A DNA stretch of 41,712 bases, from positions 1 through 41,712 of the forward strand of contig JAAFIC010000019.1 in assembly GCA_013298565.1 (NCBI GenBank), in the 5' to 3' direction. The position numbers and the translations under genes were made by a program. Origin of the DNA: Alphaproteobacteria bacterium (lineage in GTDB: Bacteria > Pseudomonadota > Alphaproteobacteria > Elsterales > Elsteraceae). Under the pieces are notes generated by a model, which worked only from the letters and a program-made list of their open reading frames with translations, made no database searches and was not told the origin of the DNA. Numbering within the stretch: position 1 is the stretch's first letter; every line of letters begins with the position of its first letter. Positions 1-41,712 of the stretch are shown piece by piece.

Positions 1-387
1 GGCGGGCGCAAGGGCGCGGTGCGGCCTCTCGATTGCGTTTTTGCCCTGAAGGAAACCTTGGCCCACCTCGCACCCGCCTACCTTAAGGAGTATCGGGAAG
101 CGCCCGGTGTTCGCGCGGCCCTGCACTATGGCGAAGTCGTAGTGGGCGAAATTGGCGACGCCAAACGCGACATCGCGTTTCATGGCGACGTGCTGAACGC
201 AACGGCCCGCTTGGAAGGGGTAGCACGCGAGCACCAGGGCTTTTTCATCGCCTCGGCAGCCGCGCTTGACCGCTTAAAAGGGCCGGACGGGTGGCCGTCC
301 GGCTTTAAGTATCAGCCGCTCGGGGCGCTGCCGTTGCGGGGCAAGTCGGTCCTGGTTGAAGCGATGTTAGTTACTCAAGCGGCTTGA
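1..387 (+). CDS. Class III adenylate/guanylate cyclase, C-terminal part
   Basis: This is the 3' end of a gene that enters the window already open in frame 1. About 128 codons are visible. The segment HYGEVVVGEIG followed by GDVLNATARLEG is the signature of the class III nucleotidyl cyclase catalytic domain, which makes cAMP or cGMP from ATP or GTP. The Asn and Arg of NATAR match the conserved transition-state residues of this family. The metal-binding aspartates and the N-terminal sensory or membrane part lie outside the window, so substrate and localisation cannot be judged. Its last 13 bases overlap the convergent glutathione transferase gene. The domain call is secure; nucleotide specificity is not. 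Confidence 0.85.
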   Translation, partial: GGRKGAVRPLDCVFALKETLAHLAPAYLKEYREAPGVRAALHYGEVVVGEIGDAKRDIAFHGDVLNATARLEGVAREHQGFFIASAAALDRLKGPDGWPSGFKYQPLGALPLRGKSVLVEAMLVTQAA

Positions 388-1067
388 GGCCAATACTCCA
401 GCTTTTCCGCCGTTAGCGTCGCTTGAACCGAGGGCAGGGCCAGCACGCGCTCCACGAGTGCCGTCCAGCGCGGCGCTTTCTCTCGCATCGGCCAGCCGAG
501 GCGGGCTGTGATCCAGCGATATTGGATCAGCAGATAAAAATCTGCCGGGGTAACATGGCTTGGCGCGTCCGGCCCCGCAGCGGGAACCGCGAAACTGCGA
601 CCGTCGCTCAGTTTATCTTCGATATAGATGATAACGTCTTCGAGATGCGTGCGGCCCTGAGCACTGAGAGTCTCATACTGGCTGGAATCGGGGCTAAACC
701 GTTGCGGGCGCATCGCGAGCGCCCAAGCAAAAGCATGAAAATGCCCGGACAGATAATTCAACCACTCCATCAGGCGGGCTTCTGCCAGCGGATGCGTTGG
801 CCACAGCCCTGCCTCGGGCTTCTGCGCGCACAGGTAGCGGCAGATGGCAGGGGCCTCGGTCAGCACTTCGCCCGTCGGCAGCGTTCCGCCGACCAGAACG
901 GGGACGCGCCCTTTTGGATTGAGCGTCAGATACTCCGGCGAGCGCTGTTGACCGTCTGCCAAGGCAATCGGAACCAGCGTATAGGGCAAGCCGAGGTAAT
1001 TCAGAACGGCGTGGGGCACGAAGGAGCAAGCGCCCTGCGTGTAATAAAGTGTAAAAGCATCGGACAT
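375..1067 (-). CDS. Glutathione S-transferase family protein (beta-type N-terminus)
   Basis: A 230-residue protein with the two-domain GST layout: a thioredoxin-like N-terminal half (about residues 5-85) and an all-helical C-terminal half. The start YYTQGACSFVPH resembles beta-class bacterial GSTs, in which the cysteine at this position (Cys14 here) contacts glutathione. NPKGRVPVL and the downstream TEAPAICRYL fit the glutathione-binding cis-Pro and Glu/Ser-Ala turns. The protein is cytosolic and would conjugate or reduce electrophiles with glutathione; the physiological substrate is unknown. The ATG at 1067 is preceded by a GGGAGG ribosome-binding site. It converges on the cyclase gene, overlapping by 13 bases, and diverges from the flavoprotein gene at 1187. 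Confidence 0.85.
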   Translation of the reverse strand: MSDAFTLYYTQGACSFVPHAVLNYLGLPYTLVPIALADGQQRSPEYLTLNPKGRVPVLVGGTLPTGEVLTEAPAICRYLCAQKPEAGLWPTHPLAEARLMEWLNYLSGHFHAFAWALAMRPQRFSPDSSQYETLSAQGRTHLEDVIIYIEDKLSDGRSFAVPAAGPDAPSHVTPADFYLLIQYRWITARLGWPMREKAPRWTALVERVLALPSVQATLTAEKLEYWPQAA

Positions 1068-1186
1068 GGTGGCGTTCCTCCCAAAGTTCGGAACACTGTT
1101 AGCCAGTTCGTCTCAACGGGCAAGAGGGTTGCTTCGGCCCCCCAAAACCCATCAGAATAGAGGGCTTTTAGGGGGAGAAAGAGGCT

Positions 1187-2299
1187 ATGGCGGAACAACG
1201 CCTGCGGGTTGTCATCATCGGGGCGGGAATGGCTGGGGCGTCACTCGCTTACGAACTGGCCGAGACGGCGGACGTGCTGCTGCTGGAGCGCGAAAGCCAC
1301 CCCGGCTATCATTCGACAGGCCGATCAGCGGCAATGTTCACCGAAACCTATGGCCCTGCCCCGGTGCGCGCGCTCACCCGCGCCGCCCGCGCCTTCTATG
1401 AAACGCCGCCCGCTGGTTTTATTTCGGTTCCGATCTTAACGCCGCGTGGTGTGATTTTGGTCGCCGATGCCACGCAAGCGGCACTCATTCCTGAAACGCT
1501 TGCCGCTGGGGCAACCCACGCTCTCACCCCGAGCGAAGCCGAAGCCCAAGTCCCTATTCTGCGTGGTGAACGGTTGGTGGGCGCGGTAGCGGAACCGGGG
1601 GCGCGAGCGATGGATGTGGATGCGCTGCTGCAAGCCTATCTGCGCGGTCTTAAAGCGCGCGGCGCGCGGTTGATGTGCGACGCCGTGGTCACAGCGCTAG
1701 CGCGCGAGGGCAGCGGCTGGCAGGTAACAACCGCCGCAGGCGTTTTTTCAGCCGATGTGATCGTGAATGCTGCTGGCGCTTGGGGCGATAAAATTGCTGA
1801 AATCGCTGGGGTTACAACGGTCGGTCTGGTTCCCAAACGACGCACAGCTATCCTGATTGATGCCCCGAGCGACTCAGCGGCTTGGCCGATGCTGAACGAC
1901 ATTGCCGAACTTTGGTACATCAAGCCCGACGCCGGGCTGCTGCTGGCCTCCCCCGCCGATGCAACCCCGGTCGAGCCGCAAGACGCCCAGCCGGATGAGA
2001 TGGATGTAGCGATTTGCGTAGATCGAATCGAAACCGCAACAAAACTCACCGTAAGGCGCATTCGACACAAATGGGCGGGCCTTCGCAGTTTTGTCGGCGA
2101 TGGCGTGCCGGTCGCGGGCTTCGATAGCATCACACCCGGTTTTTTCTGGCTGGTTGGGCAAGGTGGCTACGGGATTCAAACCGCCAGCGCCTTGGCCCGC
2201 CTCTCAGCCGCGCTAATCCGGGGCGTGCCGGTTCCGGCAGATCTTCTGGCCAACGGCGTCGATCCCGCCGATTTGTCGCCTGCGCGTTTGTTGTCTTGA
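1187..2299 (+). CDS. FAD-dependent D-amino-acid dehydrogenase, DauA-like
   Basis: A 370-residue DAO-family flavoprotein. The Rossmann motif VVIIGAGMAG sits at residues 8-17. Segments such as PGYHSTGRSAA, VNAAGAWGD, PKRRTA, KPDAGLLLASPAD, WAGLRSFVGDG and GQGGYGIQT closely follow Pseudomonas aeruginosa D-arginine dehydrogenase (DauA), which oxidises D-amino acids to imino acids and passes electrons to the respiratory chain. From memory of that enzyme, the active-site Tyr53 and the substrate-carboxylate arginines are kept, but His48 aligns with Met50 and Glu87, which binds the guanidinium group, aligns with a valine. Substrate preference may therefore differ from arginine. There is no adjacent dauB or dauR. 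The stop TGA lies four bases before a copy of the two-hairpin element. Confidence 0.85.
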   Translation: MAEQRLRVVIIGAGMAGASLAYELAETADVLLLERESHPGYHSTGRSAAMFTETYGPAPVRALTRAARAFYETPPAGFISVPILTPRGVILVADATQAALIPETLAAGATHALTPSEAEAQVPILRGERLVGAVAEPGARAMDVDALLQAYLRGLKARGARLMCDAVVTALAREGSGWQVTTAAGVFSADVIVNAAGAWGDKIAEIAGVTTVGLVPKRRTAILIDAPSDSAAWPMLNDIAELWYIKPDAGLLLASPADATPVEPQDAQPDEMDVAICVDRIETATKLTVRRIRHKWAGLRSFVGDGVPVAGFDSITPGFFWLVGQGGYGIQTASALARLSAALIRGVPVPADLLANGVDPADLSPARLLS

Positions 2300-2303
2300 G
2301 TTC

Positions 2304-2410
2304 TAGAGCATCGTGCGTCAACTATGACTCACGATGCTCTCGCTTTGTTTTAGCCCTCGCCGCCTGATGCGGCTTTTAGAGCCGCGCCAGAGTTAAGGCG
2401 CGCGGCTCTA
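2304..2410. repeat. Two-hairpin dispersed element, copy A (short form)
   Basis: A 107-bp intergenic element beginning TAGAGC and ending GCTCTA. The first hairpin (2305-2340) has 16-bp arms, the left one being agagcatcgtgcgtca, with one mismatch and a 4-nt loop. The second hairpin (2377-2410) pairs tagagccgcg with cgcggctcta. A linker with gttttagccctcgccg joins them. The same two hairpins recur at 4048-4243 and 10794-10931. This copy lies between the convergent dauA-like and response regulator genes, and its last three bases (2408-2410) form the TAG stop of the response regulator. It could act as a bidirectional transcription or mRNA-end structure; that is inference. Confidence 0.85.
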
Positions 2411-3115
2411 ACTCCCGCTGGTGACGCGCCCTGAAAAGCGGTAGCCGTGGCCGCGTGCGGTTTCGATCAAGTTTCCAGCGTCTTCCCCCAGCTTTTTCCG
2501 CAAGCGGCTGACGAGAATGTCGATGCTGCGGGCGCTGGTTTCGCCTTCGCCCGTGCCGATGGCTTCCATCAACTCCTCGCGGGTATGCACGCGGGTTGGT
2601 CGGTGCACAAGGGCTTGCAGTAGATCAAATTCCGCCGGCGTGAGATCGACCGCCAGCCCGTCCGGCCCGGTAATGACGCGGGCGGCGGTATCGAGCGTAC
2701 AATGAGAGAAGCGGTACAATGCCGCCGTGCCTACGTCAGGCTCGGCGATGCGGCGGCGGTCTAGCACATTCCGCACGCGAGCCAGTAATTCGCGCGGAAA
2801 AACCGGCTTCGGCAGATAATCTTCCGCCCCAAGTTCGAGACCCGAAGCGCGATCATCTGGGGCGTTACGTTCGGAGACGATGATAACGGGGCCAGCATAC
2901 ACTGCGCGTAATTCACGGACCAACATCACCCCGCGCGCATCGGGGAGGGTCAGGTCTAGCAAGATCAAATCAATGCGGGTGCGCGGCAGTAGCGCTTCGG
3001 TTTGCGACCAATCGACCGCCACCGTCACGGTGTACCCCGCCTTCCGCATCAGCGCCGCCAACAGGGACCGGACCGCCTCATCGTCTTCGACGATCAAAAT
3101 ATGTTCGCCCGCCAC
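2408..3115 (-). CDS. OmpR/PhoB-type response regulator
   Basis: A 235-residue two-component regulator. The receiver domain (about 1-115) has the acidic pair in VEDDE (Asp11, Asp12), the phospho-acceptor Asp54 in LILLDLTLP, a serine at about 81 and Lys103 in LPKPV. The C-terminal winged-helix DNA-binding domain (about 130-230) shows LTPAEFDLLQALV and RSIDILVSRLRKKLG, ending in the typical RGHGYRF. It should bind DNA as a phosphorylated dimer. No histidine kinase is present nearby, so it is an orphan in this window. Its TAG stop codon is the terminal triplet of repeat copy A, so the C-terminus RVTSGS has been set by that element. It is divergent from the gene at 3166. Confidence 0.92.
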   Translation of the reverse strand: MAGEHILIVEDDEAVRSLLAALMRKAGYTVTVAVDWSQTEALLPRTRIDLILLDLTLPDARGVMLVRELRAVYAGPVIIVSERNAPDDRASGLELGAEDYLPKPVFPRELLARVRNVLDRRRIAEPDVGTAALYRFSHCTLDTAARVITGPDGLAVDLTPAEFDLLQALVHRPTRVHTREELMEAIGTGEGETSARSIDILVSRLRKKLGEDAGNLIETARGHGYRFSGRVTSGS

Positions 3116-3165
3116 GTCGAATCCCCCAAACTTGATACAATGCCCAATGCTTCTTGGCAGAGGTT

Positions 3166-4050
3166 ATGCAACAGGTCAAACTGAGCGCGATGATTTTCAT
3201 TCTTTTCGGTCTTTGGGCTGCAGCCGTGGTGGGCTTGGCGCTGGGATTACTCTCCCCGCGCTGGGTGCCAGTACCGCCGCCCGCAACGCGCGCGCTGGTT
3301 GGAATGATCTACGGCAGTTTTGCGCTGGCCGGGGGGATCGCACTGGCAGCGCTCACGCGCGACCACTGGGCACCTGTGCGCCCGATGGCAGTCATAAACC
3401 CGGTGGCGGCCATAAGCCTGCCGCCGTCAATCGAAGCGGCTCCCATCGTCGCACCAGAGCCGCCGCCAACGCCTGAGCCTCGCCCAAGCGCTAGCCTGCC
3501 ACCGCCCGAAGCGCCCTCCGATCCCGGCCCGTCGCCCGAACCCCCCACGCGCTTCGGCCCGCAAGCCCTAGGGCAAAGCGCCGCGCGACTTCAACAGAGC
3601 CTGACCGACCAGGGGTTGATTACCGCGTGGGAGGCCGAAATCGGCCCGCTCGGGCAAGCCGTTCACGCGGGGCGCGGACCGGCGCTAGCGTTATTTTCCG
3701 AAAGCGACGGCGACCGGCTGTACCGAGTGCACGTGACCACCGACCTTGGCGCACCACTCGCCGATCTCGGCCCGGTGGCGCGGGATACGGCGCGCTTGCA
3801 GCTTGGGTTGCTCGGCCTCGCCCTCGCGCCAATCTCGCCGGAATCGGGGCTTTTGCGCCAAGACAGCGACCGGGTTTGGCAAGATCTGCTGAACACACTC
3901 GCTGGCACCCCAGGCCAACCCCGCACTGCCCGCACTCTGCTTGTCGCCGGGGCGGCCCTGCGCTTAACGCTCACTCAAACCGGGAAGGCCAGCGCGCAGT
4001 TAACCGCAGCAGAGCGGGATTTGGACCCGCTGTTGGATGTCCTGCCCTAG
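3166..4050 (+). CDS. Unknown membrane protein with proline-rich linker
   Basis: About 294 residues, family not recognised. Two hydrophobic segments near the N-terminus (about residues 6-30 and 44-65) suggest membrane anchoring. They are followed by a long Pro/Glu/Ala/Ser-rich linker (about 85-140, with PEPPPTPEP and PEAPSDPGP) and a C-terminal globular part of about 150 residues. A linker of this kind would let the C-terminal domain reach across the periplasm, but no catalytic motif is visible. An in-frame TTG exists at 3154, but the ATG at 3166 has AGAGG six bases upstream and is preferred. The TAG stop (4048-4050) is the first triplet of repeat copy B. It is divergent from the response regulator gene with about 50 bp between them. 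Confidence 0.7.
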   Translation: MQQVKLSAMIFILFGLWAAAVVGLALGLLSPRWVPVPPPATRALVGMIYGSFALAGGIALAALTRDHWAPVRPMAVINPVAAISLPPSIEAAPIVAPEPPPTPEPRPSASLPPPEAPSDPGPSPEPPTRFGPQALGQSAARLQQSLTDQGLITAWEAEIGPLGQAVHAGRGPALALFSESDGDRLYRVHVTTDLGAPLADLGPVARDTARLQLGLLGLALAPISPESGLLRQDSDRVWQDLLNTLAGTPGQPRTARTLLVAGAALRLTLTQTGKASAQLTAAERDLDPLLDVLP

Positions 4051-4243
4051 AGCATCGTGCGTCAACTATGACTCACGATGCTCTCGCTTTCTTTTAGCCC
4101 TCGCCGCCAGGTGCGTTGACGCGCCAAGCGCTTGGCTGGGCGCGTCCGCGCTCTTGGCCGCCGCCTCACCCGACACGCTTGGCGTGTCAAACACGCCTGA
4201 TGCGGCTTTTAGAGCCGCGCCAGAGTTAAGGCGCGCGGCTCTA
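4048..4243. repeat. Two-hairpin dispersed element, copy B (long form)
   Basis: A 196-bp copy. Its first hairpin (4049-4084) and second hairpin (4210-4243) are essentially identical to those of copy A. The middle is about 89 bp longer (roughly 4106-4194) and contains further symmetry: gacgcgcc/ggcgcgtc arms around the 14-nt palindrome gccaagcgcttggc, and gacacgc/gcgtgtc. The segment 4138-4161 matches 10846-10869 of copy C in inverted orientation at 22 of 24 positions, which suggests the long form is ancestral and copy A is a deletion derivative. It fills the whole gap between two convergent genes and provides a TAG stop to each, at 4048-4050 on the plus strand and at 4241-4243 on the minus strand. 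Confidence 0.85.
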
Positions 4244-4954
4244 GGGGCGGGGGCGCACGGCCTCGAATGCCGCCAAGAGGCGTTGATGGACGCTCGCATC
4301 AAGCTGATTGTGGCAGGCTAGGCCGAGTTCAACGGTTCGCAGCTTCAACACCTTTTTCAGTTTTAGGCCGTTACGGACAAGCGCCCCGTCCTTCTCAGCT
4401 TTAGTAACGCTCGCCGCCGTTTCGCTGATGACCCACAGGTCGATGCGGTTACTTTGGAGTTTGTTGGCATTCAGCTCGTCGCTCGGCGCAATATCGACGG
4501 TTAAACCTTGTTTTTCGAGAAAAAGTGTTTTTGAGTCGCCCGTGTAACCCCCAATTCGATAATTCTTCGCATCTGCTAGCCCTGATAGAATAATTGGCGA
4601 TTTTTCCAACGCCACCAGCAACCATATATTCTCGGCGACCGGGCTAATCCATTTGAACAGCGCGCGCCGCTCATCGGTTACAGTTGTCGAATAAACACAG
4701 GTGTTGGGCGTATCGAGCGCGGTTGAATAGGCGCGCTGCCACGGCACAAGGCGAAGGTTGTAGGATATTCCTGCACGCTCGAAAGTAGCCTTCACAAGTT
4801 CGGTCGCGGTGCCCGTAATCGCCTTGGTGGTGGGATCGGTATAGTTGAGCGGCGGGTTTTCCTCGGTCAACACCGTGATAGTTTGAGCCTGCGCTATCGT
4901 GGAGGATGCTAAAAACCCAAGCAGTAAGGCTCGACACAGTAAGAGGCGCATCAC
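4241..4954 (-). CDS. Periplasmic solute-binding protein, family 3 (SBP_bac_3)
   Basis: A 237-residue exported protein. The N-terminus MMRLLLCRALLLGFLASS followed by AQAQ is a Sec signal peptide with probable cleavage around residue 24. The mature part starts ITVLTEENPPLNY, the usual opening of amino-acid-type binding proteins, followed by GTATELVKATFERAG and VPWQRAYSTA. Proteins of this type bind small polar solutes in the periplasm for an ABC importer or a sensor. No ABC permease or ATPase is nearby, so it may serve a distant transporter. The stop TAG is the last triplet of repeat copy B. The upstream 98 bp (4955-5052) are AT-rich and presumably hold its promoter, though no clear consensus was picked out. 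Confidence 0.8.
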   Translation of the reverse strand: MMRLLLCRALLLGFLASSTIAQAQTITVLTEENPPLNYTDPTTKAITGTATELVKATFERAGISYNLRLVPWQRAYSTALDTPNTCVYSTTVTDERRALFKWISPVAENIWLLVALEKSPIILSGLADAKNYRIGGYTGDSKTLFLEKQGLTVDIAPSDELNANKLQSNRIDLWVISETAASVTKAEKDGALVRNGLKLKKVLKLRTVELGLACHNQLDASVHQRLLAAFEAVRPRP

Positions 4955-5052
4955 TTATTCCCGTAATTAAGAGGTTAATCGGTTAGAATATACTCAAAAG
5001 TGGCGCACAAAATATTACAATAAATAGTTCGGAGAAAACTTTGTTTGAAGAA

Positions 5053-6573
5053 TCAGCCTATTGATCGCCCGCGATAGGCCAGCGCTTCGGCAATATCCAA
5101 GCGGCTGACGGTATCGCGCCCCGCCAAATCGGCAAGGGTTCGGGCAACGCGCAACACGCGGTGATAGCCGCGCGCGGAGAGTTTGAGGCGATCGGCGGCT
5201 TCCGTCAATAAGCTCTGCCCTGCACTATCGGGGCGGGCGATGACGGTCAGAAGGTCGCCATCCACTTCGGCATTGGTGGCAATGCCGGTGCCCTGGTAGC
5301 GCACCTCTTGCCGCGCACGGGCGGCGGCGACGCGCTGGGCAACCGTGGCGCTGCGTTCTTTTGCGGGCGGCCCGGCCAAATCCTGAGCCGAAACAGCGGC
5401 AACCTCCACATGAAGATCAATGCGATCTAGCAATGGTCCAGATATTTTAGCCTGATAATCAACCGCGCAGCGCGGTGCGCGCCCGCAGGTGCGCGCTGGA
5501 TCGGTCAGATACCCGCAGCGACAGGGGTTCATTGCGGCAATCAACTGCACCCGTGCGGGATAGGTGATATGGGCATTGGCACGGGCAACGGTAACGCGCC
5601 CGGTTTCGAGCGGCTGACGCAGCGATTCCAGTGTAGCGCGGTTGAACTCTGGCAATTCATCGAGAAACAGCACCCCGTGATGGGCAAGGCTTATTTCCCC
5701 TGGTCGCGCCCGCGCCCCGCCCCCAACCAAGGCCGCGAGCGAGGCGGAATGGTGCGGGTCGCGAAACGGGCGGTGGCGGGTCAGCTTGCCACCCGCAAGT
5801 TGCCCTGCGACGGACTGGATCATAGCAACGCTCAAGGCTTCGCGCGGCGACAAGGGTGGCAGCAGACCGGATAGGCGTTGCGCGAGCATGGATTTGCCCG
5901 AGCCGGGCGGGCCGATCATCAGCAGATTATGGCCCCCGGCAGCAGCGATTTCCAGCGCGCGCTTGGCACTCTCCTGGCCCTTCACGTCGGCAAGATCGAG
6001 CGGGCGGCGCGGGTCTTCGGCAAGTTCGGCGCGCGGGCGCGGCAGCAAGGCGCTGCCTTTCATATGATTGATGAGATCCATCAGGCTAGCAGGGGCTAAC
6101 ACCGGCAAGCTTTCGGACGCCCAAGCGGCCTCCCCTCCGCAGGGGGCGGGGCAGAGAATGCCTAAATCGCGCTCCGCAGCCCCAAAAGCCGCCGCCAGCA
6201 CGCCCGATACAGGGGCCAGCCGCCCATCCAGCCCCAATTCCCCCAGCATCAAATATTGCGCCACCTCATCGGCGGGCAAAATCCCCATTGAAACTAAGAG
6301 AGCAACCGCAATCGGCAGATCGAAATGGCTGCCCTCTTTCAACACATCGGCGGGCGCAAGGTTTACCGTGATGCGTTTGGCAGGAAGCGCCAGCCCCAGG
6401 GCCGCCAGCGCCGAGCGCACGCGCTCCCGGCTTTCGGCCACGGCTTTATCGGGCAGGCCAACGATGGTGAACGCAACAAGACCGCCGGTCATCGCCACTT
6501 CAACATCGACATCAATCACCTCGATTCCCGAGAAGGCGACGGTCTTGGCACGGGAAACGAGAGAAGAGGACAT
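5053..6573 (-). CDS. comM: YifB/ComM-family Mg-chelatase-like AAA+ ATPase
   Basis: A 506-residue protein of full family length. The N-terminal domain opens VAFSGIEVIDVDVEV and carries VGLPDKAVAESRERVRSAL. The AAA+ core has Walker A GPPGSGKSM at about residue 221 and Walker B HHGVLFLDELPEF. A cysteine cluster NPCRCGY...CGRAPRC follows at about 350-370, then the C-terminal domain LSARGYHRVLRVARTLADL. ComM is known as a hexameric helicase that promotes branch migration during natural transformation and other recombination. No other competence gene is adjacent, so it appears to be a stand-alone gene. The start at 6573 gives the expected N-terminus. Confidence 0.95.
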   Translation of the reverse strand: MSSSLVSRAKTVAFSGIEVIDVDVEVAMTGGLVAFTIVGLPDKAVAESRERVRSALAALGLALPAKRITVNLAPADVLKEGSHFDLPIAVALLVSMGILPADEVAQYLMLGELGLDGRLAPVSGVLAAAFGAAERDLGILCPAPCGGEAAWASESLPVLAPASLMDLINHMKGSALLPRPRAELAEDPRRPLDLADVKGQESAKRALEIAAAGGHNLLMIGPPGSGKSMLAQRLSGLLPPLSPREALSVAMIQSVAGQLAGGKLTRHRPFRDPHHSASLAALVGGGARARPGEISLAHHGVLFLDELPEFNRATLESLRQPLETGRVTVARANAHITYPARVQLIAAMNPCRCGYLTDPARTCGRAPRCAVDYQAKISGPLLDRIDLHVEVAAVSAQDLAGPPAKERSATVAQRVAAARARQEVRYQGTGIATNAEVDGDLLTVIARPDSAGQSLLTEAADRLKLSARGYHRVLRVARTLADLAGRDTVSRLDIAEALAYRGRSIG

Positions 6574-6645
6574 GAACCCAACATTATTAAAAGTGCTGGG
6601 ACAGCCTAAAGTAGCTTGGGGCAGAAGTCACGCCGACCGTCACGA

Positions 6646-6951
6646 TCAAGCGGGTGGGAAAGCAACCCGCAGCCCTAACGCCCGCGCCACTTTTATAACT
6701 GTGGCGAAGCTGGGATTGCCGGTACCGGACAGTGCTTTGTCGAGACCCTGACGACTCATGCCGATCTCGCGGGCAAGGCTGCTAAGATTGCGAGCGCGGG
6801 CGATTGTGCCGAGGGCGCGCGCGACATAGGCCGGGTCGTTACCGCCTTCTTCTATCGCGGCTTCAAGATAGGCGGCAACATCCGTTTCGGTCTTCAGATA
6901 GTCAGCGGTGTCGTATCGGCTGAAGGTTTCTTGTGCGGGTTCCTGGATCAT
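6646..6951 (-). CDS. HigA-type addiction-module antidote without visible toxin
   Basis: A 101-residue protein matching the 'probable addiction module antidote' family (partner of RelE-like Gp49 toxins). YDTADYLKTETDVAAYLEAA is followed by ALGTIARARNLSSLAREIGM, a helix-turn-helix, then SRQGLDKALS, NPSFATVIKVARALGL. Such proteins neutralise a RelE-like mRNA interferase and repress their own operon. The toxin gene normally lies immediately upstream, but the upstream gene here is a MarR regulator 39 bp away, and no small toxin ORF is present on either side. The ATG at 6951 has an AAGGAG site with ideal spacing, so expression seems intact. It is an orphan antitoxin, possibly retained as a regulator. 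Confidence 0.85.
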   Translation of the reverse strand: MIQEPAQETFSRYDTADYLKTETDVAAYLEAAIEEGGNDPAYVARALGTIARARNLSSLAREIGMSRQGLDKALSGTGNPSFATVIKVARALGLRVAFPPA

Positions 6952-6990
6952 GGTTGCTCCTTTTATTGGGCAGCGGGAGGCTTCTCCGGG

Positions 6991-7437
6991 CTACGCAAGA
7001 TCGCCTGGTTCATAGCCCCCCAACCGCCCCAGCAAGCGCGCGAAGGTTGCAATCTCCTCCTCCGACCAGCGATCCCGGAAGAGATCGGCCGACCGACGCT
7101 CGAAAGTAGCACGCACGTCCTGGACGATAGTCTTAGCGGCCTCGGTGAGGGCGACATAGGCGAGACGGGCGTCGCGGGCGTCGGCTTGGCGTTCGACCAG
7201 CCCGATTTTCTCCAGCGGCAACGCCATCCGCGTCACGGTAGACGGATTGAGGTGCAGCCGTTTGGCGATATCGACGCGGGTAAGGCGCTGGAGCGGCGCG
7301 CGCTCCAGATGCATCAGCAGCAGCGCTTCCTTCAGGCCGAGGCCGTGAACGGAGGCAAGTTCAGAGGAAAAACGCGCTTCCAGGAAGGCGTTGGCGTGGA
7401 TCAGGCCGACGACGGCCGCAAAACATGTTTGTGTCAT
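6991..7437 (-). CDS. MarR-family transcriptional regulator
   Basis: About 148 residues. The winged helix-turn-helix core is seen in TRVDIAKRLHLNPSTVTRM followed by LEKIGLVERQADARDARLAYVALTEA, where the DxRD wing motif is classic for MarR. Members bind palindromic operators as dimers and release DNA on binding small phenolic or oxidising ligands. Two in-frame ATGs are possible: 7455 (giving MPYVGC) and 7437 (giving MTQTCF). 7437 is preferred because 7455 would place the start codon against the inverted repeat at 7457-7487 with no room for a ribosome site. It is followed by the orphan HigA-like gene, with which it may be co-transcribed. The target gene is unknown. Confidence 0.88.
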   Translation of the reverse strand: MTQTCFAAVVGLIHANAFLEARFSSELASVHGLGLKEALLLMHLERAPLQRLTRVDIAKRLHLNPSTVTRMALPLEKIGLVERQADARDARLAYVALTEAAKTIVQDVRATFERRSADLFRDRWSEEEIATFARLLGRLGGYEPGDLA

Positions 7438-7456
7438 GCACCCAACATAGGGCATA

Positions 7457-7487
7457 TTGTTTGCATTTGCAATGACTATGCAAACAA
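7457..7487. promoter_or_regulatory. Probable MarR operator (10-bp inverted repeat)
   Basis: ttgtttgcat and atgcaaacaa form perfect 10-bp arms separated by 11 bases, with a nested ttgca/tgcaa pair inside. The site lies directly upstream of the MarR start codon and is AT-rich against GC-rich surroundings. Size and position fit an autoregulatory MarR operator. The binding assignment is inferred from position. Confidence 0.6.
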
Positions 7488-7509
7488 CAGTCTTGTGTGG
7501 CGACGGGAG

Positions 7510-7905
7510 CTACCCCCGCATCATCCGCCGCGCGGCTTCGGCCAGGAAGCCCGAGCGCGTGTGACCGCTGTCGGCGGCGGCGGCATCAATCTCAACCAGC
7601 AGGTTTTTATCGACGGTAATATTAACGCGCACCGCAGGCGCTTTTGGCGGGCGGGCGGTGATGAGCAACAGAGTTGCATACGCTGGTGCTGTGAACAGAT
7701 GCGCCCCTAAGGCTTGCGGCGGCGGCGGGGCAACCCCATCGTGGGTGAAGCCTTCCAGGTGAAGCGTAAGGGCCGCTTCGGCCTGCGTCAGCGCGTCTTC
7801 TTCCGTTTCGCCGATGGCAAGGCAACCGGGCAAATCGGGGAAACTGACCACCATCGCATCGCCGGTTTCGGCAGGACGGTGCAACCAAGCAGGGTAACGC
7901 GCCAT
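7510..7905 (-). CDS. hicB: HicB-family antitoxin
   Basis: A 131-residue protein. The N-terminal HicB fold shows VVSFPDLPGCLAIGETEEDALTQAEAALTLHLEG, the partially degraded RNase H-like domain that masks the toxin. The C-terminus PAVRVNITVDKNLLVEIDAAAADSGHTRSGFLAEAAR is a ribbon-helix-helix DNA-binding module that would repress the operon. It follows the HicA-like gene after a 3-bp gap, in the usual toxin-then-antitoxin order. The antitoxin is full-length and well formed, which contrasts with the degenerate toxin partner. Confidence 0.88.
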   Translation of the reverse strand: MARYPAWLHRPAETGDAMVVSFPDLPGCLAIGETEEDALTQAEAALTLHLEGFTHDGVAPPPPQALGAHLFTAPAYATLLLITARPPKAPAVRVNITVDKNLLVEIDAAAADSGHTRSGFLAEAARRMMRG

Positions 7906-7908
7906 AGG

Positions 7909-8106
7909 TTATGCTTCCTTCGTGGGCAAGCCGCAGTACACCAACAAACCATCGGCCACCGCAAGCGGTAGCGTGGCTTTACCGAGAGGCAGGGTAACGC
8001 GCCGGCCTGTGCCCGCGTGCTGCCACTGACCGAACCCATCGCGCCGGGTGACTTCGGTCCAGCCCGCAGCTTCCAAGGTTTTTACCAGCTTCCGCAATTT
8101 TGCCAT
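7909..8106 (-). CDS. HicA-like toxin, catalytic histidine apparently missing
   Basis: A 65-residue protein starting at the ATG at 8106, which has GAGG at proper spacing. An in-frame start upstream at 8223 would overlap the lipoprotein gene and is rejected. The fold pattern LVKTLEAAGWTEVTRR then TGRRVTLPLG matches HicA mRNA interferases of the double-stranded RNA-binding fold. In active HicA the turn between these reads G-S/G-H, with the histidine catalytic; here it reads DGFGQW, with no histidine at that place. The usual C-terminal GTLRSILRDAGL helix is also altered. Assignment rests on this pattern plus the adjacent hicB. It may be an inactive toxin or a divergent subfamily. Confidence 0.65.
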   Translation of the reverse strand: MAKLRKLVKTLEAAGWTEVTRRDGFGQWQHAGTGRRVTLPLGKATLPLAVADGLLVYCGLPTKEA

Positions 8107-8113
8107 GGCATCC

Positions 8114-8752
8114 TCAATAAGTGAGAACAGGTCCGAAATTCGCAGGAATCGCCTGATCGAAGCTGCGGCCCATCTGCTGAACCAGATCGTTGGTAAGCTC
8201 AGTCCACAGCGCGCTGCGCGCATCGAACGTCGCGCGCTCCTTCAGCGTGCGGCTGGCATCTTGACGGACGGAAATTTGACGATCCCGGAACCCAGTGGCA
8301 CTGCGGATTTCGAGATCGACGTCCAAAACACCCTCGTAGCGAAAAGCCGCATCATCGGCGATCAACCCACGCAGCCCGCCCGGCGTTGCCAGCGGAGTTT
8401 CGACGATACTGGCGCGGCGGATGATAAAGCGCGCCACCGTTCCCGGTGCTGGCGCGCCGCGCGCCACCAGCTTCTGCCGCGCCCAAGTTTCAGCGGCCTG
8501 CGTGGGGGTGGGCGTTACAGCATGATCAATATTGGGGGCGGCTTTGGGGGCGATATAGGCGACCTCCACCTCCAGCCGGTCCACCAACAACAGCCAGGAT
8601 TGGCCCGCAGGTGCTGCGACGACGGGGGCAGGCTTCGCCGGATCAGCACACCCAGCAAGGCTTCCGAGGGCCGTTGCCGCAAGCAGCAGGCTTCCGCCCT
8701 GAACCAGTACATGACGCCGTGTGGACTGAAGCGCGATCACAGTATCTCTCAA
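8114..8752 (-). CDS. Lipoprotein of unknown function, possible Tat signal
   Basis: A 212-residue protein. The N-terminus holds STRRHVLV, resembling a twin-arginine motif, then a hydrophobic stretch ending in the lipobox SLAGC with Cys35 as the lipidation site. The mature part begins with a Pro/Ala-rich spacer, followed by a domain with WLLLVDRLEVEVAYI and RYEGVLDVDLEIRSATG. I do not recognise the family. It should sit on an inner- or outer-membrane leaflet facing the periplasm. It ends 7 bp before the HicA-like start, so the toxin-antitoxin pair appears to be transcribed together with it, an unusual association. Confidence 0.7.
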   Translation of the reverse strand: MRDTVIALQSTRRHVLVQGGSLLLAATALGSLAGCADPAKPAPVVAAPAGQSWLLLVDRLEVEVAYIAPKAAPNIDHAVTPTPTQAAETWARQKLVARGAPAPGTVARFIIRRASIVETPLATPGGLRGLIADDAAFRYEGVLDVDLEIRSATGFRDRQISVRQDASRTLKERATFDARSALWTELTNDLVQQMGRSFDQAIPANFGPVLTY

Positions 8753-8874
8753 CGTCTCTCACCCTCCGGGGCAGAACATGCCGCACTACCCTTGCTGCAC
8801 AGTGCCAGCGGTGGGGAGGCGGCTCAAGTGCAATAGGATGACGGATTCGTGACACTCCGTCGATTGGGTTGTGG

Positions 8875-8943
8875 TTTAGCCTGGTTCAGGCAGATCGTGT
8901 TTAGCCTGGTTCAGGCAGATCGTGTTTAGCCTGGTTCAGGCAG
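8875..8943. repeat. 25-bp direct tandem repeat at the end of the DUF2125 gene
   Basis: Two complete 25-bp units (8875-8899, 8900-8924) and a third of 19 bp (8925-8943), all identical. The unit starts tttagcctggttcaggcag and ends atcgtg. The third unit is the coding 3' end of the DUF2125 gene (codons for PEPG plus TAA), so the array looks like tandem duplication of the gene's last bases into the downstream spacer. The unit is not a multiple of three, but the reading frame ends before the extra copies. Confidence 0.9.
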
Positions 8944-9981
8944 GGGCAGCGGCGCGACTGGCACCAATCGGGAGGGGCCGAGCAGCAACCAGCCGTCTTG
9001 CACGGTGATCGGCACCGACAGCGTTGGCTGCCCGGTCTGCGGATCGGTACTAGCCACCGCCGAAAGCAACAACCGCGCTAACCGCCCGTCGCGCTCGGTC
9101 ACTAACCCCACCGCAATCAGCCGATCAATGCCTTCAACAAAGCCGCGCACTTTCGCCGTACCCGCCGCCAGCGGGCGCATGAGCCGATCAAGCGTTAAGG
9201 TGCCTTCCCCGTCCAACGCAAACCCGCCGAGGGAGAGCATGAGGGGGCGGACTTCCACCGTACCACCCTCGTCGCGCCACTGCGTGAAGGCAGCAGGGGT
9301 CAGCGCACCAGGAGTATCGCCCATCACTGTTAACCCGACCGAGAGACTGAGCGGTTCTGCCAGCAAGGGCGTGAGTTGCGGAGCGGCAAAGCGTTCGAGC
9401 GTGAAGCCACCTTGCACGGTCGCCACTAAATTATCGCGCCCCCGCACCCCAAGGTCTTTCAGATCGACCGAGAGCCGTTCCGCCCGCAAGGTAATGGGGT
9501 GTTGGGAGGCGAGGATCAGCGTTGGCGCCTCCACCGTCACTCTCAGGCTGCCACCGCTGCGCGGTCCCTTCAGGCTAAGGTCGCCGTCACGAAGACTAAG
9601 GTGCCCTTCTAAGATTTTCTCCCCCGAGGTTAGACGCAGATCGGAGGCGGTTGGCAGGCGCACAAGCGTAGCGGTCGGCTGAAGCAGGCTCCAGACGATT
9701 TCCAGTTGCTCCGTTTTCCAGGTTAAATCGCCGCGCGGTGTGGGTCGCTTCAGGCTAATGGCGGTTAACTCCGTCCGTACAGACAGGGGAAAACCGCTAG
9801 AGTCGCCGACACGATAGGCCACGCTCCAGCCTTGACTCCGTAAAGCCTCGGCTTCGGCGGTCAGCGTTTTGGTCAGGTGGATTTTTGCCAGCAGCCACAG
9901 CAAAGCCAGCCCGGCGGCCAAAGCCAACAGAATGGCCAGCGCAATCACACCGGGGCGGCGTAGCAGCAGTCTTAGGGTCAT
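8926..9981 (-). CDS. DUF2125 domain-containing protein
   Basis: A 351-residue protein with one N-terminal membrane segment (about residues 12-34, IALAILLALAAGLALLWLL) and a large exported domain. The motif SGFPLSVRTEL at about 60-72 is the landmark of DUF2125, a family of alphaproteobacterial proteins of unknown function with a repeated beta-rich architecture. It is probably periplasmic and anchored to the inner membrane. The C-terminus is proline-rich (PLPLPEPG), and the DNA encoding the last residues is the first unit of a tandem repeat. It is divergent from chaC, with 227 bp between the genes. Confidence 0.8.
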   Translation of the reverse strand: MTLRLLLRRPGVIALAILLALAAGLALLWLLAKIHLTKTLTAEAEALRSQGWSVAYRVGDSSGFPLSVRTELTAISLKRPTPRGDLTWKTEQLEIVWSLLQPTATLVRLPTASDLRLTSGEKILEGHLSLRDGDLSLKGPRSGGSLRVTVEAPTLILASQHPITLRAERLSVDLKDLGVRGRDNLVATVQGGFTLERFAAPQLTPLLAEPLSLSVGLTVMGDTPGALTPAAFTQWRDEGGTVEVRPLMLSLGGFALDGEGTLTLDRLMRPLAAGTAKVRGFVEGIDRLIAVGLVTERDGRLARLLLSAVASTDPQTGQPTLSVPITVQDGWLLLGPSRLVPVAPLPLPEPG

Positions 9982-10087
9982 ATGTCCCCGCTGGGCAGGA
10001 AAACCAAAGAACGGGCGAAAAAAGCAATAGGCGCTTAAAATGCAGTTAACCCGCCGTTTTCACTTCCGCCAAGGAAATTTCTGGCTG

Positions 10088-10112
10088 ACACCGGCTATTG
10101 TCGGTGTTTTTT
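10088..10112 (+). terminator. Intrinsic-terminator-like hairpin in a divergent spacer
   Basis: acaccg pairs with cggtgt around an 8-nt loop and is followed by six T residues. The spacer 9982-10208 lies between the divergent DUF2125 and chaC genes, where a plus-strand terminator has no upstream coding gene to serve. It could end a short leader or small RNA, or be chance. Confidence 0.35.
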
Positions 10113-10208
10113 GCGGGCGACGATGGGGCGGGAACGGCCTTGGTAAACCGTCCCGCCAAAACTGCGGCTATTCCGAGCGGGCGCGAAGCCTGATAGGGTA
10201 GGATAATT

Positions 10209-10796
10209 ATGGTGTCTGCGCCTTACTGGGTTTTCGCTTACGGTTCCTTAATTTGGGATCCGGGCTTTCCGTTTATCGACCGTCACCGCGCGGTTGTTCA
10301 TGGCTATCATCGCCGCTTCTGCCTTTATTCGCACCAGTATCGCGGCACGCCGGAGGTGCCGGGCCTCGTGCTGGGGCTTGATCGGGGCGGCTGTTGTCAC
10401 GGCGTCGCCTACCGGATCGCGCCGGAAGAGGTGGCGAGCGTGCGCGACTATCTTTGGGCGCGGGAAATGTCCAACAACGCCTACCGCCCGGTCATGGTGC
10501 CCGTGCGCTTGCCCGAGGGGGAGAAGGTGGCAGCACAAACCTTCGTGATTTCCCCCGCTCACCCACAATATGCCGGACGTTTACCGCCAGACTTGACCGC
10601 GCGGCTGATCGCCACCAGCCACGGCGAGCGGGGCAGCAATCAAGCCTATCTGGAGAATACCGCCGAGCATTTAGCCGCGCTTGGTATTCATGATCCGGCG
10701 ATGTTGACGCTGGTTCAGCAGGTTAGGCAGTTGATCGCCGTTGAGGGCACGGTCGCCCGCCCCCCCGTGCCGGATGTATCGCCGAAGGGGTTTTAG
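10209..10796 (+). CDS. chaC: ChaC-family gamma-glutamylcyclotransferase
   Basis: A 195-residue protein of normal family length. FAYGSLIWDPGF near the N-terminus is the conserved substrate-binding YGSL motif, and YLWAREM supplies the likely catalytic glutamate. HGYHRRFCLYSHQYRGT and SNQAYLENT are also typical. The enzyme cleaves glutathione to 5-oxoproline and Cys-Gly in the cytosol, and so participates in glutathione turnover. The ATG at 10209 is preceded by a tagggtaggataatt stretch with a weak ribosome site. The TAG stop (10794-10796) is the first triplet of repeat copy C. Confidence 0.92.
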   Translation: MVSAPYWVFAYGSLIWDPGFPFIDRHRAVVHGYHRRFCLYSHQYRGTPEVPGLVLGLDRGGCCHGVAYRIAPEEVASVRDYLWAREMSNNAYRPVMVPVRLPEGEKVAAQTFVISPAHPQYAGRLPPDLTARLIATSHGERGSNQAYLENTAEHLAALGIHDPAMLTLVQQVRQLIAVEGTVARPPVPDVSPKGF

Positions 10797-10931
10797 AGCC
10801 GCACGCCTTAACTCTGGCGCGGCTCTAAAAGCAGCCATTGAAGCTGCGGCCAAGGGCGCGGATGCGCCCGCCCGGCAAGGGCTAAGATAAAACTAGAGCG
10901 TCTTGCGTCAACCTTTACGCAAGACGCTCTA
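10794..10931. repeat. Two-hairpin dispersed element, copy C (inverted)
   Basis: A 138-bp copy in the opposite order to copies A and B. The GC-rich hairpin comes first (10794-10827; 33 of 34 bases match copy A in reverse complement), then a linker, then the second hairpin (10894-10931) with perfect 15-bp arms tagagcgtcttgcgt/acgcaagacgctcta. Compared with copies A and B, two stem positions have changed on both arms (A-T to G-C and G-C to T-A), and the single mismatch of copy A is repaired. This covariation argues that the pairing itself matters. The first triplet is the stop codon of chaC. Confidence 0.85.
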
Positions 10932-10954
10932 AAGCGAATCCAGAGCCACTGGAA

Positions 10955-10976
10955 GCACCCACGGTGCGCCTTTTTT
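10955..10976 (+). terminator. Weak terminator-like hairpin after copy C
   Basis: gcacc/ggtgc arms with a 3-nt loop are followed by gcc and six T residues. It lies downstream of chaC and repeat copy C and runs into the 3' end of the tautomerase gene. It could terminate chaC transcription. The short stem and the 3-nt spacing to the T run make this uncertain. Confidence 0.4.
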
Positions 10977-11379
10977 AATCACTCCCCCGCTGCTGCTGAA
11001 GCGCCATCGCGAACACGCCATTACCGACCGACCAATCCGAATAATCATTCTCATGGCAGAAGATAAACACGTCTTTCGGCGACACGCCCGCCTCGCGGCT
11101 AAGGTTGCCCGCAATGCGCGCATAAAGATCGCGCTTCATCGCATCACTACGCCCGCGCCGCAGCGTGATTTCCACCACCACGACTGACTCCGAGCGGGCG
11201 ATGCCGTTGAAGCCCCGGTCGAAAAAGAAGCTCTCGTCAGTATAGTCGCTAACCAAATTGAACAACTCATCTTTCGGCATCCCGATAGCGTCCACCAAAG
11301 CCTGATGGATACTTTCTACGATTTTCTGTTTGATCTCGACGCTGGTTCCAGCGCGCACGGCGGTACGGATGAACGGCAT
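10975..11379 (-). CDS. Tautomerase-family protein
   Basis: A 134-residue protein that begins MPFIRTAVRAGTS. The proline after the initiator methionine is the catalytic N-terminal base of the 4-oxalocrotonate tautomerase superfamily. SVEIKQKIVESIHQALVDAIGMP is the following helix, and the length fits the longer Tautomerase_2-type members rather than the 60-residue forms. It would catalyse keto-enol isomerisation or a related reaction on an unknown cytosolic substrate. It is divergent from a LysR regulator at 11479, which probably controls it. The start at 11379 is required to place the catalytic proline second. Confidence 0.85.
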   Translation of the reverse strand: MPFIRTAVRAGTSVEIKQKIVESIHQALVDAIGMPKDELFNLVSDYTDESFFFDRGFNGIARSESVVVVEITLRRGRSDAMKRDLYARIAGNLSREAGVSPKDVFIFCHENDYSDWSVGNGVFAMALQQQRGSD

Positions 11380-11458
11380 AATTTGGCTCCTCAGTGGATA
11401 TTTCGCGCCACTGTGCGCCGCGCGCCGCGCAAAAAGAAAACGATCCTTCCGATAATTT

Positions 11459-11479
11459 TATGTGATTAAATCGCACATA
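11459..11479. promoter_or_regulatory. LysR-type box overlapping the regulator's start codon
   Basis: tatgtg and cacata form perfect 6-bp arms separated by 9 bases and contain the T-N11-A arrangement of LysR sites. The right arm runs into the ATG at 11479, so binding would block the regulator's own start, and there is no space for a Shine-Dalgarno sequence. It lies between the divergent tautomerase and LysR genes. Confidence 0.5.
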
Positions 11480-12372
11480 TGAAACGCTCTCTGCCGCCGC
11501 TCGGTGCCTTACGCGCCTTCGAGTCCGCCGCCCGCCACGGGCGGATGGTGCTGGCCGCCGAGGAGTTGAGCGTTACCCCCGGTGCAATCAGTCGGCAGGT
11601 GCAGTTACTGGAAGAAGCGTTAGGCGTGGCGCTGTTCGAGGGACCGAAAAGCAAGCCGCGCCTTACCGATACAGGCCGCGCCCTCGCGCCCCGTTTGGCG
11701 GAAGCGTTCGACGAATTGGAAGCGGCGACGCAAGCGGCGCGCGCCGGGCAGGCGACAGTCTTGGATATTTCCTGCCTCAGTACGTTTCTGATGCGCTGGC
11801 TGATCCCGCGCTTGCATCGCTTCGCCGCCCAGCACCCAGCTATCGACGTGCGCCTAAGCGCCGCCGATGGCCCCATTGATCCCGACCGAGCGCGGTTCGA
11901 CGCGGTCATCACGGTGGCAACAGAAGCGCCGCTAGACCCCCGTTTTCATCCGCTGTTTCCCGAATGGCTTGGCCCCGTGGCCGCGCCCGCGCTGGCAGAA
12001 CGAGTCCGAACGCGCGGCGACCTTGCTCACGTGCCGCTGCTCCACACACAGACCCGGCCCGAGGCGTGGCCTGCCTGGGCTGCCCTTATCGGTTGGACCG
12101 AAACCCGCTTCGACGGCCCACGCTACGAGCACTATTATTACACACTGGAAGCCGCGAGCGCCGGGCTTGGCGTTTGCCTCGCCCCTTGGCATCTCGTCGC
12201 GGCGGATGTGGCGAGTGGGCGTCTTGTCGCGCCTTTAGGCTTTACCCGCAGCGGCTATCACTATGGGCTGCGGCTGAAGCGGCAGGCGCGGGCAGCAATC
12301 GAGCCGTTTCGCCTATGGCTGCTGGCGGAAGCGGCGGCGCAGGTAGTCCCGACTGAGGGGCAGAAGGATTGA
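11479..12372 (+). CDS. LysR-family regulator, GcvA-like
   Basis: A 297-residue regulator. The N-terminal helix-turn-helix (residues about 5-65) has PPLGALRAFESAARHGR, AAEELSVTPGAISRQV and LEEALGVALFE, as in GcvA/AmpR-type proteins. The effector-binding domain follows, with VLDISCLSTFLMRWLIPRL and FDAVITV. It is divergent from the tautomerase gene with a 99-bp spacer that contains an inverted repeat over its own start codon; control of the tautomerase is the natural inference. It ends a short distance before the convergent second LysR gene at 12430. The effector is unknown. Confidence 0.9.
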   Translation: MKRSLPPLGALRAFESAARHGRMVLAAEELSVTPGAISRQVQLLEEALGVALFEGPKSKPRLTDTGRALAPRLAEAFDELEAATQAARAGQATVLDISCLSTFLMRWLIPRLHRFAAQHPAIDVRLSAADGPIDPDRARFDAVITVATEAPLDPRFHPLFPEWLGPVAAPALAERVRTRGDLAHVPLLHTQTRPEAWPAWAALIGWTETRFDGPRYEHYYYTLEAASAGLGVCLAPWHLVAADVASGRLVAPLGFTRSGYHYGLRLKRQARAAIEPFRLWLLAEAAAQVVPTEGQKD

Positions 12373-12429
12373 TTTCGGCAAAACCGCGCAAGGCTTCCAC
12401 CCGCAAGTTGCCGTGTGGTGCGGACCGGC

Positions 12430-13290
12430 TTAACCCCGCGCCTCCCCCAAGCCTTCCAGGATATGCCGGGCGAACAGACGCGCGGCGGGGCCAAGGGTCT
12501 CGCGCTGATAGAGAGCGATGTCGGTTTCTGGCAGCGGCGGCAACCCCGCTTCGGTCCCCAGCACTCGGAATCCCGGCGGTACCGTTCCCCGCGCCAGAAC
12601 CGTGATGGCAAGCCCAGCGCTGACGGCGGACAGAATCCCGGCAAAGCTGGAGCCGGTATAGGCGTTTCGCGTGGGGATACCCGCCCCGTGCAAGGCTGCC
12701 AGCGCGTGCGGGCGAAACGCGCAATCCTCGGTGAATAGGGCGAGGGGGAGGGGGCGCAGGCTTTCCAACCGATGATCCATCGCGCCGATCCACTGTAGCG
12801 GCTCGCGGCGCACCAACTGCCCTTCCGCCGACCCCCGCAGGCGCGTACACAGCACGAGATCGAGCTGATCGACCGCAAGGCGCGCCCGCAACACCTGACT
12901 GCACGCACAATGAACTTCCAAATTCACACGCGGCTGGGCGCGGGTGAAGGCCGCAATCAGCGGGGTCACAAAGGGGCCTTCGTAATCATCCGGCACGCCA
13001 AAGCGGATAAGCCCTTCAGCGCCAATCGCCAGCAGATCATCGACGGCGGAATCATGGTCGCGCAGCAAGCGGCGGGCATGGCCGAGCAAACGCACGCCGT
13101 CTTCGGTCGGATGCGCGCCAGTGCGCCCGCGCGTGAGGAGAGGCCGCCCGATCATCGCTTCCAGGCGCTTGATTTGCGCCGTCACGGCGGGTTGGCTGCG
13201 CCCGAGCTTCTCCCCCGCCAAGGTGAGGCTGGCGTGATCGACGGTGGCGACGAAGCCGCGCAACAGATCAATGTCGAAAGTTGGTCGCAT
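12430..13290 (-). CDS. LysR-family regulator
   Basis: About 286 residues from the ATG at 13290 (MRPTFDIDLL). An in-frame TTG at 13314 is rejected because it would put the start inside the palindrome at 13309-13330. The DNA-binding domain shows LLRGFVATVDHASLTLAGEKLGRSQPAVTAQIKRLE, and the effector domain has LIRFGVPDDYEG and TGSSFAGILSAVSAGLAITVL. Several LysR proteins of this type regulate adjacent exporters. It is divergent from a DMT transporter gene at 13383, and a symmetric site lies between them, so regulation of that exporter is a reasonable inference. Confidence 0.9.
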   Translation of the reverse strand: MRPTFDIDLLRGFVATVDHASLTLAGEKLGRSQPAVTAQIKRLEAMIGRPLLTRGRTGAHPTEDGVRLLGHARRLLRDHDSAVDDLLAIGAEGLIRFGVPDDYEGPFVTPLIAAFTRAQPRVNLEVHCACSQVLRARLAVDQLDLVLCTRLRGSAEGQLVRREPLQWIGAMDHRLESLRPLPLALFTEDCAFRPHALAALHGAGIPTRNAYTGSSFAGILSAVSAGLAITVLARGTVPPGFRVLGTEAGLPPLPETDIALYQRETLGPAARLFARHILEGLGEARG

Positions 13291-13308
13291 CACAAAACCT
13301 GATGGAAA

Positions 13309-13330
13309 GATCAAATCTATTGCTTTGATC
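13309..13330. promoter_or_regulatory. Probable LysR operator (7-bp inverted repeat)
   Basis: gatcaaa and tttgatc are perfect arms 8 bases apart, 18 bp upstream of the LysR ATG and about 50 bp before the DMT exporter start. The position in the divergent spacer and the symmetry fit a LysR recognition site controlling both genes. Confidence 0.55.
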
Positions 13331-13382
13331 TATGGTAACGGCGCGTCAAAGCTGCCGCTATGGTTTTCTGGAGGGCCGCGCT

Positions 13383-14291
13383 ATGACCAGTCTCAGTTTC
13401 CGCCGCCCCGTGCTTGCGCGAGGATCGCTGCGCCCCGCACAAGCCGTGCTCTTGCTGCTTCTAGCTCAAGTCGCCATCGGTGTGGGGCCGCTGATGGTGC
13501 GGCAGGTGGATGTCGGCCCGGCGGATAGCGCTTTTTGGCGGCTGACGATTGCGCTGTTGGCGTGGATCGGCTTAGCTCTGTGGCTGCGAGGCCGGTCTGC
13601 CGCTGGCGCCAGCCTGCGCCCGACGGTAAAAATGGGCGCGCTGATGCTAGGGGCCGGGGCCGCTTTCGCTGCCGATCTCACCGCCTATCATTTCGCGCTG
13701 ACGCATACCGCCATTGCCAATGCAACCTTTCTGGCCAACCTCTCGCCGCTGCTGGTAGCCTTGGGTGCCTGGGCATTGTTTCAGGAAAAGCCGACGGCGC
13801 GCGCCCTGCTGGCCTTGATCGTGGCGCTTATCGGCGCGGCAGTGATGACCGGCTGGCCCCACAAGGCCGCAAGCCTGTCGTTCGGTGATGGTTTGGCCAT
13901 CATCGCCTGCCTGTTCTACACGCTCTACCTGCTGCTCACCCGCCGCCTCGCCGGGTTGGTGAGCGATTGGACCGTGATTCTCTGGACCAGCCTCGGCGCG
14001 GTCGGCACCGCGCTGCTTTTGGCGGCGTTGCGCGGCGGAGTGGAATTCCCCCACAGCCCGGCCGGCTGGGCCGCCGTCATCGGCCTCGGGCTGATCAGTC
14101 AGGCGATGGGCCAGGGATTGACACTGATTACCCTCGCGCGCCTGCCCGCCGCGTCGGGCGGAGTGATGCTGCTGGCAGGGCCAGTGCTGGCGATGCTGGG
14201 CGGCTGGGCGGTCTATGCTGAAACACCAAGCCTCGATCAGGCTTTGGGCGGGGCAGTGATCTTGGGGGCGCTGGTACTGGCGCGGCGCTAG
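13383..14291 (+). CDS. DMT-superfamily (EamA) exporter
   Basis: About 302 residues and about ten hydrophobic segments arranged as two EamA repeats. Landmarks include AYHFALTHTAIANATFLANLSPLLVALGAW in the first half and YLLLTRRLAG and MGQGLTLITLARLPAASGGV in the second. Family members export amino acids, metabolites or drugs across the inner membrane; the substrate here is unknown. An upstream in-frame ATG at 13332 exists, but the ATG at 13383 has GGAGG at good distance and gives the usual short cytoplasmic start. It is divergent from the LysR regulator at 13290. Its last four bases overlap the convergent RES toxin gene. Confidence 0.88.
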   Translation: MTSLSFRRPVLARGSLRPAQAVLLLLLAQVAIGVGPLMVRQVDVGPADSAFWRLTIALLAWIGLALWLRGRSAAGASLRPTVKMGALMLGAGAAFAADLTAYHFALTHTAIANATFLANLSPLLVALGAWALFQEKPTARALLALIVALIGAAVMTGWPHKAASLSFGDGLAIIACLFYTLYLLLTRRLAGLVSDWTVILWTSLGAVGTALLLAALRGGVEFPHSPAGWAAVIGLGLISQAMGQGLTLITLARLPAASGGVMLLAGPVLAMLGGWAVYAETPSLDQALGGAVILGALVLARR

Positions 14292-14830
14292 GGTCGGTTG
14301 TTCCGCCAAACGGTCCAATCGACCGGTTCGGCGGTGAGCACTTCAAGGTCGCCGGGGGCGAGCCGGTCCAAGAAGAGAATGAGGTTTTGGCACGGCCAGC
14401 GCGCGCTTGGTGCCAGAAGTCCGTCGAAACCGAGGAAGAAAGCCGCATCGGCGATTTCCTGGCTGCGGCCATACTCCAAGTCGGCAAAGCGTTCCGGGAG
14501 AATGCCCAAGGCCGATAGCGCCGCCATATCGGCCAGTTTTAGGGTCCGTCGGGTTTTCACGCGAATTTTGTGCAAGATCGACACCAGCTTCGACGGAAAG
14601 ACCGGCTGGCGGCTTAAATGGAAATAAATCTCCGCCAAGGCCCCGTCGCGCTCCAGCGAAGTATAGAGCACATCGAAATGCCCAGGATCCCAGCGTCCGC
14701 TAGCAGAAGCGCCTTCCAGAACATCACGGCCTTGGCGGGTGATGCGCCAAACATCTCCCCCGAAGGCAATTCCAGCCTGCGCGTCGAGAGCATCGAGAAG
14801 ATCAATATTGCGGGCTTTACGGTCGGTCAT
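14288..14830 (-). CDS. RES-domain toxin
   Basis: A 180-residue protein of the RES family, toxins of type II modules that deplete NAD+ in the cell. The conserved region is seen as VWRITRQG near the N-terminus, GRWDPG, and LYTSLERDGALAEIYFHL. The Arg of VWR and the Glu of ALAE correspond to conserved NAD-processing residues of the family. The rest (DLEYGRSQEIADAAFFLGFDGLLAPSARW) is also typical of the fold. It follows its Xre/MbcA-type antitoxin after 7 bp, the standard order for this module. All expected motifs are present, so the toxin looks intact. Confidence 0.85.
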   Translation of the reverse strand: MTDRKARNIDLLDALDAQAGIAFGGDVWRITRQGRDVLEGASASGRWDPGHFDVLYTSLERDGALAEIYFHLSRQPVFPSKLVSILHKIRVKTRRTLKLADMAALSALGILPERFADLEYGRSQEIADAAFFLGFDGLLAPSARWPCQNLILFLDRLAPGDLEVLTAEPVDWTVWRNNRP

Positions 14831-14837
14831 CGCAGGG

Positions 14838-15176
14838 TCAGACGTAAGCCCCCGTGTCGAGCCGTTCGATCACGCTCAACACGTCTTCGGTACGATTGGC
14901 ATTGATGAGATCAATAGCCCGCTCGCCCTTTAGCAGCGGGTGCCGCGTGTGCAGCCACAGGCGGGCTTCATCAGCGGTGTAAAAATCCGAGAGGCGCTCG
15001 ACCACATAACGCAGATCGGCGATGACCGTTTGCGTGCGGAGATTGGGCGTGCCATTCCCATGCGACCAGCGCGAAACGGTCGCGGTCGAGACATCGACGA
15101 TATTGGCGATATCCTTGCCCTGAAGGCCCCCTCGGGTGCGGAGATCGTCCAGAATGCGGGCGACGGCGGTGCTCAT
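14838..15176 (-). CDS. Xre/MbcA/ParS-type antitoxin of the RES module
   Basis: A 112-residue antitoxin. The N-terminal half has a helix-turn-helix (GKDIANIVDVSTATVSRWSHG). The C-terminal half carries the toxin-binding module RLSDFYTADEARLWLHTRHP, LLKGERAIDLI, VLSVIERLDTGAYV, typical of the antitoxins of RES and ParT-type toxins. The terminal GAYV probably inserts near the toxin active site, as known for related complexes. It likely represses its own promoter; an inverted repeat at 15213-15238 (atttca/tgaaat) sits upstream of its start. This is the only complete-looking toxin-antitoxin pair in this part of the window. Confidence 0.88.
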   Translation of the reverse strand: MSTAVARILDDLRTRGGLQGKDIANIVDVSTATVSRWSHGNGTPNLRTQTVIADLRYVVERLSDFYTADEARLWLHTRHPLLKGERAIDLINANRTEDVLSVIERLDTGAYV

Positions 15177-15212
15177 GGTACGGAACTCCTGCGCATGACG
15201 CTGTACGTTTCA

Positions 15213-15238
15213 ATTTCACATAGATGGTATTATGAAAT
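15213..15238. promoter_or_regulatory. Inverted repeat upstream of the RES/Xre operon
   Basis: atttca and tgaaat arms are separated by 14 bases in an AT-rich patch just upstream of the antitoxin start at 15176. A perfect TATAAT hexamer on the minus strand (15247-15252) lies a little farther upstream and could be the -10 element. Autoregulation by the Xre-type antitoxin is inferred. Confidence 0.4.
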
Positions 15239-15327
15239 CAATTCGGAATTATAAGATAGTGCCCCTTGTTGAATGACGCATGAATGACTAAAATGACTAG
15301 AAAGATCATCTCAGAGAGGCATCCGCT

Positions 15328-15582
15328 ATGCACGAGGGAGCTTGGACCGTCGCTGAGGCCAAAGCGAAATTTAGCGAAGTCGTTGAATCCGCCCGCACGC
15401 GGGGGCCACAGATCGTTACTCGCAATGGTCGCCGTGCGGTTGCAGTCGTTTCGATCGAAGACTGGGAGCGCAAAGCGCAGCGCAAGGGCAGCTTAGCGGA
15501 TTTCTTTGCGGAGTCGCCGTTACGCGAATCGGGGTTGGAGATTGAGCGCGTACCAGATGGGGCGAGGCCGCTCGACTTATGA
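15328..15582 (+). CDS. Phd/YefM-family antitoxin
   Basis: An 84-residue protein. WTVAEAKAKFSEVVESART and GPQIVTRNGRRAVAVVSIEDWE are the canonical Phd/YefM N-terminal DNA-binding fold. The C-terminal part (about residues 50-84, with LADFFAESPLRESGLEIER) matches the toxin-neutralising tail of antitoxins paired with VapC. The ATG at 15328 has a GAGAGG-type ribosome site upstream. The TGA stop overlaps the ATG of a VapC-like start (ATGA at 15579-15582), the classic coupled arrangement, but the toxin downstream is only a stub. It is therefore an intact antitoxin left without its toxin. Confidence 0.9.
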   Translation: MHEGAWTVAEAKAKFSEVVESARTRGPQIVTRNGRRAVAVVSIEDWERKAQRKGSLADFFAESPLRESGLEIERVPDGARPLDL

Positions 15583-15701
15583 GCTTTTTGCTCGATACCA
15601 ACATCGTCTCCGAGTGGTGCCGCACCTCAATCCCTGGCAGCAACCCTAACCCACAACCTCCGTCAACTGCCTCAGCGACTTCTCCAGCACATCCCGACTA
15701 A
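15579..15701 (+). pseudogene. VapC-like toxin stub, truncated after about 13 codons
   Basis: The ORF opens MSFLLDTNIVSEW, which is the exact start of PIN-domain VapC ribonucleases, with Asp6 as the first catalytic acid. After about codon 13 the similarity stops: the remaining codons to the TAA at 15699-15701 are proline- and serine-rich and run antisense into the 3' end of the convergent COG0523 gene. The normal protein is about 130 residues with three further acidic residues, all lost. A deletion or rearrangement junction near 15615-15645 is inferred. The product cannot be an active nuclease. Confidence 0.85.
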
Positions 15702-16671
15702 TATCCCGCGTAATCAACACGATGCGGCTGCGGTGATCGTCGTCGGGCCACGCCGGGAGTTGGACGGGTGGGTGCAGCAGATGTTGCACGCCGTGCAGGA
15801 CCGTCGGCACGGTTTGGCCGCGCAGGTTGAGGATGGCTTTCAGGCGTAGAATATCCTCACCGCGATAGGCGGTCAGCGATTGCAGCCACAGCGTTACCGC
15901 GTCCCACGGCAGCGACTCGGTGAGCGTTAGGCAGTGGGCCTCGATGCGGTCGTCGTGGCGGTTCAAATTATGGTGGTGATGATGATGATGGCTGGGCGCC
16001 TCATAGGCATCGGCATGCAACCAGCGGCGCACGTCTAGGCTTTTGGTCGCGGGGTTCCACAGCCCGGCTTCGATCAGGTCGGGCGCGGGCGCGTCAGTAC
16101 TGAGGATTGGCGCTGCGGGGTTCAGCGTGTGCAGCCGGGCTTTCAGCGCCGCAACAGTCGCAGGCTCGGCAATATCTTGCTTCGTGAGAATAATCCGGTC
16201 GGCCACGGCGGCTTGCTTCACCGCTTCGGGCTGGGCCGTTAGCGTGGCATCCCCCACGACGGCATCGACGGTGGTCACGACCCCATCCAAGCGGTAATGC
16301 GCCGCCACCAGCGGGTCTTGCATCAGTGTGTGTAAAATGGGGGCCGGGTCGGCAAGGCCAGTGGTTTCGATGATGACGCGCTCGAACTCCGGCACGGTGC
16401 CGCGCACGCGGTCGATGGCCATTTGCCGCAGGGTTTTCGACAGGTCCGACTGAATCGTGCAGCACAGGCAGCCGGAAGCCATGAGAATGCGCTGCTGGCC
16501 GTCGCTCTCCTCGATCTTTTCGATCAGATGATGGTCCAGCCCGATTTCCCCGAACTCATTGATCAGCACAAGCGCGTTTTTCAGCGCGGCGTCGCGTAAT
16601 AGCCGGTTTAGGAGAGTGGTTTTGCCCGAACCGAGAAAGCCCGTGAGCAGCGTGACGGGAAGCAGGCTCAT
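15646..16671 (-). CDS. COG0523 (CobW/G3E) metallochaperone GTPase, paralogue 1
   Basis: About 341 residues from the ATG at 16671. An in-frame extension to 16752 is rejected because the ATG overlaps the stop of the upstream WD40 gene as ATGA. Walker A GFLGSGKTT is at 11-19, the metal-binding CxCC motif SGCLCC at residues 67-71, ETTGLADPAP follows, then LTKQD as the guanine-specificity motif. A run of seven histidines with nearby His/Asp lies in the linker before the C-terminal CobW_C domain. Such GTPases deliver zinc, cobalt, nickel or other metals to client proteins; the client here is unknown. A second paralogue lies at 19032. Confidence 0.92.
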   Translation of the reverse strand: MSLLPVTLLTGFLGSGKTTLLNRLLRDAALKNALVLINEFGEIGLDHHLIEKIEESDGQQRILMASGCLCCTIQSDLSKTLRQMAIDRVRGTVPEFERVIIETTGLADPAPILHTLMQDPLVAAHYRLDGVVTTVDAVVGDATLTAQPEAVKQAAVADRIILTKQDIAEPATVAALKARLHTLNPAAPILSTDAPAPDLIEAGLWNPATKSLDVRRWLHADAYEAPSHHHHHHHNLNRHDDRIEAHCLTLTESLPWDAVTLWLQSLTAYRGEDILRLKAILNLRGQTVPTVLHGVQHLLHPPVQLPAWPDDDHRSRIVLITRDISRDVLEKSLRQLTEVVG

Positions 16672-17678
16672 GCCGCCTCTCCCGGAACCGAAAAGATCAT
16701 CGCGCGGCCATCGTCCGCCCCCGCGACCAAATGATGACCGTCGCGCGACCACGCAAGGCAGGTAACAGGGCCGCGTTTGGTAACTTGCACTTTGCCGCCC
16801 GCTTGGGTTGCAAGATCGACCATTGCCAGCGTGCCATCCTCATACCCACAGGCGATAAAATGCGTATGGGGGTGAGCGGCAACGCGGGTAACGGTGCTGT
16901 TCTTCACTTCTACCAACTCTAGCGGCGCACGCCCTTCCGGCCCCGGCCCATCGAACGGCCACGCCACCAGCACTTCGGCCCCCGAGGTGCAGAGCCACTG
17001 CCCATCCGCCGAAAACGCCAAGGAACGGACCTTGCTTTGATAGCCGGACATCCGCATCTCGCGCTTTTCATCCAGCCGCCAGCCGTGAACATCGCCTTCC
17101 TGGGTGGAGGTGGCGACAATCGTGCCTTCGGGGTTAATGACGACAGCGAGGTGCGAGCCTTTCCACACTAGCTTGCGCGGCTCGGCACTGCCATCCAGCG
17201 TCCAGAGCGTTGCGCCATTGTAGTGGCAGGCAACGAGGCTTTCGCCGTGCAGGGCAATATCCATCACGGTGCTATCGTGCGGCCCGTAGGTGGCAAGTTC
17301 ACGGCCATCGGCGGCGAGAAGCCGCACGTTTTTCCCCACGGCATAGGCGAGGCGGCCATCGGGCAGGACCGCCATAACCTCGATCCATTGGTGCGGGTGC
17401 TTGGCCCACTCTACCGGCGCACCTTGGGCCGGAATACGCATCACGCACCCATCTTCGCCGCCGGTCACATAACCGCCGTGAGGATGGGCGACCAGCGCCG
17501 TTAGCCCGCCCTTATGCACCTGCGTTTCGCTGGAAATTTGCTGGGCTGCTGTGATGAAGGGAATGCGGCGCAGCTTGCCATTGGCTTGACCCAAAGCGGC
17601 TTCAGTACAATCCCAGGCCACAGTAGCGCGCGTGAGATAACCGTCGAATTTCCAATTAGTCCGGGAGGCGTTTTGCAT
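16668..17678 (-). CDS. WD40-repeat protein
   Basis: A 336-residue protein made of WD40 blades, probably seven, without a signal peptide. Blade signatures include VAHPHGGYVTGGEDGCVMRI, VRSLAFSADGQWLCTSGAE, HTHFIACGYEDGTLAMVDL and VTCLAWSRDGHHLVAGADDGRAMIF. WD40 propellers are scaffolds for protein partners; no catalytic activity is expected. It is translationally coupled to the COG0523 GTPase by a 4-base overlap, which suggests it works with that metallochaperone. Its ATG lies only 2 bp after the stop of the AT-rich gene at 17681, and no ribosome site is visible upstream, so an insertion may have replaced its original leader. Confidence 0.88.
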   Translation of the reverse strand: MQNASRTNWKFDGYLTRATVAWDCTEAALGQANGKLRRIPFITAAQQISSETQVHKGGLTALVAHPHGGYVTGGEDGCVMRIPAQGAPVEWAKHPHQWIEVMAVLPDGRLAYAVGKNVRLLAADGRELATYGPHDSTVMDIALHGESLVACHYNGATLWTLDGSAEPRKLVWKGSHLAVVINPEGTIVATSTQEGDVHGWRLDEKREMRMSGYQSKVRSLAFSADGQWLCTSGAEVLVAWPFDGPGPEGRAPLELVEVKNSTVTRVAAHPHTHFIACGYEDGTLAMVDLATQAGGKVQVTKRGPVTCLAWSRDGHHLVAGADDGRAMIFSVPGEAA

Positions 17679-17680
17679 GT

Positions 17681-18100
17681 TTATAGAAATTTCTCAAGCA
17701 GTTTAGAGAGAATTGTGGGAAAGCTTAGCGTAATTAGAGCGAAAATAAGCAAGGTCCACCAATTCGGTAGAGTCGAGACTCTGCCTTCTAACCTGCCAAA
17801 ACTTTCAGAGGTCGGTAAATTTTTCATTCGCTCGTCAAGTTTAATTTCAATCTTGCCAATTCTTTCATCCAGACGCACCAAGTCGGCCTTGCTCACCATG
17901 TCCTTCGTGCGTTCATCAATCCGCGCAAGCACTGGCTCCAGCCGACCAAGAGTCGCCTTGACTTCTTTTACATCAATCTCAAGGGCTGCCACGCGTGCTT
18001 CCATATCAGGAGTATGGGGAGGACCACCGCCACCGTCAATTGGTGGAGCCAAGGGACGATCTGGAAAATGAATATGAACGCTTTTACGTTTCTCAGTCAT
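17681..18100 (-). CDS. Coiled-coil protein with C-terminal membrane anchor
   Basis: About 139 residues from the ATG at 18100, which has GGGAGG at ideal distance; a longer reading to 18145 is rejected. The N-terminus is basic and followed by a Gly/Pro stretch (PPIDGGGGPPH). A long heptad-like coiled coil follows (about 35-105, with VAALEIDVKEVKATLGRLE and LVRLDERIGKIEIKLDER). The protein ends in a single hydrophobic segment, WWTLLIFALITLSFPTIL, giving a tail-anchored topology. The family is not recognised; similar small proteins occur in phage and mobile-element contexts. The gene is AT-rich relative to its surroundings and overlaps the zinc-ribbon ORF upstream by 8 bases. Confidence 0.75.
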   Translation of the reverse strand: MTEKRKSVHIHFPDRPLAPPIDGGGGPPHTPDMEARVAALEIDVKEVKATLGRLEPVLARIDERTKDMVSKADLVRLDERIGKIEIKLDERMKNLPTSESFGRLEGRVSTLPNWWTLLIFALITLSFPTILSKLLEKFL

Positions 18101-18394
18101 TTTCTTGCCTCCCTCCGTCAAGCCAATCCTGAATGGAATGAGCAAAAATAAATGTCACAACCCCACAATTATCGCAAACAAGAGGGACAAGCTCTTGAAT
18201 AAAAGAAACTCCATGCTTGGGGTGTTTATAAAAATAAGGTATGGCAGGTAAAGTTGACTCATCAGATTGATATATTGGGGCCGTGAATTTACTCTCGCCG
18301 CAGCCATGACAGCGTAAGTTGCTTAATTTTTTTCTACGTATTGCTCAAGTTGAGTATTTGTGAACGAAACCAAGCCTTCCGTCTCTTTTCCCAT
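18093..18394 (-). pseudogene. Zinc-ribbon protein, frame interrupted at an A7 tract
   Basis: The ATG at 18394 (GGGAG upstream) opens a frame MGKETEGLVSFTNTQLEQYV that ends at TAA (18323-18325) after 23 codons. One frame over, an open frame continues to a TGA at 18093-18095 and reads KLSNLRCHGCGESKFTAP, later ELVPLVCDNCGVVTFIF and HSIQDWLDGG. It holds two CxxC knuckles typical of a zinc ribbon and has no start codon of its own. The two parts join perfectly if one base is added to, or the ribosome slips -1 at, the A7 run (18327-18333 on the minus strand). The joined protein would have about 100 residues. It may be a true frameshift, a homopolymer sequencing error, or programmed slippage. Confidence 0.75.
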
Positions 18395-18414
18395 GACGCA
18401 CTCCCGATATATGG

Positions 18415-18442
18415 ATAATACTCGCGCCAAAGCTGAACGCAA
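18415..18442 (-). promoter_or_regulatory. Possible sigma70 promoter for the zinc-ribbon operon
   Basis: On the minus strand, TTGCGT and TATTAT are separated by 16 bases and lie about 20 bases before the ATG at 18394. The -10 matches five of six consensus bases and the -35 only its TTG. It would drive the zinc-ribbon, coiled-coil, WD40 and GTPase genes. Confidence 0.35.
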
Positions 18443-18459
18443 TCAAGTGTACACTTCCC

Positions 18460-19035
18460 TCAGAACGAAGACCCCGGTTCGGCCAAAAACTGCACTTCTT
18501 CGGGCGTGCTCTCGCGGCCCAAAATTTCGTTGCGATGGGGGAAGCGCCCGAAGCGTTGGATAACGGCCCGGTGGCGTTCGGCGTAATCGGCAAGCTGGGC
18601 GCTGGCCAGCTCCGGCGCTTCCGCTTCAAGCTGGCGCATAAGCTCTACACTGCGGTCTTGCAGGGCCAGATTTTCGGCATGTTCCAGCGGCAGGTAGAAG
18701 AACAGCCGCTCCAGCGGGGTGAAGCGCTGTTGATAGCCGCGCTCTAGCCCCAGCAGCGTTACTTCCCGCGCACGGGCATCCCCCAGAAAGGCCAAGGGCG
18801 TGCCGCGATACGCATTGCGCGGGAACTGATCGAGCAGCAGCACGAGCGCAAGGGCGGAGCGCGGTAGCCCATCCCAGCCATCAAGCCCACTGCTGAAGGC
18901 TTGGCCGAGTTCAATCTGGAAGCGCCGGGCGATTTCCTGATCGAACGCCTCGCCGCCGTTAAACCATTCAGTGCGGAACTGTTGGGGCGTTTCGGCCCCA
19001 AACCAGAACTCCAGAATCGCGGCGGAACTGCTCAT
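18460..19035 (-). CDS. DUF924 family protein
   Basis: A 191-residue protein with the hallmarks of DUF924: ILEFWFGAETPQQFRTEWFNGG at the N-terminus, then ALVLLLDQFPRNAYRGTPLAF and FFYLPLEHAENLALQDRSVEL, ending with RFGRFPHRNEILGRESTPEE. The family has an all-helical TPR-like fold, is widespread in proteobacteria, and has no settled function. It is cytosolic. The start ATG at 19035 overlaps the stop of the preceding COG0523 gene by 4 bases, so the two are translationally coupled. Confidence 0.88.
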   Translation of the reverse strand: MSSSAAILEFWFGAETPQQFRTEWFNGGEAFDQEIARRFQIELGQAFSSGLDGWDGLPRSALALVLLLDQFPRNAYRGTPLAFLGDARAREVTLLGLERGYQQRFTPLERLFFYLPLEHAENLALQDRSVELMRQLEAEAPELASAQLADYAERHRAVIQRFGRFPHRNEILGRESTPEEVQFLAEPGSSF

Positions 19036-20000
19036 AGCTTCGGGCCTTGAGCGCAGTTGAGAAAGCCTTCCCGCAGCGCCTCGGCATCCAAATCGCGGCC
19101 AATGAACACAATGCGGCTATCGCGCGTATCACGCCCGCGCCAAGGGTTGCCCCAGCTATGGTTCATCTGCATATGCACGCCCTGAAACACGAAACGGCGG
19201 TTGGAGCCTGAGACGTTTAGAATACCCTTCGAGCGGAAAATATCCTGCCCTTTCAAGCGCAGCAGTGTGCCGATCCAGGCTTCAAACTTATCGGGGTCAA
19301 TCGGCTTATCGGTCGTGATCCCGACCGACGCCACGTCTTCTTCATGATGGTGGTGGTGATGATCGAGGAAATGCGGTTCCTGCTCCAGGATACGGTTCAA
19401 ATCGAACGCGCCCCGGTTGAGAATCTGCTTGAGGTCGATCTCGCTGTTTTGAGTGTGATAAAGCGGCGCGAAGCCATTGATCTTCCGCACGCGGTCTTCC
19501 ACCACCGCCAACTCTTCCGGCGACACAAGATCGACCTTATTCAGCAGCAACACATCGGCAAAGGCGATTTGTTCGACGATTTCATGCCCGTCGCCGACGT
19601 GATCGAGGAAATGTTTGGCATCGACTAGGGTCACGATAGCGTCGAGTTTAGCCGCTGCCTTCACATCAGGATCGACAAAAAAGGTCTGCGCTACCGGGGC
19701 CGGATCGGCAAGGCCCGTGGTTTCCACAATAATGCCATCGAACTCGCGCCCGCGCCGCATCAGGCCGCTGATAATGCGAATCAAATCGCCGCGTACAGTG
19801 CAGCAGATGCAGCCGTTGTTCATCTCGAACACTTCTTCGTCGGACTGCACGATGAGTTGATCGTCAATCCCAAGCTCCGCGAACTCATTGATGACCACAG
19901 CGTATTTCTTGCCGTGCGGTTCGCTCAGAATGCGGTTCAGCAGCGTGGTTTTCCCCGAACCGAGGAAGCCGGTGAGAATGGTAACGGGCAGTTGCAACAT
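19032..20000 (-). CDS. COG0523 (CobW/G3E) metallochaperone GTPase, paralogue 2
   Basis: A 322-residue protein of the same family as the gene at 15646. Walker A GFLGSGKTT is at 11-19, the CxCC motif NGCICC at residues 63-67, ETTGLADPAP follows, then NKVD for guanine recognition. A histidine run DHHHHHHEED lies in the linker, and the C-terminal domain contains LRLKGQDIFRSKGILNV and RDSRIVFIGRDLD. The opening VTILTGFLGSGKTTLLNRIL is very close to zinc-linked members such as YjiA and ZigA. It is followed by DUF924 with overlap. No Zur-type box was recognised upstream. Zinc handling is probable but inferred from subfamily resemblance. Confidence 0.92.
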   Translation of the reverse strand: MLQLPVTILTGFLGSGKTTLLNRILSEPHGKKYAVVINEFAELGIDDQLIVQSDEEVFEMNNGCICCTVRGDLIRIISGLMRRGREFDGIIVETTGLADPAPVAQTFFVDPDVKAAAKLDAIVTLVDAKHFLDHVGDGHEIVEQIAFADVLLLNKVDLVSPEELAVVEDRVRKINGFAPLYHTQNSEIDLKQILNRGAFDLNRILEQEPHFLDHHHHHHEEDVASVGITTDKPIDPDKFEAWIGTLLRLKGQDIFRSKGILNVSGSNRRFVFQGVHMQMNHSWGNPWRGRDTRDSRIVFIGRDLDAEALREGFLNCAQGPKL

Positions 20001-20036
20001 CGGTCAGGGCCTCACTTAGTCGAAGTTTAGGGCGTG

Positions 20037-20249
20037 CTATCGGCGCGGCCTGGTCATATATCGGGCGACAAGGCCGAGGCTTAAAGCCGCCAGCGGCACC
20101 CCCAGCGTGAGCGGCCCCATCAGCGCAAAGCTGGGGGCGGGGCGCGTGTAGGCCGTGTAAATCAGCATCGCCGCCACCCAGAGGGCCGAGCCGACGACCC
20201 AGAGCAACAGCAGATTATAACGCCCCGGCGGGGAAGGTTGGTTCGACAT
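20037..20249 (-). CDS. Small two-helix membrane protein
   Basis: About 70 residues from the ATG at 20249 (MSNQPSPPGRYN). A longer in-frame reading from 20336 adds an unlikely N-terminus. Two hydrophobic segments (about 13-33, LLLLWVVGSALWVAAMLIYTA, and about 41-62) with a short loop predict a hairpin in the inner membrane. The C-terminus is basic (RYMTRPRR). No family is recognised. It lies just upstream of the second COG0523 GTPase, with a 36-bp gap, on the same strand, and may be co-transcribed with it. Confidence 0.55.
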   Translation of the reverse strand: MSNQPSPPGRYNLLLLWVVGSALWVAAMLIYTAYTRPAPSFALMGPLTLGVPLAALSLGLVARYMTRPRR

Positions 20250-20347
20250 GGGCCTCGTCCACAAAATTTCTCTGCCATAGGTGCCGCAGGCGCGGGCTTC
20301 CGACAAGGGGGGTTGCAGCATAGAGTGCAGATTCATATTCTCCTCGC

Positions 20348-20800
20348 ATGGCTATTCTTCCGATTCAACAGATCAAACTGCGTGGAACCTGGGCGCTCGC
20401 GGCAGCAGCGGGCGTTGTGCCGGTTAGCCATAAGCAGCGCCACGGGCGGCAGCGCTTGAAACTGGGGGCCGATACGCTCACCGTAACCGTTGAGCGCGAC
20501 CGTATGCTCAACGATGGCGACGCGCTGGTAACAGAAACTGGCGTCCACTATCTCGTGCAAACGGCGCCAGAGCGCGTGCTGCTGGTGAGTAGTGCCGATA
20601 CAACGGTTACGGCACGCCTGTCCTGGCACTTGGGCGCGCGCGGGGTGCCGTTGGAAATTCAGGTCGGCGGCGTGATTATTCCCGACAGCCCCGCCAATCG
20701 GCAGTTGGTTTCCGGCCTGGGGGCAGAGAGCGAACCGGTGAAGCGCGTGTTTACACCGGAACTCTCGGAACTCATTCGCCCACCACGCCGACGCAGTTAG
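20348..20800 (+). CDS. Orphan UreE-like protein lacking nickel ligands
   Basis: A 150-residue protein whose layout follows urease nickel chaperone UreE. A beta-rich N-terminal half carries LTVTVERDRMLNDGDALVTE, and a ferredoxin-like half opens TARLSWHLGARGVPLEIQVGG. In Klebsiella UreE the matching stretch is YHLGNRHVPLQI, with His96 as the interface nickel ligand; here that histidine is Gly. The following HHDHVL motif (His110, His112) is replaced by IIPDSPAN, and there is no His-rich tail. No urease structural or accessory genes are in the window. It probably keeps the fold but not nickel binding. No convincing ribosome site precedes the ATG. Confidence 0.7.
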   Translation: MAILPIQQIKLRGTWALAAAAGVVPVSHKQRHGRQRLKLGADTLTVTVERDRMLNDGDALVTETGVHYLVQTAPERVLLVSSADTTVTARLSWHLGARGVPLEIQVGGVIIPDSPANRQLVSGLGAESEPVKRVFTPELSELIRPPRRRS

Positions 20801-20820
20801 CGGCAGAGGCCAAAAACGCT

Positions 20821-21183
20821 CTAATCCTGCGGCAACATCGGGCCGAGCGCCCGCCCGCCAATCAGGTGTAGGTGAAAATGCGGCACTTCTTGGTGGCCGT
20901 TTGCGCCGGTATTGGCAATCAGCCGATACCCCGTTTCCGCCACACCACACTGAGTGGCAATCGCGGCAATCGCATCGAAAAACGCTAGTTTTTCAGCAGC
21001 GCTGGCGCTTTCGCTAAAATCCTGCGCGCTGGTGTAAGCGCCTTTCGGGATGATCAGAATATGCACGGGTGCGCGCGGGGAAATATCAGGAAACGCCAGC
21101 ACATGATCGGAGTCATAAACCGGCTTCGATGGGATGTCGCCCCGCAAGATTTTGGCGAATACATTCGACGGATCATAAGACAT
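20821..21183 (-). CDS. HIT-family (HINT-like) nucleotide phosphoramidase
   Basis: A 120-residue protein of normal HINT length. VFAKILRGDIPSKPVYDSDHVLAFPDISPRAPVHILIIPK is the conserved N-terminal core, and the histidine triad is PHFHLHLIGG, including the nucleophilic central His. HINT proteins hydrolyse adenosine 5'-phosphoramidates and lysyl-AMP in the cytosol. It is the last gene of the histidine block, 40 bp after hisE; this association is common in alphaproteobacteria, where the HIT gene closes the his operon. The stop is TAG within gctcta, reminiscent of the repeat termini but too short to claim. Confidence 0.93.
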   Translation of the reverse strand: MSYDPSNVFAKILRGDIPSKPVYDSDHVLAFPDISPRAPVHILIIPKGAYTSAQDFSESASAAEKLAFFDAIAAIATQCGVAETGYRLIANTGANGHQEVPHFHLHLIGGRALGPMLPQD

Positions 21184-21223
21184 CGCTATTTTCCCAAGCT
21201 ATTCTGAGGGCCTGCCCTCTTCG

Positions 21224-21565
21224 TTATTCCTCGTCGTCGTCGGCTTCGCGGCCTAGGTGGGCGTAACCCGACGCACCTTCGCGGCGCGCAAGCTCCCGCC
21301 ACACATCGCCCGGCGCGATGTCCGACGCGGCCCACAACAGAGTAAGATGATACAGTAGATCAGCGCTTTCCGAAACGAGGCGCTTGCGTTTGCCGCGCAC
21401 AGCTTCGATCACCGTTTCCACGGCCTCCTCGCCCACCTTCTGCGCGATCTTATGCGTCCCGCGCGCAAACATTTTGGCCGTGTAGGATGTTTCGGGATCG
21501 GCTTTGCGCTTGCTCTCGATGAGGGCATAAAGATGATCGAGAATATGCGCCGTCGGGGCAGTCAT
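21224..21565 (-). CDS. hisE: Phosphoribosyl-ATP diphosphatase
   Basis: About 113 residues from the ATG at 21565, which has AGAGG nine bases upstream; the ATG at 21577 is too close to that site. HisE performs the second step of histidine synthesis, hydrolysing phosphoribosyl-ATP to phosphoribosyl-AMP. The MazG-like helical fold is shown by KVGEEAVETVIEAVRG and LVSESADLLYHLTLLW, whose Glu and Asp residues bind Mg2+. The C-terminal tail is unusually acidic (READDDEE). It is separated from hisF by a 180-bp spacer (21566-21745) in which nothing else was recognised. Confidence 0.93.
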   Translation of the reverse strand: MTAPTAHILDHLYALIESKRKADPETSYTAKMFARGTHKIAQKVGEEAVETVIEAVRGKRKRLVSESADLLYHLTLLWAASDIAPGDVWRELARREGASGYAHLGREADDDEE

Positions 21566-21745
21566 GAAAGGCTTCATCCTCTTATAGCAAATCCCGGGCA
21601 GGTGCCAAACCTGCGACAACACGTGTGCCCAAGCCGACACAGCGAACCCTGTTGTGAGCATCTCGCACGGCTTTGTCTATATATATGTGCGGAGAGACTA
21701 CACATTTAGGCACTATGTAGGGCGTTAGCACAGGCCGGAGACACT

Positions 21746-22519
21746 CTAAACTGCTTCAACCACAGGTCGCATCGGTATTCCCGCAGCCGCCATATGGGCT
21801 TTCGCCTGCCCGATGGTAAACGTGCCGAAGTGGAAAATGGACGCCGCCAGCACTGCTGCCGCGTGCCCCTGCCGCACGCCATCGACCAGATGATCCAGCG
21901 TTCCCACACCGCCGGACGCAATCACCGGCACCGGCACCGCATCCGATACGGCGCGGGTCAGCGCGAGATCGAAGCCGCTTTTGGTGCCGTCCCGGTCCAT
22001 CGAGGTCAGCAAAAGCTCGCCCGCGCCATACGCCGCCATGCGCTGCGCCCACGCCACCGCCTCTAGCCCGGTTGGGTTGCGCCCGCCGTGGGTGAAAATC
22101 TCCCAGCGCCCCGGCGATACTTGCTTGGCATCGACGGCCACGACAATGCACTGACTGCCGAACTTCTCCGCCGCCTCCTGCACAAACTCGGGCCGATGGA
22201 TCGCAGCGGTATTGATGGAGACTTTATCGGCACCCGCCAACAACAGCCGCCGAATATCCTCTACCGCGCGCACGCCGCCGCCGACGGTCAGCGGCATGAA
22301 ACATTCTGCCGCCGTGCGCGACACGACATCGAGAATCGTTGCGCGATTGTCCGACGAGGCGGTTATGTCGAGAAAGGTCAACTCGTCCGCCCCGGCGGCA
22401 TCATAGAAGCGCGCCTGCTCGACCGGATCGCCCGCATCGACCAAATCAACAAAATTCACGCCTTTGACAACGCGGCCCTCTTTTACATCCAGGCAGGGAA
22501 TGAGGCGGATTTTTAGCAT
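21746..22519 (-). CDS. hisF: Imidazole glycerol phosphate synthase, cyclase subunit
   Basis: 258 residues from the ATG at 22519, which has GGAGAGG upstream; a longer reading to 22579 is rejected. This (beta/alpha)8 barrel uses ammonia from HisH to form imidazole glycerol phosphate and AICAR. The catalytic Asp11 is in IPCLDVKEG and the second aspartate in VVAVDAKQV. The phosphate-binding loops [13 protein letters not shown] and [12 protein letters not shown] are intact. It is the partner of HisH at 23836 and lies 13 bp after hisA in the same operon. Confidence 0.96.
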
Positions 22520-22532
22520 GAAGACCTCTCCT

Positions 22533-23258
22533 CTAAGCGTCCAACAGCGCCAGCGCCTCGGCCAGCACGATCCGGCCATCGTAGAGCGCGCGGCCCGTAA
22601 TCACGCCGGCGATGCCCGGTGCGTTGGCGGCTTTCAGGGCTTTCAGATCGTCCAGAGAGCCAACCCCACCCGAGGCGATAATAGGGATACGTACGGCCTC
22701 CGACAGCGCGACGGTAGCCTCGACATTCACGCCCATTAGCGTGCCGTCGCGGTCGATGTCGGTATAGATAATTGCGGCAACCCCAGCATCTTCAAACAAG
22801 CGCGCCAAATCCACCGCCTGAAGCTCGGAGGTTTCGGCCCAGCCTTCCACCGCCACGAACCCCTTGCGCGCGTCGATCCCAACCGCCACCCGCTCTGGGA
22901 ATAAGCGGCAGGCGTCTTTTACCAGTGCGGGATTGCGAACGGCGGCAGTCCCCAGAATCACGCGGCGCACGCCAGCGGTCAGCCAGGCCTCAATCGTCGC
23001 CAAATCGCGAATCCCGCCGCCCAACTGCACCGGCAGCGGCGTTGCCGCCAAAATAGCCTCCACCGCACTGCGGTTGGCGGGTTCGCCCGCAAACGCGCCA
23101 TCGAGATCGACCACATGCACCCACTGGCACCCCGCGCGGGCGAACTGCGCGGCCTGATCGCCCGGATCGGTATTGAAGACCGTGGCCTGCGCCATATCGC
23201 CCTTTACCAAACGCACGCACGCGCCTTCTTTCAGATCAATCGCAGGAAACAGAATCAT
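22533..23258 (-). CDS. hisA: ProFAR isomerase
   Basis: A 241-residue (beta/alpha)8 barrel that isomerises ProFAR to PRFAR by an Amadori rearrangement. The catalytic Asp8 is in FPAIDLKEG and the second aspartate in [15 protein letters not shown]. The phosphate-binding loops [11 protein letters not shown] and [12 protein letters not shown] are conserved. The ATG at 23258 overlaps the stop of the preceding acetyltransferase gene by 4 bases, so translation is coupled. Length and motifs are normal. Confidence 0.96.
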
Positions 23259-23812
23259 GGCGCGTCACTCAGCAGCTTGGTGAAATAATGGCCTGTAATC
23301 ATACGGCCTTCGACAATGGCGTAATGGGGATGGGTGGCCCAACGGTGATAGCCAAGGGACTCGTAGAGTTTAATCGCATTCACTTGGGTTTCGCGCACAT
23401 CAAGATTGATGACCTTGAAGCCTGCTTCCCGCGCGCCCGCTTCAATTGCCAGCACCAGTGCCCGCGCCAGGCCACGTCCCCGCGCCCAAGGGGCCACGAA
23501 CATGCCCGTGAGAGTGGCGACATGGGCTTGAGCTTCGTTATTACGCGGCGGGCGCTGCAACTGCGCGGCACCGCCGATAGTGCCATCGAGCCTGCCCACG
23601 AACAAAGTGCGTTCCGGCACCAGCACGACACCGCCCCAATAGCGCTCGAACACGTCGCGGCGCGGGGCCATGAGCCAGCCGAAACCGCCGCCATCGTCAA
23701 TCGCCGCCGCCGCTGCGTCGCAAAGATCGTGCAGGTCGGTGCCGCTAAACTGCTCTAGGCGCTCGGCGGCAATGACGCCAGGGGCAGAGGAAAAAGGCGC
23801 GCGCTGATCCAT
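23255..23812 (-). CDS. GNAT-family acetyltransferase inside the his operon
   Basis: About 185 residues from the ATG at about 23812, which is supported by GGAG upstream; a TTG at 23824 is the alternative. The GNAT fold is seen in [27 protein letters not shown], where the R-G-x-G-L-A stretch is the acetyl-CoA pyrophosphate loop, followed by [21 protein letters not shown] and a C-terminal [15 protein letters not shown]. It would transfer an acyl group to an amine; the substrate is unknown. It sits between hisH and hisA, 23 bp after hisH and overlapping hisA by 4 bases, so it is co-expressed with histidine synthesis, but no role there is established. Confidence 0.88.
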
Positions 23813-23835
23813 CGCAGTCTCCAAGGAGGGGGGTG

Positions 23836-24486
23836 TTAGGGCCGCCAGGTCAAAAAATTCCTTAGCAGCCGCAACCCAGCGGCTTGGCTTTTTTCGGCAT
23901 GGAACTGCGTGCCAACCATTGTATCGCGCCCGATAATGGCAACAACCGGGCCTGCATAGTCGGTCTCAGCCAGCACGTCCGACGCGGCAATATCGGTCAG
24001 GTGATAGGAGTGAACGAAATACACATGCTCTTCGCCCCCCAAACCCGCCAACACGGGATGGGCGGGCGCAGTGAGGCGCAAGGTATTCCAGCCCATGTGC
24101 GGAATTTTCAGGGCCGGATCGGTGGGCGTGAGGCGTTGGCACGTACCGGGAATCCAGCCCAGCCCCGCGTGGTTCCCGTGCTCGATACCGCGCGCAACCA
24201 TCAACTGCATCCCAACGCAAATGCCGAAGAACGGTTTTGCGTGAACGCGCACGGCTTCGGTCAAAGCTTCCAGCAGCCCCGGCACGGCCAGCAAGCCGCG
24301 CCGACAGTCGCCAAACGCGCCTTGGCCTGGTAGCACTAACCGGTCTGCGGTAGCCACTGTATCCGCATCGCCGGTAATGATAACCGACACCTCCCGCCCG
24401 GCATCCCGCGCCGCGCGTTCAAGCGCTTTGGCCGCCGACGTAAGATTGCCCGAGCCGTAATCTATAACCGCGATTGTTTCAGCCAT
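23836..24486 (-). CDS. hisH: Imidazole glycerol phosphate synthase, glutaminase subunit
   Basis: A 216-residue class I glutamine amidotransferase that feeds ammonia to HisF. The catalytic triad is visible: Cys90 in [11 protein letters not shown], and His plus Glu in [10 protein letters not shown] near the C-terminus. [11 protein letters not shown] and [11 protein letters not shown] are the other conserved parts. The ATG touches the stop of hisB (1-base overlap), indicating coupled translation. Confidence 0.96.
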
Positions 24487-25085
24487 TACAGCGACCCACC
24501 CAGAACCCCTTTGGTCGAAGGAACGGCAGCAGCGGCGCGCGGATCGACCGTTACGGCTTGGCGCAACGCGCGGGCGAGCGCCTTAAAGCAGCTTTCGACG
24601 ATATGGTGATTATTCTCACCGTAGAGGTTTTCGATATGCAAGGTGAGGCCCGCCGCTTGCGCGAAGGCTTGAAACCATTCTTTGAACAGCTCCGTATCCA
24701 TCTCGCCCAGCTTATCGCGGCTGAAAGCGACCTTCCAAATCAGATAGGGCCGATTGGACGCATCAAGCGCCACACGGGTTAAGGTTTCGTCCATTGGGAT
24801 AATGGCCGCGCCGTAACGGGTAATGCCCTTGCGGTCGCCCAGCGCCTTGGTCACGGCCTCGCCAATGGCAATGCCGCTGTCTTCCGTTGTGTGGTGAAAG
24901 TCGATATGCAAATCGCCTTCGGCGCGCACGTAAAGGTCGATCAAGCTATGCCGAGACAGTTGCTCCAGCATGTGATCGAGAAAACCGATACCGGTTTTAA
25001 CGTCATAAACACCCGTTCCATCCAGGTTCACCCGAACCTCGATGCTGGTTTCTTTCGTGCTCCGCCGAACGTCCCCGTGCCGCAT
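24486..25085 (-). CDS. hisB: Imidazoleglycerol-phosphate dehydratase
   Basis: About 199 residues from the ATG at 25085 ([14 protein letters not shown]). A TTG four codons upstream is possible but less likely. The enzyme dehydrates imidazole glycerol phosphate to imidazole acetol phosphate. Both metal-binding halves are present: [14 protein letters not shown] with [17 protein letters not shown], and [17 protein letters not shown]. This is the monofunctional form, without the phosphatase domain found in enteric HisB. It is the first gene of the operon hisB-hisH-acetyltransferase-hisA-hisF-hisE-HIT. Confidence 0.96.
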
Positions 25086-25113
25086 GGACCAACCCAACCC
25101 TTCGCCTTGACTG

Positions 25114-25131
25114 TGTTACGTCCTTGTAACA
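25114..25131. promoter_or_regulatory. Inverted repeat upstream of hisB
   Basis: tgttac and gtaaca arms flank a 6-base centre about 30 bp upstream of the hisB start. There is no T run, so it is not an intrinsic terminator. It could be an operator or mRNA leader structure for the his operon. A second symmetric element, ggggg/ccccc at 25152-25166, lies just after the chemoreceptor gene and may help end its transcript. Confidence 0.35.
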
Positions 25132-25187
25132 GGCGCGAGAAGGGGGGGGAAGGGGGCTGCTCCCCCCGCCGGCACATCACCCTTCTA

Positions 25188-27425
25188 TTATTCAGCCGCT
25201 TGGGACATCGGAACGAAGTGATGCTGTGCCCCGTCTGTATCATTGGCCGGAACAGCAAGTTCCACAGCGTCGCCATCGGCGGTATCGCGCAACTGGCGCA
25301 CGAAGCCTTCGATAACATCCAGCAAACTCGTCGATTCCTCGTTGAGCTTACCTGCAATGGTCAGCACATGCACCGCCGCATCGCCCGTATCGATAGCAGC
25401 TTGGGTCACGCCGCCGATGCTACCCGAGACCGTATTGGTGGACGCCGCCGCCGATTGAATGGAAAGTGCAATGTCCGAAGTCGCCCGATCTTGCTGGTCA
25501 ATGGCCCCGGAAATTTCTCCGTTGATCTGATCCAGGCGGCGAATAATTGCTGCGATCCCCGCCATACCGTCCACGGCTTGCCGTGTGGTCGATTGGATCA
25601 TCTGAACCTGGGCCGCGATATCGCCTGTCGCCCGCGCCGTCTGCGTTGCAAGCTGCTTTACTTCCCCTGCAACCACAGCAAAGCCCTTGCCCGCATCCCC
25701 CGCCCGCGCGGCCTCAATAGTCGCATTCAGCGCCAACAAATTTGTTTGACCGGCAATGCCATTGATGAGATCGACGACTTGGCCAATGCGTTGCGCTGCA
25801 TCCGAAAGCGAGCGCATGGTGTTCGTAATCAGGTCTGCATTGCTCACCGCCTCGCCCGCAACCTTGCCCGCTTCTTGGACTTGGCTGGTGATGCTGGTGA
25901 TCGAGCGACTGAGTTCATCTGCGGCGCTGGCAACATTATGCACAAATTCTGCCGCACTTTGGGCGGCATCCGACACGTGACCGGACTGACGGCTGGTTTC
26001 TTCCGCCGTGCGCGTCATCCCGAGCGCGGTCGATTCCATATCGTCGGCCAGCCCGCTAACTTCTTGCACTGCGTGATTAACGCTGCTTTCAAGGCTTTGG
26101 GCGAGTTCGTTCAGTGTGCGCCGCTTCACTTCAGCCGCCCGGCCTTCCAGCGCCTCTTGTTCGCGGGCCAACCGATCATTATCAATAGCCTGCTGTTTGA
26201 AGACTTGGAAGGCGAGAGCCATTTTGCCGATTTCGTCTGAACGCTGGCGTCCGGGTACGCCGACATCAAGATCGCCCGAGGCCAGACGGTTCATGGCTTT
26301 GGTAATCGCACTCAGCGGCACAGCAATGCCGCGCGCGGTGAAAATTCCTAAAATCGCCAGCACAGCCAGCAATAACGTGCCGGTAATCAGCAGGGTTGCC
26401 CGCAGGCTTTCAATATCGGCAAACACTTCCGCCGCATCAATTTCCCCCAGCAGCGCCCACCGAATGCCAAAGACATCAACGGGACGGTAGGAGGAGATCA
26501 CCTCTGCATCGCGGTAATTGCGAATTTCATGCACACCGTCGCGGCCTTCTAGCGCTGCCCTTACCGAATCCGTCTCGACGTGGGTTGAAAGAATAGCATC
26601 GGCCCCCGAAAAGCGCGATACCGAGCGCATCATGAGATCCGAGCCAACCAGATAGGTTTCGCCCGTATTGCCCATGCCTGCCGTATTGCCCAAAACTTTG
26701 TTCATGCCATCAACGGGCAACTGCACGGCCAAAACGCCAGAGAAAGCGCCATCAGGCTGAAACATTGCCGTGGCAAGAAAGCTGGTCGGCTTGTCGCCAT
26801 TAGGTTTATAGGGGGCGAAATCGGCCATAACGATCTTACCCGCTTCGGGATTATCGCGAATAGCCTTCACCAATTTAGCGAGGTGCGATTCCTTGAACGG
26901 CCCGGCCCGGAAGCTGGTGGCAAAATCATTATTCTTCGCCACAGTATAAATCAAATTAGCGCTGGCATCGAACAGCATCAGATCGCCATAGCCCGATTCT
27001 TGGCGCACGGTTCGCAGCCACGGGTGATGCTGGATATGGGCGGGACTGTAGAAATTCTCGGTTTTGCCGTCATCCAGTTTCGAGCGGTCGGCCTTCTCGG
27101 GGTTCGCCGTGATGAACGCAGCTTGCAGCGATTCCGTTTTATCGAACCCGAAGCTCTGCCAGCCGATCGTAAGATCGTTGACCGCGCCGCGCACGGCAGG
27201 ACTAGTCGCCAGCACGCGCAGATTGGTAGCAACACCCTCAAAATAGGACGCAACCGCTGACCGACGGGATTCCAGCATCGAATCCAGCTTTACTTCCGTC
27301 GCTGTCCGCAACTGCTGCTCGGCGGTTACGAAAGACACGAGACCCGTCGCAATACCCGCAACTAAAGCCGCCCCGACGATAAGAATCGGCAGTTTCACGG
27401 AAATGGATAAAGTAGGCAAACGCAT
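25188..27425 (-). CDS. Methyl-accepting chemotaxis protein with Cache sensor
   Basis: A 745-residue chemoreceptor. Transmembrane helix 1 is at about 11-33, followed by a large periplasmic Cache-type ligand-binding domain (about 40-335). Transmembrane helix 2 is at about 342-362, and a HAMP linker follows ([25 protein letters not shown]). The cytoplasmic signalling domain has its conserved hairpin tip at [39 protein letters not shown], which contacts CheA and CheW. There is no C-terminal CheR-binding pentapeptide. It stands alone without che genes. The ligand is unknown. Confidence 0.95.
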
Positions 27426-27849
27426 AGCCTCGCCCCCGGCGCATCTGAACCAACGGCGCTCAGAAATTACATTTCATGAAGCACCGTAGTTAGTCCGTGT
27501 TACTGAACGGTGACAAGTTTATGAAGGGGTCAGGACTCTTCCGTCGCCAGCTATGCGATTAGCTCATAGCCGTTTGCAGCACAGCCAAGCGCTTTAAGCC
27601 CCGCTCGCGTAAAAAAACCACCCCTCGCGCCATGATTTCGCCGTTGCAGCCGGACGCAGTGCGCCCTACATACACGTCCAACACGATTGAGAAACTCGCG
27701 CGTGGCAGGGGTCGTCCCTCGACCGCCGTGGGTTTCGATCAGACCACGGGGACCGCAGGCGGTGCCGTGGGGGAGGGCCGGGGCGTTACAGCTTGCGGGC
27801 GTTTCCAGGGCCGCCAGATTGGGTCTGCTAGACAGAAGGAAAGAGTTTG
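27426..27849. other. 424-bp spacer between the chemoreceptor and dnaK
   Basis: This region separates the divergent chemoreceptor and dnaK genes. It should hold both promoters and possibly a heat-shock promoter for dnaK, but I could not identify a convincing sigma32 or sigma70 pair. ORFs within it lack coding character. A gctatg/catagc inverted repeat occurs near 27550. The dnaK ribosome site (AGAAGGAAAGAG) lies at its right end. Confidence 0.5.
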
Positions 27850-29775
27850 ATGAGCAAAGTTATCGGGATTGACCTAGGCACAACGAATTCCTGCATTGCT
27901 ATCATGGATGGCAAAACTCCCCGAGTGATCGAAAATGCCGAAGGCGCGCGCACTACGCCGTCGATGGTGGCTTTTGCCGACAATGGAGACCGGCTAGTGG
28001 GGCAGGCTGCCAAGCGCCAAGCCGTCACGAACCCGGAAAACACGCTGTTTGCCGTTAAGCGCCTCGTGGGCCGCCGCTTCGATGACAAGCTGGTGCAGAA
28101 GGAAATTGGCCTGGTCCCCTATAAAATCGTCGATGGCGACAATGGCGATGCGTGGGTCGAGAGCCGCTCCAAAAAATATTCTCCGTCGCAAATTAGCGCC
28201 TTCATTCTGCAAAAAATGAAGGAAACTGCCGAAGCCTTCTTGGGCGAACCCGTGACCCAAGCCGTTATCACCGTGCCGGCTTACTTCAACGACGCTCAAC
28301 GCCAAGCCACACGCGATGCCGGGAAAATCGCCGGTCTCGAAGTGCTGCGGATCATCAACGAGCCAACCGCTGCCGCCCTCGCCTACGGGCTTGATAAAAA
28401 AGGCACGGGGACGATTGCGGTTTACGATCTCGGCGGCGGCACTTTCGATGTGTCCGTGCTGGAGATTGGCGACGGTGTGTTCGAGGTAAAATCCACCAAC
28501 GGCGATACGTTCCTCGGCGGGGAAGATTTCGATAAGCGCATTATAGATTATTTGGCCGATGAGTTTAAGAAAGAGCAAGGTATCGACCTGCGCTCCGACA
28601 AGCTGGCGCTACAACGCCTGAAGGAAGCCGCCGAAAAGGCCAAGATCGAGCTTTCGTCGGCCACGCAGACCGAAGTAAACCTGCCGTTCATTACCGCAGA
28701 TGCCTCCGGCCCGAAGCATCTTAACGTCAAGCTCAGTCGCGCCAAGCTGGAAGCCTTGGTGGATGACCTGGTGGAGCGCACGGTAGAGCCGTGCAAAGCC
28801 GCGCTGAAAGATGCCGGTTTGACGGCGGCTGATATTGATGAAGTGATCCTGGTCGGCGGCATGACCCGAATGCCTAAGATTTTTGAAACGGTAAAGCGCT
28901 ACTTTGGCAAAGAACCCCATCGCGGCGTTAACCCCGATGAAGTGGTGGCGCTCGGCGCTGCCATTCAAGGCGGCGTGCTGAAGGGCGAGGTTAAGGACGT
29001 TCTGCTGCTCGACGTGACGCCGCTGTCGCTCGGTATCGAAACCTTGGGCGGTGTCTTCACGCGCCTGATCGACCGCAACACGACGATCCCGACGCGCAAA
29101 AGCCAAACTTTCTCAACCGCCGACGATAGCCAAACCGCCGTAACGATCCGCGTGGCCCAAGGCGAGCGCGAAATGGCAGCGGATAATAAAATGCTGGGCC
29201 AGTTCGATCTGGTCGGCATTCCGCCCGCACCGCGCGGCATTCCGCAGATCGAAGTGACCTTCGATATTGACGCTAACGGTATTGTCAACGTCTCGGCCAA
29301 GGATAAGGCGACGGGTAAGGAACAGCAAATCCGCATCCAAGCCTCCGGCGGCCTGTCGGATTCCGAGATCGAAAAGATGGTCAAGGAAGCCGAAGCCAAT
29401 GCGGCAGACGATAAGAAGAAGAAGGAAGTTGCCGAGGCGCGCAATACCGCCGATAGCCTGATCCACTCGACCGAAAAGAGCCTGGCTGACTATGGCGATA
29501 AGGTTGCCGCAGCGGAAAAATCGGCGATTGAAGAAGAAATTAAAGCCCTGAAGGCGGTGCTGGAATCGGGCGATGCCGCCACGATTAGAACCAAGACCGA
29601 ATCCCTCACGAAAGCCTCGATGAAGCTCGGCGAAGCCATGTACAAGGCGCAAGAAACCGATGCTCCCGGCTCGGGTCCGGCAGCAGGCGGGGGCGAGGGT
29701 GGCGCTGCCGATAGCTCCGTCGTCGATGCCGATTTTGAGGAAGTGGACGAGCGTAAGAAAGGCCGCACTGCCTAA
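27850..29775 (+). CDS. dnaK: Hsp70 chaperone DnaK
   Basis: 641 residues, full family length. The ATP-binding signature [17 protein letters not shown] opens the protein, with [15 protein letters not shown]-type motif ([17 protein letters not shown]) and [13 protein letters not shown] later in the nucleotide-binding domain. The linker [19 protein letters not shown] leads to the substrate-binding domain. The lid ends in a Gly-rich disordered segment and DADFEEVDE, the usual DnaK tail. It refolds and holds unfolded proteins with DnaJ and GrpE. The ATG at 27850 is used; a TTG just upstream is an unneeded extension. dnaJ follows; grpE and hrcA are not in the window. Confidence 0.98.
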
Positions 29776-29796
29776 TTTCGCCAGACTGGAATTTCG

Positions 29797-29830
29797 TCGG
29801 CAGTTCCCTTAACAGAGCTGCCGATTTTTT
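29797..29830 (+). terminator. Intrinsic terminator between dnaK and dnaJ
   Basis: tcggcag pairs with ctgccga around a 14-base loop and is directly followed by six T residues. It lies 22 bp after the dnaK stop and 44 bp before the dnaJ start. It would lower dnaJ expression relative to dnaK by partial termination, consistent with the known excess of DnaK over DnaJ in bacteria. Confidence 0.7.
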
Positions 29831-29873
29831 CGTCTTTGACTCACGCCTTTCCAAGGGTGGCAGCGACCGTAGC

Positions 29874-31034
29874 ATGGCTAAACAGGATTATTACGAGCTG
29901 CTCGGCGTCTCGCGCACCGCCAGCGCCGATGACCTCAAGAAAGCCTATCGTAAGCTTGCAATGCAGTATCACCCAGACCGCAATCCGGGCGACGCAGCGG
30001 CTGAATTGAAATTCAAAGAAATCTCCGAAGCCTATGATGCGCTGCGCGACGATGATAAACGCGCGGCCTACGATCGTTTCGGCCATGCCGCCTTTGAAGG
30101 CCCTGGCTCTGGGCGCGGTGCGGGCGGGGCAGGGGGCGGCTTCGACTTTAACTTCAGCTCGGGCTTTGCCGATATTTTCGATGAAGTCTTCGGCGAGTTC
30201 ATGGGCGGCGGCGCGCGGGCGCGCGGCGGGGCCAGCGGGCGCGGCGCGGACTTGCGCTATAACCTCGAAATTAGCCTGGAAGATGCCTTCGCCGGAACCA
30301 CCGCCAAGGTTCAGGTGGCCTCTAGCATCGTCTGCGAAGTCTGCGATGGCACAGGGGCCGAGGCAGGCTCGAAGCCTATCACCTGCCCAACCTGTAGCGG
30401 CGCGGGCAAAGTGCGCGCGCAGCAGGGTTTCTTCACCATCGAACGCCCCTGCCCTTCCTGCGGCGGCGCGGGCCGCGTGATCGAAAAGCCGTGTAAGGCG
30501 TGCGGCGGGGCCGGGCGGACGCGGAAGGAAAAAACTCTCTCCGTCACTATTCCAGCAGGCGTTGAAGAAGGCACGCGCATTCGCTTGACCGGCGAAGGCG
30601 AAGCTGGCGTGCGGGGCGCACCGCCCGGCGATCTTTATATTTTTCTTGCGATTGGCGCGCATCGCATTTTCCAGCGTGATGGCGCGAATACCTTCTACCG
30701 CGTGCCATTGCCGATGACGACTGCGGCCTTGGGCGGGCAAATCGAAGTGCCGTCCATTGATGGTTCGCGGGTAAAAATCACCATTCCACCCGGCACGCAA
30801 ACCGGCCACCAGTTCAGGCTGCGGGGCAAGGGCATGTCGGTGCTGCGCGTTACTCAGCGCGGCGATATGTATGTTGAGGCCACAGTGGAAACGCCGGTCA
30901 ACCTTAGCCCGCGCCAGCAGGAATTGCTGCGGGAGTTTGATGCCGCGAGCGAATCCGATCAAACCCACCCGCAATCCTCCGGCTTTTTCCAGCGCGTGAA
31001 AGAGTTTTTCGCGGGTTCGACGACCAGTGACTAG
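29874..31034 (+). CDS. dnaJ: Hsp40 co-chaperone DnaJ
   Basis: A 386-residue type I DnaJ with all domains. The J-domain (about 1-70) has the HPD tripeptide in [10 protein letters not shown] Gly-rich stretch follows (about 85-130, [17 protein letters not shown]), then four zinc-binding repeats [24 protein letters not shown] and CKACGGAG. The C-terminal substrate-binding domains come last ([19 protein letters not shown]). It stimulates DnaK ATPase and delivers clients. It lies downstream of dnaK after a terminator-like hairpin, with rph immediately after it. Confidence 0.97.
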
Positions 31035-31052
31035 TTTTTGGAGTTTATCCTC

Positions 31053-31784
31053 ATGACAACCGCTTTCCGCCGCCCCTCGGGCCGCAGTGCCGACCAGTTG
31101 CGCGCCGTTAGCCTAGAGCCGGGGTTCGCCAAATATGCGGAAGGCTCGTGCATGGTCCGTTTCGGCGATACGCATGTTTTATGCACTGCCTCGATTGACG
31201 AAAAAGTGCCGCCGTTTTTGCGGAATACCGGCAAGGGCTGGGTGACGGCGGAATATGGCATGTTGCCCCGTGCAACCCACTCCCGCATGGACCGCGAGGC
31301 CGCTAAGGGCAAGCAAAGTGGCCGCACGCAGGAAATTCAGCGCCTGATTGGCCGCTCCTTACGCGCCGTCACCGATCTAACCGCAATGGGGGAGCGGCAA
31401 ATCAAGATCGACTGCGACGTGATCCAGGCCGATGGCGGCACCCGCACCGCTTCCATTACCGGCGCCTACGTTGCCTTGCATCTCGCCCTGCGGAAACTGG
31501 TGGAGAGCAAGGCGATTCCAGCCCTACCGCTGAAGGCAGAAGTAGCGGCTATTTCCTGCGGTCTTTACAACGGCGTGGCCGTGCTAGACCTGGATTATCT
31601 TGAAGATTCCAACGCCCAAGCCGATGCAAACTTTGTGCTTACCGGGCGCGGCGGGCTAGTGGAAATCCAAGGCACCGCCGAGCAAGACCCGTTCAGCGAA
31701 GAGCAGTTTGCAGAGCTTTTACGCCTCGCCAAACACGGCATCGGTCAGTTGGTCTCGCTTCAGCGCAAGGCCGTGATGGGCTAG
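31053..31784 (+). CDS. rph: Ribonuclease PH
   Basis: 243 residues from the ATG at 31053, which has GGAG at proper distance; an in-frame start at 31038 lacks one. RNase PH is a phosphorolytic 3'-5' exoribonuclease that trims tRNA precursors. [46 protein letters not shown] and [21 protein letters not shown] are fully conserved family blocks. In many alphaproteobacteria rph sits beside hrcA-grpE; here it follows dnaJ with only 18 bp between. Its TAG stop abuts the stop of the convergent flagellin-like gene with no spacing. Confidence 0.97.
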
Positions 31785-33008
31785 CTATACTTTAATATTG
31801 ATAAGGCTACTTCCGCCAAGATTAGAGATCATATCAGCGATCATTTTTTGACCGCGCACTGTGTTATTGATAGTCTCAAAATTTATACTTTGAGAAAGTT
31901 GAGATCTTTGAATAATTAGAGCATCTTCTTCAGAGTCAATTTCTTGTATTTTTTGAGCGCCATTGCGGTATTCATCCGCAATGGCATTGTTAAACTGTTG
32001 CCTTATTTTGATGATGTTGGCTTGAATGCCTAACGATTCCAACCCAGCATCAATAACATCGCTGGCTTTCTCTAAATCCGAGATTGCACCCTCAACGCCT
32101 TTTTGAGTTGCCAGCCCCTCGTAAAGATAAGAATAAAACAGCCCCAAGCCAGAACGCGGAGACCGAAGAGGCTCTGTACCTACGGTGACATCATCCGCCA
32201 CACTACCCGAAAAACTTTGATCGTAATATCTTAACTCACGTACATGAGATGAGTAGTCGGTGACTTCTAACCTTAAGTAATTCCCAGGATTGCTGCCATA
32301 GATAGAATTTCCTTCTAATCGCACAGGTTTCCAGAATGTAGAATAGCCCCCGAGTTGCAAGAGTTTAGGACTTGCGGCAAGATTTTGAACAAAAGTATCT
32401 GTGACTGTATCAGTACCAAAAATTCCTATAGCAGAGCTAGGTGCATACTCATGCCAAGAGTTTGTCCCAAGGTATTTTCCCGTTAATTTCAAAGAAGCAT
32501 TGTCTGAAAATTTAAGCTTGTAGTCTTTATCTGCTCTGTACACAGGGCCTTCTTCCCGACCTGTTAATAAGTTCATGCCTGCATACGTCGAGTCAGCCAA
32601 AACCGATTCGACTTGAGTGATCATTGCATCAAACTCTCTGGATAATTTTATTCTTTCTTTATTACCGCTCTTGTCATTAATAGCATCAATGTATCTATTG
32701 TATAACGGTTCACTTTTTGACGCAATAAGACGGCCTTTCATCTGAGCGAGAAGAGATTTGGCTGCATTCGCGCCCAACAACGACACATCAATTAGCCCAA
32801 GTGCAGCATCAGATGCTGCTTTATACGAGTCGAATTTCAACGCATCTTCTTGAAGAGCTTTTTGCTTAAAATAAAATTCAGGGTTATCTTGCACGCGCGA
32901 ATATTTTTTACCTGTTGTCAATCGATTGAAAGCCGACTCCGCCGCAGATTTATTTTTATCTAAATTAGATATTTGTTTTAGAAGGGAGTTATTGAGTCGA
33001 ATCTCCAA
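31785..33008 (-). CDS. Flagellin-like protein, AT-rich orphan
   Basis: About 407 residues. The N-terminal part IRLNNSLLKQISNLDKNKSAAESAFNRLTTGKKYSRVQDNPE and the C-terminal part (GIQANIIKIRQQFNNAIADEY... SQLSQSINFETINNTVRGQKMIADMI) match the flagellin D0/D1 helices that form the filament core. The middle domain (about 150-300) is variable and beta-rich, as in surface-exposed flagellin domains. A TTG at 33008 preceded by GGAGGAG is the best start; the frame can extend to a TTG at 33023. The gene is distinctly AT-rich against its neighbours, and no other flagellar gene is in the window, so transfer is likely. Confidence 0.8.
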   Translation of the reverse strand: MEIRLNNSLLKQISNLDKNKSAAESAFNRLTTGKKYSRVQDNPEFYFKQKALQEDALKFDSYKAASDAALGLIDVSLLGANAAKSLLAQMKGRLIASKSEPLYNRYIDAINDKSGNKERIKLSREFDAMITQVESVLADSTYAGMNLLTGREEGPVYRADKDYKLKFSDNASLKLTGKYLGTNSWHEYAPSSAIGIFGTDTVTDTFVQNLAASPKLLQLGGYSTFWKPVRLEGNSIYGSNPGNYLRLEVTDYSSHVRELRYYDQSFSGSVADDVTVGTEPLRSPRSGLGLFYSYLYEGLATQKGVEGAISDLEKASDVIDAGLESLGIQANIIKIRQQFNNAIADEYRNGAQKIQEIDSEEDALIIQRSQLSQSINFETINNTVRGQKMIADMISNLGGSSLINIKV

Positions 33009-33379
33009 AATCTCCTCCCCCAAAATGAAATTTTATCTATGAAAATGCACATATCACAGCCAAAATTTGCAATCCATCACTGCGTCATACGCAAATTGTC
33101 GCACGCTTGATTTTTATGAGAGCAAATTCCAATCGGCACGGCCTACCGGGTTTCGGGATTGTCGGGGGCCATCGTCAACCTTTACGCAAGACGCTCTAAG
33201 GCGCGGCACAGAGGTGCAAGAGCTGAAAAGCCCACGGCCTTTGCCTTACCAGTCTTCACGTTCGATAATCACACGCCACCCCTTGTTCTCATGCTTTCCT
33301 GAAACCGCCGCTTGTGGTTTGGTCAATTTGGTAACGGCGCGCGCAACAGCGCCCGAGAAAGTTGATACGGGAGACGGTC
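33009..33379. other. 371-bp spacer: AT-rich end of the flagellin island plus a repeat fragment
   Basis: The left part (to about 33120) is AT-rich and probably contains the flagellin promoter; aatttgc/gcaaatt arms at 33064-33097 are a possible regulatory palindrome. Composition then switches to GC-rich around 33130, and a 27-bp repeat fragment sits at 33173-33199. The rest up to phaB has no clear gene on either strand. The phaB promoter was not identified. Confidence 0.5.
33173..33199. repeat. Fragment of the two-hairpin element (copy D)
   Basis: These 27 bases (cgtcaacctttacgcaag and the rest of that arm, ending gctctaa) are identical to 10906-10932 at the end of copy C. They contain the loop and right arm of one hairpin; the left arm and the remainder of the element are absent. 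The fragment lies about where AT-rich flagellin-island sequence gives way to GC-rich chromosome, so the element was probably cut by the event that brought in or rearranged the island. Confidence 0.8.
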
Positions 33380-34105
33380 ATGGCGCGGGTAGCATTAGTA
33401 ACGGGCGGAACCCGAGGGATTGGCGCGGCAATTGCCAAAGCGCTCAAGGCGGCGGGCAATGAAGTTGCCGTAACGTATAGCGGCAATGATGAAGCGGCGG
33501 CAAAATTTACCGCCGAAACCGGCATTCTTGCCGAAAAATGGAATGCTGCCGATTTCGCGGCGTGTAAAGCGGGCGTAGCGCGGGTTGAAGCCGCCCTAGG
33601 GCCGGTTGATATTCTGGTGAACAACGCGGGCATCACCCGCGACACGACCTTCCACCGCATGTCTGAACAGCAGTGGGATGACGTCATCACCACCAACCTC
33701 AAGTCGTGCTTTACCATGACGCGCACGGTGTATGAAGGGATGCGCGAGCGTAGCTTTGGCCGTATTGTGCAAATCAGTTCAGTGAACGGCCAGCGCGGTC
33801 AATATGGTCAGGTGAATTACTGCGCGGCCAAAGCCGGGATGATCGGCTTCACCAAGGCGCTCGCCTTCGAGGGTGCCGCGAAGGGGATTACCGTCAACTG
33901 CGTTGCCCCTGGGTATGTTGATACCGATATGGTCGCCGCCGTGCCGGAAGACGTGCTGAAAAAGATCATCGCCACGATCCCGGTCGGGCGCTTGGGCTTT
34001 GCGAACGACATTGCCCGCACTGTGCTGTTCCTCGCGGGGGACGACGCGAGCTTCATCACGGGCGCCACGATTTCGGTGAACGGCGGGCAATATATGGTGG
34101 CGTAA
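33380..34105 (+). CDS. phaB: Acetoacetyl-CoA reductase (SDR family)
   Basis: 241 residues from the ATG at 33380. This short-chain dehydrogenase reduces acetoacetyl-CoA to (R)-3-hydroxybutyryl-CoA with NADPH for polyhydroxybutyrate synthesis. The cofactor loop TGGTRGIG is near residue 8, NNAGITRD follows, and the catalytic Ser-Tyr-Lys set is in QISSVNGQRGQYGQVNYCAAKAG. TFHRMSEQQWDDVITTNLKS and the C-terminal TGATISVNGGQYM are typical of PhaB rather than FabG. No phaA or phaC is adjacent in the window. A strong terminator follows. Confidence 0.93.
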   Translation: MARVALVTGGTRGIGAAIAKALKAAGNEVAVTYSGNDEAAAKFTAETGILAEKWNAADFAACKAGVARVEAALGPVDILVNNAGITRDTTFHRMSEQQWDDVITTNLKSCFTMTRTVYEGMRERSFGRIVQISSVNGQRGQYGQVNYCAAKAGMIGFTKALAFEGAAKGITVNCVAPGYVDTDMVAAVPEDVLKKIIATIPVGRLGFANDIARTVLFLAGDDASFITGATISVNGGQYMVA

Positions 34106-34140
34106 CCTGCGTAAAAATGCTGCAACGAGAGCGGTTTGGG

Positions 34141-34165
34141 GGGAGGCTTCGGCCTCCCTTTTTTT
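34141..34165 (+). terminator. Strong intrinsic terminator after phaB
   Basis: gggaggc and gcctccc form a perfect 7-bp GC-rich stem with a TTCG tetraloop, followed by seven T residues. It lies 35 bp after the phaB stop and excludes the upstream start option (34136) for the next gene, which instead begins at 34184. Confidence 0.9.
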
Positions 34166-34183
34166 ATGGGGCGAGAGAATACT

Positions 34184-35086
34184 ATGGCAGGGTCTTCGGT
34201 CGGTACGGCCACACTGTTGGGCAGTGTCGCAATTCTTCTCTGGGGAAGCCTAGCACTGCTAACCACGCTGGCGGGGCCAGTGCCGCCGTTTTTGCTGACC
34301 GCGATCACCTTCGGCCTCGCCGGGAGTATCGGCACGGGCTTTATTCTGCTGCGCGGGGCGACGGGGCGGGCTGCCGTGGCCGCGTGGGGGCAGCAGACCG
34401 TGCGGGCTTGGGCTATCGGCGTCGGCGGGTTGTTCGGCTATCATCTGCTTTTTTTCGTGGCCCTGCGCTCGGCCCCTGCGGTGCAAGCGAACCTGATTAA
34501 CTATCTGTGGCCGCTGTGCATTGTCGTATTCTCGGCTTTTTTACCGGGCGAGCGCCTGCGTTGGTTTCATAGCGTTGGCGGGCTGTTGGGCCTTGCCGGG
34601 ACCGTGTTGCTGGTGGGCGGCCCTGCGCTGGAGGTGCGTGCGGAGTTTCTGCCCGGCTATCTTGCGGCCTGTGGCGCGGCGGTGTGCTGGGGCGGCTATT
34701 CAGTTCTCTCCCGCCGCTATTGCGCTGCTGTGCCGACCGATTTCGTCGCCGCCCTCTGCCTTGTCACCGCTCTTCTGGCCGGTCTCTGTCATCTGGCTTT
34801 GGAAACACCCTACGCCCCCAGCGCGCAAGATTGGGCGATCATGGCGATTATGGGGGCCGGGCCGCTGGGGGCCGCGTTCTTTTTCTGGGATATTGGTATC
34901 AAGCGCGGCTTGTTGCGGACGTTGGGGGCCGCCTCCTACGCCACGCCGCTGCTCTCCACCCTTGGGCTTTATTTAGGGGGGCGCGCGCAAATTACGCTGG
35001 AGGTTTTAGGAGCGGCACTCTTAATCGTCGGCGGCGCGGTGCTAGCGGGGAGCGACGCCTTGCGCGCCCAAAAAACGACATCGTAA
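34184..35086 (+). CDS. DMT-superfamily (EamA) exporter, YddG-like
   Basis: About 300 residues from the ATG at 34184; an upstream in-frame start lies before the phaB terminator and is rejected. About ten membrane segments form two EamA repeats, with LWGSLALLTTLAG, HLLFFVALRSAPAVQANLINYLWPL, CWGGYSVLSRRYC and GAASYATPLLSTLGLYLGG. These resemble YddG-type exporters of aromatic amino acids; the substrate is inferred only from resemblance. The C-terminus QKTTS and the TAA stop fall at the start of a 16-bp tandem repeat array, which may have grown from the gene's own last bases. Confidence 0.87.
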   Translation: MAGSSVGTATLLGSVAILLWGSLALLTTLAGPVPPFLLTAITFGLAGSIGTGFILLRGATGRAAVAAWGQQTVRAWAIGVGGLFGYHLLFFVALRSAPAVQANLINYLWPLCIVVFSAFLPGERLRWFHSVGGLLGLAGTVLLVGGPALEVRAEFLPGYLAACGAAVCWGGYSVLSRRYCAAVPTDFVAALCLVTALLAGLCHLALETPYAPSAQDWAIMAIMGAGPLGAAFFFWDIGIKRGLLRTLGAASYATPLLSTLGLYLGGRAQITLEVLGAALLIVGGAVLAGSDALRAQKTTS

Positions 35087-35168
35087 AAAAAAGACTTCGT
35101 AAAAAAAAGACTTCGTAAAAAAAAGACTTCGTAAAAAAAAGACTTCGTAAAAAAAAGACTTCGTAAAA
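35082..35168 (+). repeat. 16-bp tandem repeat with A8 tracts
   Basis: Five identical copies of cgtaaaaaaaagactt run from 35082 to 35161, followed by a 7-bp partial copy. The first unit includes the TAA stop of the exporter gene, and the 16 bases before it (35066-35081) are a degenerate copy, so the array probably expanded from coding sequence. Every unit contains an A8 run, which makes copy number and A-tract length prone to slippage. Confidence 0.95.
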
Positions 35169-35175
35169 GCAGAAT

Positions 35176-35200
35176 GGGCCGCTCGGCGTACGAGCGGCCC
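35176..35200. terminator. GC-rich hairpin after the tandem repeat
   Basis: gggccgctcg and cgagcggccc form a perfect 10-bp stem with a 5-base loop. No T run follows on the plus strand, so it is not a standard intrinsic terminator, but it can stabilise the 3' end of the exporter mRNA or mark the end of the small minus-strand ORF. Confidence 0.55.
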
Positions 35201-35225
35201 TTCCCGTCCGGTGGGATGGGGGACC

Positions 35226-35330
35226 TCAGACTGCTTCGGACCGCCGAACGCAAAAAGTGTCCCCGTCAGTGCGCGCAGGCCTTAAGACAGCAGATCCTGC
35301 CAAACTGAAAATCCCTTGGTGGGTAGACAC
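35226..35330 (-). CDS. Candidate 34-residue protein with an ideal ribosome site
   Basis: A GTG at 35330 opens a 34-codon frame reading MSTHQGIFSLAGSAVLR, then PARTDGDTFCVRRSEAV, and stopping at TGA (35226-35228). It is preceded by AAAGGAGGTGATCC, the full complement of the 16S rRNA 3' end, with the GGAGG seven bases before the start (plus-strand 35338-35342). Such complete complementarity is rare by chance. No family is recognised; one cysteine and several arginines are present, and there is no membrane segment. It is divergent from the HPt gene at 35552. It could also be a regulatory leader peptide. Coding status is unproven. Confidence 0.45.
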   Translation of the reverse strand: MSTHQGIFSLAGSAVLRPARTDGDTFCVRRSEAV

Positions 35331-35551
35331 AGGATCACCTCCTTTCGGTTGTCGGTTGGAAACAACGAGGCGAAGTCTAACCAACTGATGACTCCAGCGC
35401 AACAGGGCTTGGGTTTATTGTTTCGTGACAACCCCGCCGCGCACAAAGCAGCAAAGGATTGATGCAAACATTCCTCAGCCTATCGCCAAGCGTGGATGAT
35501 TGCGATAATGTAATCTAAATTTGGTTTCAGACAGCAGCGCTAGGCAGAGCA
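35331..35551. other. Divergent spacer between the small ORF and the HPt gene
   Basis: The spacer should hold promoters in both directions. A gttgt/acaac inverted repeat lies just upstream of the ribosome site of the small ORF. A 61-codon minus-strand frame (35282-35467) overlaps but lacks a ribosome site and coding character. Nothing else was recognised. Confidence 0.4.
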
Positions 35552-36322
35552 ATGGTCACAGACGATACCCTCGAACAGCATATCCGCGCCGAATTCATCG
35601 ACGAAGCGCGGGACATCACGAACGAAATCGACGTGATGCTCGGCAATGTCCGCTCGGCCTCGACCCCGCAGGCCGAAGCAATCCAGGTGATGCGCCGCCA
35701 TTTTCATAATCTGCGGATCGGGGCGCGCTCGGTTGGGCTTATGGCCGCCGATGTGATTTTGCATCAGATGGCCGATTACGTGGAAGGCGTGGGTGAGATC
35801 GGCGACCGCGAGTTGGACGGCTTGCAAGCCTTCACCGATTCGCTGCGGGCGGCGCTCGGCACCGTCCAGGACGAGACCCTCGCGCCATCTTTGCGCGAAG
35901 TGGTGCGCCAGCTTCCCACCGTTCGCACGTTCGATGTTAACGACATCAAGCTGCTCGATATTGTAATTCTGCTGGTCTCGCCGCAACGCTCTGCCGGGCG
36001 TATCGTGGAGCGGGAGCTGATGGCCTGCGGCTACCGCGTGGTCAATGTGGGCAAGAGTTTCGACGCGCTGGAAATGACCGTGCGCTTAAAGCCAGATCTC
36101 GTTATCGCCTCGGCCATGCTGGACGAGCTGACGGGCATTGATCTCGCCTGCGCGATCATGGCTATGCCGACAACGCAGGATATTCCCTTCGCGCTCCTCA
36201 CTAGCTTTGGTTGGGGTGATCCATCTTTGGAAGGGCTGCCAACGCGGGCCGCCATTATCCGCAAGGGCAGCTACTTTGGTGATGATCTTGCGGAAGCCTT
36301 GTCCCGCTTTTCGATTACCTGA
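35552..36322 (+). CDS. HPt domain fused to a degenerate receiver domain
   Basis: A 256-residue cytosolic protein. The N-terminal half (about 1-115) is a four-helix HPt-like domain, with His52 in RRHFHNLRIGARSVGL at the place of the phospho-histidine. The second half (about 135-250) has the receiver fold (DIVILLVSPQRSAGRIVERELMACGYRV ... IPFALLTS ... AIIRKGSY), but the phospho-acceptor aspartate is Ser187 in PDLVIASAML, and the acidic pair is absent. Only the Lys238 and Thr217 positions remain. It may relay phosphate through the HPt and use the receiver as a binding module. No kinase is nearby. Confidence 0.75.
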   Translation: MVTDDTLEQHIRAEFIDEARDITNEIDVMLGNVRSASTPQAEAIQVMRRHFHNLRIGARSVGLMAADVILHQMADYVEGVGEIGDRELDGLQAFTDSLRAALGTVQDETLAPSLREVVRQLPTVRTFDVNDIKLLDIVILLVSPQRSAGRIVERELMACGYRVVNVGKSFDALEMTVRLKPDLVIASAMLDELTGIDLACAIMAMPTTQDIPFALLTSFGWGDPSLEGLPTRAAIIRKGSYFGDDLAEALSRFSIT

Positions 36323-37171
36323 GTGACTGCCCCAGTGGGCTTTGTTAGCCTCTCTGCGGCAGCACTCGCGGTTCTCAGCGCGGCTGATCCGGCGGAGAAA
36401 GTTCGGCTGACGCGGATTGCAACAGCCCTGTGGGCGACAGGAACGCTGCCCGTGGGGTTGGCTTCTGCGGTGCCGGAACGCCCCGCCCGCCCAGAAACGC
36501 CGATTCTCGTTTCCCCCAGCGCCATGCCGCATCGGCGCCTGACGCGCGGTGTGCGCGGGCGGGTAACGCTTTTGCACGCCCTAGCGCATATCGAACTCAA
36601 CGCCATTGATCTGGCTTGGGATATTTTGGCCCGCTTCGCGTCGCAGTTTCCGCCCGCCTTTGCTGGGGATTGGCTGAAGGTGGCGTCTGAAGAAGCTGAA
36701 CATTTCGCGCTTCTCGCGGCGCGGCTACAGGCGCTCGGTGCCGCCTATGGCGATCTTCCCGCCCATGACGGATTGTGGCAATCGGCCCAGGAAACCGCAG
36801 GCGATGCGCTTGCCCGGTTAGCCGTTGTGCCGATGGTGCATGAGGCGCGCGGATTGGACGTAACACCCATGATGATCGGCAAACTCCGTGCGGTGGAAGA
36901 TGAGGCTTCGGCCAAACTGCTGGAGACGATTTACCGGGATGAGATTATCCATGTCGCCATCGGCAATCGCTGGTTCCTGTGGCTGGCCGCAGAACGCGGC
37001 CTTGATGATCCACGCACGGCATGGCAAGCACTGGTTCGGCAGCATTTCCGGGGGGCGTTGAAGCCACCGTTTAACGAGGATGCGCGGGCAACGGCGGGGC
37101 TTCCGGGCGATTGGTACACACCGCTTGCGCCCGTTGCGGCTGATGGGGGTGCGCTTGCCCATGTCGCATGA
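36323..37171 (+). CDS. DUF455 family ferritin-like protein
   Basis: A 282-residue protein starting at the GTG right after the stop of the HPt gene. The ferritin-like helical core carries LLHALAHIELNAIDLAWD, ASEEAEHFALLAARL, VPMVHEARGLDVTPMMI and IYRDEIIHVAIGNRWF. The repeated E and ExxH/HxE motifs are typical of a diiron or related metal site. DUF455 proteins are widespread and of uncertain function, some linked to tRNA or stress biology. It overlaps the downstream AraC gene by 11 bases, so the three genes HPt-DUF455-AraC probably form one operon. Confidence 0.87.
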   Translation: MTAPVGFVSLSAAALAVLSAADPAEKVRLTRIATALWATGTLPVGLASAVPERPARPETPILVSPSAMPHRRLTRGVRGRVTLLHALAHIELNAIDLAWDILARFASQFPPAFAGDWLKVASEEAEHFALLAARLQALGAAYGDLPAHDGLWQSAQETAGDALARLAVVPMVHEARGLDVTPMMIGKLRAVEDEASAKLLETIYRDEIIHVAIGNRWFLWLAAERGLDDPRTAWQALVRQHFRGALKPPFNEDARATAGLPGDWYTPLAPVAADGGALAHVA

Positions 37172-38012
37172 CGACCTTACCGATCACCTGACCGAGGGTG
37201 AAACTACTCGGTTTTGGCGCGTGCCGGAGGGCGATACCGAAGTGCTGATCGCGCGCTTCCGCCGCCATAGCTTTGCTAACCATACGCATGATCGCTATGT
37301 ATTCGGCCTGATTACCGACGGCGTGGAGGGGTTTAATTCGCACGGCACACAGCGTTTTGCCCTGCCAGGCGATATGGCCGTCGTGCATCCTGGTGAAGTG
37401 CATGACGGTTATCCTGCTGTTAAAGAAGGCTGGGCCTATCGCGTGCTGTATATTGATCCGGCCATGATGCTGCGTGTCGCACAGGAAAGCGGCTTTCGCC
37501 CCTCGGACGGTCTGCCAAACTTCCGCGATACCATTATTCAAGACCCCGCCCTGGCAGCCCTATGCGCGGGTATGTTCGGGCGACTGGCCGAAGGCGAAAC
37601 CCTGGAACGGGAAACCGCGCTGCTCTCCGTTCTGATCGCCCTAGTGCAACGGCACAGCACGGGCCGAGTGGCGCTACCGAGCAAAACGAAAGCCCCCGCG
37701 CGAATTCGGCGCGCGGCAGCCCGGCTGCAAGACGATCCTGCCGCCACCGTTTCACTCACCGACCTTGCGCGTGAGACCGGCCTTAGCGCCTTCCAGCTTA
37801 TCCGTGCCTTCCGCGCCGCCTATGGCCTGCCGCCGCACGCTTTTCAGAAACTCGCGCGCTTGCGCCGGGCCGAACAAGGCTTGCGCCGGGGGGAGGCGAT
37901 TGCCAATGTCGCGGCAGACTGCGGTTTTTCCGACCAGGCCCACTTAACCCGCGCGTTCAAAGCCTTTCGCGGTGTCACGCCCGGTCAGTTCCGAGGGTTA
38001 TCGCGCGCATAA
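37161..38012 (+). CDS. AraC-family transcriptional regulator
   Basis: About 283 residues from the ATG at 37161 (MSHDDLTDHL); 37143 is an alternative. The N-terminal cupin-like AraC ligand domain has FRRHSFANHTHDRYVFGLITDGVEGFNSHG and PGDMAVVHPGEVHDGYP. The C-terminal pair of helix-turn-helix motifs (about residues 190-280) has VSLTDLARETGLSAFQLIRAFRAAYGLPPHAF and EAIANVAADCGFSDQAHLTRAFKAFRGVTPGQF. The effector is unknown. The convergent FadL gene follows after a terminator in the opposite direction. Confidence 0.92.
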   Translation: MSHDDLTDHLTEGETTRFWRVPEGDTEVLIARFRRHSFANHTHDRYVFGLITDGVEGFNSHGTQRFALPGDMAVVHPGEVHDGYPAVKEGWAYRVLYIDPAMMLRVAQESGFRPSDGLPNFRDTIIQDPALAALCAGMFGRLAEGETLERETALLSVLIALVQRHSTGRVALPSKTKAPARIRRAAARLQDDPAATVSLTDLARETGLSAFQLIRAFRAAYGLPPHAFQKLARLRRAEQGLRRGEAIANVAADCGFSDQAHLTRAFKAFRGVTPGQFRGLSRA

Positions 38013-38046
38013 AAAAACCCTCTTTCTGCCGAAGCCGAAAGAGGGT
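38011..38046 (-). terminator. Intrinsic terminator of the fadL-like gene
   Basis: accctctttc and gaaagagggt are perfect 10-bp arms around a 10-base loop (38017-38046). On the minus strand the stem is followed by seven T residues, so it terminates transcription of the FadL gene that ends at 38098. The plus strand lacks a T run after the stem, so termination of the AraC gene would be weaker. Confidence 0.9.
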
Positions 38047-38097
38047 GCCCAAAGGTTAGGAGGGAACTGGGGCCAAATCAGCGGCTCCAGGGGTTTC

Positions 38098-39450
38098 CTA
38101 GAACTTGTAGCGCAGCGCCATCGAGAGAATATCGACAGACCCATCGGTCAGGCTGGCACGGGTCCGAGCGCCTGTGCTGGACACTTGGTCGATCTTAACG
38201 TCTTGCACAAAGATGTGCGCGTAAGCAGCATCAATCGAGATATTGTCGGTCACATCGTAGCTCGCGCCGACCGATAGCCAAATGCGGTCGCCATCAGGCA
38301 CGCGCGTGGAGCGATGCTGATCCGTTGTCGGTGTACGATCGAACTGAGTGCCCGCGCGCAAGATAATCGCATCGGTTAGCTTGTAATTAAACCCAAGCGC
38401 CAGAGAATAACTGTTTTTATAGTCTTGCTGTTCTGCCGAGAACGTCGTGCCGTTCGATTTAATGTCGATCTTATCGAAGTTGCTCCAGTGGAAATAATTG
38501 GCCTGTGCCAGCAATTCCCACTTCGGCGTTACGCGCCAAGCGGCCCCGAGACCGATAATATCCGGCGTTGTTACCGAAATTTCAGCCGGACCAGAACGGA
38601 TGGCCGAAGCGCCGCGCACGAGCGCAAGATCGCCTTCCACAGTGTGCTTAATACGGCTGCGGTAGGTAAGACCCACGGTCAACTCGTCCACCGGCTTCCA
38701 GGTTAGGCCGAGGTTTGCCCCCACAGCCCAACCATTCGCATCGACCCGAAACAGGCTATCGGTATTGCTATTATAAAGACCGCCCACGCCGCCAACGGAG
38801 GCAATGTAAGCTCCGGTTTGCGCGGCGCTGAGGCCCGAAAGCCCCGCAATAGCCGGAACAGCCGTCGTTAGAACGGCGCGGGCGCGCTGAATGTCGATAC
38901 CGCCGCCAACCGAGAATTTCGGCGAAACCTTATAGGCCCCGGCCAGACTGATGTTAAGTGTTTCCAGCTTCGATTTTTGCGAATTATAGCGCCCGAAAAA
39001 GCCTTCCTCGTATTTACCAACGAGGCCGAATGGCGCATTCACACCGAAACCGAGACGCAGGTCATCGTTCACTACCCAAACGCCATACGTGGCGGGGACA
39101 AGCGCCGGCGCGTTAGGGTTATCACCGTTCTTGCCGGTAATGGCCACGGTCGATCCCCCGAGCGCGGCGGGCAAACGCGCGGAGGAGCCATCATCTCGAA
39201 TCTTGGAGCCGAGCATTAGAAGGCTGCCCCCCGCAGAAAGCTGCGAGCGGGTAAGATTGGTCATCCCGGCGGGATTGGTAAACACGGTGCTGGCATCAAA
39301 ACCCGTTGCGTTCTGACCCGCATTCGCCGCGCCAAGACCGGAAATGCTTTGTTCTTGAATGTAAAAAGAACCCGCCCAGGCGCTTGGCGCCATCACGAGA
39401 GCGGTTAGGGCCAGCAGCGCGGCGGTCCGGCTGATCGGGGAACGCATCAT
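38098..39450 (-). CDS. FadL/OmpP1-family outer-membrane transporter
   Basis: About 450 residues from the ATG at 39450, which has GGAGG at 5 bases; an extension to 39537 is rejected. A signal peptide (about 1-25, ending APSAWA) leads to GSFYIQEQSISGLGAANAG, the start of FadL-type barrels, with NPAGMTNLTRSQLSAGGSLL, the conserved NPA motif of the hatch region. Beta-strand-rich sequence follows, and the protein ends in ALRYKF with a terminal aromatic as needed for barrel insertion. The family passes long-chain fatty acids or aromatic hydrocarbons across the outer membrane. Confidence 0.93.
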   Translation of the reverse strand: MMRSPISRTAALLALTALVMAPSAWAGSFYIQEQSISGLGAANAGQNATGFDASTVFTNPAGMTNLTRSQLSAGGSLLMLGSKIRDDGSSARLPAALGGSTVAITGKNGDNPNAPALVPATYGVWVVNDDLRLGFGVNAPFGLVGKYEEGFFGRYNSQKSKLETLNISLAGAYKVSPKFSVGGGIDIQRARAVLTTAVPAIAGLSGLSAAQTGAYIASVGGVGGLYNSNTDSLFRVDANGWAVGANLGLTWKPVDELTVGLTYRSRIKHTVEGDLALVRGASAIRSGPAEISVTTPDIIGLGAAWRVTPKWELLAQANYFHWSNFDKIDIKSNGTTFSAEQQDYKNSYSLALGFNYKLTDAIILRAGTQFDRTPTTDQHRSTRVPDGDRIWLSVGASYDVTDNISIDAAYAHIFVQDVKIDQVSSTGARTRASLTDGSVDILSMALRYKF

Positions 39451-39597
39451 TATTTCCTCCCAGGTTCTTATATTGTTACTTTTGTTTACCATGCCCTTTA
39501 CGTTATAGGCAGCCGTCAAGTAGAGTCGAAATGTCACGGTTTGCGGTTTTTTTACGGCTTGTTACTGAAATAACACACCGCGAATAATACACTAAGC

Positions 39598-39939
39598 CTA
39601 TGGGGACTCAGACCCCAACCCGTGCGCGTAATCGCGTGTTACCTGGGCAACCCGCGTGACATATCCCTTGTACCACCGCTCCTTCCCCAACTGCTGCGCG
39701 ATGAGATGCGCGGCAACGGCCTTCCACGCCACCATATCTGCCTCGCTCTGCCAATAGGAAACCGTAATGCCGCTGCCATCGCCGCTGCGGGCAGACTCCG
39801 CTCCAAGAAAGCCGGGCTGCTGCGCCACTAACGCTTCCATCGTTTGCGCCATCGCCGCATAGCCTGCGGTATCATCGCTCTGCTGATTGGTGAACACCAC
39901 GGCCCAATAGGGCGGCGCGGGGGTTTTGGCGAAGATCAT
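39598..39939 (-). CDS. Antibiotic-biosynthesis-monooxygenase (ABM) domain protein
   Basis: A 113-residue ferredoxin-like alpha/beta protein. YWAVVFTNQQSDDTAGYAAMAQTMEALVAQQPGFLGAESA and ISYWQSEADMVAWK-type sequence (VSYWQSEADMVAWKAVAAH) match ABM domains such as YbjX/HmoA-like small monooxygenases. Substrates range from quinols to haem and cannot be assigned here. The ATG at 39939 overlaps the stop of the DUF2272 lipoprotein gene by 4 bases, so the two are coupled. Confidence 0.85.
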   Translation of the reverse strand: MIFAKTPAPPYWAVVFTNQQSDDTAGYAAMAQTMEALVAQQPGFLGAESARSGDGSGITVSYWQSEADMVAWKAVAAHLIAQQLGKERWYKGYVTRVAQVTRDYAHGLGSESP

Positions 39940-40751
39940 CGTTGGAAAACCGTCTCTGGAAGGGGCGGATAGCTAGCGCGCAGTACCGCGAACCAGCCGG
40001 GAGCTTCGGCATTAACCAGGCGCACCAGGCGACCCTCACTATCGGTCGGATACAGGCTGAGGGTAACACTATCGTTCACATTGCCGCCAATCGCCCTAAT
40101 CTGCCGGTCGCGGACCTCAACAACCAGATCACAGTGCAGCGGGCGCGGTACGCCTTGCTCGCCGCGCCTATCGAATAGGCTCAACAATCGCGCCTCTTGG
40201 GCAGAACGGTCCCCGCAAATAATATCGCCCGGCTCCGGGGGCGCTTCCTCCAACGCCTCGGCCTGAAAGCCTGGGGTACCGTCGAGCGTGGCATCGAGAT
40301 AGGTGAAATGGGCCTCATGACGCGGCAAATCGCTGGCCGGAACCCCAGCGGCACACGCAAGGTAACCGATGAAAGCGGCGGACCAGGCTTGGCTGAACGG
40401 CGCATCCAAAGGCCCCGCCCGCCCCTCAGTGGCAGCAGCCTGCTGGCCTAGGGGCGTCGGCACGGCGCGCCAGTAACGGCGCAAATCGCCGGCAACGCGG
40501 GGATCGGTTTCCTTAATCCCTTCGGCCAGAACTTCCCGCCGCCCATTGGACCAATCAATCACACCGCCGCCGAACTTCTGCCATTCGTCCAGCGCGGTGC
40601 TGACCATCCGCTGCCGCCGGAGCGCAAGGCTTGCTTCGGTAGGGCAAGCGAGTGCCGTTGGTTGCCCATCGAAGGTTAAATTCATCTCGGCACACCCGGC
40701 GAGGGGAAGTAGGCCAAGCCCGAAGAGGAGCGCGCGCAACCGTGTCATCAT
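39936..40751 (-). CDS. DUF2272 domain lipoprotein
   Basis: About 271 residues from the ATG at 40751; a longer frame to 40793 is less likely. The N-terminus MMTRLRALLFGLGLLPLAGC is a lipoprotein signal with Cys20 as the acylated residue. The mature part has DEWQKFGGGVIDWSNGRREVLAEGIKETDPRVAGDLRRYW, then FSQAWSAAFIGYLACAAGVP, HFTYLDATLD and DIICGDRS, which are landmarks of DUF2272, a NlpC/P60-like fold of unknown function. A role at the cell wall is plausible given the periplasmic location. It is divergent from the methyltransferase at 40814 and upstream of the ABM gene. Confidence 0.85.
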   Translation of the reverse strand: MMTRLRALLFGLGLLPLAGCAEMNLTFDGQPTALACPTEASLALRRQRMVSTALDEWQKFGGGVIDWSNGRREVLAEGIKETDPRVAGDLRRYWRAVPTPLGQQAAATEGRAGPLDAPFSQAWSAAFIGYLACAAGVPASDLPRHEAHFTYLDATLDGTPGFQAEALEEAPPEPGDIICGDRSAQEARLLSLFDRRGEQGVPRPLHCDLVVEVRDRQIRAIGGNVNDSVTLSLYPTDSEGRLVRLVNAEAPGWFAVLRASYPPLPETVFQR

Positions 40752-40813
40752 GCTGTGGGTATAGGTGAAAATCGCTCGTTCTGCTACAGGCAAGGTCTGA
40801 AAGGAATTCGTCT

Positions 40814-41712
40814 ATGGCCACCGCTGTTGCTTCCGAGTCTCAGATTTTTGACCGCCGCGCGCTGCGCTTGCACCGCGACCGCGCCGCTGCCGGATTCGAT
40901 GGAATTTTCGATTTTCTAACGAAGGAAATCGGCGACCGGCTGCTCGACCGGCTAGGCGATATTCGCCGCCGCTTTCCGCTGGCGCTCGATTTGGGCGGGC
41001 GGACGGGCGACCTTGCCCGCTCTGCAAACGGGCGCGGCGGGATCGAAACGCTGATTACCGCCGATCTGTCGCCGAACATGATCGCCCGCGCCCCCGGCCC
41101 GCGTTTAGTAGCCGATGAAGAATGGCTACCGATTGCCGAAAACAGCCTCGATCTCGTGCTCTCGTGCTTATCGCTGCATTGGATCAACGACCTGCCCGGC
41201 ACGCTCATTCAAGCAAACCGGGCGCTGAAGCCGGATGGATTGTTTCTGGGTGCAATCTTCGGCGGGGAAACCTTGCAGGAGTTGAAAGCCAGCCTCGCCG
41301 CTGCCGAAATCGCCGAAACCGGCACGCTCGTGCCGCGCGCCTCCCCCACGGTCGATATCCGCGACGCCGGACGGCTGATGCAGCGCGCTGGGTTCGCCTT
41401 GCCCGTGATCGATAGCGACGTTCTAACCGTCTCCTACCCCAACATGCTTGCCCTTATGCACGATTTGCGCGGCATGGGCGAAACCAACGCACTCGCAGGC
41501 CGATCGCGCCGCCCGTGGCGCAAATCGACCCTCGCCCGCGCCGCCGCCGATTACGCCGATCGCTTCAGCACCCCGGACGGGCGCATCGAAGCCCGCTTCG
41601 AGGTGATCTTCCTCACGGGCTGGGCACCCGACGCAAGCCAACCGCGCCCCTTACGCCCCGGCAGCGCGAAAGGGCGACTGTCGGAGGCGTTGGGAGCGGT
41701 TGAGAGGAAGCT
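40814..41712 (+). CDS. SAM-dependent methyltransferase, NDUFAF5/BioC-like (3' end outside window)
   Basis: The frame from the ATG at 40814 stays open to the window edge (about 299 codons). The class I methyltransferase SAM-binding loop is LALDLGGRTGDLAR, followed by LITADLSPNMIARA and SLDLVLSCLSLHWINDLPGTLIQANRALKPDGLFLGAIFGG. TGWAPDASQPRPLRPGSAKGRLSEALGA is close to the C-terminus of mitochondrial NDUFAF5 and its alphaproteobacterial relatives. NDUFAF5 hydroxylates a complex I arginine; the bacterial role is unsettled. In many alphaproteobacteria this gene is beside comF, which would be just beyond the edge. Confidence 0.85.
   Translation, partial: MATAVASESQIFDRRALRLHRDRAAAGFDGIFDFLTKEIGDRLLDRLGDIRRRFPLALDLGGRTGDLARSANGRGGIETLITADLSPNMIARAPGPRLVADEEWLPIAENSLDLVLSCLSLHWINDLPGTLIQANRALKPDGLFLGAIFGGETLQELKASLAAAEIAETGTLVPRASPTVDIRDAGRLMQRAGFALPVIDSDVLTVSYPNMLALMHDLRGMGETNALAGRSRRPWRKSTLARAAADYADRFSTPDGRIEARFEVIFLTGWAPDASQPRPLRPGSAKGRLSEALGAVERK

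Follow-up and report, generated by a model that had tools for sequence, protein, structure and literature searches.

A phage-type gene pair inserted between two host genes of an Elsteraceae bacterium, with a probable ordinary frame break at an A7 run in its first gene

A small, probably zinc-binding gene of an alphaproteobacterium of the family Elsteraceae changes frame at a run of seven adenines (A7), directly before a stop codon and in the setting of a slippery heptamer. The same arrangement could be read as programmed frameshifting, as transcriptional slippage, as a real mutation or as a homopolymer error in the sequence, the four options that an earlier sequence-only reading of the locus had put forward. 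Which of them explains the split gene? The window, that is, the whole stretch of DNA that was analysed (41,712 nucleotides, contig JAAFIC010000019.1 of assembly GCA_013298565.1), carries the gene and its surroundings on the minus strand throughout. The coordinates are collected in Table 1.

Table 1. Features of the split gene, its partner and their surroundings, in window positions.
Feature	Position	Strand	Remark
0-frame N-terminal part, probable zinc-binding gene	18323..18394	-	23 codons + TAA
Shine-Dalgarno-like GGGAG, 5' of the 0-frame ATG	18401..18405	-	
A7 run at the frame change (T7 on + strand)	18327..18333	-	
-1 frame, C-terminal part with CHGC and CDNC	18093..18344	-	opens after a TGA, closes at a TGA
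Intact partner gene, 139 aa coiled-coil protein, C-terminal membrane segment	17681..18100	-	
Partner's own Shine-Dalgarno-like GGAGGGAGG	18108..18116	-	
AT-rich island, 781 bp, split gene and partner	17679..18459	-	45% GC vs window 60%
DUF924 chromosomal gene, flank upstream of island	18460..19035	-	
WD40-repeat chromosomal gene, flank downstream of island	16668..17678	-	

The layout at the frame change is as the sequence-only reading had described it. The short 0 frame has an ATG of its own (18394-18392) preceded by a ribosome site, and its product, MGKETEGLVSFTNTQLEQYVEKN, ends at a TAA (18325-18323) immediately 3' of A7. The codons across the junction read GTA GAA AAA AAT TAA; the slippery heptamer A_AAA_AAT, of the form X_XXZ_ZZN in the 0 frame, lies directly 5' of the TAA. 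The neighbouring -1 frame holds both CxxC motifs and terminates at a TGA (18095-18093), and there is no ATG, GTG or TTG in it between 18344 and 18093. From A7 onward it reads KKLSNLRCHGCG...RQEND, a stretch of 79 residues (P0001). Only the ~19 nt leading up to the TAA are open in both frames, and the sole run of seven or more within the gene falls at this co-open stretch, a coincidence with a chance of ~13/296 (4%).

The short frame, having its own ribosome site, might be thought to encode a leader peptide of 23 codons, with the -1 frame open by chance. First-order Markov sequences of matching composition reach 79 open codons with P = 0.017; if two CxxC motifs are required as well, P falls to 1e-4. 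The -1 frame also has homologues in phages and genomes, which refute the leader-peptide reading, and the N-terminal part comes from the same family; we give this reading next to no credence.

Do the two parts belong to one protein? When joined, they align with positions 14-120 of the 124 positions of phrog_4293 (E 5.5e-5), and the C-terminal part alone matches the same family with E 0.0029. Against a test profile made from four relatives, with the window sequence left out, the C-terminal part alone scores 26.3 bits and the joined protein 34.2 bits. With shuffled N-termini (n = 2000) the mean score is 27.9, and 1/2000 reaches 34.2. The N-terminal half thus improves the fit to the profile, which identifies the two parts as halves of one gene and as remnants of a single ancestral protein. 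This supports the proposal, made from the letters, of a coherent protein with about 100 residues that A7 splits. The name zinc ribbon, used in the same proposal, derives from the two CxxC motifs. The motifs are present and the product is probably zinc-binding; the ribbon fold, with two zinc knuckles on beta hairpins, is a candidate, the structure model being poor (pLDDT 69) and giving no significant fold match.

The genes that accompany the relatives are of phage type in several cases. Viral contig L019 (IMG/VR 3300010207_000039) has an S24/HTH repressor, a two-CxxC gene and an overlapping gene for a coiled-coil membrane protein, which is about 43-45% identical to the partner protein in the window. 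In L056, which comes from a genome (G655) in a different class of the phylum, an HTH_3 repressor is accompanied by the same pair of genes, likewise overlapping, and by one more coiled-coil gene. Two coiled-coil membrane genes follow one another there after the two-CxxC gene (L056 1498-2492), and some phages may have a duplicated coiled-coil partner. The third relative (L006/L058) is found among genes resembling phage tail and head-joining genes, with a two-helix membrane protein as neighbour in place of the coiled-coil partner, and the fourth, a weak match, lies beside cI of a Yersinia phage. In each of the four, a single frame runs through the zinc gene without a break, and A7 is missing at the junction; this comparison tests conservation only at long range, the closest zinc-gene homologues in the collections being ~25-32% identical. 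Genome contigs, viral contigs, plasmids and phages yielded no close homologue of P0001.

Several other candidates were set aside. L002, taken for a homologue of P0001, is a false match: its 37 matching residues lie in the frame of an unrelated membrane protein. L007 and L008, which match phrog_4293, have internal stops and were left out. L020, L021 and L023/L024, matches to the partner protein, have only the coiled-coil and membrane type in common with it and no adjoining zinc gene.

The partner gene is intact; it shares its first 8 nt, from the ATG on, with the end of the -1 frame. The island formed by the two genes is absent from two genus mates, whose flanking DNA is ~86% and 77-79% identical to that of the window. 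In both, the equivalents of window positions 17678 and 18460 are adjacent, and the stop of the DUF924 gene overlaps the start of the WD40 gene as TGATG. The presence of the empty site in two congeners therefore marks the island as a recent, clean insertion, which the alignments place exactly between the DUF924 and WD40 genes. Terminal repeats that would show a transposition mechanism were looked for at the island, and none was found. Nor does a repressor, an integrase or any other phage gene accompany the pair here; a search of the PADLOC defence-system library gave no match, and a promoter scan gave one weak site, inside the partner gene and at chance level.

The flanking genes have neighbours of their own. 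Two genes of CobW/G3E-type GTPases with histidine-rich stretches, named by eye from the sequence (15646-16752 and 19032-20000), flank the DUF924/WD40 pair, placing two metal-handling-like genes close together. Further along, at 15328-15701, a Phd/YefM antitoxin gene (PF02604, E 1.8e-14) precedes an apparent PIN toxin of which only some 13 initial residues (MSFLLDTNIVSEW) are recognizable before similarity stops; this is probably a truncated toxin-antitoxin pair, and the stretch is largely missing from the genus mates. Elsewhere in the window, just after a transporter-like gene, a 16-bp tandem repeat of 6.2 copies (AAAAAAAGACTTCGTA; 35070-35168) includes five A8 runs and is a possible variable-number site.

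How, then, is the frame change at A7 to be interpreted? Programmed frameshifting requires conservation, and usually a stimulator too. Functional recoding, whether by -1 frameshifting on A_AAA_AAT or by transcriptional slippage on A7, would provide a controlled share of full-length protein together with the short peptide. The heptamer is in the right frame directly before the stop and the downstream frame is undecayed over its 79 codons, but the search for the same A-run and stop in homologues, which the sequence-only reading had suggested, returned four of four relatives that are unbroken and without the run. Shuffled sequences fold as well as the RNA downstream of the junction (z 0.0 to 0.6), Rfam gives no match, and the sequence 5' of the heptamer holds no Shine-Dalgarno-like (AGGAG-like) stimulator. 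Mobile genes are the main known source of programmed frameshifting (Antonov et al., 2013; PMC3711429), yet motifs that end in AAU belong to the weaker, heterogeneous kind: when all heptamers were surveyed in E. coli, a second codon that mixes purines and pyrimidines, like AAU, gave less shifting (PMC4066793). Of the hallmarks of -1 programmed frameshifting the gene thus has the heptamer, in a weak type, and neither conservation nor stimulator. A gene that uses transcriptional slippage would be expected to have a conserved A or T run of about nine or more, and selection against slippage is, in many genomes, usually evident only from nine A's or T's (PMC1088944); the run here is A7 and unconserved. 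Neither programmed frameshifting nor transcriptional slippage is borne out, and functional recoding is improbable. Transcriptional insertion errors increase exponentially as runs lengthen (PMC5574713), so that traces of full-length protein are possible. That A7 works as a low-level switch, in which slippage in transcription, translation or replication would limit a newly acquired phage-cargo protein to trace or variable amounts, the membrane partner being made normally, is very improbable.

The remaining two options are a real indel and a sequence error, and the indel is somewhat preferred. Were the change due to assembly or to homopolymer sequencing, the gene would be intact in the organism, with a product of ~100 residues. 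The location of the frame change exactly at the gene's only long run agrees with such an error, as do the two undecayed halves that fit one family. Frame transitions that are unclustered or singletons mostly come down to sequencing errors, recent indels, overlaps or false positives, and for BLAST-supported singletons a sequencing error is the usual expectation (Antonov et al., 2013; PMC3711429). However, when 30 of the 314 A7 sites in the genome were sampled, at least 16 lay in open stretches of at least 200 codons and a clear break of this kind was seen at 0/30. On the same contig, moreover, two T7 runs (34159 and 34449) lie inside one intact 316-aa gene (34136-35086). The unbroken state of these sites makes a systematic error less likely than a real indel, while a single error is still conceivable; overall we regard an error as rather unlikely. 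The absence of stops over 79 codons of the -1 frame counts against an indel, as it implies that the break is very recent, or that the gene is still selected, or that the assembly is wrong. Homologues intact in one frame and a query that is broken, the pattern by which a pseudogene is recognized, are what is found here. On balance, a recent indel that caused an ordinary frame break in a recently acquired, phage-derived cargo gene is the probable explanation, ahead of an assembly error and, after that, of functional recoding.

The history of the locus may be pictured as follows. A cassette of two overlapping genes of temperate-phage type, which normally adjoins a phage repressor, recently entered the chromosome between two of its genes. 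If the frame break is real, the first gene of the cassette then went out of frame through a one-base change in the A run, most likely by replication slippage. We infer that the cells really carry the frame change and that it entails loss of function: the split gene would yield at most a peptide of 23 residues, with full protein appearing only in traces through accidental slippage, and the partner gene, with its own ribosome site, stays intact. The intact pair is probably, on a tentative reading, cargo expressed in lysogens, whose target is the cell envelope or incoming phages; lysogenic expression is suggested because the pair adjoins repressors, and the envelope because the partner is a membrane protein.

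The locus offers a caution, namely that where the relatives are unbroken, a heptamer that looks slippery and precedes a stop does not count as evidence of recoding. It also yields two by-products of modest use: a phage gene pair (two-CxxC and coiled-coil membrane) next to repressors, which is widely scattered and unannotated, and a clean recent insertion of such a pair between host genes, with the empty site known from congeners.

Compared with known systems, the gene resembles the -1 programmed frameshift genes (IS elements and dnaX, with heptamers of the A_AAA_AAG type) in having a slippery heptamer before a stop, but it has AAT rather than AAG or AAA, no stimulator and no conservation of the heptamer. 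With phrog_4293, phage proteins of unknown function, it shares a weak match along most of the family's length, although here the gene is split. The repressor-zinc-coiled-coil block of L019 and L056 has the same order of the two genes and the same overlap, whereas the zinc gene there is unbroken and the repressor alongside; of the features of phage repressor-side cargo, the gene pair and its overlap are present in the window, and repressor or phage genes only in L019 and L056. From the singleton frame-broken genes and pseudogenes of Antonov et al. (2013; PMC3711429) it differs in no respect that we found: like them, it is a single case, a break supported by homologues, and mobile cargo.
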